Origin: Acidobacteriota bacterium
Lineage (GTDB): Bacteria; Actinomycetota; Acidimicrobiia; Acidimicrobiales; RAAP-2
DNA: 52,690 nucleotides
Assembly (NCBI GenBank): GCA_028873575.1
Contig: JAGWHY010000009.1
Span: 1-52,690, forward strand
Direction of reading: 5' to 3'
Both the position numbers and the translations under genes were made by a program. The notes beneath the pieces are model-generated. The model was not told the DNA's origin, did no database searches, and saw nothing but the letters and a program-made list of their open reading frames with translations. Of the stretch, positions 1 to 52,690 are shown piece by piece. How positions within the stretch are numbered: position 1 is the first letter of the stretch; each line of letters starts with the position of its first letter.

Positions 1-273
1 ACCAAGCCCCCGGTCGACACCCGCCAAGATCGTGACGTCTAGAAGCCGACCGAGTGGGTTGTCCGGCAAAAATCGGTAGGCGAGCACGTTGTCGGGACTC
101 GTGAAGACGACGTCAAACTCGCCCGCCTCTAGCGAGGTGAACTGAGCGGGCGACGACACGACCGCCGTTTGGTCGATCGCGAGCTGCGCGTCGGCGAAGC
201 GACCCAATTGCTCGGCGACGTGAAGTACCAGAGGCGCGGTGAAGAACCCCACGCGAAGAGACGTAATGGCCAT
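1..273 (-). CDS. Substrate-binding protein, NMT1/THI5-like (partial, N-terminus only)
   Basis: The reading frame is open from an ATG at 273 to the left edge (91 codons), so only the N-terminus is seen. It begins MAITSLRVGFF and contains the pattern of periplasmic-binding-protein-like proteins that bind small organic ligands: a first beta strand, a helix (LVLHVAEQLGRF), then SLEAGEFDVVFTSPDN, where the ligand pocket usually forms. No signal peptide or lipobox precedes the domain, unlike most ABC-transporter binding proteins, so it may be cytoplasmic, or the true start may differ. GAGGT lies directly against the ATG, a poor Shine-Dalgarno spacing. The family call rests on a short fragment. Confidence 0.55.
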   Translation of the reverse strand, partial: MAITSLRVGFFTAPLVLHVAEQLGRFADAQLAIDQTAVVSSPAQFTSLEAGEFDVVFTSPDNVLAYRFLPDNPLGRLLDVTILAGVDRGLG

Positions 274-296
274 ACCTCAATCTTTTCAGATGCAGA

Positions 297-339
297 CCTC
301 TCGCCCCCTCGACGGGGAGGTATTCGAGGGGGCGAGAGG
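297..339 (-). terminator. Perfect 16-bp inverted repeat between two minus-strand genes
   Basis: The arms at 297-312 and 324-339 are exact reverse complements (CCTCTCGCCCCCTCGA), with an 11-nt loop. The hairpin lies between the small membrane protein, which stops at 344, and the binding-protein start at 273. No T-run follows in the minus direction. It may be a terminator or attenuator, or a stem that protects the end of the upstream transcript. Confidence 0.7.
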
Positions 340-343
340 AGAC

Positions 344-520
344 CTAGACCCCGACGAGCTCTCGCTCTGGCGCAACGGGCTCGGGCGAGATCTGGGGCAC
401 CACTTCGTCGTGGGCGCGAAGCTTCTCGTCGACGCTCATACCTACGAAGAGCGCTCCCACGGCGACGGCGACGCCAATAGTCGCGAGGCCAACTTCAAGA
501 ACGATGGTGAGAAAAGACAT
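344..520 (-). CDS. Small single-span membrane protein (58 aa)
   Basis: Start ATG at 520 is chosen because AAGGAG lies seven bases upstream; the longer in-frame start at 568 has no ribosome site. The protein begins MSFLTIVLEVGLA. Residues 2-27 form one strongly hydrophobic segment, followed by a charged, Pro/Glu-rich tail of about 30 residues. No family is recognised. It may be co-transcribed with the binding protein that follows, although a strong hairpin separates them. The good Shine-Dalgarno and the membrane segment support a real gene; function is unknown. Confidence 0.6.
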   Translation of the reverse strand: MSFLTIVLEVGLATIGVAVAVGALFVGMSVDEKLRAHDEVVPQISPEPVAPERELVGV

Positions 521-797
521 AATTGACTCCTTGATTGGTAGTCCATACAGATTGGGCGAGATTCTCAAGAGAGCGTCAAGAAGGAAGTGAATGCTGCTTA
601 AGAGTCGAGCTCATGAATGAACGCCGCGACAAACGTCGATAAGAATCTGTTGAAGGTGCACTCTCGCGGCGCAAAAGGTATGGCTGTTGCGCGTTCGAGA
701 ACGCGAGTCTCGCTTCGCCGTCCAAATCGCTTTCGTCGTCATTCGCAACGTGGAAACGTCTTATCGCTGACGCGTCCCGCCCCACGCCCAACTCAAG
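521..797. other. Intergenic region with no recognised gene
   Basis: It holds the upstream region of the minus-strand small membrane gene and the 3' flank of tRNA-Arg. Short open frames exist on both strands but lack ribosome sites and family motifs. A minus-strand TTGACG at 579-574 could be a -35 element, but no well-spaced -10 was found. Confidence 0.4.
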
Positions 798-871
798 CGC
801 CCCCGGCAGGATTCGAACCTGCGCTCACGGTTTAGGAAACCATTGCTCTATCCATACTGAGCTACGGGAGC
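798..871 (-). tRNA. tRNA-Arg(CCT), chimeric by element integration
   Basis: Read on the minus strand, it folds as a cloverleaf: acceptor GCTCCCG/CGGGGGC with one G-U pair, D stem GCTC/GAGC, anticodon stem ATGGT/ACCGT with loop TTCCTAA (anticodon CCT), and T stem GCAGG/CCTGC with loop TTCGAAT. CCA is not encoded. Nucleotides 1-40, up to the last base of the anticodon loop, are repeated exactly at 2997-3036, and a diverged version lies at 4766-4803. The 5' half and its upstream region (so probably the promoter) therefore seem to come from an inserted element, while the 3' half is chromosomal. Confidence 0.95.
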
Positions 872-904
872 GTCGCCTTTTTGCTCCATTCGTGCTCCAC
901 TTTT
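832..904 (+). repeat. Left end of element 1: tRNA half plus paired arm motif
   Basis: Identical to 2997-3069 except at 875 and 892. It comprises the tRNA 5' half (832-871) and two copies of TGCTCCAYT at about 882-890 and 893-901. The repeat starts exactly at the end of the anticodon loop, which fits a tyrosine-recombinase crossover there. Confidence 0.85.
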
Positions 905-1178
905 GGCAGAACCCGGACAGTCGCTTGGAGGCAGTGCCAACTGTACTGGTACGTTCGTTTTCGACTTTGGCATTCGCGCACAATCGGTGTTCGCGAGGTA
1001 CCCCACTGCACTTCATTGTATTGGCGTTCAGGTGATCGATGCGTTGATGACAGGTGATGCGTTTGCTCTCGGAATTCGCCCGAGAAATGGAAGTGTTTAG
1101 GGTCTAGAAATGGAAGAGTTTGCAAGACCAATGCTCGGCGCACCCCGCGAGTTATTGGCAATTGGCTTATATACCTAT
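905..1178. other. Element 1 left region without a gene
   Basis: Part of it (about 920-975) still resembles 3085-3140 in element 2, for example TCGCTTGGAG and TTTTCGAC, so the shared left end is longer than the near-identical core. It also contains the region upstream of tRNA-Arg, which must supply the tRNA promoter. No open frame here looks coding. Confidence 0.5.
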
Positions 1179-1199
1179 AACTCATGTTTTACGTGAGTT
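1179..1199. promoter_or_regulatory. Inverted repeat, probable AbiEi operator
   Basis: AACTCATG (1179-1186) and CGTGAGTT (1192-1199) form an inverted repeat with one mismatch around a 5-nt centre. It lies 30 bp before the antitoxin start and just ahead of TATATT (1205-1210), a possible -10. AbiEi-type antitoxins are known to bind inverted repeats in their own promoter, so autoregulation is the likely role. Confidence 0.55.
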
Positions 1200-1228
1200 T
1201 CTGCTATATTAACTATCAGGAGGGCCGG

Positions 1229-2014
1229 ATGAACCGTCAACTCGAACTAATCGACAACCTACTGTCAGAGGGCCTAGACGAGTTCACGTTCGACGATGCC
1301 AGGGCCCACCTCAATGTGTCGACTGAGGCGACGGCGAACTTCCTCGCGCGACTCAGGAAAATAGGACTCGTCGACAAACTTGCGAGAGGCCATTACGCGA
1401 TCCGCCCACTGGGCGCACTGGGGACATCTTTAGTAACGGAGGACCTCAGTACTGCGGTCGGGGCGGCGTTCGAAAGCCATGAGCACCGGATTGCTTACCT
1501 GAGTGCCCTCAGCGAACTTGGCGTACTGAGTCATCCAGTCCGGACTATCTACGTCGCGTGCTCGAAACCGGTCAGGTTCTCGACCGTTAGTGGCAAACCA
1601 CTTCGAGTCGTACTCGAAAAGCCAGAAACAATTCATCTCGAAGCTGAGGCGGTCAAGAATTCGTGGCGTTCATCACTCGAGCGTGCACTATTCGAATGCG
1701 CTTTGCGTGTCGACCTCATCGGAGGTGTGGAACGACTTGCCGAAGTTATTGGCTCGGGATCACGTGATGCCGATGCACGACGTATGGCTCGACTCGCCAG
1801 CGAATTTGGTTCGCGCGGTTTTGCGGCAGAGCGGCGCATAGCTTCCATTGCGATGACCCTTCGGTTGCCCCTGAGACTTAACCCAAAAGTCAGCGTGCGA
1901 CAACCGGTAATCCGACTGGATCCGCGAGATGATCGCGTCGTGTGGACTGACTCGCGATATCGGGTGTCATGGAATACCACCGTCGACGAGTTACAAGCAA
2001 TCGTTGGAAACTAG
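1229..2014 (+). CDS. abiEi: AbiEi-like antitoxin with N-terminal winged helix
   Basis: 261 aa from ATG 1229, which follows a strong AGGAGG; the longer frame from 1184 has no such site. Residues 1-60 form a winged-helix region (LDEFTFDDARAHL, then FLARLRKIGLVDKLARGHYA), as in AbiEi antitoxins and related type IV toxin-antitoxin regulators. The rest matches the family's C-terminal domain, with ALFECALRVDLIGGVERLAEVI and a conserved tail of short strands. The gene ends 2 nt before the AbiEii start, so the pair is an operon. It should repress its own promoter through the inverted repeat at 1179-1199 and counteract the toxin. Base composition is less GC-rich than the chromosome around the island, in keeping with transfer. 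Confidence 0.8.
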   Translation: MNRQLELIDNLLSEGLDEFTFDDARAHLNVSTEATANFLARLRKIGLVDKLARGHYAIRPLGALGTSLVTEDLSTAVGAAFESHEHRIAYLSALSELGVLSHPVRTIYVACSKPVRFSTVSGKPLRVVLEKPETIHLEAEAVKNSWRSSLERALFECALRVDLIGGVERLAEVIGSGSRDADARRMARLASEFGSRGFAAERRIASIAMTLRLPLRLNPKVSVRQPVIRLDPRDDRVVWTDSRYRVSWNTTVDELQAIVGN

Positions 2015-2016
2015 CG

Positions 2017-2805
2017 ATGCTGACTCGATACGCAATCACGCGACGAGCCGACAGCGACGGCGTTAACGCACTCGTCGCAGAACGGGATTACGTCCTTGCT
2101 CACATCGTCGCCCAACTGCACCGAGCGAAACCACTGGATGGTGGACAGCTCATTTTCAAAGGCGGTACGGCCCTTCGACTGGTGCACATCGCCAATTACC
2201 GCTACTCGGCGGATCTGGACTTCACCATCATTGACGGCAGCGTCGCCGCAGCAGTTGTCGCGATGACCGCGGTATTAAATGCCGCACGCGAACACGCCGA
2301 ATTTCCTGTTCTCGAATTTAACGAAAGCGACGGTCGCATCGCCTACGTTGGACCACTTCACGCTGGAAAGCCGCGTTACCTCAAATTAGACATCTCTGAC
2401 TCCGAGTTTGTCGCGACGGTCGAACAGCGCACCATTCTTGACGACGTGTGGTCGGACCTCCCTCAAGCTCTCCCCTTTTTCGTCTACCCCGTTGGCGAGA
2501 TTGCAGCAGAGAAGTTGCGTTGCATTATCCAACGGGTGCAATGTCGAGATTTGTACGACATCTTTCGACTTATCGACGATATGAACGTTCCCCTCGATGA
2601 AGTGGTCCCTTAATTCGAGCGGAAGGCAACCGCGAAAGATTTGATTCCTTCGACATTCGCCGACAAGTTCGCTGATCGGATTGAACGATACAAAGGCCGA
2701 TGGAGTCAAGAGATGTCCGACCATCTTGCACATCCTCCTCAATTTGAGGACGTTGTGCGCGTTGTTCGCCGACATCTGCGAGCGGCTGAACTTTTAAAGA
2801 ACTGA
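2017..2805 (+). pseudogene. abiEii: AbiEii-like nucleotidyltransferase toxin interrupted by an in-frame TAA
   Basis: ATG 2017 opens a 262-codon frame. Residues 47-69 carry the toxin's nucleotidyltransferase signature (FKGGTALR, then SADLDF with D66 and D68). At codon 199 (2611-2613) a TAA interrupts the frame. Beyond it the same frame stays open to 2805 and encodes a recognisable AbiEii C-terminus (FERKATAKDL, then RWSQEMSDHL and FEDVVRVVRRHL). This is therefore a single nonsense change, not a rearrangement. The product ending at 2613 (198 aa) keeps the catalytic motif but lacks the C-terminal ~63 residues. Either the toxin is dead, partly active or read through, or the base is a sequencing error. 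The antitoxin next to it is intact. Confidence 0.8.
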
Positions 2806-2881
2806 GTGCACACGTTCGCTGCCCGCGCTAATAGTGCGCGAATGAAAAAGAAGTCCACCAGGACGTCATTCACAACTCAAA

Positions 2882-2996
2882 TTTGCTCCATTCTTGCTCC
2901 ATTGTTTTGCAAGATGGATACGTTTCGAGCCAGTAAATCCCCGTGAAAAGCGCTATTTCCCAGCGCTTTCCACTCGGTGCCACATGAATCTTCGGA
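2882..2996 (+). repeat. Right end of element 1
   Basis: About 115 bp, some 85% identical to 4651-4765. It begins with two tandem TTGCTCCATT units, continues through TGTTTTGCAAGATGG, and ends at ATGAATCTTCGGA against the tRNA half. The conserved hairpin at 2947-2969 lies within it. Confidence 0.85.
2947..2969. repeat. Conserved hairpin in element right end
   Basis: AAAGCGCT and AGCGCTTT form a perfect 8-bp stem around ATTTCCC. The second element has the same hairpin at 4717-4737 with a 7-bp stem. The loop and stem are conserved while the flanks differ, which suggests a functional structure, either a recombination site or a terminator. Confidence 0.7.
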
Positions 2997-3069
2997 TTAG
3001 GAAACCATTGCTCTATCCATACTGAGCTACGGGAGCGTCACCTTTTTGCTCCATTCATGCTCCACTTTT
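2997..3069 (+). repeat. Left end of element 2: tRNA-Arg 5' half plus arm motif
   Basis: Direct repeat of 832-904, with two mismatches in 73 bp. It contains tRNA nucleotides 1-40 but no 3' half, so it is not a working tRNA gene. Confidence 0.85.
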
Positions 3070-3261
3070 CACCGAAGACACGAATTCGCTTGGAGACATA
3101 ACAATTCTACCGGCCCGTTGGTTTTCGACATTGGTATTCGCTCGTTATCCACGCTGGCATGGCTCTCCACCTGACTCCCTCGCCTTGGTGGTCACAATTT
3201 CCAAGAGTTAATGACCAGAATTGCGATCACTCCTTGAAATCCCCCTCTTAGTCAGAGCCGC

Positions 3262-4530
3262 CTATTTCCTGCGTGGAACTTTTCTCACTGGTTCGCTCGT
3301 CTGAGTGTCGCCCTCGGGACTGGCCAACTGACGCTCCAGCGCGGTGAAAGCCGCGATGATCTCTGGTGCTTCAAAGGCACGATTCCGTCGACCAACGGTG
3401 ACCTGCTTGAGGATGCCCGCGTCGACGAGACGCTGAATCGCTTCATTCGTCTGGATGAAACTGCGACCCACCATCTCTGCGGCGCTATTGACGGTCACGA
3501 CGGGTGCGCCGATGAGTACGGAGAGGAGTAGATCGGCCGCGGAACGAGTTCGAACTCGGCCCAACCTTTCTCGCCACGACGCTTCGATGGAACGCGCGTG
3601 CTGCTCAAAAGTCGTCGCGTCATCGACGGCACGCTTGCACGCAGTCGCGAAACGTCCAATCCACGTATTGATGCCGGCAGACGCTTGTTTCGAAGCAGCT
3701 GGTCCACGGTAGCGAGTGGCGGTTAATCCGTCGACGTAGTCTTGCGCCCAGGTCGCCAGGATAAGTGAAACGGGTGGGAGTACGCGAGGTGCCAAACCTC
3801 GGCGTCGCAGGATCAGGTGCACCAACGCACGACCGGTTCTGCCGTTGCCGTCCACGAATGGATGAATCGTCTCAAACTGTGCGTGCGCAATGCCCGCTTG
3901 AGCGACCGCCGGAAGTGAATCTTCGTTGGCAAAGGCAACGAGATCTGACATCAGATCTTCGACGTATTCAGTTGGTGGCGGGACGAAGGCGGCCGAGCAC
4001 GGAGAGTACGCACCTCCACCTATCCAGTTCTGCTGTTCACGAAACCGTCCTCCGTACTCTGCAAACCTCGTGCCGAGCAGAAGTCGACGATGGATTTCGA
4101 GAAGTGTCTCTACGGTGACGGGGTCTCCGGGCCCGACGGCGCCAACGCCGTAGACCATGGCGTCAATGTTTCTAAGTACCTCGACGGCCGTGACGTCAGA
4201 CGGTTCATCACCCAGCACTTGCGCGACTTCGGCTCGGAGTAGCCTTCGGGCGCCAATTTCGAGGCCCTCGATTCGAGAAGAGGCGACGGACTCAGCTCGC
4301 AAGAGGATTCGAGCGAGTGCCTCGGTATCGACGAGACTTACTGCTTCAACGTTCAGTCGTGCGATGGCTACCTCGGCGTCGGCGATATCGGCCGCGACCT
4401 CACCATCCAACGTGAAGTTCCGTCCGACGAGCATGTCGGGGACGTACGCTTCGTACTCGCACCCACGGTTATCCTTGCGCGACGGACCGTCGTGAGTACT
4501 TAGCCAGCGGCGACGAATAGCCCTAGACAT
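3262..4530 (-). CDS. fic: Fic family protein (class II, N-terminal inhibitory motif, C-terminal winged helix)
   Basis: 422 aa; ATG 4530 follows AAGGAG at good spacing. The Fic core motif HPFVDGNGRTGR is complete at residues 223-234, with the catalytic His223 and the phosphate-binding GNGR, so AMP transfer from ATP to target hydroxyls is expected. SSRIEG at 84-89 matches the [ST]xxxE[GN] inhibitory helix on the N-terminal side; its Glu blocks productive ATP binding in class II Fic proteins. About residues 320-400 look like a winged helix (ADLLLSVLIGAPVVTVNSAAEM, then RLVDAGILKQVTVGRRNRAF), so it may bind the near-palindrome in its own promoter. It is the only gene of element 2. Targets cannot be told from sequence. 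Confidence 0.9.
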   Translation of the reverse strand: MSRAIRRRWLSTHDGPSRKDNRGCEYEAYVPDMLVGRNFTLDGEVAADIADAEVAIARLNVEAVSLVDTEALARILLRAESVASSRIEGLEIGARRLLRAEVAQVLGDEPSDVTAVEVLRNIDAMVYGVGAVGPGDPVTVETLLEIHRRLLLGTRFAEYGGRFREQQNWIGGGAYSPCSAAFVPPPTEYVEDLMSDLVAFANEDSLPAVAQAGIAHAQFETIHPFVDGNGRTGRALVHLILRRRGLAPRVLPPVSLILATWAQDYVDGLTATRYRGPAASKQASAGINTWIGRFATACKRAVDDATTFEQHARSIEASWRERLGRVRTRSAADLLLSVLIGAPVVTVNSAAEMVGRSFIQTNEAIQRLVDAGILKQVTVGRRNRAFEAPEIIAAFTALERQLASPEGDTQTSEPVRKVPRRK

Positions 4531-4544
4531 GATGTCTCCTTACG

Positions 4545-4565
4545 TAGGATTATCTTATAAGCCTA
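4545..4565. promoter_or_regulatory. Near-palindrome in the fic promoter
   Basis: TAGGATTAT (4545-4553) and ATAAGCCTA (4557-4565) form an inverted repeat with one mismatch and a 3-nt centre, 15 bp before the fic start. On the minus strand it overlaps TAAGAT/GATAAT, a likely -10. A self-binding winged helix in Fic would give autoregulation. Confidence 0.55.
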
Positions 4566-4650
4566 AATAAGACTCCGTATTGTTTAGGGTTGGACACCTT
4601 AGAAAAACTCACCAGCGATCGCCTGTTGGCAAGATCGAACACCACCAGCG

Positions 4651-4765
4651 TTTGCTCCATTCTTGCTCCAATGTTTTGCAAGATGGTTGCGTTTTGAGCC
4701 AATCAATGCTCATGAAAAGCGCTATTTCCCAGCGCTTCCCACTCTGAGCCATATGAATCTTCGGA
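4651..4765 (+). repeat. Right end of element 2
   Basis: Partner of 2882-2996, with paired TTGCTCCA units at 4652-4670 and the hairpin AAGCGCT/AGCGCTT at 4717-4737. Confidence 0.85.
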
Positions 4766-4803
4766 TTAGGAAACCGATGCTCTATCCCCTGAACTACGAG
4801 GGC
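4766..4803 (-). pseudogene. Displaced 5' half of tRNA-Arg(CCT), probably ancestral
   Basis: On the minus strand this reads GCCCTCG, TA, a D arm, the 5' strand of the anticodon stem and the loop TTCCTAA, then breaks off into element sequence. It differs from the two upstream copies (GCTCCCG acceptor, different D loop). Its acceptor strand pairs with the CGGGGGC at 799-805 just as well, with one G-U. GCCCTCG is a usual start for bacterial tRNA-Arg(CCT), so this may be the original chromosomal half left behind by integration. Confidence 0.75.
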
Positions 4804-5026
4804 ATATCGGGGTTTTCAAGCCCCCTAAATCGAGGAGTCGTGCTCCCAGCACAACCTCAGCACCACATTTACGTCAATCCACGTCACGATTCTCCACGGT
4901 TCCCTACCATTCAAACACGCGAAGGGCCCGCCCTAGTCAAAACTCCTAGGCACGCGAAGAGCATTGTAAGTAAGTGCTCCTCTGGTGGGACCTTTCTGAA
5001 ACCATGACGAACATTGAAAAACGAAA
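4804..5026. other. Non-coding stretch with paired CAGCACAAC-like repeats
   Basis: After the tRNA half, CAGCACAAC and CAGCACCAC lie 11 bp apart at 4847-4868. This recalls the arrangement of paired TGCTCCA motifs in elements 1 and 2 but with a different sequence. Related sequence occurs at 6328-6347 and 8044-8065. No gene is seen here. Confidence 0.45.
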
Positions 5027-6157
5027 TCAGCGTGGTCGACCGTAATATCGCTGCCAGGTTTTTCCCTGATTCGAGGTGACGAGCAATTCAGCGCTCGCCG
5101 TCAATCCGTTTCTTTGGCACGCGGCAAGTCCGCGCTGTGCACTGATGAAATCAAGTCCGTCCACAATCGCGCAGCCCAAACGACCGACGGGTGTCGAGAT
5201 GCCCGAGGGCGCGAGACGCAAGAGATCGTCCTTAGGCGCAGGGGCGTCTGCGCCAAGGTCAATGAAGGCAAGACGAGTGGACACAGGGTCGAAGTAGCCG
5301 CCACCAGTGTTCGATACGAGTCCGTGAGTGTCAATAACGCGCCAGTGCCGAGCTCCATCAGAACTTGAAAGGTAAATGGCGTTCATTCCAGTTGTGCACC
5401 TCGCCCAGATCTGTCGCACGGAACTCGCGGTCATAAAACACGATCCCGTGTTAAAGAGGGACGAGTTCTTCCACTGACGGAACGTCCGACCGCCATTCGT
5501 CGAGTGAAAGAAAACCGTGACAGCCGTCTGCGCCTGTTCAATCCACACGTTGTTGCCGTACGCCGCGAGTCCCATCCCGGACATCACTGAAGCAAATGGC
5601 AGTGTCCGCGAAGTCCACGGCGTGCCACTCGGTGGTGCGCTTAGAAGATGCTGATTGCGACACACGCCCATGCCTGAGCACGTTCCCGTGATCACGTAGA
5701 CACGTTGAGAGGTGGCGTAGAGCGACTCGTACGGATACGCACCCATCCGGAGCCGAAGGCGCCACGTTCGCGCGCCGTTGGTCGTGACGTAGAGTGCGAC
5801 GCCCGAGCCCGTAGTGACCGTGAGATACCCGTTGGAAGGTGTCGCGAAGACTAGTGACTTAAGAGTCCCAAGTAGCGAACCGGACAAAGTTTGCATCGGA
5901 GGAAGCGTGCGTTTCGAATACCCCGAGCCAGTGACGTTGACCTGGGCCAACGAATCGCAGGAACCACCCTGACAGGCGGGCGACGCCGCGGAGACAACGT
6001 AGGCCAAGGAACTACCGGGTACGGACGATACGAGCTCAGGCAGTGACGTACCTGGACTCGCAAGCGAGGGTGTCGAGACTGGGAACGTGACCGCAATGGC
6101 GACGAGTAGAGCTACGACGACCGCACCAGTCGATGACCACTTCGTCGGATTGATCAA
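5027..6157 (-). CDS. Exported protein with Asp-box (BNR) repeats
   Basis: 376 aa from a TTG at 6157, the only sensible start before the signal sequence. Residues 10-33 form a hydrophobic export signal ending near PSLASPG. Four Asp-box-like motifs follow (TNGARTW, STNGGRTF, SSDGARHW, TSNQGKTW), each closing a beta hairpin, as in sialidase- or YCF48-like beta-propellers. Paired cysteines (CQGGSC, CSGMGVC) suggest disulfides outside the cell. No catalytic sialidase residues are evident, so binding or a structural role is more likely. It stands alone on the minus strand between tRNA-associated remnants and a toxin-antitoxin pair, so it may be island cargo. Confidence 0.65.
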   Translation of the reverse strand: MINPTKWSSTGAVVVALLVAIAVTFPVSTPSLASPGTSLPELVSSVPGSSLAYVVSAASPACQGGSCDSLAQVNVTGSGYSKRTLPPMQTLSGSLLGTLKSLVFATPSNGYLTVTTGSGVALYVTTNGARTWRLRLRMGAYPYESLYATSQRVYVITGTCSGMGVCRNQHLLSAPPSGTPWTSRTLPFASVMSGMGLAAYGNNVWIEQAQTAVTVFFHSTNGGRTFRQWKNSSLFNTGSCFMTASSVRQIWARCTTGMNAIYLSSSDGARHWRVIDTHGLVSNTGGGYFDPVSTRLAFIDLGADAPAPKDDLLRLAPSGISTPVGRLGCAIVDGLDFISAQRGLAACQRNGLTASAELLVTSNQGKTWQRYYGRPR

Positions 6158-6756
6158 ATCAATCTCGCTTTCAATCTCACATTTTCATGGAGTCGCCACT
6201 TGCACAAATAATGTTGCCACTGCTCTGCCAAACAACGTACGACACGATTACTGTCGCTGGGGATTTTTCACAGCGCGGCGTATTCACGCCTTGACAATTT
6301 TCAGATTTCTCATCCAAATCTGGCGCGACCTCAGCACAACATTTGCGAAGAAGTCGCTGCTTTCGATTCAGTTGCCAGTCACTCTCCGTAGTCACACGTC
6401 AAGCCACCGACTTAACAAGTTTGCTCGACCACTCTGTTTAGCTGGTCTGTTTATCTGGAACTCATGCTGGATTGAATCCACTCAGCGGATTTGTTGACGT
6501 CATAATCATCATGGCTGACGTGCACAGGTGTGCAAGTTCCCGATACCCAGTAGCTCCAAATGCTGCCTCGGCCCGAACAATGTCGATCGGCGCTTTGCTT
6601 TCGTTTAGCTCAGCCGAAAGAAGACGAAGGGCGCTGCTGTCGGTTTACTGATCATTAGTTTCCAGAGCAGGGCACTTGGGGAAAGAGGACGAAAGGCGAA
6701 GCGATGCCCCAAGGAGTTTCGTAACGATGTCGAGCGATATTGAAAAATAGAGATTG
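6158..6756. other. Long region with no confident gene
   Basis: About 600 bp of AT-richer sequence. A minus-strand frame of ~58 codons without a start (about 6470-6643; includes IDIVRAEAAFGATGYRELAH) could be a decayed gene. ACCTCAGCACAACATTTGCG at 6328-6347 matches 4854-4873 at 18 of 20 positions. The rest is unassigned. Confidence 0.4.
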
Positions 6757-6783
6757 CTATCTAAAAAGATAGTGTTATATACT
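6757..6783 (+). promoter_or_regulatory. Operator palindrome and promoter of the wHTH-MNT gene
   Basis: CTATCT (6757-6762) and AGATAG (6767-6772) form a perfect inverted repeat around AAAA. It lies between a TTGCTA (6754-6759) and a TATACT (6778-6783) that are 18 bp apart and look like -35 and -10. The start codon is 8 nt after the -10, so the mRNA is probably leaderless. The winged helix of the encoded protein is the obvious ligand. Confidence 0.6.
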
Positions 6784-6791
6784 TTAAGATA

Positions 6792-7514
6792 ATGAATCTC
6801 GCTGATCCATCCATGGCTATCACTTCGTCGCTGGATGGCCCTGTTCTCGTGGCGCTTGCCCACGCCGGCAAACCACTCACGGTCTCGGAAGTAGCGAGCA
6901 ATGCCGTTCGGGGATCGGAGATTGGGATTCGAAAGTCGTTAGGCCGATTAGTAGCCCAAGGAATCGTAACCGCCGTTGAGCTCGGAAAAGTTCGTGTCTA
7001 CAGCCTCAACCGAGAGCACGTGGCGGCCGGGGCGGCACTTGAATTAGCCGGATTGAGATCGGTGTTGTGGCAGCGAATCGCTCGAGAAGTCGAGAAATGG
7101 AACGTGCGCCCCCTCTACGCCTGCGTCTTTGGATCGGCAGCTCGCCACGACGGGGACGCCGAAAGCGACATCGATGTATTGCTCGTGCGACCGTCGACTA
7201 CTGCCGAAGTGAACGCGGCGAGCAAGAGCAAAGCAGCCGTGGCCGCGCTGGGACTTTGGACCGAAGTCATTGTGACAAGGGCCATGTCCGACGTTCAAAT
7301 CCGGAAGTGGGAAGCGAACGTTGAGCAGTTGCACGACCTAGTGCGACGCTGGACTGGCAATCCGCTTCAAGTCGTGAGCCTCTCAGCGCATGATTGGGCC
7401 GAGCATCGACGCACCAAGAGCACCGTGTACCAGAACATTCGTCAAGATGAAATTCGTCTCTACGACGAACTGGGACCGTCTCTTTACAAGTATCCGAAGG
7501 TGAAGACCAGCTGA
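6792..7514 (+). CDS. Winged-helix plus MNT-type nucleotidyltransferase (antitoxin)
   Basis: 240 aa. Residues 15-75 form a winged helix (PLTVSEVASNAV, then IRKSLGRLVAQGIVTAVELGKVRVY). A minimal nucleotidyltransferase domain follows, with the GSx10DxD motif at G114-S115 and D126/D128. The C-terminal ~100 residues are family-specific. In known MNT/HEPN pairs the nucleotidyltransferase neutralises the HEPN RNase, in studied cases by AMPylating it. The fused DNA-binding domain should let it repress its own promoter at 6757-6772. Its stop overlaps the next start by one base, so the two are translated together. ATG 6792 is chosen because it lies 8 nt after a good -10; no Shine-Dalgarno is present. 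Confidence 0.8.
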   Translation: MNLADPSMAITSSLDGPVLVALAHAGKPLTVSEVASNAVRGSEIGIRKSLGRLVAQGIVTAVELGKVRVYSLNREHVAAGAALELAGLRSVLWQRIAREVEKWNVRPLYACVFGSAARHDGDAESDIDVLLVRPSTTAEVNAASKSKAAVAALGLWTEVIVTRAMSDVQIRKWEANVEQLHDLVRRWTGNPLQVVSLSAHDWAEHRRTKSTVYQNIRQDEIRLYDELGPSLYKYPKVKTS

Positions 7515-7924
7515 TGGCTTCTCAAATTCGAACCATCGACTGCAGCGCGCGCGAAGCCAATCGAAGACTCCGCACAGCACGCGCGTACTTAGAAGCGGCC
7601 GAGTTGATCTTCGTTGATGATCGAGAGGAATTCGCTGGTGTCGCGGCGGGAAACGCAGTGTTGGCCGGAATCGCCGCCGCTGACGCGATCTGCGGTAAGG
7701 GGTTGAGGAAATGCTTTCGCGGCGATGACCATCGGCAAGCCGCCGAGCTTCTGGCAACGGCTTCGCCCGACGGCCCGAAACACAAGAAACTTTTCGTACG
7801 ACTGTTGGATCTCAAGGACGCGGCGCACTACGGGTTCGGAGATTTTTCCAAATCGAATGCCCTGAAGGCGGTCAAGCTGGCGCGAGAATTAGTCAGTAGC
7901 GCGGACGCCCTATTCCAACGCTGA
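7514..7924 (+). CDS. HEPN-like partner protein (putative toxin)
   Basis: 136 aa, helical, starting inside the stop codon of the nucleotidyltransferase gene. It has the layout of HEPN proteins, including KLFVRLLDLKDAAHYGF near residues 92-108, where this class has a conserved helix with R-x4-x-H-type residues. Here the usual Arg position is Lys101 (KDAAHYG), so it is not the canonical RX4-6H RNase motif. It may be a HEPN subgroup with altered or no RNase activity. The operon with an MNT gene supports a toxin-antitoxin role, which is inferred and not shown. Confidence 0.7.
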   Translation: MASQIRTIDCSAREANRRLRTARAYLEAAELIFVDDREEFAGVAAGNAVLAGIAAADAICGKGLRKCFRGDDHRQAAELLATASPDGPKHKKLFVRLLDLKDAAHYGFGDFSKSNALKAVKLARELVSSADALFQR

Positions 7925-8293
7925 CACCTCCAAGGCGAACTCACTTACTCGTTGATTTAATAAGGACTTATTGCTGACTGAGATTCTTCAAACTGGTCGC
8001 TTCATCTCTGGTGCGCAATGAGAGCTCGCGCCGACCTCGAAAGCCAGCACAATCTCAGCACAATCTTCGCCCCACGTCGTGCGGTGGCGAGGCACCGCGT
8101 TCTGTTTGGCGCAGAACATCAGGTTGGTTGTTGCGACGGCAATCCGTGGAGTGCACGTTGACGACGACGTCCCGGTGCACCAATTTCCTTGTCGAGATTC
8201 ATTCGCCAAAAGTGATCGTTCAGTCGCACGCGCCGTAGTGGAGTCACTCCTGCAGGCGCGATCTCGACATCCACCGAAAGAGCAACATGCGCC
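7925..8293. other. Intergenic region with a paired CAGCACAAT repeat
   Basis: CAGCACAAT occurs twice, 11 bp apart, at 8045-8064, resembling the paired repeat at 4847-4868. No tRNA fragment follows, so it cannot be shown to be an element end. Composition shifts to the GC-rich chromosome around here. No gene is supported. Confidence 0.4.
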
Positions 8294-9091
8294 TCAGTGG
8301 TGGTCTCCCTCACGCCCTAGCGTCTCCACGGGTGTCGCGCCAGGACAAGTCCACTGCGGAGTCGGCCGACTCGTCGGGCCCCAAACGGCGGCTCCGCCGG
8401 CGTCCGAGCGCCAGAACCAGCCAGCCGCGTGGTCAACGGTTGGTTGGCCCTCCGCGGTCTCGCCGGTCAACTGACGCCTGTCTTCCGGATTGTCCTGCCA
8501 CGCCTCACCACGGCCGTAGGGCATCATGTCGAGCAGGCTCAGGGCCCCCATCGTTGGTTCATTGCCTCGTCCCGTCGTCGAGTAGGTGAGAAAGACGCGG
8601 TCACCGTCACGCAGGAAGCACGAGGTAACGCCCATCTCTCCTCCGACTGGCTCGTCTAGACCCCGCGCCGAATACCAATCTTGGGTGTAACCCATGAACG
8701 CAACGTAGGGAGCAACTTCTTCCCACAGACCCGAGGTGACGAAGGCGAGCGAGACGCCACGCGCGTTGAGGTAGGCCGCGTCTTTCACGTGCCAAGCCGT
8801 CATTGTGCAGCCCTCACATTGGCCCTGATGCGGTGCACCGTCGTACCACATGTGCTTGTAGACCATGAGTTCACTGCGACCCTGGAAGAGGTCGAGGAAC
8901 GGGACTTGCCCGTTCGGGCCCGTCACCTGAACCGTGCCGTCGAACTCCACCATAGGCAGTCGGCGGCGCGCCGCGGCAATCGCGTCACCTTCGCGCGTGT
9001 GAGCTTTTTCGCGAACCAGCAGTCGCTCTCGTGCTGCCTCCCACGTGGCTAAGTCGACGATCTGTGGTCTGCCCAATGGCTGTTCTCTCAT
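8294..9091 (-). CDS. DUF899 family thioredoxin-fold protein
   Basis: 265 aa from ATG 9091; TAACCT lies 7 nt upstream, suggesting a leaderless start (an alternative ATG is at 9112). The order is that of the family: an N-terminal helix (REKAHTREGDAIAAARRRLP), a thioredoxin-like core with MVYKHMWY and CEGCTM (a CxxC pair), then SYSTTGRG-type strands and DMMPYGRGE. DUF899 proteins have a thioredoxin-like fold of uncertain function, possibly redox. The C-terminus, after a Trp-rich strand, ends in a Thr/Pro tail longer than usual. It is the first minus-strand gene on the chromosome side of the island, without an obvious operon partner. Confidence 0.75.
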   Translation of the reverse strand: MREQPLGRPQIVDLATWEAARERLLVREKAHTREGDAIAAARRRLPMVEFDGTVQVTGPNGQVPFLDLFQGRSELMVYKHMWYDGAPHQGQCEGCTMTAWHVKDAAYLNARGVSLAFVTSGLWEEVAPYVAFMGYTQDWYSARGLDEPVGGEMGVTSCFLRDGDRVFLTYSTTGRGNEPTMGALSLLDMMPYGRGEAWQDNPEDRRQLTGETAEGQPTVDHAAGWFWRSDAGGAAVWGPTSRPTPQWTCPGATPVETLGREGDHH

Positions 9092-9179
9092 TGTGCCAAG
9101 GTTATGCGTCATCGCAACCCAGTAGGCATTGTCCCGTTATCGTCGACGTTATGCGCGAGTGAGGACCCGGGAGGGGCGA

Positions 9180-9344
9180 ATGACCATGGTGAAATTGCTT
9201 GGCGTGGTGGTGTTAATCCTGGTGGTGTTGTGGCTAATTTTCGCTGTTGTCGGCGTCTTAACCGCAATTATCAGATCCGTCTTGCTGCTCTTGATCGTGG
9301 TCGCCATTTGTTACGGCGTCTACCACCATTTTCAAAAGCACTAA
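9180..9344 (+). CDS. Small hydrophobic membrane protein (54 aa)
   Basis: ATG 9180 follows GGGAGGGG at suitable spacing. Almost the whole chain is hydrophobic (VKLLGVVVLILVVLWLIF, then a second span ending in VVAICYGVYHHF) and closes with a short His/Lys tail. Two membrane spans in a hairpin are likely. No family is recognised, but small actinobacterial membrane proteins of this kind are common. It stands alone between convergent neighbours. Confidence 0.6.
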   Translation: MTMVKLLGVVVLILVVLWLIFAVVGVLTAIIRSVLLLLIVVAICYGVYHHFQKH

Positions 9345-9426
9345 AGCTCCGTTAACTGATCACTATCCAACACCTATGGATCGACGCCGGAAATTCGGCA
9401 GGGCGAAAACCCACTAAATGGACGCT

Positions 9427-10338
9427 TCAGCGAACGCTAACGAGTGTGCCAATCGGTGTGCGTGGCCAAATTGACGCCGCACTGTTGAACGTCATTTCGA
9501 CGCAACCAAGACTTTGGGGGTATCCGTACGACGAGCGAATGAAGCCATGAAGTGCGTCACCTCCGTTGAAGTACGACACCCACGGAATACCCGTGTCGTG
9601 ATACGGCTTGCCGCTCGTGTCGACCCCCGACATCGTGGTGGTCGCGTAGCGCAGGTACACCGGGAACGTTCCATCAGCCGTCGGTGCTCCGGCGACGCCC
9701 GTATTCACGAGTGTCTTGTACACGAGATTGTTGTTCGCGTAAAGCGAAGCGGTCTCCGGCAGCGACTTATTCACGTAAACGTAGTTGTACGTCGAAGGAT
9801 CAACGCGGTGCTGAAGTGCGGCGCGAACCAGCAGCTTCCAGGTCGTGCCGTCGATATTCCCAGTGGTGGCCAATCCATTGACGGATTGAAAGCGCATCAA
9901 CGCGCCCCGTAGGACCACGTTGTCGGTGCCCACGCGCCACTGCGCACGCAGGACGTTCGGCAAGCTGTTGAATCGCCACTGGAATCTACCGGGCACCAGT
10001 TTCGTTGGGCTGACGGAACGGACTGGCTTCACGACCGTGGTCGTCGTGGTCGGCGGCGTCGTGGTGGTAGTGCTGGACGTCGTCACCGGCGCCGTCGTGG
10101 TTGTCGTTGACGTGGTTGACGTCGTGGTGGTGGTTGACGTCGTGGTCGTCGCGCTGCTCGGCTGGAACAACACGGGAAGATAGTGCAGTTCCGCGAGCAG
10201 TTGATCCTCGAGTCGAATGGAAAAGGCGGGAACCGCAAGGGTTCCCGAGGCTGGCGTCACGCCAAGAAAGGAAAGTGAGCCCAGGGTCGCCACGGCGCCC
10301 GCCGCGGTCAAGTGACTCCATTTTTTTATCGACCTCAC
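9427..10338 (-). CDS. L,D-transpeptidase (YkuD) with Thr-rich linker
   Basis: 303 aa. An N-terminal signal segment (residues 9-33) exports it. Residues 63-101 are a nearly pure Thr/Ser linker. A peptidoglycan-binding-like helix region follows (RGALMRFQSVNGLATTGNID), then the YkuD domain to the end. The catalytic set is visible: His264 (HGF) and S276-L-G-C279, with Cys279 as nucleophile. The residue two after Cys is Glu rather than the usual Arg. It forms 3-3 crosslinks in peptidoglycan or attaches proteins to it, outside the membrane. It is divergent from a D,D-carboxypeptidase, which makes the tripeptide/tetrapeptide stems such enzymes use, and the two share the same linker style. Confidence 0.88.
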   Translation of the reverse strand: MRSIKKWSHLTAAGAVATLGSLSFLGVTPASGTLAVPAFSIRLEDQLLAELHYLPVLFQPSSATTTTSTTTTTSTTSTTTTTAPVTTSSTTTTTPPTTTTTVVKPVRSVSPTKLVPGRFQWRFNSLPNVLRAQWRVGTDNVVLRGALMRFQSVNGLATTGNIDGTTWKLLVRAALQHRVDPSTYNYVYVNKSLPETASLYANNNLVYKTLVNTGVAGAPTADGTFPVYLRYATTTMSGVDTSGKPYHDTGIPWVSYFNGGDALHGFIRSSYGYPQSLGCVEMTFNSAASIWPRTPIGTLVSVR

Positions 10339-10448
10339 GTCTTCAGGTTAGTTTCCAACGCCACGAAGAAAATCGCGGGGTTCACGTTCGTGGCGGCCAC
10401 CCAACTCCCCGACCCTTTCACGACGACCATCCCCAGTACATTGAGATT

Positions 10449-11579
10449 GTGAAGCCCTCCCGTCGTACCCGGGGCTGGTCGGGCCTCGTTGCCGGCGTCG
10501 TCGTCTTCGGCCTCGCCACCGGACCCCAATTCAGCGCCGAATTGGCGAGCGCGACGAGCCCGACGACGTCCTCTACCGTGGCGACGTCGAGTACGACGAC
10601 GTCCGTCGCGAGCGGTTCCACCACGACGACCCCGAGCGGATCAACGACGACGACCCTCCCCACCGGATCAACCACCACCACGTTGCCCGTCACCCGGCGC
10701 GTGACGTCGCCCGTTTGGCCCACCATGGGCAGCGCCGCCCTCGCCATCCCCCAACTCAGCGTCGCCGCGTCGTCACCCCGTCAACCCGTCGTCCCCATCG
10801 CCAGTTTGACCAAGCTCATGACGGTTTGGATTGTGCTGCACCAGTTTCCGCTCACCAATTCCGGCTTGGGGGCCTGTGAAACCGTGAGCGCCCGCGACGT
10901 CGCCCTTTATCGCCACGACGTCGCCCAGCAACAGTCCGTTGTCGCGATCGCGCTCGGTCAACGGATATGTGAACGAACGTTGCTGCGCGGTGTCATTGTT
11001 CATTCGGCGGGTGACTACGCGCAGCTGCTCGCCCAGCTCACGGACTTACCAACGACCAATTTCGTCGCGCTCATGAATCGCGAAGCGCTCGCGATGGGCA
11101 TGATTCACACGCACTACGTCGACGAGACCGGGATCTCCTCGGGTGACGTCTCGACGGCGAGCGATCAGCTCATCATCACCGTCGCCGTCATGACGAACGA
11201 ACCACTTATTCGAAGCATCGCCACCTTGACCAAGGTGTGGTTACCGGTGCAGGGTGTGGTCGGCACGTTTACGCCGGACCTCGGTTACGACGGGGTCGCG
11301 GGCGTGAAGTCGGGCTACACCGAAGCGGCCGGTGGCTGTGACGCGATGGCGGTCAATCTGCGTCTCAACACGACCGTCGTCACCACCTACATCGTCGTGC
11401 TCGGTCAACAGTCCAACAACGCACTGGCCCTCGCCGGATCCGTCGCGCTCGCGCTCTATCGATCCATACGCCCCTCGATCGCGCGCGTGGTGACGCCGAG
11501 TGGTGTGCAGGTGGAATGGATTGGCTCACTCGCCGACGTCACGTCGCCGAGCCCCACACCGGCGAACGCGTACTGGTAA
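10449..11579 (+). CDS. D-alanyl-D-alanine carboxypeptidase (peptidase S11)
   Basis: 376 aa from a GTG at 10449. A signal or anchor spans residues 11-33, then a Thr/Ser linker (about 38-80), then the penicillin-binding-protein fold. The active-site SxxK is S119-L-T-K122, and the KTG box appears as KSG (GVKSGYTEAAGGC). The SxN motif is changed: S186-A-G188, where the third residue is normally Asn. This could lower activity or alter preference. The enzyme trims the terminal D-Ala from peptidoglycan stems in the cell wall. A longer open frame upstream (from 10101) overlaps the L,D-transpeptidase linker antisense and is not a credible extension. Confidence 0.85.
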   Translation: MKPSRRTRGWSGLVAGVVVFGLATGPQFSAELASATSPTTSSTVATSSTTTSVASGSTTTTPSGSTTTTLPTGSTTTTLPVTRRVTSPVWPTMGSAALAIPQLSVAASSPRQPVVPIASLTKLMTVWIVLHQFPLTNSGLGACETVSARDVALYRHDVAQQQSVVAIALGQRICERTLLRGVIVHSAGDYAQLLAQLTDLPTTNFVALMNREALAMGMIHTHYVDETGISSGDVSTASDQLIITVAVMTNEPLIRSIATLTKVWLPVQGVVGTFTPDLGYDGVAGVKSGYTEAAGGCDAMAVNLRLNTTVVTTYIVVLGQQSNNALALAGSVALALYRSIRPSIARVVTPSGVQVEWIGSLADVTSPSPTPANAYW

Positions 11580-11632
11580 CTACTCGTCAGCCTTACGGCC
11601 CAATCCGCAGCGCTCAGTGGTACCTTGAGCTC

Positions 11633-12670
11633 ATGTCGCTCGACCCGTCGTGTGCGCGACGCGTCCTGGTCGTCCCGGATAAATTCCGCGGCACCGCGAC
11701 GGCTCAGATCGCGGGGGCGGCGCTGGCGGCCGGCGCGCGCGAGGCCCAGTGGAGCGTGGATGAGTGTCTCGTCGCCGACGGCGGGGAAGGTTTCCTCGAC
11801 GTCTTTGGCGGCGCGAACCGTCACACGGAAATTGTCGATCCGCTCGGCCAACGTCGACGAGTGGGATGGCGACGAGACGGAGCCTCCGCCATTATCGAAA
11901 GCGCGCTCGCGAGTGGCGCGCAGCTCGTGAAGTCCGCGAGTCCCGCGGACGCCATTCGTGCCGACTCGTACGGCGTGGGCGAACTGATTGGAACCGCGCT
12001 CGACGACGGCGCGACGACCATCATCGTGGGCGTGGGTGGCCTCGCCAGCACCGACGGCGGGCGTGGGGCGCTGCGGGCACTCGCGGGACGCGTCCCTTTC
12101 GCCGAGGGTGTTGACGTCGTCGTCGCGGTCGACGTCGCCGTACCCTTTCTCGACGCCGCGATGGTCTTCGCCCGGCAAAAGGGAGCCGACGACGACGCCG
12201 TGACGACCCTGCTCGCCCGGCTCCGCAACGACGCGGCGGAATTTCGAAACGTCACTGGACGCGACGTCCTCACTTCGCTCGACGCCGGAGCGGGTGGTGG
12301 ACTGGCGGGCGGACTGTGGGCGGCCGGCGCGCGCGTCACCTCGGGCTTTGCGCTGGTCGCGCGGCACCAACAGCTCGCCGAACGGATCGCCCGCGCCGAT
12401 CTGGTGCTCTCGGGTGAAGGCCGACTCGACGTGACCTCCCTGTCGGGCAAGGTCACCGGTTCACTCGTCGCCCTGACTCGGGAGTTGTCGACGCCTCTCG
12501 TACTCGTCGCGGGCGACGTGACGCCCGAAGTAGCGCGCCAGCTCACCGACGTCGCGACGTGGAACCTCACCGCCCTCTTTGGCGAGAGCGCCGCGCGCCG
12601 CGACGTGACGCACTGCCTCCGTGAGATCGCCCGTCGCGTCTGTCGGGACTGGACGCGTCAGCCAAACTAA
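11633..12670 (+). CDS. glxK: Glycerate kinase (GarK/GlxK family)
   Basis: 345 aa; ATG 11633 lies 6 nt after TACCTT, a likely leaderless start. Family motifs in order: VVPDKFRGT near the N-terminus, VADGGEGF, YGVGELIGTALDDG, VGVGGLASTDGGRGAL, then AGAGGGLAGGL and SGEGRLDVTSLSGK near the C-terminus. It phosphorylates D-glycerate with ATP, feeding glycolysis from glycerate or glyoxylate breakdown. Length is somewhat short for the family (usually about 380). Downstream genes follow closely on the same strand, but no glyoxylate genes are near, so its metabolic source is not shown here. Confidence 0.9.
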   Translation: MSLDPSCARRVLVVPDKFRGTATAQIAGAALAAGAREAQWSVDECLVADGGEGFLDVFGGANRHTEIVDPLGQRRRVGWRRDGASAIIESALASGAQLVKSASPADAIRADSYGVGELIGTALDDGATTIIVGVGGLASTDGGRGALRALAGRVPFAEGVDVVVAVDVAVPFLDAAMVFARQKGADDDAVTTLLARLRNDAAEFRNVTGRDVLTSLDAGAGGGLAGGLWAAGARVTSGFALVARHQQLAERIARADLVLSGEGRLDVTSLSGKVTGSLVALTRELSTPLVLVAGDVTPEVARQLTDVATWNLTALFGESAARRDVTHCLREIARRVCRDWTRQPN

Positions 12671-12674
12671 GAGG

Positions 12675-13253
12675 GTGACCACGAACGCCGACGACAAACC
12701 CTCGCCCGCACTGACCAATCACGGTCATGGTCGCGTCGCGCCGTTGCGTGGGGCGACCACGACCAGCGTGGGTCGCGCGCCGTGGCTCGTGGCGGGCGCG
12801 TTCGGCATCGTCGTCCTCGCCGTCATCGCCGTCGTCAGTCTTCTGTCCGCCACGAACGACCGCGCGCGGCTCCACCGCCTCCAATCCGAGGGCGTTGCCG
12901 TCGCGGTCAAAGTGGTCACGTGCACCGGCAACATCGGTGGCAGTGGCAGCACGTCCGCGGGCTACTCGTGTCGCGGCTCCTACGTCGTGGGTCACCAGTC
13001 TTTCACCGAACGCGTCGGCTCGAAAACTACTTTCTCTCCGCCGGGCACGATACTGAGGGGCGTCGCCGATCCGCGCCAACCCAGCACGGTCGTGCTGGCG
13101 TCGGCCCTGAAGGACGCGCACGTGTCCCTCGGCTCCTTCCTCGCGCCCCTCGTGCTCGCTCTCGGGACCCTCGCCTTGTCCGTCGCGCTCGGGCGCGACG
13201 TGATTGGTCGTCGGCGATCGCGGTTCGCCGGGCCGGGGGGCGCGCCTCGCTAA
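12675..13253 (+). CDS. Two-span membrane protein of unknown function
   Basis: 192 aa from a GTG at 12675, 4 nt after the glycerate kinase stop. One span at about residues 37-60 (LVAGAFGIVVLAVIAVVSLL) and one near 150-172 (LAPLVLALGTLALSVALG) enclose an external loop of about 90 residues. The loop has three Cys, suiting a small disulfide-linked domain (TCTGNIGG, SCRGSYVVG). The tail is short and basic. The layout resembles DUF3592-type proteins, but that is a guess. It is probably co-transcribed with the genes on either side. Confidence 0.6.
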   Translation: MTTNADDKPSPALTNHGHGRVAPLRGATTTSVGRAPWLVAGAFGIVVLAVIAVVSLLSATNDRARLHRLQSEGVAVAVKVVTCTGNIGGSGSTSAGYSCRGSYVVGHQSFTERVGSKTTFSPPGTILRGVADPRQPSTVVLASALKDAHVSLGSFLAPLVLALGTLALSVALGRDVIGRRRSRFAGPGGAPR

Positions 13254-13265
13254 CCTTCAGGTCTC

Positions 13266-14957
13266 GTGGCAATCCTGGTCGACCTGCAAAACGTTCGCGT
13301 AGACGGCGCTGACCACGACATCCTCACGAATCTAAATCTCACCATCTCGTCGGGCGACCGCGTGGGCGTCGTGGGCGTCAACGGCGCCGGCAAGTCGACG
13401 CTGCTCAAAGTTCTGGCGGGACGTCTGGCCCCGGACGCCGGCCAACTTCGCCGTGGCCGCGAAGTACGCGTCGGTTACCTCGAACAGATTCCCGTCCTGG
13501 GTGAGGGCACGGTGCGCGAAATTCTCGGGTCCGGTTGGGAGATTGACGCCACGCTCGAGCGTCTCGACATGGCCGAGGTCGTCAACGTCCCGGCCACTCA
13601 ACTTTCGGGTGGCCAAGCCAAACGTGTCGCCCTCGCCGAGCTCTTCACGCACCCCTACGACCTTTTGATTTTGGACGAGCCGACCAACCACCTCGACCTC
13701 GAAGCGATTCGTTGGCTCGAAGAGCACGTCCAACGCTTTCGCGGCGCCGTGGTACTGGTCAGCCACGACCGGTATTTGCTCGATCAAGTCACCACGCGCA
13801 TGATCGAAATCGATCGTGGTGTGACCTACGTCCACGCCGGCGGCTACGCGCAACTCCTCGAAGCTCAAGCCGAACGCGAGGAGCGCGCCGCGAGCGCCGA
13901 GCAGACGCGAAGAAACCTGGCACGCACCGAGTTGGCGTGGCTACGCCGTGGCGTAAAGGCTCGCTCCACGAAGCCCCAGGCGCGTATCGACGCGGCGGAG
14001 CGGCTCTTGGCGGCCGCGCCCACCGGGGGTGTTCGAGACGACGCGCTGGAGTTGAACTTCGACACGCCCCGACTCGGGAACACCGTCGTGAAGGCCCACC
14101 GCGTCTCGTTCTCCTTCGACGGCGCGCGCGACGTGGTGCGCGCCGTCGACCTCGACCTCGGTCCGGGCGACCGTGTCGGCGTCGTCGGGCCCAACGGCGC
14201 GGGTAAGTCAACGCTCTTAAACCTCTTGGAGCGTCGACTGGTGCCGACCTCGGGGACGGTGAAGTACGGACCGACCGTGGTCTCGTCGTACTTCGAGCAA
14301 CACGACGGCGACCTCAACCTCGACCTCACGGTCCAAGAGCTCGTCGCCGGACCGCGCGGCGCCCCCGGTTCACCGAGCGACCTCGCGCTGATGCGTCGCT
14401 TTTGGTTCACGGGCGCCCTGCCCCTCACCAAGGCGCGTGACCTCTCGGGCGGCGAGCGGCGTCGCCTCCAACTACTGCTCGTCCTCGCGTCGCGACCGAA
14501 CGTGTTATTTCTCGACGAACCCACCAACGACCTCGACCTCGAGACGATTCGACTCCTCGAGGACTTCTTGCGTCAGTGGCCCGGCACTCTGATCGTCGTC
14601 TCGCACGACCGGACGTTCCTTAGCCGCACCACCGATCGTCTGATCCAGGTGCGCCGCGACGGCACGGTGCGCGACGTCCCCGGAGGCATCGACGCCTGGA
14701 TCGCCCGGGCCAACGACGACCCCGCGCCGCGCGGCGACGACGCACGCGGCGACGATCGCAAAGTGCCGGCGGGTCGTCAACTACGCGAGGCGGAAAAGGA
14801 GATGACGCGCCTCGAACGGCGACGCGCGTCACTCCACGACAAGTTGCTCGCGGCCCCTGACCACGTCGCCCAAGTCGCTCTCGGACGTGAGTTGGCCGAC
14901 GTCCAAGTCGCCCTCGAACGCGCCGAGGCGACGTGGCTCTCGCTGCTCGAAGAGTAG
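13266..14957 (+). CDS. ABC-F family ATPase (Uup/EttA-like)
   Basis: 563 aa from a GTG at 13266; TAACCT nine bases upstream suggests a leaderless start. Two complete ATP-binding cassettes, no membrane spans: Walker A GVNGAGKST and GPNGAGKST, signatures LSGGQAKR and LSGGERRR, Walker B LLILDEPTNHLDLE and VLFLDEPTNDLDLE. Between them lies the charged linker helix pair (LLEAQAEREERAASAEQTR), the P-site interaction motif of the class. A C-terminal coiled coil (REAEKEMTRLERRRASLHD) is like that of Uup. Such proteins act on ribosomes or branched DNA; which one cannot be told here. Confidence 0.9.
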   Translation: MAILVDLQNVRVDGADHDILTNLNLTISSGDRVGVVGVNGAGKSTLLKVLAGRLAPDAGQLRRGREVRVGYLEQIPVLGEGTVREILGSGWEIDATLERLDMAEVVNVPATQLSGGQAKRVALAELFTHPYDLLILDEPTNHLDLEAIRWLEEHVQRFRGAVVLVSHDRYLLDQVTTRMIEIDRGVTYVHAGGYAQLLEAQAEREERAASAEQTRRNLARTELAWLRRGVKARSTKPQARIDAAERLLAAAPTGGVRDDALELNFDTPRLGNTVVKAHRVSFSFDGARDVVRAVDLDLGPGDRVGVVGPNGAGKSTLLNLLERRLVPTSGTVKYGPTVVSSYFEQHDGDLNLDLTVQELVAGPRGAPGSPSDLALMRRFWFTGALPLTKARDLSGGERRRLQLLLVLASRPNVLFLDEPTNDLDLETIRLLEDFLRQWPGTLIVVSHDRTFLSRTTDRLIQVRRDGTVRDVPGGIDAWIARANDDPAPRGDDARGDDRKVPAGRQLREAEKEMTRLERRRASLHDKLLAAPDHVAQVALGRELADVQVALERAEATWLSLLEE

Positions 14958-14969
14958 TTCGCCCGCCGG

Positions 14970-17516
14970 TCAGCGCTCGAGGAAGTGAACGAGTTCGCCA
15001 CTCAACGTCGCGCGATTTCGTTGCGCGATGGCGACGTTGACGTCCATGAGGTCGAGAATCTGTTCAACCTGCTGTTGACCCACCGGGAGGGGGTTGGCTT
15101 TGTGGAACGCGCGCACCTCACGCGCGAACGCGGCGTCGACGAAACTGACGGCGCCCGCGTACATGGCGTCGTAGGCGATTGAGGGGAAACGCGCGATCGC
15201 CTCGCCCTGACGCGCCGACGCGCGGCGCCAGACCTCGTGACCACTGTCGCGGCTGCGCATGAGGGCCCCGATGAGGTAGGGCGCGTCCTGCGTGCGTACC
15301 ACGGTAAAGGCGTCGTCGAGTGAGGCCAGCACGACCTCGTCGCGCCCCGAATTAGCTAACGCGAAAAGGTAGCGCTGCTCTTCTTGGGGTGAATTAGCCC
15401 CGCGACGGCGCTCGGCGCAGACCAGGTCATCCCCTTCGCGCCCCTGCGCCAGGGTGACGGCGACGACGGCGTTCGCGAGGTCTCCGCTGACCTCGTTCGC
15501 GTCAAAGCGTCGCAGGGCCTCGGCGATGACGTCGACGTCTCGTCCCTGGTGTCCGAGCACGCTCACGACGTCCGCGCGCAACTCGCTCGCCTGCGCGGAT
15601 TCACCGTCGCGCGGCGTCCACCCGAGACGCGCGAACACGGGACCGTACAACGACTCGACGACGTCGGCCAAGACGGCGCGTCCGCTCTCGTCCAATATTC
15701 GCTCGGCGAGGCCCACGGCGCGGCCGACAAGAGCCCACGCCGAAGGTTCGTCGAAGTCGCCCAGTCCTCGCGCCAGCGTGAACAGGTCCGAGAATCGAGC
15801 GCGGCCGACCTGGATGGACGCCCAGGTGTCCGCGAGCAGTACCGCGCGTTCGAGCGCGTCAAGGTCACCCAAACGACCAGCGAGTCGTCCCAGCTGATCC
15901 GTGTCGTACGCGGTGCGAAAGAAGCCCCAACCCCCACCGTTCACGATGGTCGGGCCGTTGAGCGTGATCGGCGCACTCGGCGCGTCCAGCAGTTGCGTCG
16001 TCGTGGTGCCGTCGAGGTTGCGAACCTGCATCGGCACCTTCCAGGCGTTCCCAATCGCTGACGCCTCGCGCGCGGGCGCAAACATGAAGGGCTCTTGGGA
16101 GACGACGTCGCCTTCGACGCGCAGGAGCGGAAAGCCACCTTGGAGAATCCACGTGTCCATCACGTCGCCGACGGGTTTACCCGACACCTCTTCGAGGGCG
16201 CGCCACAGATCCTTGGTAACCGCGTTGGCGTAGGCGTGACGCTTCAGGTACGCGCGGATGCCGTCACGAAACGTGGTTTCGCCGAGGTACTGCTCCAGCA
16301 TGCGCAGTACCGCGCAACCTTTGATGTAGGTCAGCACGTCGAACATGCCCCGGCACTCGTCGGGCGAGATGACTTGGTACTCAATGGGGCGAGTGGAGTG
16401 TTGCGCGTCCACCGCGAAGGCCGCCTCACGTTGAGGGTGGAAGCGAACCCACTTCTGCCACTCGGGACGGAAGTGGTCCGTACACAGCGACTCCATGAAC
16501 GTCGCGAAGGCCTCGTTGAGCCAGATACCTTCCCACCACTCCATGGTGACGAGGTCGCCGAACCACATGTGGGCCAACTCGTGATTGACCACGAGCGCTA
16601 CGCGCTCCAGCTCAACGATGGACGCGCTGGCGGGGTCAATCAACAGATCAGTCTCTCGGAACGTAATCAGACCGAGGTTCTCCATCGCCCCCGCCGCAAA
16701 GTCGGGGATCGCGATTAGGTCGACCTTGTCGCCGGGGTAGGGAATGGCGAAATAGTCACTGAAGAAATCGAGGGCGTGCGCGGCCGCCTCGATCGGCCAC
16801 GCCGTCAATTGACCCTTCCCGACCGGGTAGATGACGCGAAGCTGCGTGCCCGCCACGTCGACAACTTTCGTGGCCTCAAAGGCGCCGACGACAAACGCGA
16901 CGAGGTAGGTCGACATCTTCATCGACTCCGCGAAGACGACCTCGCGGTAGCCGTCGCCGAGCGGGGTCGAGGAGATCTCGTGCGTGTTGGCGAAGGCCGC
17001 GAGCTCCTCGGGCACTTCGAGCGTCACTTGATAGGTCGCCTTGACCGCGGGATCGTCCCAGCAGGGAAAGGCGCGGCGCGCGTCCGTGGTGGCGAACTGG
17101 GTGGTCGCGATGACGTGTTCTTGACCTTGGCCGTCGGTAAAGGTTGAGCGGTAAAAGCCCCGGAGTTGGTCGTTCAAGACGCCGTGAAAAGCGACGGACA
17201 ACGTAGCGGCACCCGGCGCCAACTCCTCGTCGAAAGTGAACGTCGCCGTTTCGAACTGCGCGTCGAGTTCGGGCGCGCGTGAGGTCATTGCCCGCTCTCC
17301 CACGCGCAGCGTCGCCCGCTCGACGTCCAGTTCAATCGCGTTCACGACAATGGCGTGCGTGGGTTCGATGATCTCGAGATCGATCTCGACGGATCCCGTA
17401 AAGCTCGCGCCCACCAGGTCGGGGCGAAGTCGAACGCGGTAACGCTGGGGAACGACGTTTGGCGTTAAGCGATAGGGATTATTGGTCTGATCGGTGGGAT
17501 TGCTCACGCCAAGCAT
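14970..17516 (-). CDS. pepN: Aminopeptidase N (M1 zinc metallopeptidase)
   Basis: About 848 aa from ATG 17516; GTG starts at 17504 and 17543 are also possible. The N-terminal beta domain is followed by the exopeptidase motif GAMEN (276-280) and the zinc site HELAH (312-316), with the third ligand Glu335 in WLNEAFATFME. The C-terminal ERAP1-like helical domain is complete. It removes N-terminal residues from peptides, probably in the cytoplasm, since no signal sequence is seen. Length is normal for actinobacterial PepN. It runs convergent to the ABC-F gene, with only 12 bp between stops. Confidence 0.95.
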   Translation of the reverse strand: MLGVSNPTDQTNNPYRLTPNVVPQRYRVRLRPDLVGASFTGSVEIDLEIIEPTHAIVVNAIELDVERATLRVGERAMTSRAPELDAQFETATFTFDEELAPGAATLSVAFHGVLNDQLRGFYRSTFTDGQGQEHVIATTQFATTDARRAFPCWDDPAVKATYQVTLEVPEELAAFANTHEISSTPLGDGYREVVFAESMKMSTYLVAFVVGAFEATKVVDVAGTQLRVIYPVGKGQLTAWPIEAAAHALDFFSDYFAIPYPGDKVDLIAIPDFAAGAMENLGLITFRETDLLIDPASASIVELERVALVVNHELAHMWFGDLVTMEWWEGIWLNEAFATFMESLCTDHFRPEWQKWVRFHPQREAAFAVDAQHSTRPIEYQVISPDECRGMFDVLTYIKGCAVLRMLEQYLGETTFRDGIRAYLKRHAYANAVTKDLWRALEEVSGKPVGDVMDTWILQGGFPLLRVEGDVVSQEPFMFAPAREASAIGNAWKVPMQVRNLDGTTTTQLLDAPSAPITLNGPTIVNGGGWGFFRTAYDTDQLGRLAGRLGDLDALERAVLLADTWASIQVGRARFSDLFTLARGLGDFDEPSAWALVGRAVGLAERILDESGRAVLADVVESLYGPVFARLGWTPRDGESAQASELRADVVSVLGHQGRDVDVIAEALRRFDANEVSGDLANAVVAVTLAQGREGDDLVCAERRRGANSPQEEQRYLFALANSGRDEVVLASLDDAFTVVRTQDAPYLIGALMRSRDSGHEVWRRASARQGEAIARFPSIAYDAMYAGAVSFVDAAFAREVRAFHKANPLPVGQQQVEQILDLMDVNVAIAQRNRATLSGELVHFLER

Positions 17517-17546
17517 GCTACGGCGCGTGAGGCGCCAGGTCACGAG

Positions 17547-18161
17547 CTAGCGACGAAAGCGCCCCGCGTTAATGAGCGGACGAAAGAGTGCCCGTCGCGA
17601 AAGAAAACGCGTGATCTCGGTCAACGTCCCGCCGAGCAGGAACCACCCCAGCGTCGTAATCCCCGCGCCCAGCACGAGTCCCGCCGCGACGTCACCCGGG
17701 TAGTGCGCCCCGACGTAGACGCGGGCGAAAGCAATCGCGACGGCGAGCACCGTGCCGATCTGGGCGACGCGGCGCGTCGCGCGCGGGCCGTAGCGCGCGA
17801 TGATCCACAGTCCCGCCGCCGCGGCGCCCGCCGCCGTCGCGTGATCCGAGGGGAACGTGTAGTCGTGTCCCTTGGCGACGAGGACCTCGACGTGCCGCAA
17901 GGTCCAGTAGGGACGCGGACGCTTCACGGCGTGAATGACCAGTTGATTAATGCCGACGGCGACGACCGTCGCGATCGCCGCCCAACCGGCGGCGGCCACG
18001 GCGCGAACGTTGTTTTTGGCGTAGCGCGCGCACCACCAGCTGTAGATCACTAACACGGCGAACAACCCAATGGCGTAAATCGCGAGAAGCTTCATGAACG
18101 GATGCGCCCACGCCGTGTGCACGGCGAAGCGATTGATCTCCCGGTAGAGACCTGCGTCCAT
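17547..18161 (-). CDS. PAP2-family phosphatase, membrane
   Basis: 204 aa; ATG 18161 follows AAGGAG. About six hydrophobic segments. The three phosphatase boxes are present: KRPRP (80-84), P104-S-D-H107 (PSGH with Gly changed to Asp) and R147-x5-H153-x3-D157. Enzymes of this type hydrolyse lipid phosphates such as undecaprenyl pyrophosphate or phosphatidic acid at the outer face of the membrane. The PSDH variant is seen in some members and should still work, since the catalytic His is kept. It lies just upstream of pepN on the same strand (31 bp). Confidence 0.85.
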   Translation of the reverse strand: MDAGLYREINRFAVHTAWAHPFMKLLAIYAIGLFAVLVIYSWWCARYAKNNVRAVAAAGWAAIATVVAVGINQLVIHAVKRPRPYWTLRHVEVLVAKGHDYTFPSDHATAAGAAAAGLWIIARYGPRATRRVAQIGTVLAVAIAFARVYVGAHYPGDVAAGLVLGAGITTLGWFLLGGTLTEITRFLSRRALFRPLINAGRFRR

Positions 18162-18248
18162 GAACACTCCTTCGCCGTTGGTTCGTCGAGCCGCTGGGCG
18201 ACCCGGCGAACGACACCCCACGCTACTGCCGCAACCGCGGCAACCGCG

Positions 18249-19148
18249 CTAGTCCAACGCGGCCAGGAAGTCCTCCACGACGCGCAGGTACTTCTCGGGC
18301 TCCTCCACGAAGGGCATGTGACTGGATTCCTCGAAGATCTCCCAGCGCACGTTCGGAATGTGATCGAAGAAGGGCTGGACCGTGGCCGGCGTCGCTTCGT
18401 CGTAACGACCCGAGATCAACAAGGTTGGTGCGACGATGTCCTTCACGCGATCAACCACCGACCAGTTGCGCAGCGTGCCCACGCAGAAGAACTCGTTGGG
18501 TCCGTTCATGGTCAAGTACACCGTGCTGTCGTCGCTCATGCACTCGAAGGTGCGCACCACGTCCGGCGGATTTGGCACAACCCGACAGACGTGCTCGTCG
18601 TAGTAGACCTGGGTCGCGGCTAGGTACTCGGGGTCATCCACGGTGCCCGCGGCTTCGTGGCGGTCGAGCGCCTCTTCCACCTCGCGGGGCAGCTGCGCGC
18701 GCAAAACCTTCGCTTCACTCGCCCACAGCTCCATGGACGCCGGCGAGTTCGAGATAATCAGTCCGCGCAGTCCGCTCGGACGTCGAATGGCGTGCTCGGC
18801 GCCCAGCATGCCACCCCACGACTGACCGAGGTAGTGGTATCGATCCTTGATGCCGAGGTGCTCGAGCAGGTTGTCGAGCTCGTCGAGAAAGAGCTGGACC
18901 GTCCAGAAGTCCTCGCCGCGATCACGCAGGTGCGTCGAACGCCCGTTACCGAGCTGGTCGTAGTGCACAACGGGGCGGCCAAATTCCGCCACGCCGGCGA
19001 TTGACGCGACGTAGTCGTGCGTACAGCCCGGACCGCCGTGGACCACTACTAACGGCGTCACGCCCGACGAGAGATCGCCCGTCACCCGGTACCACGTCTG
19101 CCATTCCCCAAAGGGCGCGAAGCCCTCGTGCACTGAAGTGTTGGTCAT
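18249..19148 (-). CDS. pip: Proline iminopeptidase-like alpha/beta hydrolase (S33)
   Basis: 299 aa from ATG 19148, 7 nt after TACCAT (leaderless pattern). HGGPGC near residue 39 is the oxyanion-hole motif typical of proline iminopeptidases. GQSWGG holds the nucleophile Ser (about 110). Later come the Asp of GRYDEATP and the His of [10 protein letters not shown]. It cleaves N-terminal residues, often proline, from small peptides, and may also act on amides. No signal peptide. It stands with PAP2 and pepN on the same strand, though 87 bp separate it from the PAP2 start. Confidence 0.88.
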
Positions 19149-19207
19149 GGCCACGATGGTAGGGGCTAGCGCTCACGCACCACAACCCAGTCTGAAGACT
19201 CGCCCGA

Positions 19208-19504
19208 TTAGTTGTCCCCACCGAAGCTGGACTCGGTCGTGGCGTCACTCGCGCGCGACGGCGAATCGTCGCCCAGGTACGTGATGGTCGAAGCCGTCGA
19301 CGACCCGCGCGACGGCGTTGGAGAAGCGGCCGACGACGTTGACGACGTCGGGGTGGTCGTCGTCACGGTCGTCGCCGCGCTCGAGACGCTCGGGTGGTGA
19401 TGGGTCACGACGATACCGACGCTCAACGCCACGGTCGCGAGAATCGTGAGTACCCACGAGGTGGTCCCTCTGAGTGGACGAGGAGTGGAGGTCACGTCGT
19501 CCAT
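19208..19504 (-). CDS. Membrane-anchored Ser/Thr-rich protein ending in GGDN
   Basis: 98 aa from ATG 19504, with GGGGA upstream. A short charged head precedes one membrane segment (about residues 16-35, SWVLTILATVALSVGIVV). The rest is Ser/Thr/Ala-rich and disordered, ending ESSFGGDN. The pattern of anchor plus Ser/Thr tail plus a terminal Gly-Asp-(Asn/Asp) recurs in the proteins at 39417-39851 and 41980-42450. No known domain. It faces the ychF gene across a short shared upstream region. Confidence 0.6.
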   Translation of the reverse strand: MDDVTSTPRPLRGTTSWVLTILATVALSVGIVVTHHHPSVSSAATTVTTTTPTSSTSSAASPTPSRGSSTASTITYLGDDSPSRASDATTESSFGGDN

Positions 19505-19592
19505 TTTTTCCCCGGTGCGTAAGAGCGAACTAAGTACCGACCCAACGGAGCTTAAAAATGGGTTTGATTCGCGCACTAGCCTTAACTGCCTT

Positions 19593-20672
19593 ATGGGACT
19601 CGCGATTGGCATCGTCGGACTGCCCAACGTGGGCAAATCCACACTCTTTAACGCGCTGACGAAAAACAACGTCCTCGCGGCGAACTATCCCTTCGCCACG
19701 ATTGAACCAAACGTCGGCGTCGTCGCCGTCCCCGACGAACGGCTCCAAGTGCTGGCCGACCTCTTTCACTCCGAACGACTCTTGCCGGCGTCGGTCACCT
19801 TTGTCGACATCGCGGGCATCGTCCGCGGCGCGTCCGAGGGTGAGGGTCTCGGCAATCAATTCCTGGCCGCCATTCGCGAGTGCGACGCCATCTGTGAGGT
19901 CGTTCGCGTCTTTCACGACGACGACGTCATTCACGTTGACGGACGTGTCGATCCCGCCAGTGACGTGGCCACTATTGAGACTGAACTCATGCTCGCGGAC
20001 CTGCAAACACTGGAGAAGGCGATCACGCGCCTCGAGCGCGACGCCAAGCGCGGCGGTGACGCCGCGGTCAAACTGGCCGAGGCGCAGCGCGCCCGCGCGG
20101 CGCTCAACGAGGGGCGCGTTATCTCGCAACTCGGCAAGGAACTCGACCGCGACCAAATTCGCGATCTGCATCTTTTGACGGACAAGCCCTTCATCTACGT
20201 CTTCAACGTCGACGAAGACACGCTCGGTGACCACTCGCGCGTCGCCGAACTCCAGGCCTCGATCGCTCCCGCGCCGAGTGTCGTGTTGTGCGCCAAAGTC
20301 GAGGCGGAGCTCTCCGACCTCGACGACGCCGAAGCGCTCGAACTCCTCCAGTCGTACGGCCAAGAAGAATCGGGTCTCGCGCAGCTCTCGCGCGTCGGTT
20401 TCACGACCCTCGGACTCCAAACCTTTCTGACGGCCGGTCCCAAGGAGGCGCGCGCCTGGACCATTCGTCGCGGCGCGACCGCGCCCGAGGCGGCCGGCGA
20501 AATCCACACCGACTTTCAAAAGCACTTCATTAAAGCCGAGGTCGTGAGCTTCGACGACCTCGTCGAGGCCGGGTCGATGGTCGCGGTGCGCGCCGCCGGC
20601 AAGGCGCGCGTCGAGGGCAAGGAGTACGTGATGCGTGACGGCGACGTCGTCGAGTTCCGCGTCGGCGTGTAA
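19593..20672 (+). CDS. ychF: Redox-regulated ATPase/GTPase YchF (Ola1)
   Basis: 359 aa. ATG 19593 is the conserved start ([17 protein letters not shown], with the G1 loop at residues 9-16). G3 is [21 protein letters not shown] replaces the NKxD of true GTPases, which explains the family's preference for ATP. The coiled-coil insertion and the C-terminal TGS domain ([14 protein letters not shown] to EFRVGV) are present. It binds ribosomes and takes part in stress responses in other bacteria. The longer open frame to 19446 overlaps the antisense small protein and is not needed. Confidence 0.95.
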
Positions 20673-20751
20673 GTCCAACCACTACGATGTGGCGAGGCGT
20701 ACGCGACAGAGGTCGGCGCCTGTACCAATTCAATTCCTGACAAGGAGCCTC

Positions 20752-22197
20752 ATGACCTCTGCCCTGACTGACTTCAAGGTCGCCGACCTTTCACTCGCCG
20801 CCTTCGGTCGCGCCGAAATCGATCTCGCCGAACACGAGATGCCCGGCCTGATGGCGATGCGCGAAGAGTTCGCCGCGAGCCAACCACTTCGCGGCGCGCG
20901 CATCGCGGGCTCGCTGCACATGACGATTCAAACCGCGGTCTTGATCGAGACCCTCGTCGCCCTGGGCGCCGACGTGCGATGGGTGTCGTGCAATATCTTC
21001 TCCACCCAAGATCACGCCGCGGCGGCCGTCGTCGTGGGTCCGAACGGTACTCCTGAGCACCCCACCGGCGTGCCGGTCTTCGCCTGGAAGGGTGAGACGC
21101 TCGAAGAGTACTGGTGGTGCACCGAGCAGCTGTTGCGTTGGCCCGGGCACAGCGGACCCAACATGATTCTCGACGACGGCGGCGACGCCACGTTGTTCAT
21201 CCACAAGGGTCTCGAGTTCGAGAACCTCGGCATGGTACCCGCGCCCGAGGCGACCGACTCCGAAGAGTACGGCGTCATTTTGTCGTTGCTCGACCGTATC
21301 GTGAAGTCGGGTGAGAAGATTTTCGCGCCCATGGCCGCGGGCATCGTGGGCGTCTCCGAGGAGACCACGACCGGCGTGCACCGCCTCTACGAGCGCGAAC
21401 GCGACGGCTCGCTCCTCTTTCCCGCGATCAACGTCAACGACGCGGTGACGAAGTCCAAGTTCGACAACAAGTACGGCTGTCGTCACTCGCTCATCGACGG
21501 CATCAACCGCGCCACCGACACGCTGATTGGCGGCAAGGTCGCGGTCGTGTGCGGCTACGGCGACGTCGGCAAGGGATCGGCCGAATCACTTCGGGGTCAG
21601 GGCGCGCGCGTCATCGTCACCGAAATCGACCCGATATGCGCGCTGCAAGCCGCGATGGACGGTTTTCAGGTCACCACGCTTGAAGAGGCGCTGCCCATCG
21701 CCGACCTGGTCATCACCGCGACCGGGAACCGCGACATCGTCACCGTGGAGCACATGCAGATGATGAAGCACCAGACCATCCTGGGGAACATCGGCCACTT
21801 CGACAACGAGATCGACATGGCGGGCCTGGCGAATCTGCCGGGCGTGACGCGTACGACGATTAAGCCGCAGGTCGATAAGTGGACGTTGCCCAACGGACGC
21901 AGCATCATCGTGCTCTCCGAAGGACGTCTCTTGAACCTGGGTAACGCGACGGGTCACCCCAGTTTCGTGATGAGCAACTCCTTCACGAACCAGGTAATGG
22001 CCCAGATTGAACTATTCACGAATCGCGGTGCCTACGACAAAAAGGTCTACGTCTTGCCGAAGCACCTCGACGAGAAGGTCGCGCGCTTGCACCTCGACGC
22101 CTTGGGCGTCAAGCTCACGACGCTCTCCAAGCAGCAGGCCGAGTACCTCGGTGTCGCGGTTGAGGGCCCCTTCAAGCCCGACACCTACCGCTACTAA
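20752..22197 (+). CDS. ahcY: S-adenosylhomocysteinase
   Basis: 481 aa; ATG 20752 follows AAGGAG. NAD-dependent hydrolysis of S-adenosylhomocysteine to adenosine and homocysteine. Visible family features: [26 protein letters not shown], the Rossmann motif [17 protein letters not shown], and [11 protein letters not shown], with the C-terminal PDTYRY on which the tetramer's NAD site depends. The insertion seen in actinobacterial forms ([20 protein letters not shown]) is present. The 79-bp gap from ychF shows no convincing SAH riboswitch. Its terminator seems to lie inside the 3' end of the opposing mca gene. Confidence 0.97.
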
Positions 22198-22205
22198 CGT
22201 CCGCG

Positions 22206-23069
22206 TTAGCGGTAACCCACGAAGACGTCGTCGGCTAACCCGCTCAGCCCGAGCGGGTTAGCCGCGCGGACGAACCACTCAAAGCGCATCTCCTCGCGGA
22301 AGCGCTCGCGCCCCATTTTCATCCAGAACGAATCGCCGATCTGGCTCGCGTGCGCCGCCAACGCGTCGAACTTCGCGTCGGCCACCGCGCGCACGTCGAC
22401 CGCGACGTCGATCTGATCGTCGGGCGTGCCCATGTTGATCTCGTCGCCGTCTTCGTTGGCCGGCTCGAACTCAGGTTCGGGTTCGCGCCCCGCGGCCAGG
22501 TCGGCCTCACGCCTCAGGCGGTCCTCCTCGGCCCAACGCTCGCGCCACGTCGCCATGACCGAGTCCGGCACGGCATTGAAGTAGAGCGTCGGCTCGTAGT
22601 CGAGCAGGGCGATCGCGGCCAACGTGACGCGGTGGGCCTGGATGTGATCGGGGTGACCGTAGAAACCGTAGGCGTTGTAGGTCATGATGACCTGCGGTCG
22701 CTCTTCGCGCAAGACCTCGGCCAGTTTGGTCGCGGCGTCTTCAATCGGCGTCGCCCAGAAGGAATCGGGGTCGTCGTTCTGGGGCCAGCCCATCATTCCC
22801 GAGTCGCGGTACCCCAGTCGCACGAGGCGTGAAATGCCGAGCACCTCGACCGCGCGATCGAGTTCGACGGCGCGAATCTTCGCGACCTGGTCACCGTCGT
22901 GGTGATCGGCGTCGGGCTTGGCGCCGTCGAGTGCGTCACCACACTCCCCGTTAGTGCAGGTCACCAGGACCGTACGCACGCCTTCGTCGGCGAGTCGGCG
23001 AAAGAGTCCGCCGGTCGAGCTCGCCTCGTCGTCGGGGTGCGCGTGCACCGCGAGAAACGTCAGTCCCAT
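22206..23069 (-). CDS. mca: Mycothiol S-conjugate amidase (LmbE family)
   Basis: 287 aa; ATG 23069 follows GGAGG. The LmbE zinc motif HAHPDDE is at residues 9-15, and the second His-containing motif GHPDHIQAHR near 137. YRDSGMMGWPQND is typical of Mca and MshB. The enzyme cleaves mycothiol conjugates of electrophiles, releasing the mercapturate for export and the glucosaminyl-inositol for reuse. It overlaps mshB by 10 nt, so they are translated as a unit. The coding end contains a strong hairpin (22233-22263) that also faces the converging ahcY transcript. Confidence 0.9.
   Translation of the reverse strand: MGLTFLAVHAHPDDEASSTGGLFRRLADEGVRTVLVTCTNGECGDALDGAKPDADHHDGDQVAKIRAVELDRAVEVLGISRLVRLGYRDSGMMGWPQNDDPDSFWATPIEDAATKLAEVLREERPQVIMTYNAYGFYGHPDHIQAHRVTLAAIALLDYEPTLYFNAVPDSVMATWRERWAEEDRLRREADLAAGREPEPEFEPANEDGDEINMGTPDDQIDVAVDVRAVADAKFDALAAHASQIGDSFWMKMGRERFREEMRFEWFVRAANPLGLSGLADDVFVGYR
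22233..22263. terminator. Terminator-like hairpin inside the 3' coding end of mca
   Basis: GGCTAACCCGCTC (22233-22245) and its exact reverse complement (22251-22263) enclose a 5-nt loop. It starts 36 bp after the ahcY stop. It probably ends the plus-strand ahcY transcript, while on the other strand it encodes the residues NPLGLSGLAD of Mca. No clear T-tail follows. Confidence 0.65.
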
Positions 23070-23887
23070 GTCAATCCTCCAAAGAGATCGGTCTCGTCCG
23101 CGCCCTCGCCGACCGGCGATCGAGACCAGGCGCGCTGAAAGTACTCCGTACCAAAGAGCAGACTAAAGAGATCCGCGCGCATCTCAACCAGATCGCCGTT
23201 GTCGACCTGGGAGGCGTGGGTCGCCATCGCGCGCTGCTTCACGGCAGCGAGAGCGCGCACGTCGAGTGTCGCGTTCACGAGTGATCGAGGGACGTGGGTC
23301 CCCGCCTCGACCACCCAGGCCGGCAAATAGACGCCGAGTGCGCGCGCGCCCTCCACGAAATCAGCCAAGACCTCGCGGGGCACGACGGGGTAGTAGAGGC
23401 GCTCGACACTCGCCGACAGTTCGACCGCGCGACGCGTGACCACGTTGGCAGCCACGTGATCGGGGTGGCCGTAAAACCCGTTTTCGTCGTAGGTCACCAC
23501 GACGCGAGCCCCGACCTCGTCGAACACCGCGGCGAGCACGCGCGCGCACGACGACACGTCGGCGTTGACGAACGCGCGGGGGTCCTCGTTCTGGGGCCAA
23601 CCCGCCATGCCGGAATCGAGGTACCCCAGGTTGATCGTGCGAGAAAAGCCGAGCAAGCGCGCGGCCCGCACGAGTTCACCCGCGCGGGTCGCGGCCGTCG
23701 TGAGATCGTCGTGGTCCGGCGCCTCCCCGGGTCGAGCCTCCTGATCGAGACCGAGTTGACCGAGCGTGCACGTCACCAGCGTCACCCGCGCGCCCGCGTC
23801 GGCGTAGTGACGGGCGGCCCCGGCACCAAAGAGTGACTCGTCGTCGGGGTGCGCGTGCACGAAGACGAGAGAATTAGTTGGCGTCAC
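23060..23887 (-). CDS. mshB: MshB-like GlcNAc-Ins deacetylase (LmbE family)
   Basis: 275 aa from GTG 23887. HAHPDDESLFGAGA holds two zinc ligands; YGHPDHVAAN supplies the third region, and YLDSGMAGWPQNEDP is the signature shared with Mca. MshB removes the acetyl group from GlcNAc-inositol in mycothiol synthesis. It is first of the pair, with mca overlapping its end, coupling thiol synthesis and conjugate breakdown. The assignment as MshB rather than a second Mca rests on order and on similarity around the N-terminal motif and is fairly, not fully, certain. Confidence 0.82.
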   Translation of the reverse strand: MTPTNSLVFVHAHPDDESLFGAGAARHYADAGARVTLVTCTLGQLGLDQEARPGEAPDHDDLTTAATRAGELVRAARLLGFSRTINLGYLDSGMAGWPQNEDPRAFVNADVSSCARVLAAVFDEVGARVVVTYDENGFYGHPDHVAANVVTRRAVELSASVERLYYPVVPREVLADFVEGARALGVYLPAWVVEAGTHVPRSLVNATLDVRALAAVKQRAMATHASQVDNGDLVEMRADLFSLLFGTEYFQRAWSRSPVGEGADETDLFGGLTWD

Positions 23888-23896
23888 GTTGGCAGA

Positions 23897-25480
23897 CTAC
23901 GAGGTCGCGAGTTGGATAACGCGCACGATCAACAACAAACCGGCACTCGCCAGGTACACGCCGTTCGCGATGAGCAGGACTCGGCGCGCGCGCGACGAGG
24001 TCGGCGTTTCGAGCAGGGCCGCGCGCGGCATGCGCCAATCCAAACGATCGACGTCGTAGGTAGCGCGCGGCGCGGCGCGGCGCAGTCCCATCGGTAGCCC
24101 CACCACGAGCGCCGCGCCCGCGCCCGCGGCTAACCCGCCGGCGAGTCGCACGACGTTAATGCTGGGAAAGAGCGTCGACACCATTAAGACGACGGACAAG
24201 ACCACCAGCACCGTCACGATGACGACCGCGACCACATTGAGCCACTTCGCGTTCACCCAGGGGCCGAGCGCCGCCCGATCGTTTGCGAGCAATAAGACGA
24301 AGACGCTCGTCGTGGGCAACATGATCCCGGACAGCGCCTGCACCGCCAAGGTAATAAGACCCAGTGGCGCCCCCGGCAGCAGCGTCACGATCCCCGCCAC
24401 GCTCAACAACCCGGCGAAGACGCCGTAGAAACCCTTGGCCTCACGAAACGGTACGTTGAGTCCCTTGTTAAATCGGCTGGATAGATCGCCGACGGCGTAG
24501 CTACTCGCCAGCGTCACCACCGCCGCGCCGATAACCGACGCGTTGAGCAGCAAGATGGCGAAGAAGTCTCCTGTCCCGTGACCGACGTAGCGACGTAGTC
24601 CTCGGGCGACGTCGAGCGACGACGTGAAGGCGTTGGTACCGCCGTGGCCCGCGAGACCCGCCGCCGTGATGGCGACTAAAAAGGTCGCGACGACCACCAC
24701 GATGACCGATCCAATGACGGTGTCCACGCGTTCGTAGTTCAGCCAACGGGGTGTGATGCGCTTGTCCACAATATTGCTCTCTTGAAAGAAGAGCTGCCAT
24801 GGCGCGATGGTTGTTCCCACAATCGAAATAATTAAGAGCACCCCCGCTGACGTCGTGCCGCCGCGTACGCCAGGGTGAATGAGACCGTGCGCGACCGCGC
24901 TCGTCGACACGTGCGCACGTAACACGAGGGGTATCACGAAGAGATTGACGGCTACGAAGAGCATCATGAAGCGCTCCCAACGGCGAAACGAACCCGTCGC
25001 GGTTACCGCGAACAGGGCAATGACCGCGACCGGTACCGAAAGATAGGGACTGACGCCGAAGTAGCGCATGGACAACGACACGCCGATGAATTCGGTGATG
25101 ATGATGAGAAAGTTCAAGACGAGGATTGACGAGATCGCGAAGTTGCCCCAGCGTCGACCGATGCGCTCACGAATCAGCCGCCCGTGGCCGATGCCAGTGA
25201 CCACCCCGAGCCGGGCGACCATCTCTTGGTTCACCACCAACACGGGAATCAGGAGGGGCAGGGTCCACAGCAGCGTGTAGCCAAAGTTTTGACCCGCCTG
25301 CGCGTACGTCGACACGCCGCCCGCGTCGTTGTCGCCAATCATGACGATGAGACCTGGACCAATAATCGCGAGGAGCGTCAACAACCGCGCGCGTAGACCC
25401 CGGCGGGCCCCTTCGTCGTGGCCCGCGATGGTCCCGAAGGCGCCCGAAATCTGGCCGTCGCGGGTTGCCTTGTTGCTCAT
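23897..25480 (-). CDS. Nramp-family divalent metal transporter with altered metal site
   Basis: 527 aa, about 11-12 membrane spans; ATG 25480 follows a full AAGGAGG. The first half-repeat motif, usually DPGN, reads D52-A-G-G55. The TM6 motif, usually MPH, reads A226-P-W228. In manganese/iron Nramps the Asn and Met coordinate the transition metal, so losing both suggests a different ion. Nramp relatives that carry Mg2+ (NRMT) also have changed sites. A Mg2+-sensor-like MgtE_N/CBS protein is encoded directly upstream, which supports a Mg2+ role by inference. The 173-bp gap before it is rich in hairpins. Residues after about 460 form a hydrophilic insert and a final span. Confidence 0.88.
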   Translation of the reverse strand: MSNKATRDGQISGAFGTIAGHDEGARRGLRARLLTLLAIIGPGLIVMIGDNDAGGVSTYAQAGQNFGYTLLWTLPLLIPVLVVNQEMVARLGVVTGIGHGRLIRERIGRRWGNFAISSILVLNFLIIITEFIGVSLSMRYFGVSPYLSVPVAVIALFAVTATGSFRRWERFMMLFVAVNLFVIPLVLRAHVSTSAVAHGLIHPGVRGGTTSAGVLLIISIVGTTIAPWQLFFQESNIVDKRITPRWLNYERVDTVIGSVIVVVVATFLVAITAAGLAGHGGTNAFTSSLDVARGLRRYVGHGTGDFFAILLLNASVIGAAVVTLASSYAVGDLSSRFNKGLNVPFREAKGFYGVFAGLLSVAGIVTLLPGAPLGLITLAVQALSGIMLPTTSVFVLLLANDRAALGPWVNAKWLNVVAVVIVTVLVVLSVVLMVSTLFPSINVVRLAGGLAAGAGAALVVGLPMGLRRAAPRATYDVDRLDWRMPRAALLETPTSSRARRVLLIANGVYLASAGLLLIVRVIQLATS

Positions 25481-25653
25481 TTCACCTCCTTAGGTCGTGT
25501 CGTGGTCGTAGGTTGGTACGACCTCGTCGCGGCTAGGAGGTGGTGTCCTCCCGGTGCGTACGGGGTCGCGTCGACGCGCGTGGCGTCACGTAGCTGGTAC
25601 TAGGGGGTTTCAGACAGACCCCCTTAGAACGGGACCGAGGAGGAGCGGGCGCG
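25481..25653 (-). promoter_or_regulatory. Hairpin-rich leader upstream of the Nramp gene
   Basis: On the minus strand: a 6-bp GC stem (25602-25607 with 25619-25624), a GGAGG/CCTCC hairpin (25536-25540 with 25547-25551), and a perfect 7-bp hairpin GGTCGTA/TACGACC with loop CCAACC (25504-25523) just before the ribosome site. A second ACGACCT closer to the ribosome site could pair with the same AGGTCGT arm, so alternative folds are possible. It does not match the M-box or yybP-ykoY consensus as I know them. Confidence 0.45.
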
Positions 25654-26913
25654 TCACTCTTCCACCGCGCCTACGCCAAACTCAGCGCGCCAGCCCTGAG
25701 GCAGGAGCTCCTCGAGAAGGTCATCGACCGTGACGACGCCCACCATCGTGCCGTGCTCGTCGTCGAGTACCGGCAGCACCGTCAAGTTGAAGTCGCTCAT
25801 CTTGCGCGCGACGCGCGGCACGTCCCAGTGCGCGTGCACGTGGGCAAGTTGGGTACGCGCGATCGAAAGCGCCGGCTCGCTGGAACGTGCGCGCACCAAG
25901 GGCGCGATCGCCGCCGATCCAATGGGCTGGCCGCTCTCGTTCGTGAGAAAGACCATCTGCAGTGACTCCGCCGGGACACTCGAGGTTCGAATCGCCTCGA
26001 GCGCGTCGGCCACGGTCGCCGTCGCGGGAATCGACAAGAAGTCCGGACTCATGAGTCCCCCGGCGGTGTCGGCGTTGTACGACAGAAGATGGCGCACTTT
26101 GACCTGCTGCTCGGGTGCCAGACGATCGAGGATTGGTCGACGGCGTTCCTGGTCAATCTCGGTGAGTAGGTCGGCCGCGTTGTCCGGCTCCATCCGTGAC
26201 AACAGCCGGGCCGCCTCGTCGTCGTTACGAGCTTCGAGAAACTCCAGCTGGTGTGACGTGTCGAGTTCTTCGAAGACGTCGGCCTCGAGCTCGCGGTCCA
26301 GTCCGACCGCCTCGATAATCTCACTGCCCTCGTCGTGACTGGCCTCTTCGACGAGGTCGGCGATTTGGGCGGGGTGCAAACGCGAGAGTTTTCGATACGG
26401 AATACGCAGTCGCGCCGACGGGACGTGACTCACGAAGGGCTCGATGGAGGCGAAGTCCACCATGGTGTCGACCTTGACGTGCTGGCCCATCTGCGCGCCG
26501 AGCACCCTGCGCAGGAAGCGACGCCGACTCGGGTCAACGCCCACGACCTCCCAGGTCTTATCCACGCAGGCGATTTCGATTTCGTTGGCGATAATCAGAC
26601 GGCCGCGCACCAGGTTGATGAGGTGTCGCGCCAAAAGGTCCTCGGCGAGCAGGAGCTCACCCGGTCGGCGCTCGAACTTTCGCAAGTCGACCCGTCGCCC
26701 TTCGAAGGTCATCTTGCCCTTGTCGATGCCCCCAATCTTGCGAATGGGCACGAAGAGGTCGCGACCCTCGATGCGAATGACCGCGCCGACGATGGGGGGA
26801 TGCGGGTCGTCGCCGAGTCGCGCGACCAAGTCCTGGACGCGTCCAATCCGGTCACCGTCGGCATCGAAGATGGGACGACGCAGGAACGTAGAGAGGTGAA
26901 AAATTTCGGTCAT
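25654..26913 (-). CDS. Soluble PRC-barrel/MgtE_N/CBS protein (Mg2+ sensor-like)
   Basis: 419 aa from ATG 26913 (a GTG at 26931 is possible). Order: PRC-barrel-like region (about 5-75, RPIFDADGDRIGRVQDL), a second short barrel-like stretch, an MgtE N-terminal superhelical domain (about 175-280, with repeats such as FEELDTSHQLEFL and LSRMEPDNAADLL), then a CBS pair (about 285-405, MSPDFLSIPATATVADAL, then DDLLEELLP). No membrane domain follows, so this is the magnesium-sensing half of MgtE without its channel. The Nramp gene comes next on the same strand. The pair may have swapped MgtE's pore for an Nramp transporter. Confidence 0.82.
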   Translation of the reverse strand: MTEIFHLSTFLRRPIFDADGDRIGRVQDLVARLGDDPHPPIVGAVIRIEGRDLFVPIRKIGGIDKGKMTFEGRRVDLRKFERRPGELLLAEDLLARHLINLVRGRLIIANEIEIACVDKTWEVVGVDPSRRRFLRRVLGAQMGQHVKVDTMVDFASIEPFVSHVPSARLRIPYRKLSRLHPAQIADLVEEASHDEGSEIIEAVGLDRELEADVFEELDTSHQLEFLEARNDDEAARLLSRMEPDNAADLLTEIDQERRRPILDRLAPEQQVKVRHLLSYNADTAGGLMSPDFLSIPATATVADALEAIRTSSVPAESLQMVFLTNESGQPIGSAAIAPLVRARSSEPALSIARTQLAHVHAHWDVPRVARKMSDFNLTVLPVLDDEHGTMVGVVTVDDLLEELLPQGWRAEFGVGAVEE

Positions 26914-27006
26914 AGCAGGCCCGAAAGCCACCCCAGGCTACTCCGTCATTCACGAGCCGGACCAGGTCGATTTCGTGACGTCCGCGTGAACGACGCGACG
27001 ACACCG

Positions 27007-28029
27007 CTAGCCCAGACGAAAGCGCTGCAGTACCTCAAGTACGAAATCGACGTCGTCGTCCGTGACTTGCGCGTGGGTGACGAAGCGGGCGCGACGTGGC
27101 GCGATCGTGCCGCCGACCACGCCACGCTCACCCAGTTGCGCCACCAGGTCGCGCGCGCGCGGATGGTCGAAGGCGACGATATTGGTGCGACAACTGGTGG
27201 CGTCGTAGTTCGATTCAGGAAACGCGGTGGCGAAACCCTCCGCCAAGCGTCGCGCGCGCGCGTGGTCATCCGCCAAGCGGTCGATCATCGTCTCGAGGGC
27301 CACCAGGCCGGCCGCGGCTAAGAACCCGGCCTGACGCATCGCCCCACCCAGACGCTTACGTTCGACCCGTGCGCGCGCCATCATCGACGCCGATCCCGCG
27401 AGAAGTGAGCCCACGGGCGCGCAGAGCCCCTTCGAGAGACACGACATGACGGTGGTCGCCGGCGCGCAGTACGCCGCCGCGCTGGTGCCCGTCGCGACGA
27501 CGGCGTTGAAGAGACGCGCGCCGTCGAGGTGAATCGGCAACTCACCCACCGCGTGACGCAACGCGACGAGATCGTCGAGATCAAGGGGCGTCCCGCCCGA
27601 CGGCATGTGGGTGTTCTCGACGCTCACGAGACCCACGTGCGGCTGGTGATCGATCTCCGCGTCAATGACGTCGAGAATCTCGTTGAGCCGCATGGCGCCC
27701 GACGTGTCGTCGAGCGTCGCGAACTGCACGGACGAGTTACGCGCCGACGCCCCCATTTCGAAGCTCACCACGTGCTGGTGGCGCCCGGCGATGATCACGT
27801 CGCCGGGCGCGGTCAACACGCGCACCGCGATCTGATTACCCATGACGCCCGAGGGAACGAAGACCGCCGCCTCCTTGCCCACGAACGCCGCGAAGGTACG
27901 CTCGAGCTCGTTGATCGTGGGGTCCTCACCCGATCCGTCGTCGCCCACCTGCGCGCGCGCCATCGCCTCGCGCATGGCGGGCGTGGGTTGGGTCACGGTG
28001 TCACTTCGTAGGTCGACGCGTCGGCTCAT
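27007..28029 (-). CDS. ltaE: Low-specificity L-threonine aldolase
   Basis: 340 aa; ATG 28029 lies 7 nt after TAGCCT, so the mRNA is probably leaderless. The PLP-dependent fold-type I features are present: RSDTVTQPTPAM at the N-terminus, ENTHMPSGGTPL, the LDGARLFNA Asp that contacts the PLP ring nitrogen, and the PLP lysine Lys200 in SCLSKGL. It splits threonine or allo-threonine to glycine and acetaldehyde. It is divergent from the thioesterase gene across only 35 bp. The MgtE-like gene lies 93 bp downstream on the same strand. Confidence 0.93.
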   Translation of the reverse strand: MSRRVDLRSDTVTQPTPAMREAMARAQVGDDGSGEDPTINELERTFAAFVGKEAAVFVPSGVMGNQIAVRVLTAPGDVIIAGRHQHVVSFEMGASARNSSVQFATLDDTSGAMRLNEILDVIDAEIDHQPHVGLVSVENTHMPSGGTPLDLDDLVALRHAVGELPIHLDGARLFNAVVATGTSAAAYCAPATTVMSCLSKGLCAPVGSLLAGSASMMARARVERKRLGGAMRQAGFLAAAGLVALETMIDRLADDHARARRLAEGFATAFPESNYDATSCRTNIVAFDHPRARDLVAQLGERGVVGGTIAPRRARFVTHAQVTDDDVDFVLEVLQRFRLG

Positions 28030-28064
28030 GCGAAGAAGGCTACCGGCCTCTCTAGACTTCCCTC
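28030..28064. promoter_or_regulatory. Minimal divergent promoter with two leaderless starts
   Basis: TAGCCT on the minus strand (28042-28037) lies 7 nt before the ltaE ATG. TAGACT on the plus strand (28053-28058) lies 6 nt before the thioesterase GTG. Both -10 boxes are within the 35-bp gap, so each -35 must overlap the other gene's 5' end. Confidence 0.6.
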
Positions 28065-28481
28065 GTGGACGAATCGATGAACCAACTCACCAATCGCCCG
28101 AGCGTGAACGACGTGTTGGGCATCGAAACCGTGGTCGCCACGCCCGACAAAGTCGTGCTGCGCGTCGAGGTCGGACCCAAAGTGCACCAGCCGTACGGAA
28201 TCTTGCACGGCGGGGTCTCGGCGCTCATGGCCGAGGGCGCGGCGTCGCTCGGTGGCGCGCTCAGCGTAGGACCCCACGAAATCGTGGTGGGCACCGAACT
28301 CAACTGCTCGCACCTGCGACCGCTTAGTGACGGTACCCTCACCGCGACCGCGTTACCCGTGCGTAAAGGGCGGAACGTGCACGTTTGGTCGATCGAACTC
28401 ACCGACGGCGACGAGCGACTCATCTGCGTCGCGCGTTGCACGCTGCAGGTTCTCGCGGCACCCTCGACACCTTCGGCGTAG
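28065..28481 (+). CDS. Hotdog-fold thioesterase (PaaI/YdiI type)
   Basis: 138 aa from GTG 28065, 6 nt after TAGACT (ATG 28077 is an alternative). The hotdog motif GILHGGVSALMAEGAAS carries the conserved HGG and the catalytic acid Glu of this subgroup. HLRPLSDGTLTATA and the closing strands follow. Such enzymes hydrolyse aromatic or acyl-CoA thioesters, for example DHNA-CoA in menaquinone synthesis or phenylacetyl-CoA proofreading. The substrate is not evident. FabH begins 40 bp downstream, so the two are probably co-expressed. Confidence 0.82.
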   Translation: MDESMNQLTNRPSVNDVLGIETVVATPDKVVLRVEVGPKVHQPYGILHGGVSALMAEGAASLGGALSVGPHEIVVGTELNCSHLRPLSDGTLTATALPVRKGRNVHVWSIELTDGDERLICVARCTLQVLAAPSTPSA

Positions 28482-28520
28482 GGCCTAAACTTCACCCAAC
28501 ACCGCGACGGAGGTTGGTAG

Positions 28521-29444
28521 ATGGGTGCTCGATTCATTGGCTGGGGTACCGCGGTGCCCGAGCGCGTCGTCACGAACGACGAACTCTCACTCACGCTCGA
28601 CACCTCAGACGCGTGGATTACCGAACGCACCGGCATTCGCGAACGGCGCATCGGCGGGACCGCGAAGAGCCTGGGCGTACTCGCCGCGCGTGACGCCCTC
28701 AACGACGCCGGCGTCGGGCCCGAGGACATCGACTTCCTGATCCTCGCGACCACGACGCCCGATCGCATTACCCCCTCGACCGCGACGCTCATCGCCCACG
28801 AGCTCGGGCTCCAGTGTCCCGCGATGGATCTCAACGCCGCCTGCAGTGGATTCATGTACGCGGTGCGTACCGCGTACGGTCTGCTCGAGACGGGCAACAA
28901 GCGCGTGCTGGTTATTGGCGCGGAGAACCTCTCACGCTGGGTCGACTGGACCGACCGCAACATGGCGGTCTTGCTGGCCGACGGCGCGGGCGCGACCGTC
29001 CTCGAGTACGACCCCACGGAGAACGACCTGCTCGCCTTCGTGCTCGGCGCGGAAGGGGCCGACGCCGACCTCTTGACGTGCGAACACGAGGGCTACTTTC
29101 AGATGGACGGCAAAGAGGTCTTTCGCCGCGCGGTACGCGTGGTCGTCGACTCGGCCCAAAAGGCCCTCGACATGGCGGGCATTACGTCCGACGATCTCAG
29201 TTTGATCATCCCCCACCAGGCCAACATCCGGATTATCCAGGCGGCCTGTCAACGACTCAACGTGGAGATGGAGCGCGCCGTGGTCGTGCTCGATCGCTAC
29301 GGCAACACGTCGAGCGCCTCGATCCCCCTCGCGTTCGCGGACGCGCGACAGAATGATCGCGTGCAGAAAGGCGACTACGCGCTCCTCACCGGATTTGGTG
29401 CCGGGATGACCTGGGCCTCGGCGGTGGTGCGCTGGTCGCGGTGA
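28521..29444 (+). CDS. fabH: 3-oxoacyl-ACP synthase III
   Basis: 307 aa; ATG 28521 follows GGAGG. The thiolase-fold catalytic triad is visible: Cys108 in NAACSGF, His232 in IPHQAN, Asn262 in GNTSSASIP. The N-terminal GTAVPERVVTNDEL and WITERTGIRERR are typical. It condenses an acyl-CoA with malonyl-ACP to start fatty acid synthesis in the cytoplasm. Its stop overlaps the next gene's GTG start (GTGA). The family has relatives in polyketide-like pathways; the housekeeping role is the simplest reading. Confidence 0.93.
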   Translation: MGARFIGWGTAVPERVVTNDELSLTLDTSDAWITERTGIRERRIGGTAKSLGVLAARDALNDAGVGPEDIDFLILATTTPDRITPSTATLIAHELGLQCPAMDLNAACSGFMYAVRTAYGLLETGNKRVLVIGAENLSRWVDWTDRNMAVLLADGAGATVLEYDPTENDLLAFVLGAEGADADLLTCEHEGYFQMDGKEVFRRAVRVVVDSAQKALDMAGITSDDLSLIIPHQANIRIIQAACQRLNVEMERAVVVLDRYGNTSSASIPLAFADARQNDRVQKGDYALLTGFGAGMTWASAVVRWSR

Positions 29445-30286
29445 ACGGTCCGTCGCTCGTCATCCTCGCCGCCGGCCGCGCCCGACGCTACGGCGGGTTG
29501 AAACAACTCGCGCCCATCGGGCTCAACGGTGAGGGCGTCATTGACCTCCTCGCCTGTGACGCGTACGCCTCGGGTTTTGAGGACATCGTGATCGTCGTGA
29601 ACCCCGAGACCGGTCCCGAAATTCAGGCGCACGTTGAGAAGAACTGGCCCCGGTACCATCGCGTGAACTTCGCGGTTCAGACTGAACTGCGTGGCACCGT
29701 GGAGGCCGTGCTGGCCGCCGAGAGCGCGCTCGACCTCACCAAGCCCTTTGGCGTCTCCAACGCCGACGATCTCTACGGCCGGCGCGCGTTCAAAATGCTG
29801 GGCGAGCACCTGGCCACCGACCCTAACCACTGCCTGGTGGGTTTTGAACTCGACCGCGCCTTGGTGGGTGAGTTGCCGGTGTCGCGCGGCGTGTGCGTGG
29901 TCGAGGATGGCAAACTCGCCAAGATTGTTGAACGAAAGAACGTGCGGCGCGAGGGTGACGGTTACGTCGCCGAAGACGGACTCGAGCCCGCGCGGCTCGA
30001 CCCGCACGTCACGGTCTCGATGAATCTGTGGGGCTTTCAGCCCTCGATCTTTCCCGCGATGCACGCGTGCGTCGCGCGCCACGATTTCGAACAAGAAAAA
30101 GAGGTGCAGCTTTCGGTGCTGGTGGGCGAGTTACTCACGAGCGATCACGCGCGCTTTGACGTACTCGCGACCGACTCACGCTGCATCGGCGTCACGCACG
30201 CCAGCGACCTCCCCCTGGCCCAAGAGCTCGTGCGTATCGAGATCGAAAGTGGCCTGCGCCCGGAGTGCGCCTTCCAACCCATCTAG
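29441..30286 (+). CDS. Sugar-nucleotidyltransferase-like protein
   Basis: 281 aa from GTG 29441, overlapping fabH by 4 nt. The start VILAAGRARRYGGLKQLAPIG is the nucleotide-binding signature of NTP transferases, with Gly-rich loop and Lys. SNADDLYGRRAF provides the metal-binding Asp region, and SMNLWGFQPSIFPAM is the sugar-side motif. The enzyme probably joins a sugar phosphate or similar to a nucleotide. The substrate is unknown. It ends 4 nt inside the 3' end of the converging dnaE2 gene. Confidence 0.75.
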   Translation: MNGPSLVILAAGRARRYGGLKQLAPIGLNGEGVIDLLACDAYASGFEDIVIVVNPETGPEIQAHVEKNWPRYHRVNFAVQTELRGTVEAVLAAESALDLTKPFGVSNADDLYGRRAFKMLGEHLATDPNHCLVGFELDRALVGELPVSRGVCVVEDGKLAKIVERKNVRREGDGYVAEDGLEPARLDPHVTVSMNLWGFQPSIFPAMHACVARHDFEQEKEVQLSVLVGELLTSDHARFDVLATDSRCIGVTHASDLPLAQELVRIEIESGLRPECAFQPI

Positions 30287-33200
30287 CGCCAGTCCCGCGA
30301 GGGCACCGTCGCGCCGAGCGCCAGCGCTTCCACGTGTTCAGCGACCAGCGCGGTCGAGCCGTGACCACGTTCGAGCACCCCGCGAATCACCAGGGCCGGC
30401 GCGTGACGCGCGACGTTCGACCATCGCGCCCACGCCCCCTTGGAAAAGATCACGTTGACGTGCCCCGACTCGTCCTCGAGGTTCACGAAGACCGCGCCGT
30501 TGGCGGTCTCGGGGTGTTGACGGTGCGTCACCACGCCGGCCACCGTGACGCGGTGACTCTCCACGCTCGTGAGTCCCCCCGCGCGCGTCACGCCCCGCTC
30601 GTCTAACCACGCGCGCGCGAGCGCCATCGCGGTCGCCTCGGGAGTGAGCCCCATGGCCCACAGGTCGTCGGCCACGCGTTCAATCGCGCGCGTCGCCGGC
30701 AGGCGCGGCGCCTCGAGACCCGTCACCACGCCGGCGAGTCGATCCGGCGTCGACTGCGCGGCCGCCCCGGCCGCCCAGGTGAGCGCGCGACGCGACGCGC
30801 CAAACGCGTCGAGCGCACCGGCGCTCGCGAGCGCCTCGAGATGGTGCTGCTGGAGTCCGGCGCGACGAACCAGATCGCTCGAGTCACGCCACGGCGCGCC
30901 GGCGGCGACGCGCGTCGCGAGCTCACTCGTGAGACCCCGCACGCTGGTGAGTCCGAGGCGAACCACCTCACCGTCACCGGTCATCTCGAGCGCCGCCCGC
31001 GCACCCGAATGGTTCACGTCGGGGCGCGCGACGACCACGCCGTGACGTTGCGCGTCGGCGACCAAACTCTGGGGTGACCAAAATCCCATGGGCTGCGCGT
31101 TGAGCAGTGAGACCAAGAAGGCCGCCGGGTAGTGGTACTTAATCCACGCCGAGCAGTAGACCAGGTGCGCGAAGGAGACCGAGTGCGACTCGGGAAACCC
31201 GAAGTTCGCGAAAGCCGAGAGCGCGTCGAAGAGTTGGTCGGCCGTGGCGCCACTGATGCCGTTCTTCGCCATGCCGAGGTAGAAGCGACTCTTGAGCTTC
31301 AACATCCGCAACGCCGAGCGCTTGGCGGCCATGGCCTGACGTAGTTCGTCGGCCTCGGCCGGCGAAAAGCCCGCCACGGCGACGGCCATCTCCATCAACT
31401 GTTCTTGGAAGAGTGGCACCCCCAAGGTGCGACGCAAGATGGGCTCGAGACGAGGGTGCAGGTAGGTGACCGGCTCTTCACCGCGTCGACGACGAATGTA
31501 GGGATTGACGGCGTGACCCTGGATCGGACCGGGGCGAATCAAAGCGACCTCAATCACTAGGTCGTAGAAGCAGCGCGGGCGCACCCGCGGCAGCGTGGCC
31601 ATCTGCGCGCGCGATTCGACCTGAAAGACCCCGACGGTGTCGGCCTCACAGAGCAGGTCGTAAACCTCGGGCTCTTGGGGAAGTTGCGCGAGGTCGATCT
31701 CGACCCCGTAAAAGTCACGAACCTGGTCGACCGCGCGGTGCAGCGCTTCGAGCATGCCCAGACCCAACAGATCAAACTTCACGAGACCAATCGCCGCGCA
31801 GTCGTCCTTATCCCACTGCAAGACGCTACGCCCGGGCGTGCGCCCCCACTCCACTGGGCAGACCTCGAGAACCGGTCGATCACACAGCACCATGCCCGCC
31901 GAGTGAATACCGAGGTGGCGGGGTCGCTCCAGGAGTTCCTTCGCCATGGTCGTGACGAGTTCGGGTACCTCGTTAACGTTCGCGCTCATGGTGTGACGAT
32001 CGACGGCGTCACGAAAGGTGTTGGCCTCTTCTTCGGAGTAGCCCAGCGCGCGCGCCACGTCGCGCAGCGCCGAGCGGGGGCGGTACGTGATGACCGCCGC
32101 AACCTGGGCTGCGTGGTGGCGCCCGTAGCGCTCGTAGACGTACTGAATCACCTCTTCACGACGACCCGACTCGATGTCGACGTCAATGTCGGGGGGACCG
32201 TCACGCGCCGGCGAGAGAAAGCGCTCAAAGAAGAGATTGAGCGACACCGCGTCCGCGTTGGTGATCCCCAGGGAGTAGCAGACCGCCGAGTTAGCCGCCG
32301 AACCGCGTCCCTGGCAGTAGATATTCTTCGCGCGGCAGAACTCGGTGATGTCCCAGACGGTGAGAAAGTAACCGGCGAAACCGAGTTGACCAATGACGCG
32401 CAGTTCGTGATCGATCTGGCACCACGCGCCCGCAACGCGCTCCGCGTCACGAGTGCCGTAACGCTTCGTAGCCCCTTCGGCGACGAGGTGCTCAAGATAG
32501 GCCTGCTCGTCCATTCCGGGTGGGGTGCGAAACAGCGGCAGGTTCGGCGCGACCAGACGCAGATCAAAGGCGAGTTCGCTCACTATCTCACCGGCCCGGT
32601 CCACTACCCCGGGCCAGCGCGCGAAGCGGCGACGCTGCTCGGCGTCGCCGCGCAAGTGCGCGAGAGGTGACGCGTTCAGCCACCCCTCAAGTTCGTCGAG
32701 GGATCGTCGCGCGCGAATGGCCGACAGGAGTTGCGCGCGCGCCACGTCGCGCGGCGTGGCGTAGTGCACGTTGTTCGTGGCCACGACCGACAGTCCCGCC
32801 CGCACGCCCAACTCCGCGAGCGCGTCGTTGCGCGCGACGTCGTCGGGCGCGCCGTGATCCCAGATCTCCACCGCCACGTTCTCGCGTCCGAAGCGCGCGA
32901 CGAGTGTGTCGAGCACGCGGGCCGCCGCGCGCGGGCCCTCCGCCACCAGCGCGCGGGTTAAGGCGCCCTTGCGACACCCGGTTAAGACCAACCACTCCTT
33001 CGCCGACGCGCTCAACTCTTCGAGGCTTAGACGCGGCACCCCCTTCTCCCCGCGCGCGAGGTGCGCCAACGCCAGGGTCCGCGAGAGTTCGCGGTACCCG
33101 TGGGCGGAGCGCGCGAGCACCACCAGATGGGTCCCCGAAGGATCGGCCACGCCCACGCGATCGTCGCGCGCGTCGAGCGTCACCTCGGCGCCAAAGACGG

Positions 33201-33384
33201 TCGACAGACCCAGCGCGCGCGCCGCCTCGGCGAAGCGAACCACGCCGTAGAGCCCGTGATGATCCGTGAGGGCGAGCCCCGAAAGACCCAGTCGCACGGC
33301 CTCACCGACCAGCTCTTCGGGGTCACTCGCGCCGTCGAGAAAGCTGAAGCCCGAGTGGGCGTGGAGTTCGCCGTAGATCGCCAT
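30283..33384 (-). CDS. dnaE2: Error-prone DNA polymerase III alpha subunit DnaE2 (ImuC)
   Basis: 1033 aa; ATG 33384 overlaps the ImuB stop (ATGA). The N-terminal PHP domain (ELHAHSGFSFLDGASDPEEL, ALTDHHGLYG) is followed by the polymerase palm with the catalytic Asp motif PDIDVDIES, then YCQGRGSAANS and the fingers. The C-terminal OB domain has VNLEDESGHVNVIF. DnaE2 copies damaged templates with ImuA' and ImuB in SOS-induced mutagenesis. The beta-clamp contact is supplied by ImuB in other species. The last gene of the ImuA-ImuB-DnaE2 operon, which is headed by a LexA-type box at 35117-35130. Confidence 0.95.
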   Translation of the reverse strand: MAIYGELHAHSGFSFLDGASDPEELVGEAVRLGLSGLALTDHHGLYGVVRFAEAARALGLSTVFGAEVTLDARDDRVGVADPSGTHLVVLARSAHGYRELSRTLALAHLARGEKGVPRLSLEELSASAKEWLVLTGCRKGALTRALVAEGPRAAARVLDTLVARFGRENVAVEIWDHGAPDDVARNDALAELGVRAGLSVVATNNVHYATPRDVARAQLLSAIRARRSLDELEGWLNASPLAHLRGDAEQRRRFARWPGVVDRAGEIVSELAFDLRLVAPNLPLFRTPPGMDEQAYLEHLVAEGATKRYGTRDAERVAGAWCQIDHELRVIGQLGFAGYFLTVWDITEFCRAKNIYCQGRGSAANSAVCYSLGITNADAVSLNLFFERFLSPARDGPPDIDVDIESGRREEVIQYVYERYGRHHAAQVAAVITYRPRSALRDVARALGYSEEEANTFRDAVDRHTMSANVNEVPELVTTMAKELLERPRHLGIHSAGMVLCDRPVLEVCPVEWGRTPGRSVLQWDKDDCAAIGLVKFDLLGLGMLEALHRAVDQVRDFYGVEIDLAQLPQEPEVYDLLCEADTVGVFQVESRAQMATLPRVRPRCFYDLVIEVALIRPGPIQGHAVNPYIRRRRGEEPVTYLHPRLEPILRRTLGVPLFQEQLMEMAVAVAGFSPAEADELRQAMAAKRSALRMLKLKSRFYLGMAKNGISGATADQLFDALSAFANFGFPESHSVSFAHLVYCSAWIKYHYPAAFLVSLLNAQPMGFWSPQSLVADAQRHGVVVARPDVNHSGARAALEMTGDGEVVRLGLTSVRGLTSELATRVAAGAPWRDSSDLVRRAGLQQHHLEALASAGALDAFGASRRALTWAAGAAAQSTPDRLAGVVTGLEAPRLPATRAIERVADDLWAMGLTPEATAMALARAWLDERGVTRAGGLTSVESHRVTVAGVVTHRQHPETANGAVFVNLEDESGHVNVIFSKGAWARWSNVARHAPALVIRGVLERGHGSTALVAEHVEALALGATVPSRDWR

Positions 33385-34463
33385 CAGTCGTAAATCCCCA
33401 CTAGCCACCAACGACGCTCTTCGCACGAGAGCAAGAACGCTTCACCCGAACTGAGCACCACCTGCACGTGGGCCCGGCGCCGATGCAGCGCCCACCACCG
33501 TTCCACCAGCGGCCATGGGCCCGCGAACCACGTGACCTCACGTCGCAGCGTGGTCGAAAACGCGAGCGTGGCGGGCGGCGCGCTCAAGAGTCCGCGCGTG
33601 TTTAAGACGACCGGGGCGCCGAGCGCGTCACGGAGCTGCACCTCGAGGGGCTGGGCGAGGCTCGTCGCCGGGGAGGGTGCGGCGAGTCGCCCCGGCCACG
33701 GCGCGACCTCGAGACGGGGGGGTGCGGGCGCGCCCCAGGGTACGAGCGCGCCGCGTTCGTCGGGGGTACGTCCTCCACGCAGCGAGGCCACCACGACCGC
33801 CTCGGCACCGAGACGCTGGCGCACCCGTAACGCGGCCGCGTCCGCGCGCAGGTCGCCGGCCCCGCGCTGACCAAAGAACCCGAGCTGCTCGTCAAAGTCG
33901 TCGTCCTCTCCGCGCAACTGCGCGAGGCGACGTCCCAATCGAGGATCGCGCTGGTCCTCGAGTTCACTGAGCTCACCGCGCGCGACGCGCTGGCGAATCA
34001 GGGCGTCGCGGTCGAAACGCTCCCCTACCCGCGCCGTGTCGAGGTCCGCGAAGGCTCCCACGGTGTGCAGACCCAATCGATGACCGGTCGTCGTGAGATC
34101 GCGTCGACCGAGCACCTCGAGGGGCTGCGCGCGACGAAACTGAGTGCTCTCACCCGCCGCCAGCACCACCTCGTGGCGCGCCGCGAGCTCCGCGGTGAAG
34201 AGCCCCTCACCCACGCCGAGCAGCACCTCGACGTCGGCGACCTGTTGAACACAACGCCGAGCCATCGTCAGCACGACGTCGTCACCACCGAAGAATCGAC
34301 TCGGCGCGCGCAGAGGAAACGCGAAGAGCCCGAGGCGAACCGCCTCGGTAAAGGGACACAGCAACGTCAACGCGTCGAGTAGTGACTGCGTGACGCGCAG
34401 CGTCGAGCCGTCGGGTCGCTCGACCGAGAGCGACTCGATCCACAGGGCGAGAAGTCGTTCCAC
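33384..34463 (-). CDS. imuB: ImuB-like Y-family polymerase homologue, shortened
   Basis: 359 aa, well short of the usual ~500. It begins RLLALWIESLSVERPDG and soon reaches the part that in ImuB follows the palm insert (LGLFAFPLRAPSRFFGGDD), then a helix-hairpin-helix-like region (TVGAFADLDTARVGERF). Most of the N-terminal palm/fingers is therefore missing. The C-terminal tail (RQRLGAEAVVVASLRGGRTPDE), the ImuA'/DnaE2-interacting side, is kept. ImuB is a non-catalytic adaptor that links the clamp to DnaE2, so losing the pseudo-catalytic part may be tolerable. No clamp-binding motif was confirmed. Translationally coupled to dnaE2. Confidence 0.78.
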   Translation of the reverse strand: MERLLALWIESLSVERPDGSTLRVTQSLLDALTLLCPFTEAVRLGLFAFPLRAPSRFFGGDDVVLTMARRCVQQVADVEVLLGVGEGLFTAELAARHEVVLAAGESTQFRRAQPLEVLGRRDLTTTGHRLGLHTVGAFADLDTARVGERFDRDALIRQRVARGELSELEDQRDPRLGRRLAQLRGEDDDFDEQLGFFGQRGAGDLRADAAALRVRQRLGAEAVVVASLRGGRTPDERGALVPWGAPAPPRLEVAPWPGRLAAPSPATSLAQPLEVQLRDALGAPVVLNTRGLLSAPPATLAFSTTLRREVTWFAGPWPLVERWWALHRRRAHVQVVLSSGEAFLLSCEERRWWLVGIYD

Positions 34464-35123
34464 CTAACTCGCCTCGGCGCGCCCGCGCCGATTCGGCAGT
34501 ACCACCACGTGACGTTCGCCACGCGCGGCCTCGCCGCGGCCGCTCACGTGCACCGTGAGATAGCGCGCGTCCAACCGTGACGAGACCGTCCACTCGGCCT
34601 GAGTCACGCTGAAGAGAAGATCAGGCGCGATTGGCCACGGGGCGCTCGGTTCACTCAGGGCGATGAGGACCGTGCCCCGCTCGCGCACGCGATCGCTTAG
34701 TCGCCGCGCGACACTCCCCGAGGCTCGCCCCGGGGCGCGCACCACCACGAGGTCCACGCCGTCGAGCAGGTCGGCCGTCGCCTCGGCCCAGGCGCCCCGC
34801 GGACGCGGTACGAAGAGCACGCGACGTAGATCCACCCCGAGTTCGGCCATCGCGACGACTCCGGGGTCGTCGACGCCCACCACGGCCGACCAGTGGCCAC
34901 GCGCGCTCGCCTCACTCAAGAGGCTTAAGCCCACACTGAGCCCCCCGAGACCGGCCGGCGCCTGGACGACGACGCTCGACCCTCGTCGCAGAGCGCCGCC
35001 GGGTACGAGAGCGCACCACGGTTCGCCCAAGGGCAGCGTGCGCGCCTTCGCAAGGGTGATCGGACGCAGCGACGCCGCGAGCTTCTCGGGCACGGGAGGA
35101 CGAGAGGATGAAAAAGCGAACAT
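34464..35123 (-). CDS. imuA: ImuA-like (RecA-related) mutasome protein
   Basis: About 219 aa from ATG 35123, which lies inside a LexA-type box and 9 nt after TACTCT, so the mRNA would be leaderless. The longer open frame to 35513 runs into the divergent gene. Contains LPLGEPWCALVPGGALRRGSSVV, which resembles a degraded Walker A region, then FVPRPRGAWAEATADLLDGVDLVVVRAPG, like the ImuA Walker B area. Related to RecA, it supports the ImuB-DnaE2 translesion complex. imuB follows with no gap. Sequence is diverged, so the call relies strongly on position. Confidence 0.75.
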   Translation of the reverse strand: MFAFSSSRPPVPEKLAASLRPITLAKARTLPLGEPWCALVPGGALRRGSSVVVQAPAGLGGLSVGLSLLSEASARGHWSAVVGVDDPGVVAMAELGVDLRRVLFVPRPRGAWAEATADLLDGVDLVVVRAPGRASGSVARRLSDRVRERGTVLIALSEPSAPWPIAPDLLFSVTQAEWTVSSRLDARYLTVHVSGRGEAARGERHVVVLPNRRGRAEAS

Positions 35124-35130
35124 ACGTTCG
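35117..35130. promoter_or_regulatory. LexA-type SOS box over the imuA start
   Basis: CGAACATACGTTCG is a perfect 14-bp palindrome of the actinobacterial SOS type (CGAAC-N4-GTTCG). It covers the imuA start codon and lies beside the likely -10 (TACTCT, 35138-35133), so bound LexA would block initiation. It is about 217 bp from the divergent SRAP gene. Confidence 0.85.
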
Positions 35131-35346
35131 TAAGAGTAGCGAGCGCTCGTCACACGCGCTATTGGCCCTTCTGACGAGGGAAGTAGGCAAGGGGTCCGGC
35201 GCACCGGGTTCGGAGACGCGCGACTACTCACCCAATTGCGCCCCCACGAGTTCAGCGAACGTCGCGCCGCTTCGGTCCACCACGACCCTCTCGGCGGGAG
35301 TCCTCGGCAACGCCTTGACGTAACCTCATTCTCGAAAGGAGCTCTC

Positions 35347-36051
35347 GTGTGCGGTCGTGTCGCGCTCTTTACACCACCGGTTCGACTCGCGAAGTTGCTC
35401 GACGCCACGCTCGCGGCGGGCGTCGACCCCGACGGGCGCCCCAGTTGGAACGTCGGCCCCCAACGTCGACTTTTCGCGGTCACTGAGGCCGAGGACGGTC
35501 GCGTCCTCGACACCTACCGCTGGGGGCTACTGCCGAGTTGGGCGAAGGATCCCGCCCTCGCCAATCGACTCTTCAACGCCCGCGGTGAAACGGTGGCCGA
35601 AAAGCCCTCCTTTCGTGGTGCTTTCGCGAAACGTCCGTGCGTAATTCCCGTTGACGGCTTCTACGAGTGGGATCACCGCCCCGGAAAGAATCGACAACCG
35701 AACTTCTTTACCCGCATTGACGGCGCGCCGCTGCTCTTGGCGGGACTCCACGAACACTGGCGGGACCCTCACCTCGACGACGCACCATTCGTGGCGACCT
35801 GCACCGTCATCACCACGACGCCGAGTCCGGACATGGACGGCATTCATGACCGGATGCCCGTGATCCTCGAACGCGACGCGGTGGCGACCTGGTTAAACGT
35901 CCTCGAGGTCAGCGCGGACGAGCGCCGAGCGTTGCTGCGCCCCGCGGCACTCGCGACACTTCGTCACCACGGCGTCGCGAACGCCGTGGGATCAGTGAAG
36001 AACGACGGACCAGCGTTGATCGAGCCCCTCGAAGCGCAGTCGCTCTTTTAG
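35347..36051 (+). CDS. SRAP domain protein (HMCES/YedK), abasic-site shield
   Basis: 234 aa; GTG 35347 follows AAAGGAG. The start reads MCGRVALF, so removing Met exposes Cys2, the residue that forms a thiazolidine crosslink with abasic sites in single-stranded DNA. Other active residues are visible: Asn77 (NARGET), Glu107 (GFYEW) and His167 (IHDRMPV). It protects replication forks from strand breaks. Standing next to the SOS mutasome and divergent from it fits a damage-response role; the LexA box between them may influence both. Confidence 0.95.
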   Translation: MCGRVALFTPPVRLAKLLDATLAAGVDPDGRPSWNVGPQRRLFAVTEAEDGRVLDTYRWGLLPSWAKDPALANRLFNARGETVAEKPSFRGAFAKRPCVIPVDGFYEWDHRPGKNRQPNFFTRIDGAPLLLAGLHEHWRDPHLDDAPFVATCTVITTTPSPDMDGIHDRMPVILERDAVATWLNVLEVSADERRALLRPAALATLRHHGVANAVGSVKNDGPALIEPLEAQSLF

Positions 36052-36515
36052 CGCCCGAGTTCGAGTCGCATCTCGAGGCCACCGCCGCGCTCGCGAAAAC
36101 CGAAGCTGCGGTAGAGGCCCTCACCGTTTTTCGTGGCGTGCAGTTCGACACGCTCGAGGCCGAGATGTCGGGCCTCCTCCACCAGGGCTCCGACGATCTG
36201 GGTTCCCAAGCCCCGGCGGCGATGCGGCTCGTCGACCACGATGGACCCGAGGTAGCCAAACGTGCCGCGAGGAAAGTGCGGCGTGGCCAAACGGTCGAAA
36301 ATCTGCAAGAGGCCCCCCGCGACCAGAGAACCCTCGTGGTCGACCACGGCCGCGACGATTGCCCCCGAGCGCAGACCGCGCTCGAGAGCCGCTCTCGCCT
36401 CGTCGAGCCACTCGGTACCGGTGACGTCGTGACCCATGTCGCGAAACATCACCGCACGCAGTCGCAGGAGTTCGTGGAGATCGCTCAGTTCACCTCGTCG
36501 CGTCGCTAGGGTCAC
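36048..36515 (-). CDS. GNAT family N-acetyltransferase
   Basis: 155 aa from GTG 36515. The acetyl-CoA motif A is clear: LGSIVVDEPHRRRGLGTQIV (R/QxxGxG/A type) near residues 88-108, followed by the alpha helix and VELHATKNGEGLYRSFGF, the closing strand and helix that finish the GNAT fold. The substrate is not known. Its stop overlaps the end of the SRAP gene by 4 nt in convergent orientation. Confidence 0.85.
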   Translation of the reverse strand: MTLATRRGELSDLHELLRLRAVMFRDMGHDVTGTEWLDEARAALERGLRSGAIVAAVVDHEGSLVAGGLLQIFDRLATPHFPRGTFGYLGSIVVDEPHRRRGLGTQIVGALVEEARHLGLERVELHATKNGEGLYRSFGFRERGGGLEMRLELGR

Positions 36516-36604
36516 CGCGTCAGGCTCTCACGTACCTCGCGCCCGGTCAAGGCCACGGCGCGCCGATACCGCGTTGGCCTCACGCGTGGTCCTAAGTTGC
36601 GGTG

Positions 36605-37633
36605 GTGCCACTTCGTCTTCGTCCGTATCGCTTGAGCGACGAGCGAATCGTTCGTCGCGCGCGCGACGACCTACGCGCCGATGATTTTGAACTCCTCTAT
36701 CGCTTCGACGAGTTCGCCGGGTGGACCGACTACCTCGCACACTTTCGGCAAGCTCGCTTCGGTCATGGACTCAACGAGGGAGAGGTGCCCTCGATGTTGC
36801 TCTGCGCGGAGCTCGACGGGAACTACGTGGGTCAAGTCAGCGTGCGACTCGCCACCGAGGAGTACGTGACGCCCGTGGGTGGACACGTCGGCGTGGGCGT
36901 TCTCGCCCCCTATCGACGTCAGGGACTCGCGAGTGAGATGTTGCGCCAGGCCCTCATCGTCTTGCGCGCCGAAGGTGTACGCGACGCCGTCGTGACCTGC
37001 CACGACACCAACTTCGCGTCCAGGGCCGCGATCGAGGCCAGTGGCGCGCGCTTCGACGGCGTGTTCAGCTTCACCGAGGGCGCGCCGCCCGACATGCGCC
37101 GCTACGTCGTGGCTCCCCCGACCTCGTCGCTGTGGCTGCGTCCGCTCGCTCTTGACGACGAAGGATCCGCGCGCGCGGCGCACGCGGAAATTCTTCCCGA
37201 GGACTCGCACTTTCTTTTGCAGTGGTCACCCGAGCAGGCGTGGCCGTCGTACCTCGCGCGCCTGCGCGACGAGCAGCTCGGTCGAGACCTCGCCCCAGAC
37301 CGGGTGCGCGGTACCTTCGTCGCCGCCGTGGTGGGCGACGAATTAGTGGGACGCGCCTCGATTCGTTTCTCACTGAACGAGTTCTTGGCCGCGTGGGGTG
37401 GGCACATTGGCTACGCCGTCATCGCGGCCCATCGGCGCCGAGGGTACGCCAGTGAGATCTTGCGCCAGGCGCTCGTGGTGGCACGCGCCGAAGGCGTCGA
37501 GCGCGCGACGATGACGTGTTTTGACGACAACGTGGGTTCGTCGAGCGTCATCGAGCGCGCCGGTGGTGTCTTGGAGTCGATCGGCGCGACCCACGAGTGG
37601 CCCGAACGAATGCGGCGCTACTTCATTATGTAG
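36605..37633 (+). CDS. Tandem GNAT acetyltransferase (two fused domains)
   Basis: 342 aa from GTG 36605, 6 nt after TAAGTT (leaderless pattern); GTG 36602 is also possible. Two similar GNAT units lie in tandem. Each has a GGHxG(V/Y) strand, a YRRQGLASEML or HRRRGYASEIL acetyl-CoA loop, and a TCHDTN or TCFDDN strand. The repeats are clearly homologous to one another, about 165 residues each, so the gene arose by internal duplication. Substrates are unknown. A terminator-like structure follows. Confidence 0.85.
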   Translation: MPLRLRPYRLSDERIVRRARDDLRADDFELLYRFDEFAGWTDYLAHFRQARFGHGLNEGEVPSMLLCAELDGNYVGQVSVRLATEEYVTPVGGHVGVGVLAPYRRQGLASEMLRQALIVLRAEGVRDAVVTCHDTNFASRAAIEASGARFDGVFSFTEGAPPDMRRYVVAPPTSSLWLRPLALDDEGSARAAHAEILPEDSHFLLQWSPEQAWPSYLARLRDEQLGRDLAPDRVRGTFVAAVVGDELVGRASIRFSLNEFLAAWGGHIGYAVIAAHRRRGYASEILRQALVVARAEGVERATMTCFDDNVGSSSVIERAGGVLESIGATHEWPERMRRYFIM

Positions 37634-38114
37634 TTTTGGGCCGAGACGGCCGAAAACCCCGAGTGACCAGTGGGCCGAGGCCCACCCGCCCCTCGGGGTT
37701 TCCGAGGCACACTAACTGCTGGTCCGTGTCGGACAGACCACCAGCTAACGGCAGGTACTTCACGCCATCTTCCGTACGGACACCGGACCGAACTCCGTTG
37801 CCCGCCAGGAGGTTCTGTTCCTCTCGCGAGGCCCCTCTCCCCCTCGTCCCTCTCACCTTTCGGCTCGCAGGATCGTCGGCAGGTACTGCGTGAACTACGA
37901 GTTGTACTGTGCCAGAGATTGATGGCGTCGCCAAGAGATTTCTCGAAAATCACAGACTTTTGCCCAGCATCTCGAAGGTTATCCACCAAGAAATTCGAGA
38001 CGCAGTGACCTTTGCACCACTTTCTCGCATCTTTTGCACAGATCCGGTCGTTCGTGGGCGCCCCCGAGGACAATTTCACGGTTCGTGGGAGAACCGGGTC
38101 GTGCGCGAGCGGTC
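37634..38114. other. Non-coding region with a strong terminator
   Basis: It starts with the structure at 37654-37701. The remaining ~410 bp contain no frame with family motifs or a ribosome site. The DUF2332 gene ends at its right edge. Confidence 0.5.
37654..37701. terminator. Branched terminator-like structure
   Basis: AAACCCCGAG (37654-37663) pairs exactly with CTCGGGGTTT (37692-37701). Inside it, GTGGGCC (37670-37676) pairs with GGCCCAC (37679-37685). The outer stem has A/T ends on both sides, so it could stop transcription in either direction; it ends the tandem GNAT gene. Confidence 0.75.
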
Positions 38115-39158
38115 TCAGGGGCAGGTTTTTTCGAGCCAGCGACCGTGAGGGTGACACCATCCCCACTCCTCGGGTAGCGCGAACTCGCGCGCGACCACGA
38201 TCCGCGAGGCGCCCGACGGGTGCGCTCGTTGCGCTGACGCGACGCCGGGCACGACGACCAATGGCGACTCGATGGAGATACTCGCGACCCCACCGCGGCG
38301 CGCGGCCGCGTGGACCGTTTCGAAATACCACTCCCTCTCGTCGTCACTCAGGTAGAACAACACCCACGTGTTCACGACGACCGTGAAGGCGTCGTCCGTC
38401 ATTTCGAGTGCCTCAAGAAGTCGTTCCTGGGCGGTACCCCGCAACACGTCGAGTGGCTCCCAGGTGGGCCACGCGTCAATGATCGCGTCGAGGCGACGAT
38501 GGCGATTCTGCTCCTCGGGCCAAAGACACGCCTTCAACCACCGTTGATCATCGCGGTTGGTTAAACGCAAGGGATGTGGATCGACACCGACGCGACGCCC
38601 GAGCGACGGTAGCGCGCGCTCCAGTGGGCCGTTGACGTCATGACACGTCACGACGAAGGGATCGCTGGACTCTCGTTCACTGACGGTGAAGCGATCCAGA
38701 TGAAGGTTGATTCCGGCCGAGCAGCCGACTTCGACGAGGTTGACGCGCGGGTGATCTCGGGCGACGTCGGCAAGTACGGCGCGCAACACGGCGCTACGTC
38801 CGGGCTCGTTGGTCTGCGTGGAGCGACCGAGTTCGCGGCTGACGAGGGTCACGTCTTCACGTAACACCACCACTACGACTTCAACGGCCTCGTCTACTGA
38901 CGCCAGCGCGCCCCGGCGAACGTCGTCGTACAGCGGACCGAGTACGGGATGCCCACCCAGCGCAAGCCACTGCAAAATTGCGAGAATCAACATTGGATTG
39001 CGCTGCTGGACGCGAACCGAGGCCAGTAGCTCGAGCGCCGTGGCGTCTTGACTCAGGCGTCGAAGAAGTGCCGCGTAGAAGGGAAGACGCGCGACGTCTT
39101 CGGGCGCGAGCGCGTGCTCGTAACGACGCCGCGCGTCATCGAGATCGAGTGAAGTGAT
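38115..39158 (-). CDS. DUF2332 protein with an apparent ATC start
   Basis: About 347 aa. DUF2332 features: ALAPEDVARLPFYAALLRRLSQD at the N-terminus, VEVGCSAGINLHLDRF (a methyltransferase-like glycine motif), VVVNTWVLFYLSDDER and SIESPLVV near the C-terminus. Function is unknown, with a Rossmann-type fold likely. The family's N-terminus falls at 39158, where the codon is ATC, 9 nt after AAAGGA. No ATG, GTG or TTG exists in frame near that point; the next upstream candidate is a TTG about 80 nt away, and the next downstream is an internal ATG about 60 codons in. A rare start codon or a sequence error is possible. Confidence 0.75.
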   Translation of the reverse strand: MTSLDLDDARRRYEHALAPEDVARLPFYAALLRRLSQDATALELLASVRVQQRNPMLILAILQWLALGGHPVLGPLYDDVRRGALASVDEAVEVVVVVLREDVTLVSRELGRSTQTNEPGRSAVLRAVLADVARDHPRVNLVEVGCSAGINLHLDRFTVSERESSDPFVVTCHDVNGPLERALPSLGRRVGVDPHPLRLTNRDDQRWLKACLWPEEQNRHRRLDAIIDAWPTWEPLDVLRGTAQERLLEALEMTDDAFTVVVNTWVLFYLSDDEREWYFETVHAAARRGGVASISIESPLVVVPGVASAQRAHPSGASRIVVAREFALPEEWGWCHPHGRWLEKTCP

Positions 39159-39416
39159 GAGTGACGTTCCTTTACCCGCGAGACAACCATTTTCGCCGAA
39201 GCGGTTGTACCTTACGCCGACCCAGCGCAAATGGTCGCGCGACGACGCCCCACGCTTGGAACGTCGTTCACCTGGCAAGGGTATGCGTGACGAGAAAACA
39301 GCAGTCGACGCCGACCACGGGGCGCTTCGACGTCCGCACCCTCGCCCTTCGAAAGAACCAGTGGTAGAATCAGTCTCGTGCAACCTCGCGAGAGCCACCC
39401 GTGGAAGTAGCGAAAT

Positions 39417-39851
39417 ATGACGCGACGCACCCCTAGACGGCCGACGTGGCTGATTGGTCTCGCGGCGAGCGCCCTCGCGGCGTCGGCGGTCATCGCGTCA
39501 CTCCTGAGCACCTCGAATTCGGCCTTGGGGTTGCCGACGGCCCTCCAGGTTGGCGTGGGCGTCGCGCCGCCGGTCGTGAGTGCGCCCGGTAGCTCGCGCG
39601 CGGCTACGGCGAACTCCGTCGGCGTCGCCGCCTCGTCGTCCGCGCTGCCGACGACGACCACGACGCTACCCCCGCAACGTCACCCCGCCTCGACCGCCAC
39701 AACTCTTTCGCGCGTCATCACCGTCAACACGTCACAGCCAGTTACTGACAGTCAAGATTCCAATACGGACGGCAATAATCAGTCAACGCCAGACGGCAGT
39801 TCCTCACCCAACACCTCGCCGTCGTCGTCAACTTCGTCGGGCGACAACTGA
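39417..39851 (+). CDS. Exported Ser/Thr-rich protein ending in SGDN
   Basis: 144 aa. Basic head (TRRTPRRPTW), one hydrophobic segment (about 11-33), then a low-complexity Ala/Ser/Thr/Pro region with a short TTTTTLPPQ stretch. The C-terminus is SSSTSSGDN. No domain is recognised. It lies immediately before a sensor kinase, and the protein at 41980-42450, just after the response regulator, has the same design, so the two may relate to the signal sensed or to the regulated target. Confidence 0.6.
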   Translation: MTRRTPRRPTWLIGLAASALAASAVIASLLSTSNSALGLPTALQVGVGVAPPVVSAPGSSRAATANSVGVAASSSALPTTTTTLPPQRHPASTATTLSRVITVNTSQPVTDSQDSNTDGNNQSTPDGSSSPNTSPSSSTSSGDN

Positions 39852-41308
39852 GGCGCGCTCTCGAATCGTCGCGAGCCTCGACGTCACGCGCGGTTCGTCG
39901 ACCGATACGTAGCGCCACTCGACTCGCGGCGCTCCAGGGCTTACTTCTCGTGATCGTTCTCGGCATCGTCGTGGTGACACTCGAGGGTTTTTTCGCGACG
40001 AGCTACGAATCCGTCGCCGCGCAAAGTCTCAACAACGAACTTCGCGCGTTCTCGAAGGCCGCGACGTTGCGTCCCGCGCACCAAACGCTCGAGGCGTTTG
40101 CCGTTCACTATCTCCACACGCACGCGTTGGCCTCGGGTGGGGCGGTTCTCATTCTCTTTCCGAACGGCGCGCGCGTGCAAACGGCCGGTACGTCGGCGCT
40201 CTACGCCAGCTCCCTGATTCGCGCTTTCGAATCAACCCCACCGACGCGATCGTTCGCTCGTGCGGTCACGATCGGACACCACCCCGTTGAGTTGGCCGCC
40301 GCGCCACTCTACGAGGGCGCCACGTACGCCGGAACCGTAATCGCGACCGCGGACCTCACGCCCTTCGCCGCGGAGCGTTCACGCGTACTGGAACTCTCCC
40401 TCGCCGAGGCCACCATTGCGCTGCTCGCCGGTATCGCCGGCACCTACATCCTCCTGCGTCAACTACTTCGAACCATTGGTCGCGTCACGTCGACCGCCGA
40501 CGAACTCGGCCGCTCAAGTCTCGATCAGCGCCTCGGCGATCAAGGTCGCGACGACGAAGTCGGCGATCTCGCGCGAACCTTCGACGAGATGCTCGACCGT
40601 ATCGACGCCGTGGTTCAGGCGCAGAGTCGATTACTCGCCGACGTCTCGCACCAGTTACGCACGCCCCTCACCGTCGCGCGGGGTCACCTCGAAGTCCTCG
40701 CCCGCACCGCCACGACCGATCCCGACGCCGTCAGCGAAACCTTGGGTCTCGTCGTCGAAGAGATCGCGCACATGAGCGTCATGGTGGAACGACTTTTGAT
40801 GTTGGGCCACGCGATGGACCCCGAGTTTCTCGAGACCCAACCAGTTGACTTACGGACGCTCTTCGGCGACTGTTTCGCCGCCTCTCGAGTACTTGGCGAG
40901 CGGGTATTTACCCTGGGCGCTCTTCCCGACGTCGTCTTAGACATTGATGAGGCCAAGATTCGTGGTGCCCTACTAAACCTCGTGGCAAATTCGGTGAACG
41001 CGACGCGCCCCGGCGACACGATTGCCCTCGGCGCGTCAGTGGACGTGTCGGGCGAGCAGATTGAACTCGTCGTTGAAGACTCCGGACCAGGTATCCCCGC
41101 CGCCTTACGAAATCAGGCCCTCGAACGTTTTGCGCGACCGGGGTCCCGCGCGGCGGGAGGATCGGGGCTCGGACTCGCGATCGTTAAAGCCGTCAGCGAA
41201 GCCCACGGCGGCTACGTCGTTATTGAGGACTCCGCCCTGGGCGGCGCCCGCGTCGCTATGGTCTTGCCGATGTCATTATCCGTGACGAACGACGAGGACT
41301 CGGCGTGA
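39848..41308 (+). CDS. Sensor histidine kinase (start uncertain, possibly CTG)
   Basis: 452 aa from the first ordinary start (GTG 39950). But the frame is open upstream, where RRPIRSATRLAALQGLLL completes the first membrane span and its basic flank, as in related kinases. That extension has no ATG/GTG/TTG; a CTG at 39848 overlaps the previous stop (CTGA). Sensor part between two spans (second about 148-170 from GTG), HAMP-like region, H-box SHQLRTPL with His234, N-box NLVANSVNAT, and the G boxes DSGPGIP and GSGLGLAIV. It autophosphorylates and passes phosphate to the regulator whose start overlaps its stop (GTGA). Confidence 0.85.
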   Translation: MRRALESSRASTSRAVRRPIRSATRLAALQGLLLVIVLGIVVVTLEGFFATSYESVAAQSLNNELRAFSKAATLRPAHQTLEAFAVHYLHTHALASGGAVLILFPNGARVQTAGTSALYASSLIRAFESTPPTRSFARAVTIGHHPVELAAAPLYEGATYAGTVIATADLTPFAAERSRVLELSLAEATIALLAGIAGTYILLRQLLRTIGRVTSTADELGRSSLDQRLGDQGRDDEVGDLARTFDEMLDRIDAVVQAQSRLLADVSHQLRTPLTVARGHLEVLARTATTDPDAVSETLGLVVEEIAHMSVMVERLLMLGHAMDPEFLETQPVDLRTLFGDCFAASRVLGERVFTLGALPDVVLDIDEAKIRGALLNLVANSVNATRPGDTIALGASVDVSGEQIELVVEDSGPGIPAALRNQALERFARPGSRAAGGSGLGLAIVKAVSEAHGGYVVIEDSALGGARVAMVLPMSLSVTNDEDSA

Positions 41309-41976
41309 GGATTCTCATTGTCGAAGACGACGCGGGCATCGCCTCGTTCGTCGTGAAGGGGCTCCGGGCCGAAGGTTACGTCGCGTTGGTCGCGGGTAAC
41401 GCGCCGGACGCGGAGCGCCATCTCTTGCACGCCACGGAGCCGTTCGATCTCGTCCTACTGGACCTCGGTCTCCCGGGCATGTCCGGTGAGGAACTTCTTC
41501 AGCGAGTACGCAATCGCGGCGTCACGATACCGATCATCATTCTCACCGCGCGAACCGGAACTGGCAATAAAGTGCGCGGACTCGACCTTGGCGCCAACGA
41601 CTACGTCACCAAGCCGTTCGCCTTTGAAGAACTCTTGGCGCGCATTCGATCAGCCGTGCGCTCGTCGAACCAGCCGACGTCGACGGAACTCGTCGTCGGT
41701 GATCTCCGCCTCGACCTCTTCACGAAAATCGCCCAGCGCGACGGCGTCGCGGTCGAACTCGCGCCACGCGAATGGGCGCTCCTCGAACTCTTTATGCGCC
41801 ATCCGACGCACGTCCTCTCACGCAGCCGGATCCTCGCTGAAGTGTGGAGCTACGACTTCGACCCCGGTAGCAACGTGGTCGACGTGTACGTCGGCTATCT
41901 GCGACGAAAACTCAATCGGCCCGGGCTCGAACCACTGTTCAAGGCCGTTCGAGGTGCCGGCTATCGGCTTCGGTGA
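41305..41976 (+). CDS. OmpR/PhoB-type response regulator
   Basis: 223 aa from GTG 41305. The receiver domain holds the acidic pocket (VEDD) and phospho-acceptor Asp53 (LLDLGLPG), with the conserved Thr and Lys (LTARTG, YVTKPF). The winged-helix DNA-binding domain covers the C-terminal half (LAPREWALLELFM, then VDVYVGYLRRKL, then KAVRGAGYRL). It is the partner of the overlapping kinase gene. Direct targets are not evident; the secreted Ser/Thr-rich genes on both sides are candidates. Confidence 0.93.
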   Translation: MRILIVEDDAGIASFVVKGLRAEGYVALVAGNAPDAERHLLHATEPFDLVLLDLGLPGMSGEELLQRVRNRGVTIPIIILTARTGTGNKVRGLDLGANDYVTKPFAFEELLARIRSAVRSSNQPTSTELVVGDLRLDLFTKIAQRDGVAVELAPREWALLELFMRHPTHVLSRSRILAEVWSYDFDPGSNVVDVYVGYLRRKLNRPGLEPLFKAVRGAGYRLR

Positions 41977-41979
41977 GGC

Positions 41980-42450
41980 TTAATCGTCGCCCGAGGTCGA
42001 AGACGTCGTTGATCCGTTCACGCCGTCGCTCGGCGACGTCGCGCTGCTCGTCTGATCCTCGTTGCCTTGATCGCTACTCGAGATTGCGGAACTATCGTCA
42101 CCGCTCGAGGTGGTGCCCTGGTCGTCGCCCGCGATAGCGGAATTATCGTCACCGCTCGAGGTGGTGCTCTCGTCGTCACCCGACGTCGTCGTGCTTAACG
42201 AGGGTGCCGGAGCGAGGCCCAGCGGCGGGGCCGTTGGCGCAGTGGTGGTGGTCGTGGTCGTCGGGTCCACCGGCGAGGTCGTCGTGGTGGCGTCGTGTGG
42301 CGCCACGTTGAGACCCGACGCGTCGTGCGCGCTCGTCGACGCCGCGACGTGTGGCTTGGGTGACAGAACAGCTGCCGTCGCGATGCTGAGCGTTGAGGTC
42401 ACCAGCAACGTCGCCGTCCAAGACGCCACTACTCCCAATTTGCGAATCAT
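41980..42450 (-). CDS. Exported Ser/Thr/Asp-rich repeat protein ending in SGDD
   Basis: 156 aa with an N-terminal signal segment (about 5-28). Then a Thr/Pro linker, followed by Ser/Gly/Asp repeats of the type STTSSGDD and SAIAGDDQ. The C-terminus is TTSSTSGDD. A 51-bp DNA repeat underlies two 17-residue units. It runs toward the response regulator gene, with 3 bp between stops. No domain is recognised. The acidic GDD repeats might bind cations, which is speculation. Confidence 0.6.
   Translation of the reverse strand: MIRKLGVVASWTATLLVTSTLSIATAAVLSPKPHVAASTSAHDASGLNVAPHDATTTTSPVDPTTTTTTTAPTAPPLGLAPAPSLSTTTSGDDESTTSSGDDNSAIAGDDQGTTSSGDDSSAISSSDQGNEDQTSSATSPSDGVNGSTTSSTSGDD
42086..42180. repeat. 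Tandem repeat of 51-bp period
   Basis: Two units starting at 42086 and 42137 (GCGGAAYTATCGTCACCGC...), encoding 17 residues each in the exported GDD protein. Confidence 0.7.
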
Positions 42451-42571
42451 GTCGCTCTCCTCAGTCGGAATGAAATCCTTTACCCACCTTGGTCGCCGCG
42501 CGTGGTTTTGTCCACGTAACTAAAGAAATTCTCATCGAACGCTCATCTTGCGTCTGGGAATCACCAGTCGG

Positions 42572-43303
42572 CTACTGGTGGGGCGTTGGTACCCGCGCGC
42601 CGAAGAGCGTCCGTGGCGTCCGACCGACCTGGCGTAATCGAAAGACGCTGACCGACACCGGCTCGCCCACCCTCACGTGCGCGTCGCCGAGCGAACGAAA
42701 GCCGGCTGCCTCGATCGTGTCCAGTCGAACGCGCCGAAGCCTGGCGTCGCGCACGCGCCACGGCTCGTGACGGAGTTCCCCGCGCCACAAGCGACCGAAC
42801 TTCGTCGTGTACAGCGCGTAGCGCTCGAACAGAAACTGCTCGAGCCCCTCGCGCGCCGGACGCGCCACGTCGTCGACGACGTCCACCTCGAGTTCGGCGC
42901 ACGCGCGGTCGTGGGAGCGCTCACTGCGCCATCGCCACTGTGCGTCAACCCGTTGAAAGTGCGTGGTCGCTCGCCGATACGGCAAGCCGAACGTGATCTT
43001 GGCCGTCGCCACGGCGAGCCACGAGTCCGCGTCGAGCGTGCAGAACCACACCCCCGTTCGTCCTTTGGGTCCCCTGACGTAGGTGCGCACGTTGACCTCA
43101 CCAAAATTACGAACGCCGAAAACTTTGGAGAGTGAGCCGAAGGGACCCGCGAGGCGCAGGTCCGTCATCGAGAAGGGGACGAGACCGACCCAGGCCGACC
43201 CGTCGAAGAGGTCTGGTTCAAGTCCAGGGGGAAGTACGGCCGCCACGTCGCTCGGCGCGACGGGCCAGTGGCACCAGATGAGATCACGCCACGTCTGGCG
43301 CAT
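42572..43303 (-). CDS. DUF2071 family protein (YqjF-like)
   Basis: 243 aa from ATG 43303 (43324 is also possible). The family motifs are VPFSMTDLRLAG, then VNVRTYVRGPKGRTGVWF and FGLPYRRA. DUF2071 proteins have a beta-rich fold of unknown role. The gene lies 31 bp downstream of the DCC gene on the same strand, and the two are probably co-transcribed. Neither member gives a clear substrate. Confidence 0.82.
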   Translation of the reverse strand: MRQTWRDLIWCHWPVAPSDVAAVLPPGLEPDLFDGSAWVGLVPFSMTDLRLAGPFGSLSKVFGVRNFGEVNVRTYVRGPKGRTGVWFCTLDADSWLAVATAKITFGLPYRRATTHFQRVDAQWRWRSERSHDRACAELEVDVVDDVARPAREGLEQFLFERYALYTTKFGRLWRGELRHEPWRVRDARLRRVRLDTIEAAGFRSLGDAHVRVGEPVSVSVFRLRQVGRTPRTLFGARVPTPHQ

Positions 43304-43334
43304 GAGGGTCACCCGAGATCTCATCGGCGTACCG

Positions 43335-43760
43335 TCAGCGCGCCTCGGATGGAAGTACGGCGCATCCGTCGTCGAGCAGACGTAGTTGCACCAAACGGCG
43401 AGATATCGCGAACCGACGCTGCGCGATGAGACGATACGCCGCGTCGTTCAGCGCGCGGATCGCCCTGACGCGATTACCCCAGAGAATGATTCGTCCGACG
43501 GCGCCCCAGCCTCTCGGCAACACGGCGAGCGCCGCGCCGACGGCCGACGAACGCAAGAACGTGTCACCGATCTCGTTTCGAAGTACCGCCGTGTCGGCTA
43601 AGGGAAGTTCCGTCCGATCGGCCCACGTCACGTCAACCGATGCCGTGGCCCGAATAAGTCCCTTCGCGTCGCGTTTCTGCAGCCACCAGACACTGGCTCG
43701 ACAGAGTCCACAGTCACCGTCGAAGACCAGCTCAAACGATGATGGCCTCGAAGGTTTCAC
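43335..43760 (-). CDS. DCC family thiol-disulfide protein (DUF393)
   Basis: 141 aa. D14-G-D-C17-G-L-C20 is the DCC/thioredoxin-like signature that follows the first strand (FELVFDGDC). The rest is helical with hydrophobic stretches (AVGAALAVLPRGWGAVGRIILW). It probably acts in disulfide exchange near the membrane. Upstream of the DUF2071 gene on the same strand. Confidence 0.85.
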   Translation of the reverse strand: MKPSRPSSFELVFDGDCGLCRASVWWLQKRDAKGLIRATASVDVTWADRTELPLADTAVLRNEIGDTFLRSSAVGAALAVLPRGWGAVGRIILWGNRVRAIRALNDAAYRLIAQRRFAISRRLVQLRLLDDGCAVLPSEAR

Positions 43761-43857
43761 GCCGTCAGCCTAAGGGTCTCACGGATACGTCTATCTCCCC
43801 GGTATCAGGAACAAAGATGACGACCAGGCTCGAGAACCCCGCCCGTAAGGTGATCGA

Positions 43858-44532
43858 GTGTCCACCTTTTTTGAGGCAAAAAAAATCTTGGTCGTCGGCG
43901 GCTCGGGCGTCCTCGGGGCCGCGCTCGCGCGAGAGTTTCGCGCGGCGGGCGCGGCGGTGAGCCTCGTAACACGCGCGTCGAGCACTCTGCCGAGCGATCT
44001 TCGCGACTTGCCGTGCGCCCGCGCCGACGTTCGCGATCGTGACGCTTTACGCGCCGCCTTCGCCGAGTTGGGTGGACGCGCTGACGGCGTCGTCAACGCG
44101 GTTGGCGTAGTTGCCTTTGGTGCGGTGACCGACGTGCCCGCCGACGTGGTGCTCGAGCTCTTTCGCGTCAACGCGTTGGGTACCGTCAACGTCCTCGCCG
44201 CGGGCGCGGAGGTGCTGAGCGAGGGTGGTTTCGTGGCGTCGCTCACGGGCGTCGCGGCCGACGTCGCGGTATTGAATATGAGCGCGTACTGCGCCTCGAA
44301 GAGTGCCGCGCACGCCGCGATGGCGGTGGCCGCGCGCGAGTGGCGATCGAAGAAAATAACCGTGCTCGACGTTCGAGCGCCGCACACCGAAACCGGTCTC
44401 GTCGAACGCGCACTGTGGGGCCAAGCGCCCAAGATGCCCCTGGGGCTTACGCCCGAGGTGGTCGCCGCTCGGATTCGTACGGCGCTCGAGAACGGAGAAC
44501 GCGATCTCCCGGCCGACGCCTTCGCGACGTAA
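43858..44532 (+). CDS. Short-chain dehydrogenase/reductase
   Basis: 224 aa from GTG 43858, preceded by AAGGTGA. The Rossmann loop GGSGVLGAAL (Gly-rich TGxxxGxG type) is near the N-terminus. NAVGVVAFG, then Tyr-x3-Lys in YCASKSA form the active-site set, with the Ser of ASLTG before it. It oxidises or reduces an alcohol or ketone with NAD(P). Length is slightly below the family's usual 245-260. Substrate unknown. Confidence 0.88.
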   Translation: MSTFFEAKKILVVGGSGVLGAALAREFRAAGAAVSLVTRASSTLPSDLRDLPCARADVRDRDALRAAFAELGGRADGVVNAVGVVAFGAVTDVPADVVLELFRVNALGTVNVLAAGAEVLSEGGFVASLTGVAADVAVLNMSAYCASKSAAHAAMAVAAREWRSKKITVLDVRAPHTETGLVERALWGQAPKMPLGLTPEVVAARIRTALENGERDLPADAFAT

Positions 44533-44672
44533 GCGCTAAAAGGCATCCGTCGCGTCTTGGCGTAACGCACACCTCGTGCGTCGACCGGCTGACGCACCAT
44601 CGCGCCAACGAACGCGAGCGCACTACGACACGCCTTTAACGTCGCCGCCCGTGATCACGATGAAGGCGAGCC

Positions 44673-45317
44673 TCAACGGCGCCAAAGGAAGAGGTGCGTC
44701 ACCCCACTCGGACTCGGTATCTCTTCGAGGTGGAAACGCTCTTGTAGATCGTGCGGGCTATTCCAGAGGCGCTCGCCACGGCCCAACTCGACGGGCGCGA
44801 CGACCACGTGCAGTTGATCAATGAGGTCAGCTTCGAGAAACGCGCGGACCGTCGCGACGCCGCCCCCCACGCGAACGTCCTTGCCGTTGGCCGCGTCGAA
44901 GGCTCGCGCCAGTGCTTCGTGCGGCGTCGCGTCAAGGAAGTAGAACGTGGTCTCGCCCATCGTGAGGGGCGGGCGCTCGTAGTGCGTGAGGACGAACACG
45001 GGCGTACGAAACGGAGGTTCATCGCCCCACCAACCTTGCCAATCAAGATTTTCCCACGGACCACGTTGTGGACCAAATTTGTTACGACCCATGATTTCGG
45101 CTCCGATGCCGTGCGCAAAATCACGCGTGCAAAAGTCGTCGAGTCCGTACGTCCCGCCGGGATCGGTCCGGTTGACCCAATGGGCGGTGGCGCCGGCCCA
45201 GGCAAAAAGTTCTGCGGGATTCGCGTGGCCGAATGGACGCTCGAGGCTCTGACCTTCGCCGGTGCCGAAGCCGTCTCTCGACACCACGAAATTGTGAACA
45301 CGCACCGCCTGAGTCAT
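44673..45317 (-). CDS. DHFR/RibD C-terminal-like reductase
   Basis: 214 aa from ATG 45317, which follows GGAGGATC; a start at 45359 is less likely. The fold of the RibD C-terminal/dihydrofolate reductase family is shown by VHNFVVSRDGFG at the start, MGRNKFGPQ, FVLTHYERPPL, VGGGVATVRAFLEADLIDQLHVVVAP and the closing LFLWRR. It likely reduces a substrate with NADPH, but such stand-alone proteins have varied or unknown substrates. It is not in an operon with folate or riboflavin genes here. Confidence 0.82.
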   Translation of the reverse strand: MTQAVRVHNFVVSRDGFGTGEGQSLERPFGHANPAELFAWAGATAHWVNRTDPGGTYGLDDFCTRDFAHGIGAEIMGRNKFGPQRGPWENLDWQGWWGDEPPFRTPVFVLTHYERPPLTMGETTFYFLDATPHEALARAFDAANGKDVRVGGGVATVRAFLEADLIDQLHVVVAPVELGRGERLWNSPHDLQERFHLEEIPSPSGVTHLFLWRR

Positions 45318-45526
45318 GCGAAGATCCTCCAGAGAGGCGACGCCTCGACGCGTCGTCATGACGGCAAGAATACGCCGACGTCAATTACCCGTTGGAACCG
45401 AAAGCACCGCGAACGTCGCGCGTTCCTCAGCAACGAATCCGCGCAATTCGATCCGAGTAACCACTTTTCGGCAGTCAACGACCACTTGGCGACCAAGTCC
45501 TGGACCATCGGACGGCGAGTCCCACG

Positions 45527-45554
45527 GAGTGGACCTTGAGTCACACAATAAGAA
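45527..45554 (+). repeat. Direct repeat, left of MntA/HepT module
   Basis: 28 bp (GAGTGGACCTTGAGTCACAC...) repeated at 46606-46633 with two mismatches. The copies bracket the toxin-antitoxin pair with 1079 bp between starts. Confidence 0.7.
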
Positions 45555-45611
45555 CCATAATTCTACAATCTTATGTCGCTGCCCATAGACAATCAGTACT
45601 ATTATTTTCGT

Positions 45612-46142
45612 ATGAAGAGTGGCGAATATAGTCCAACCGGCAAGATCCTCCGAGAAGCACGTATCAGCGCCCGTCTATCGCAAACCGAGGTTGCACGTCG
45701 TGCGCACGTTGCGCAAAGCGTGATTAGTGCCTATGAGTCGGGCCGCAGGGAGCCCTCGGTCTCTACGCTCGAACGTCTCATCCTCGCGACGGGACACCGC
45801 TTGACTCTCAATCTCGAACGTTCGAGCGATTACCCGCGCGGTCTGCCTGACACCCCACTCGGTCGCCGACTCCGCCAGCGCCGACGTTCGATACTTGCCT
45901 GTGCGGCGCTCCACGGTGCAAGTAACGTCCGCGTCTTTGGTAGCACCGCTCGAGGTGAAGACCAACCCAATAGTGACGTTGATTTAGTGGTCGACCTGGA
46001 AAAGGGAACCGGATTATTCGCACTGGAGGCACTTCGCAGGGAACTCACGAAGATTCTCGGCACGCCCGTTGACATCGCTCCATCAGACAGCCTCCGGCCC
46101 CGAGTTCGTGAAGAGGTCGAGCGCGAGTCCATCCAAATATGA
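45612..46142 (+). CDS. Xre-type helix-turn-helix fused to MntA nucleotidyltransferase (antitoxin)
   Basis: 176 aa from ATG 45612; TACTAT nine bases upstream fits a leaderless start. Residues 9-65 are an Xre/HTH_3 domain (ARLSQTEVARRAHVAQSVIS). Residues 95-170 are a minimal nucleotidyltransferase with GSx10DxD (G110-S111, D122-V-D124). In MntA/HepT systems this enzyme AMPylates the HepT toxin to block its RNase activity. The DNA-binding fusion adds self-regulation. The HepT gene overlaps its end (ATGA). Confidence 0.85.
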   Translation: MKSGEYSPTGKILREARISARLSQTEVARRAHVAQSVISAYESGRREPSVSTLERLILATGHRLTLNLERSSDYPRGLPDTPLGRRLRQRRRSILACAALHGASNVRVFGSTARGEDQPNSDVDLVVDLEKGTGLFALEALRRELTKILGTPVDIAPSDSLRPRVREEVERESIQI

Positions 46143-46504
46143 GTTCACGGCACGACGACGAACGCCTCGCCGACATTATGGACGCGATTACTGCGATTAA
46201 TAGCCATCTCGCTCGGGGCGACCTCTCCGACGGGCTGATTTTTGACGCAGTTCGCCTAAGGCTCATCGAGATCGGTGAAGCAGTGAAATTGTTGGATCCC
46301 AAACTCGTCGCACTAAGGCCCGATTTCAAGTGGTCCGACGCCGCAGGAATGCGTGATTGGTTAACGCACCACTACTTCGACACCTCTCGAGCGGTGGTCG
46401 AAGCAACCATCACCGAGGATCTTCCCTCACTTGAAGTAGCCGTCCTTGAAATTCAGGCACGCCTCGAACTCGCCGAACGGCGCGCGCGACATGAGTCGCG
46501 ATGA
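46139..46504 (+). CDS. hepT: HepT-like HEPN toxin
   Basis: 121 aa, helical. R72-D-W-L-T-H77 is the RX4H RNase motif, followed by HYFD, so Tyr79 is in the position AMPylated by MntA in known systems. The rest is a typical DUF86-like helical bundle (AVRLRLIEIGEAVKLLDPKL). It overlaps the antitoxin by 4 nt. Toxicity is inferred from family and context. Confidence 0.88.
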   Translation: MSSRHDDERLADIMDAITAINSHLARGDLSDGLIFDAVRLRLIEIGEAVKLLDPKLVALRPDFKWSDAAGMRDWLTHHYFDTSRAVVEATITEDLPSLEVAVLEIQARLELAERRARHESR

Positions 46505-46605
46505 GAATAAGGATCGCGGGCTTGGTCGCTAATGCATGAATAACGTCCGACGCGATAATTCATGATGTTGCACCTGGTGGTCCACTAAATGGGACGCAGG
46601 TCAAC

Positions 46606-46633
46606 GAGTGGTCCTTGCGTCACACAATAAGAA
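46606..46633 (+). repeat. Direct repeat, right of MntA/HepT module
   Basis: Second copy of the 28-bp repeat at 45527-45554. It lies about 100 bp past the toxin stop. Confidence 0.7.
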
Positions 46634-46689
46634 TCGCTCGGTTTCTGTGCTTGCACGAAAGTCAAGCTTCCTTGAAACGCAGAAGCTGT

Positions 46690-46911
46690 CTACAGCAAGT
46701 CGATGAATTCGCTCACAGTAACGTCAGACTGTCGAAGAATCGCCGCAAGCGTCCCCCGGGCGAGTTCCCGATGAATCGGGACAATCACCGTTCTGCCCCC
46801 TTGATTGCGGAGCTTCACATGACTGCCTCTCTGCCCGATCTCTGCAAAGCCAATCTTCTTGAGCGCAGTGACGGTCTCTTGACCGGAAACAACGGGTAGC
46901 GCGGAGCTCAC
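46690..46911 (-). CDS. hicA: HicA-like toxin
   Basis: 73 aa with the double-stranded-RNA-binding-like fold of HicA: the helix GQETVTALKKIGFAEIG, then QRGSHVKLRNQG, whose GSH holds the catalytic His, then VIVPIHRELARGTLAAILRQ. It degrades mRNA in known systems. Its start overlaps the HicB stop (ATGA), with the antitoxin first in the operon, opposite to the usual hicA-hicB order. Confidence 0.88.
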   Translation of the reverse strand: MSSALPVVSGQETVTALKKIGFAEIGQRGSHVKLRNQGGRTVIVPIHRELARGTLAAILRQSDVTVSEFIDLL

Positions 46912-47108
46912 GCAGGAATCAATACCGTGGTGATGATTGGTGGCTCTATTGAGTCGGGGAGATCCTCCCCTTCGAAGTACAAGCCCAACGCTTCTTCGAG
47001 ATTCGCGACAGCCTCATCAACAGTCTCACCTTGGCTTACCACGTCGACGTCAAGGCACCTGGCGACATACCAAGGTTCTTCGTGGGTGACGGCGACCGTG
47101 AACTTCAT
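46908..47108 (-). CDS. hicB: HicB-like antitoxin (short)
   Basis: 66 aa. It has the HicB partial RNase-H-like fold: YVARCLDVDVVSQGETVDEAVANLEEALGLYF. The usual C-terminal DNA-binding domain is missing. It may thus neutralise HicA but not bind DNA. ATG 47108 lies 7 nt after TACGAT, a leaderless pattern. It lies 59 bp from tRNA-Ala, which points to a mobile origin. Confidence 0.85.
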   Translation of the reverse strand: MKFTVAVTHEEPWYVARCLDVDVVSQGETVDEAVANLEEALGLYFEGEDLPDSIEPPIITTVLIPA

Positions 47109-47115
47109 AATTCAA

Positions 47116-47143
47116 ATCGTACCAGCGGCCTGTCTGGTCAGAC
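47116..47143 (-). promoter_or_regulatory. hicBA promoter with inverted repeat
   Basis: The minus-strand -10 TACGAT covers 47121-47116. GTCTG/CAGAC (47132-47136 with 47139-47143) is a small palindrome just upstream. HicB here lacks a DNA-binding domain, so what binds it, if anything, is unknown. Confidence 0.4.
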
Positions 47144-47166
47144 CCGGTTCTCATTCTGTTCCGGAG

Positions 47167-47239
47167 TGGAGGTGATGGGATTCGAACCCACTGCCTCTAC
47201 ATTGCGAACGTAGCGCTCTACCAATTGAGCTACACCCCC
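47167..47239 (-). tRNA. tRNA-Ala(CGC)
   Basis: On the minus strand it folds with acceptor GGGGGTG/CACCTCC (one G-U), D stem GCTC/GAGC, anticodon stem CTACG/TGTAG with loop TTCGCAA (anticodon CGC), and T stem GTGGG/CCCAT with loop TTCGAAT. The discriminator base is A; CCA is not encoded. It flanks a toxin-antitoxin patch but shows no duplicated fragment. Confidence 0.95.
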
Positions 47240-47254
47240 GAAGGAGTTCCTATT

Positions 47255-48019
47255 TTAGCCTAAGGCGCGACGGGGTGGTGCCGAGCGTTGCCACTGTTGG
47301 GATTGCTCGGGCTGGTAGAACTCCGAGTCGTCTTCGAATTCGTCGTACTCCTCGTAACGAGAGGCCTCGTAGAGGGGCTGCACCGTGGCCAGGGGACCGC
47401 GCGCGGCCAGGCGCGGCGAGAGTGACGCCGCCTCAATCAAGCCTTCACGAACGGCGTAGTAGGCCAGCGCCCCGAACCCGACGAGCGAGAGCCACGCGAG
47501 CAGCGAAAGATAGATAAGCGCGGAGACGCCACTGACGAAACCGATAAGCGTCAACACCACCGCGCTCAGCGTCAGCCGTGACACGATCATCTTGCGCTGC
47601 GCCTTCATGGAACGACGACGTCCGCGAATTGGCGACGCGTCGTAGTCGAGTCGCGCGCCACGCGCCATCGACGAGTAGGCGCTCGCGTAGTGGTTGGTCC
47701 GTTGCGGGGCCGGTCGCGGCTCGTCGTCGTAGTCGTAGTCCTGACTCCACTCGTCCCACGACGCGCGTGACTCCAAACTGCCGTAGGTGTCGTCGGCGTG
47801 CACGACCGTGAGGTGAGGACGGCGCTCGACGTGAACAGTTGGTGAATCGGGGCGGTCCAGGCGATGGGCCGGCTCGACCACGTGAGGTTGACGACTCAAG
47901 ACCTCGTGTTCATTGTGGAACGACTCGATTGATCGATCCGTGGCCCCGTCACGAAGCCGGCGAATCACGACCGGCGCGAGAAGAGCGACCCAGAAGAGCG
48001 CGAGGATGATTAGTAGCAT
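47255..48019 (-). CDS. Membrane protein, possibly SepX/GlpR-like
   Basis: 254 aa. N-terminal span (residues 2-19, LLIILALFWVALLAPVVI), then a long hydrophilic region with RRLRDGATDRSIESFHNEHEVL, then an acidic, Tyr/Asp-rich stretch, two further spans at about 148-190 and a Gln/Pro/Arg tail. The layout resembles actinobacterial SepX/GlpR divisome proteins, with an N-terminal membrane anchor and conserved basic segment. The match is by pattern only. It might act in cell division or membrane organisation. Confidence 0.5.
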   Translation of the reverse strand: MLLIILALFWVALLAPVVIRRLRDGATDRSIESFHNEHEVLSRQPHVVEPAHRLDRPDSPTVHVERRPHLTVVHADDTYGSLESRASWDEWSQDYDYDDEPRPAPQRTNHYASAYSSMARGARLDYDASPIRGRRRSMKAQRKMIVSRLTLSAVVLTLIGFVSGVSALIYLSLLAWLSLVGFGALAYYAVREGLIEAASLSPRLAARGPLATVQPLYEASRYEEYDEFEDDSEFYQPEQSQQWQRSAPPRRALG

Positions 48020-48093
48020 CCGACTCTCTCCCTCGAACGTCGCGGTGACATCGCGACAAACTTACAGTTCACACTGGTTTTTTTGGTGGATAG

Positions 48094-48771
48094 TTAGGCC
48101 TCGTGGAGACCGCACTCGTCCTTGTCGAGTCCGACCCACCGACCAGAGCGTCGATCCGTCGGGTCGAGTGGCTTCATGGTCATCGCCGCGCAGCCGATCG
48201 ACGCGTAGCCCTCGCGCCACAACGGGTGCTCCTCAAGCTGGTGACTCGCCAGGTAGTACGCGACGTCGTCGTCGGACCAGGTGGCTAAGGGGTTCACCTT
48301 GACGAGGCCAAATTTCTCATCCCACATCAGGACTTTCATCTCGGCTCGCGTCGCGGCGTCGACGCGCTTCACGCTGCTAATCCAGGCCTGACGACCCGAC
48401 AGCGCGCGCGCGAGCGGTTCCACTTTGCGCAACTCGCAACACCGTGCCGTCCCGCACGGCCACGCCGTCGCGTCCTCGCCGGGGCGCGTCGTCGTGAGTT
48501 GGAGGTTCCACGCGTTGGTGGTGCGGCGCGCGAAGTCCAAGGTCTCGGGAAAGTGTCCTTCGGTGTCCAAAAAAATAATCTCCGTCGCCGGTCGCTGGTT
48601 CCACACCATGTGCAACAAGGCGAGGTCCTCGAAGGAACAGGCCATCGCGACGTCGTCGTCGAATCGCGCGAACGTCCACGTCAAGATGTCGAGGGGCGTC
48701 GCGCGCTCGAACGACGCGTTGACCTCGTCGAGTTCGCGCAAGAGGTCGGGCGTGGGCGTCAAGGTCGTCAT
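48094..48771 (-). CDS. cysH: Phosphoadenylyl- or adenylyl-sulfate reductase, cluster Cys changed
   Basis: 225 aa from ATG 48771, 8 nt after TATGCT (leaderless pattern). SFEDLALLHMV and LDTEGHFPETL form the adenylyl-sulfate-binding core, and the catalytic Cys220 lies in the C-terminal ECGLH. The iron-sulfur ligands of the APS-reductase type are C111-C112 and a CxxC pair. Here the pair reads C194-A-A-M197, so the fourth ligand is Met. The cluster may be built with three Cys or lost. Divergent from cysDN. Confidence 0.9.
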   Translation of the reverse strand: MTTLTPTPDLLRELDEVNASFERATPLDILTWTFARFDDDVAMACSFEDLALLHMVWNQRPATEIIFLDTEGHFPETLDFARRTTNAWNLQLTTTRPGEDATAWPCGTARCCELRKVEPLARALSGRQAWISSVKRVDAATRAEMKVLMWDEKFGLVKVNPLATWSDDDVAYYLASHQLEEHPLWREGYASIGCAAMTMKPLDPTDRRSGRWVGLDKDECGLHEA

Positions 48772-48779
48772 GTGACTAA

Positions 48780-48815
48780 AGCATAACATTATCTAGTGAT
48801 TTTATAGGATATACT
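48780..48815. promoter_or_regulatory. Divergent cys promoters
   Basis: The minus-strand TATGCT (48785-48780) serves cysH, 8 nt before its ATG. The plus-strand TATACT (48810-48815) serves cysDN, 12 nt before its ATG. Both transcripts have little or no leader. AT-rich sequence between them could hold a regulator site. Confidence 0.6.
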
Positions 48816-48827
48816 GGCAAAACCTCT

Positions 48828-49748
48828 ATGGAACTCTCACTTCAGACCCCTCGCGCGACCGATCACCTTGACGTTCTGGAATCGCACGCGCTGTTCATCA
48901 TGCGCGAGGTCGTCGCCGAGTGTGAACGACCCGTGCTCCTCTTTTCCGGGGGCAAAGACTCCGCCGTGCTGTTGCACCTCGCGGTCAAGGCCTTCGCCCC
49001 CCAGCGTCTGCCCTTCGCGGTGATGCACGTCGACACCGGGCAGAACTTTCCCGAGGTCCTCGCGTTTCGTGATCGCGCCGTCGCGCGCGTGGGCGCGAAG
49101 TTAGTCGTCGCCTCGGTGCAAGCGTCCATCGACCAAGGTCGAGTTCGGGACCCGGGACCGATGGGATCGCGTAACCGACTCCAGAGCGTGACGCTGCTCG
49201 ACGCGATCACGACGCACGGTTTCGACGCGGCCTTTGGCGGCGCGCGCCGGGACGAAGACAAGGCCCGCGCGAAAGAGCGCGTGTTGAGTTTTCGCAACGC
49301 CTTTGGACAGTGGGACCCTCGCGCGCAGCGACCGGAACTCTGGCAGCTCTACCAGGGAAAAGTAAACCCGGGCGAGCACGTGCGCGCCTTCCCCCTCTCT
49401 GACTGGACCGAACTCGACGTGTGGCAGTACATCGCGCGCGAGGAAATGGATCTCCCCTCTATCTACTTCGCGCACGAGCGCGAGGTGCTCGCGCGTGACG
49501 GCATGTGGCTCGCCGTCGGTGAGTTCGTTGAGCCGCGACCCGGCGAAAACGTCGAGACCAAGACGGTTCGTTTTCGCACCGTCGGCGACGCCAACTGCAC
49601 GGGCGCGGTTCTCTCCGGGGCCACCACGCTTGAGGCCATTATCGACGAGGTCGCCGTCGCCAACGTCTCGGAACGAGGCGCCACCCGCGCCGACGACAAG
49701 TTCTCCGAGACCGCCATGGAGGACCGTAAGCGCGAAGGGTACTTCTAA
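48828..49748 (+). CDS. cysD: Sulfate adenylyltransferase subunit 2
   Basis: 306 aa. The PP-loop SGGKDSAVLLHL is complete, with the family's MHVDTGQNFPEVLAFRD, AFGGARRDEDKARAKERV and FPLSDWTELDVWQY. It joins sulfate to ATP, giving adenylyl sulfate, with energy from GTP hydrolysis in CysN. cysN starts inside its stop codon. Confidence 0.96.
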   Translation: MELSLQTPRATDHLDVLESHALFIMREVVAECERPVLLFSGGKDSAVLLHLAVKAFAPQRLPFAVMHVDTGQNFPEVLAFRDRAVARVGAKLVVASVQASIDQGRVRDPGPMGSRNRLQSVTLLDAITTHGFDAAFGGARRDEDKARAKERVLSFRNAFGQWDPRAQRPELWQLYQGKVNPGEHVRAFPLSDWTELDVWQYIAREEMDLPSIYFAHEREVLARDGMWLAVGEFVEPRPGENVETKTVRFRTVGDANCTGAVLSGATTLEAIIDEVAVANVSERGATRADDKFSETAMEDRKREGYF

Positions 49749-51004
49749 TGGATCTGCTGACGAAGGATCTCTTGCGATTGGCGACCGTTGGTTCGGTCGA
49801 CGACGGTAAATCCACGCTGATCGGTCGACTCCTCGTCGACACGCGTCAACTCTTCGACGACCAACTCGACGCCGTGGTCGCCGCTTCCGAAAAGCGGGGC
49901 GTGGGCGACCTCGACCTCAGCTTCGTGACCGACGGGCTACGCGCCGAACGTGAACAGGGCATCACCATCGACGTCGCCTACCGTTACGCCACCACGCCGA
50001 CGCGAAAGTTCATCATCGCGGACTGTCCCGGCCACGTCACCTACACGCGCAATATGGCCACCGGCGCCTCCAGCGCGGACTTGGCCCTGGTGGTGCTCGA
50101 CGTCGCGACGGGACTGAAGGAACAGACCCGCCGTCACCTCTGCATCGCCGCACTCTTAGGCGTGCGCGCCGTGATCGTGGCCGTCAACAAAATGGACGCC
50201 GTCGGCTGGTCCGAGGTCGCCTACCGAGGCGTCGTCGACGAGGTCGACACGCTCGCGCGCGAACTCGGCTTCGCCTCGGCAACGTCAATTCCCGTCTCGG
50301 CGCTCCTCGGCGACAACGTCGTCGAGACCTCGTCCAACACACCCTGGTACGAAGGACCGAGTGTTCTCGAAGCCCTCGAGACCAGCGAAGCCGAAACCTG
50401 GACGACCGCGGCGAGTGGCGCGCGCCTCCCGATTCAGTGGGTCTTGCGTCAGCCCGGCGGGGGTCGCACCTACGCCGGGATGATTAACGGGGAGCCCCTC
50501 GAAATCGGCGCGACCGTGGTCCTGCTCCCCCAGGGTGTCGAGACCACGATTAACGCGCTGAATTTTGGTGGCGAGTCCCTGACGAGTGCGCCGGTCGGAC
50601 TGGCCGCCGACGTCGGTCTGGCCGCCGAGACCGACGCGGGCCGAGGTGACCTCATCGCGACCGCGCCCCTACCCCGGGTGACGAACGACTTCACCGCGAC
50701 GCTCTGCTGGTTCGGTGACCGGCCCCTCGAGACGGGTCAGCGACTTCGCCTCAAGCACACCACGAAGTCCACCCCCGTGCGCGTCGAGGCGCTGACTGGT
50801 CTGGTGGACATTGAGACGCTGCGCGTGCGTGAGTGCGCCGCGCTCGACACCAACGACATCGGACTCGCGCGCTTAGTCACGGCCGACCCCCTCGTGGTTG
50901 ACGACTATCACGTCAATCGCGTCACGGGAAGTTTCGTTCTCATCGACGACGTCACCAACGCGACCGTCGCGGCCGGCATGGTCGGCCACGCGTCGTTTCT
51001 TTAA
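49748..51004 (+). CDS. cysN: Sulfate adenylyltransferase subunit 1 (GTPase)
   Basis: 418 aa. EF-Tu-like GTPase motifs: GSVDDGKSTLIGRLL (G1), TIDVAYRY (G2), DCPGHVTYTRNM (G3) and NKMD (G4), then two beta-barrel domains. No CysC kinase domain is fused and no cysC is in the window. That fits direct reduction of adenylyl sulfate, although the CysH iron-sulfur ligand is odd. Ends 4 nt inside the converging neighbour. Confidence 0.96.
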   Translation: MDLLTKDLLRLATVGSVDDGKSTLIGRLLVDTRQLFDDQLDAVVAASEKRGVGDLDLSFVTDGLRAEREQGITIDVAYRYATTPTRKFIIADCPGHVTYTRNMATGASSADLALVVLDVATGLKEQTRRHLCIAALLGVRAVIVAVNKMDAVGWSEVAYRGVVDEVDTLARELGFASATSIPVSALLGDNVVETSSNTPWYEGPSVLEALETSEAETWTTAASGARLPIQWVLRQPGGGRTYAGMINGEPLEIGATVVLLPQGVETTINALNFGGESLTSAPVGLAADVGLAAETDAGRGDLIATAPLPRVTNDFTATLCWFGDRPLETGQRLRLKHTTKSTPVRVEALTGLVDIETLRVRECAALDTNDIGLARLVTADPLVVDDYHVNRVTGSFVLIDDVTNATVAAGMVGHASFL

Positions 51005-51456
51005 AACTGCACCAGCATCGCGACGAGGGCCACGCCCACGAGACCGAGCAGCACGTCAATGGAGCGCGTGAACTGACGGCCACGCTCCGCACTCGCGGCG
51101 CCGTCCTTGTGGATGATCTCGGCGATCATGCGCTCTTGGGGCAGCGTCCTCGCTTCGAGGTGCCCGGCGGCGAGCAGGTAGCAGAGCATCCCCACGGCGA
51201 TCCAGGGTTTGGTGAGCGAGACCGAACTGTCTCCGGTTAGGGAGAGGTAGAGACCGGTGAGGGGTAGGACGTGCAGGACTCGCGCCGCCCAATTGCGGCG
51301 CTGTGGAAAACGCGTGGCCTGCACGGCCGCGTCGTCGCCGCGCGTGAGCGAAAGAGCCGCCGCGCGAAGGGACACCAGTACGACGACGGTCGTAATTCCC
51401 GCCACCACGTGCAACAAGAACACCAAATCGTACGGAACAGACGCGCCCATCATCAT
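51001..51456 (-). CDS. Four-span membrane protein
   Basis: 151 aa with about four hydrophobic segments (VFLLHVVAGITTVVVLVSL, VLHVLPLTGLYLSL, WIAVGMLCYLLAAGHL, VLLGLVGVALVAMLV). The His in the first span and the overall layout recall DUF2269-like or heme-membrane proteins, but no assignment is safe. It overlaps the meaB stop by 4 nt, so the two are coupled. Confidence 0.65.
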   Translation of the reverse strand: MMMGASVPYDLVFLLHVVAGITTVVVLVSLRAAALSLTRGDDAAVQATRFPQRRNWAARVLHVLPLTGLYLSLTGDSSVSLTKPWIAVGMLCYLLAAGHLEARTLPQERMIAEIIHKDGAASAERGRQFTRSIDVLLGLVGVALVAMLVQF

Positions 51457-52409
51457 CGAGAGAGTAACGCCTCCGCCGCGCCGTACGGGTCAGTGGTGCC
51501 CGCCAACAGCGCGCGCACCTGCGCCTCGTAGGCCTCACTTCCCGAAAGGGTGGTGACCCGAGCCCGTAACGTCAGGGCGAGGACCTGATCGAGCTCGGCG
51601 CGCGCGCGGCGCTCACGCGCGCGTGCGAGTTCGCCCGACGCGAGATACGCCTGATGGGCCTCGACGGCTTCGACGAGGGCTTCGGTTCCCTGGCCGGTCT
51701 GGGCGACGGTCTCGACGATGAGGGGTCGCCACGCGCGAGCGCCGCCGAGGTCGAGCATCTGTTCGAGGTCGCGTCGCGTCTCGCGCACGCCCGCGCGATC
51801 GGCCTTATTAATCACGAAGAGGTCGGCGACTTCGAGCAGCCCCGCCTTGTTGGCCTGCATCGCGTCACCCCAACCGGGGTTCGTCACGACCACGGTCGTG
51901 TCCGCGGCCGACGCGATGTCAACCTCCATCTGACCGACGCCCACCGTCTCGACGAGCGCGACGGGAAAGCCCACCGCGCCCAAGACGCGCAACGCGTCGG
52001 GCACGGCGAGCGAGAGGCCCCCTAAGTGGCCCCGGGTCGCCATCGAGCGAATGAAGACGGCCGCGTTCGTCGCGTGATCTTGCATGCGAATTCGGTCGCC
52101 CAAGATGGCGCCCCCAGTGAAGGGCGAACTCGGATCGACGCAGAGCACGCCGAGTTGGTCGATCGTCGTCGCGCCGACGCGACCGCGCTCGAGCAACGTG
52201 GTGATGAGTCGGTCAGTCAGCGTCGACTTGCCCGCGCCCGGCGGACCCGTCAGCCCCACCACGTACGGTGGCGCGCTGGCGTAGGCGAGAGCGACGCTCT
52301 CGCGTTGACGAGCTCCCCCGGACTCCACGTAGGTGACCAGGCGCGCCAGCGCCGTGCGCGAACCTTCCTTCGCCTGGGCGAAGAGTGCGCGGGGTTCGCG
52401 GTCAATCAC
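51453..52409 (-). CDS. meaB: MeaB/ArgK GTPase (methylmalonyl-CoA mutase chaperone)
   Basis: 318 aa. G1 [54 protein letters not shown] and NKAD are the MeaB signatures in order. It guards methylmalonyl-CoA mutase during cobalamin loading. The mutase genes are not in the window. Its start overlaps the murA stop by 4 nt. Confidence 0.95.
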
Positions 52410-52690
52410 GCGACGCGCTCGATGTTCGCGCCGAGGTCGCGTAGGCGCGTCGCGAAGTGATCGTAACCGCGGTCGAGGTGTTCGAGCCCCGACACCGTGG
52501 TGGCGCCCTCCGCCACGAGCCCGGCCAGTACCAGAGCCGCTCCGGCGCGAATATCGGTCGCGCGCACCGAGGTACCCACCAGTCCCGCGACCCCCCGAAC
52601 GACCGCGTGATGGCCCTCGGTCGTGATGGACGCGACGAGTCGTATGAGCTCGTCCACGTAGCGAAAGCGCCCCACGAAGAGGTTCTCAGT
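52406..52690 (-). CDS. murA: UDP-N-acetylglucosamine 1-carboxyvinyltransferase (partial, C-terminus)
   Basis: 95 codons, open to the right edge. It starts [18 protein letters not shown] and continues with [32 protein letters not shown] and [11 protein letters not shown], all from the C-terminal part of MurA, whose first step makes peptidoglycan precursor. The active-site Cys lies outside the window. Followed closely by meaB on the same strand. Confidence 0.93.

Follow-up and report, generated by a model that had tools for sequence, protein, structure and literature searches.

The closest described relatives of the locus reported here are the Nramp-related Mg2+ transporters (NrmT/NRMT). Shin et al. 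2014 (PMC4072509) found that most nrmT genes have an MgtE-N-like gene as a neighbour and suggested that it exerts feedback control; in that work Ca_c0685 and Ca_c3329 were functional without a partner gene, and a Mn2+ defect was rescued in full by the A. capsulatum NrmT, a Mg2+ defect only at low millimolar Mg2+, with no further Mg2+ rescue when its partner gene was co-expressed. The A. capsulatum NrmT is likewise paired with an MgtE-like gene (PMC4072509). EleNRMT, according to the accessible part of PMC8806188, transports Mn2+ as well as Mg2+; the accessible part of PMC9606685 makes no mention of MgtE or CBS. Control of Mg2+ transporters by short leader ORFs has been described in other bacteria. 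In Salmonella, the ribosome-destabilising acidic codons of mgtQ open the transporter start (PMC8092293, accessible part), and at the early EPDP motif of MgtL ribosomes fall off in low Mg2+ (PMC11282234, accessible part). Since the available part of PMC12810186 describes a mycobacterial M-box with uORFs and a translational platform behind it, Mg2+ leaders with uORFs are also known in Actinobacteria.

The preliminary description of the present locus centred on an MgtE-type sensor that may gate or signal to a neighbouring Nramp, an idea that was already in print, because Shin et al. 2014 had reported the pairing and proposed the feedback. The sensor-NRMT pairing is thus a known system, of which the pair described here is a further member. 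The new part is the leader, which holds a conserved ORF with an unusual start and a stop overlapping an anti-Shine-Dalgarno (anti-SD) sequence, in the place where some relatives keep an M-box; in the open-licence literature we found no published report of a leader ORF before an NRMT.

The window, by which we mean the whole stretch of 52,690 nucleotides that was analysed, belongs to the genome of an uncultured actinobacterium (1.80 Mb, 95 contigs, 96.6% complete). On its minus strand, the sensor gene (26913 to 25654) is followed by a 173-bp gap and then by the NRMT gene (25480 to 23897), and the coordinates first given for the gap and for the sensor ORF, read from its ATG, proved exact. What had been called a leader is, more precisely, intergenic, lying downstream of the sensor gene and directly upstream of the Nramp gene.

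25654-26913, minus strand: soluble PRC/MgtE_N/CBS-CBS protein of 419 aa, a detached MgtE-type sensor (Pfam, MgtE cytosolic fold, invariant acids)
25481-25653, minus strand: intergenic leader of the transporter gene, 173 nt (Rfam gives nothing at gathering score and no credible hit up to E 10)
25484-25490, minus strand: transporter Shine-Dalgarno (SD) sequence AGGAGGT
23897-25480, minus strand: NRMT (Nramp-related Mg2+ transporter), 527 aa, ATG start with SD AAGGAGGTGAA (PF01566; best PDB match EleNRMT)

The gap holds a conserved upstream ORF (uORF) that begins with CUG, a rare start codon, and we infer that this ORF is translated. The elements of the leader are as follows.

25619-25625, minus strand: SD-like stretch of the uORF, AAGGGGG, invariant in 29 aligned leaders
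25533-25613, minus strand: uORF with CTG start, (M)KPPSTSYVTPRASTRPRTHREDTTS, 26 codons, stop TAG, with a conserved start block
25603-25623, minus strand: possible hairpin P1, GGGGG-loop-CCCCC, whose CCCCC makes two proline codons, paired in 29 of 29 aligned leaders
25564-25569, minus strand: region A (GCGACC), inside the uORF, predicted to pair with region B (RNAalifold and covariation)
25535-25544, minus strand: putative anti-SD ACCACCTCCT, overlapping the uORF end (covariation and folding)
25504-25523, minus strand: predicted hairpin H2, GGTCGTA-CCAACC-TACGACC, the 5' arm of which (25518-25523) is region B (covariation)

All 32 close relatives with a readable gap have an SD-like stretch, which is AAGGGGG in nearly all of them, followed, after about 5 nt, by CTG AAA CCC CCN AGT and usually ACC, which reads (M)KPPS[T] and opens an ORF of 17-28 codons across the relatives; these leaders were picked by position and not by motif, from loci with an NRMT identity of about 65% or more. 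At the same distance, locus L108, which lies outside these 32, has an ATG start followed by AAG CCC CCA AGT ACC. Eight more loci with the uORF were recovered with the string CTGAAACC[CT]CC, and the KPPST uORF is present in total at 40 loci and in the window. In an alignment of 29 of the 32 trimmed leaders (near-duplicates L079, L080 and L106 left out), with a mean identity of 63%, all 25 invariant columns fall in the uORF start block. The SD of the uORF varies to AAGGAGG in L117, GGGGA in L126 and GGGGT in L079, the last of which differs in this way from L076 within P1, and 13 family genomes have GGAGG there, upstream of an NRMT. The idea of a new aptamer, which we had also entertained, was set back when the conserved block turned out to read as the start of an ORF.

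A degenerate pattern for the block, which is of itself no coding test because it demands NTG, AAR and CCN, was found in 94 of 172 family genomes and in 88 of 99 genus genomes (kinship ignored), at one place per genome except in G255 (two contigs); the backward control pattern matched in three of the 172 family genomes. Among the NRMT matches listed, 90 of the 95 family sites have an NRMT 99-427 nt downstream in the same orientation, and 85 of these 90 belong to the genus; the placement drew on the genus and on the genomes with a site. The other five sites (G189, G292, G251, the second site of G255, and G298) have no NRMT downstream among those matches; G251, G255 and G298 look like contig breaks at these sites, and the NRMT match of G292 falls outside the set used. 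Start codons before NRMTs also vary, with ATG in G257, G313 and G314 and TTG in G293, whose NRMT is 92% identical to that of the window. A GTG variant was dropped, its sole case (G189) being on a contig other than that of the listed NRMT.

The gaps (41) and the pattern (29) together gave 70 ORFs, 61 of them distinct, and 45 of these 61 have 24 or 25 codons. Codon 4 is CCT in 28, CCA in 12, CCG in 12 and CCC in nine, and across the window and the 32 close leaders no change in codons 2-5 alters an amino acid. Since codons 7-23 show no third-position excess (979, 1188 and 912 differences by codon position in the 61 ORFs), only the first five or six residues of the uORF look conserved.

Around the uORF, the RNA is predicted to form alternative structures. 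Of 200 dinucleotide shuffles of the stretch 25466-25653 (the gap and 15 nt from the Nramp gene), 196 fold less well than the native sequence (z -2.73), and for the 29 leaders RNAalifold gives P1 and a long-range helix between regions A (columns 76-81) and B (columns 135-140). The A:B helix has 90.1% standard pairs and changes on both sides in five of its six pairs, one of which is A-U in 17 leaders and G-C in 10; the competing hairpin H2, in which B pairs with C, is 86.2% paired, the anti-SD with the SD 82.1%, and a small helix after the ORF start (P2) 68.2%. Each of these four sets as a whole beats all 500 shuffles and all slid versions, both in cells paired and in covariation score, the scores being inflated by kinship. 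As read from the alignment, A:B and H2 are two mutually exclusive helices overlapped by the uORF, and the covariance across relatives that had been proposed as a check on the leader is present in both helices in the 29 leaders.

P1 is not counted as established, because the 29 leaders contain no compensatory pair (and one G-U) and because its middle base is unpaired at nine of the 13 family sites with GGAGG, the other four having CCTCC. The same nine sites make an SD a better account of the G-rich strand than a stem, and after them a role of P1 as a lock on the uORF's own SD, which we had considered, is no more than possible. In L117, P1 would join GGAGG with CCTCC.

Our folding data suggest how the uORF could act on the transporter gene. 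When 15 nt were kept before the ORF, the transporter SD was on average 0.28 unpaired in 33 leaders, and in 30 of them at least 0.8 of the SD pairing fell within -6 to +20 of the uORF stop. With a ribosome mask at the stop, SD access rose by more than 0.1 for 27 of the 33 leaders (mean 0.57); masks 15-45 nt earlier gave a gain in three to four, and masks moved 15 and 25 nt downstream, where they cover the anti-SD, did so in 29 and 26. For the window, SD access starts at 0.15; the mask at the stop brought it to 0.59 when 15 nt were kept before the ORF and gave no gain (0.16) when 30 nt were kept, where we suppose that a further stretch upstream takes part in the pairing. Another uORF-like block (start-xAD) occurs in 14 of 35 leaders without KPPST among the best 80 of 499 relatives, and in some M-box leaders. 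The same mask at the stop of this block helps in only three of 20 leaders, and thus the effect in the KPPST leaders is not a mere by-product of masking; because the start-xAD class shows no anti-SD at its stop, we leave it out of the gate model.

As judged from sequence comparison and folding, the leader has a short ORF, with an SD and a start codon of its own, ahead of a ribosome-binding site that is hidden. RNA-level control, which the preliminary description had attached to a hairpin-rich leader, gains support from these findings, although not as it was pictured, the conserved element being a leader ORF with alternative helices and no Rfam family. The leader is probably a translational gate whose layout resembles that of Salmonella mgtQ, with Mg2+ as its presumed signal. 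In the accessible parts of PMC8092293 and PMC11282234, mgtQ (mgtC-mgtB intergenic) and MgtL likewise are short ORFs that stand just ahead of a Mg2+ transporter gene within a long stretch between genes, with alternative stem-loops overlapping the ORF and a hidden ribosome-binding site. In contrast to these sequences, the uORF begins with CUG and mostly has 24-25 codons against eight in mgtQ, and its translation and Mg2+ dependence are presumed; since KPPST holds prolines at codons 3 and 4 and no early Asp or Glu codons, we do not file it as a member of mgtQ.

One alternative is that this is an ordinary NRMT operon in which the 30-nt block is the terminator of the sensor gene, or a promoter or operator of the transporter, and not a translated ORF. 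A GGGGG/CCCCC inverted repeat does stand right after the sensor stop, with conservation flanking it on both sides, and codons 7-23 are not conserved as protein; yet no T-run follows the repeat, its loop and flanks do not vary among 29 leaders that diverge elsewhere, and in the family it is often unpaired, with the better SD GGAGG in its place. The CTG, ATG and TTG starts share one place a few nt after the SD, the synonymous changes of codons 2-5 and the meeting of the uORF stop with the anti-SD point the same way, and we consider this explanation unlikely. The reading that we prefer, a translated leader ORF, is followed below with the two proteins that it lies between.

The Nramp ORF matches PF01566 at 8e-68, and its closest PDB relative by sequence is EleNRMT (7qia, 3.2e-64, against 8.4e-23 for the next Nramp), which also comes first by fold in a Foldseek search with a structure model (pLDDT 73.7, built from 17 sequences); in both rankings the protein is closer to EleNRMT than to MntH. 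TM1 reads DNDAGG and TM6 reads GTTIAPW, and the DAGG and APW noted at the outset in place of DPGN and MPH are therefore correct. Aligned with EleNRMT, whose residues we took from the accessible part of PMC8806188, the ion site and its surroundings comprise D52, G55, T223, A226, W228, E130 and Q381. The signature of the site is matched, with Asp kept (D52), Asn changed to Gly (G55), Ala to Thr (T223) and Met to Ala (A226). Both helix-6 histidines are replaced, by W228 and Q233; EleNRMT has Trp and Asn (PMC8806188, accessible part), and the second position is thus a difference between the two.

The alignment with EleNRMT (438 residues in the PDB chain) ends at residue 435 of the window's protein. 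The NRMTs of this clade extend past the Pfam domain and have a longer C-terminus than EleNRMT, with predicted TM12 and TM13 and between them a loop whose consensus is WRMPPLALL-RP-WS; the window has WRMP at 482-485, and L034 has YRTS instead. We take the WRMP loop to be on the cytosolic side by the N-in rule of the fold, and it is a candidate docking place for the sensor.

In the sensor, Pfam finds MgtE_N (1.5e-20), CBS in two stretches (1.7e-14) and an N-terminal PRC domain at 4.2e-4 (20.7 bits, slightly below the 21.2 cut-off), and neither an MgtE channel domain (PF01769) nor a membrane domain, which bears out the first description of the protein as having no channel. Its nearest solved relatives by sequence are MgtE cytosolic domains (8gpv, 1.4e-25; 2yvy, 1.8e-24), and the fold of a model (pLDDT 85) also matches the MgtE cytosolic domain. 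Four acids, D212, D244, D248 and D398, are invariant in 35 sensors (the window and 34 of 71 full-length sensors). With the Thermus thermophilus sites as given in the accessible part of PMC5882242, D244 and D398 correspond to D91 and D247 of Mg4, D248 to D95 of Mg6 and D212 to E59 of Mg7, and Mg5 is half kept, with N376 for D226 and E401 for D250. The likeness to the Thermus protein (2yvy) covers the N domain and the CBS pair with the acids of Mg4, Mg6 and Mg7; in contrast to it, the sensor has no channel, an added PRC domain and N at the Mg5 aspartate 226. Thermus positions 255, 258 and 259, which we take to be the plug-helix acids, are Q406, R409 and A410. Because the Mg4, Mg6 and Mg7 acids are invariant and these three positions are Q, R and A, the N-domain/CBS switch looks intact and the channel-plugging part lost, and the MgtE_N domain and CBS pair with their Mg2+-bridging acids place the protein with the MgtE-type Mg2+ sensors.

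The co-occurrence of the two genes, suggested at the outset as a check and in print since 2014, is well conserved. In the best 80 of 499 relatives, the sensor is present at 76 of 80 loci, 75 times upstream on the same strand (at L113 and L141 about 2.2 kb from the NRMT) and once downstream (L129); at the remaining four (L081, L102, L105 and L114), the contig runs out 108-517 bp ahead of the NRMT match. These relatives are all titled MAG, mostly under Acidimicrobiaceae, Acidimicrobiales, Actinomycetes or uncultured actinobacterium, with a few under Acidobacteria, Thermoleophilia and others. Compared with the published NRMT systems (PMC4072509; PMC8806188, the latter in its accessible part), the locus shares the ion site, the fold, the adjoining MgtE-cytosolic gene and, in some relatives, an M-box, and differs in the leader ORF that its genus has in the gap and perhaps also in the PRC domain of its sensor.

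Across the order, a sensor lies within 3 kb of an Nramp in 51 of 148 genomes. The MgtE channel is found in one of these 51 genomes against 67 of the 97 without the pair (Fisher p 5e-17), and CorA in 12 of 51 against 55 of 97, kinship being ignored in both comparisons; of the 40 genomes with a paired Nramp at least 45% identical to that of the window, 33 have neither, and 30 of the 97 genomes without the pair are also without MgtE. Sensors were counted down to 4.4e-20, with one weaker MgtE-type match (G058:C27) added and split matches joined in G018, G026, G058 and G131; other weaker matches (short CBS-type stretches and pieces already counted) and five short Nramp pieces were left out. For MgtE and CorA, a match had to exceed the family cut-off, which excludes a weak PF01769 match in G125, a genome with the pair, and a weak CorA match in G093. 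In the host genome, a family search for the importer families Nramp, MgtE and CorA found one PF01566 match, one MgtE_N match, no CorA and no MgtE channel (PF01769).

The M-box (RF00380) occurs in eight of the 148 genomes, once before MgtE and seven times, by coordinates, in the sensor-NRMT gap (121-140 bits, gathering score 44; the placement was run with stricter filters). As judged by these matches, the clade is tied to Mg2+, because the M-box sits in the sensor-NRMT gap of relatives. The leader of the window contains no M-box either at the Rfam gathering score or at E <=10, and an M-box model built for the lineage matches five of the 80 loci (best 80 of 499 relatives), leaving the window and all 40 loci that carry the KPPST ORF without a match. 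In the whole window, Rfam at gathering score gives two tRNAs only. Matches at E <=10 in 25300-27100 to a microRNA family, a Pseudomonas sRNA and a snoRNA were all taken for chance, as were two matches at E <=3 in six relatives with a second conserved block. The mycobacterial leader (PMC12810186, accessible part) is likewise an actinobacterial Mg2+ leader with uORF, anti-SD and SD, and some relatives of the window resemble it in having an M-box and a different uORF-like block; in contrast to it, the window and the KPPST loci have no M-box, and the gene behind is an NRMT.

A transporter of Mn2+, or of Mn2+ and Mg2+, whose MgtE-like accessory answers to Mn2+ would have to be reconciled with the M-boxes, Mg2+ riboswitches, in the gaps of seven relatives, with the near-exclusion of the pair and MgtE, and with a host genome in which the search found no CorA and no MgtE. 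The rescue of the Mn2+ defect by the A. capsulatum NrmT, which has an MgtE-like partner gene (PMC4072509), and the movement of Mn2+ by EleNRMT (PMC8806188, accessible part) speak for it, and on balance we judge it improbable. We regard the Nramp as probably an NRMT that imports Mg2+, as first proposed, a reading supported at the level of sequence by the NRMT ion site, the seven gap M-boxes and the near-exclusion with MgtE. A ligand-binding riboswitch, whether a new aptamer for Mg2+ or an M-box in decay, with an incidental ORF would fit a leader that sits where relatives keep the M-box and whose alternative helices covary, and seems quite improbable in view of the missing M-box matches (Rfam at E <=10; the lineage model at five of the 80 loci from the best 80 of 499 relatives, none with the KPPST ORF) and of invariant columns that are those of the ORF start.

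Our data suggest a model, which we think rather likely to be right, whereby the locus is a Mg2+ acquisition module made up of an NRMT importer, feedback from a detached sensor and a translational gate at the uORF. The sensor would most likely give cytosolic feedback on the NRMT, possibly via the added C-terminal part of the transporter (TM12, WRMP loop and TM13). In the leader, pairing of the transporter SD with the anti-SD at the stop of the uORF (CUG-KPPST...) would close the start; a ribosome completing the uORF would stand on the anti-SD and free the NRMT start, and one stopping or falling off early would leave region A free to pair with B, the long-range A:B helix competing with hairpin H2 before the NRMT start. 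Mg2+ may perhaps act via ribosome pausing or drop-off at the early proline codons (3 and 4), and the low-Mg2+ state could be either of the two leader states. More tentatively, as a possibility and not as an expectation, we propose that in this lineage a ribosome-based Mg2+ sensor, independent of enterobacterial mgtL/mgtQ, occupies the place of the M-box, and that in it a CUG KPPST ORF with its stop on the anti-SD opens the NRMT start.

Relatives with an M-box and a genus with a leader ORF, both in the same gap, make it possible to ask whether ribosomes can replace an RNA aptamer as the Mg2+ sensor, and the leader's conserved CUG start codon has counterparts in nature that are ATG or TTG. In addition, the lineage is a good test bed for the role of the pair, with four gene orders in the 148 genomes (mostly sensor then Nramp, and in a few cases Nramp then sensor, divergent or convergent) and co-occurrence with MgtE in one of 148 genomes. 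Among the sensor and Nramp matches in the 148 genomes no natural sensor-NRMT fusion was found; an open frame of 1196 codons in G008, where the NRMT is on the opposite strand, was put down to chance. Beside distant sensors that are not next to an Nramp, DUF1003 was found in five of five small neighbouring ORFs scanned, the scan covering ten ORFs taken from fifteen stretches, and G007 and G055 each have one distant sensor at a distance of about 1 kb from a match to the MgtE channel.

The NRMT (Nramp-related Mg2+ transporter) of the window belongs to a clade whose members share a C-terminal extension, in which a conserved WRMP loop lies between two additional predicted helices:

23897-25480 (-), residues 440-527: C-terminal extension of the NRMT clade, beyond the end of the match to EleNRMT, the closest solved relative.

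Detached sensors, the soluble PRC/MgtE_N/CBS proteins, also occur away from any Nramp gene. A scan of small ORFs adjacent to such distant sensors identified DUF1003 proteins in all five of the neighbours scanned:

L188, L189, L191, L194 and L198 (stretches in relatives): distant sensor with a DUF1003 neighbour.

The presence of DUF1003 proteins beside these sensors suggests that the detached sensor has several partners. One genome with a DUF1003-adjoining sensor, G028, also carries the sensor-NRMT pair, at another site. Among the 148 genomes of the order, many of those lacking the pair encode ORFs with two stretches of PF01769, the MgtE channel membrane domain, a layout resembling that of SLC41.

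The leaders of relatives contain a second uORF-like block, consisting of an SD, a few nucleotides, CTG (GTG in one case) and then xAD or xAE; it was found downstream of the M-box, a Mg2+ riboswitch, and also in leaders without an M-box:

L036, L037, L040, L043, L044, L049, L054 and 13 loci between L111 and L153: second uORF-like block.

The pair in the window is flanked by two ORFs, which, judging by their sequence, appear to encode the following:

23060-23887 (-): presumed PIG-L family deacetylase.
27007-28029 (-): presumed threonine aldolase.

In one relative, a group II intron D1-D4-4 match (L061, 3216-3350 (+); 58.3 bits) lies 3' of the NRMT gene, close to the contig end.
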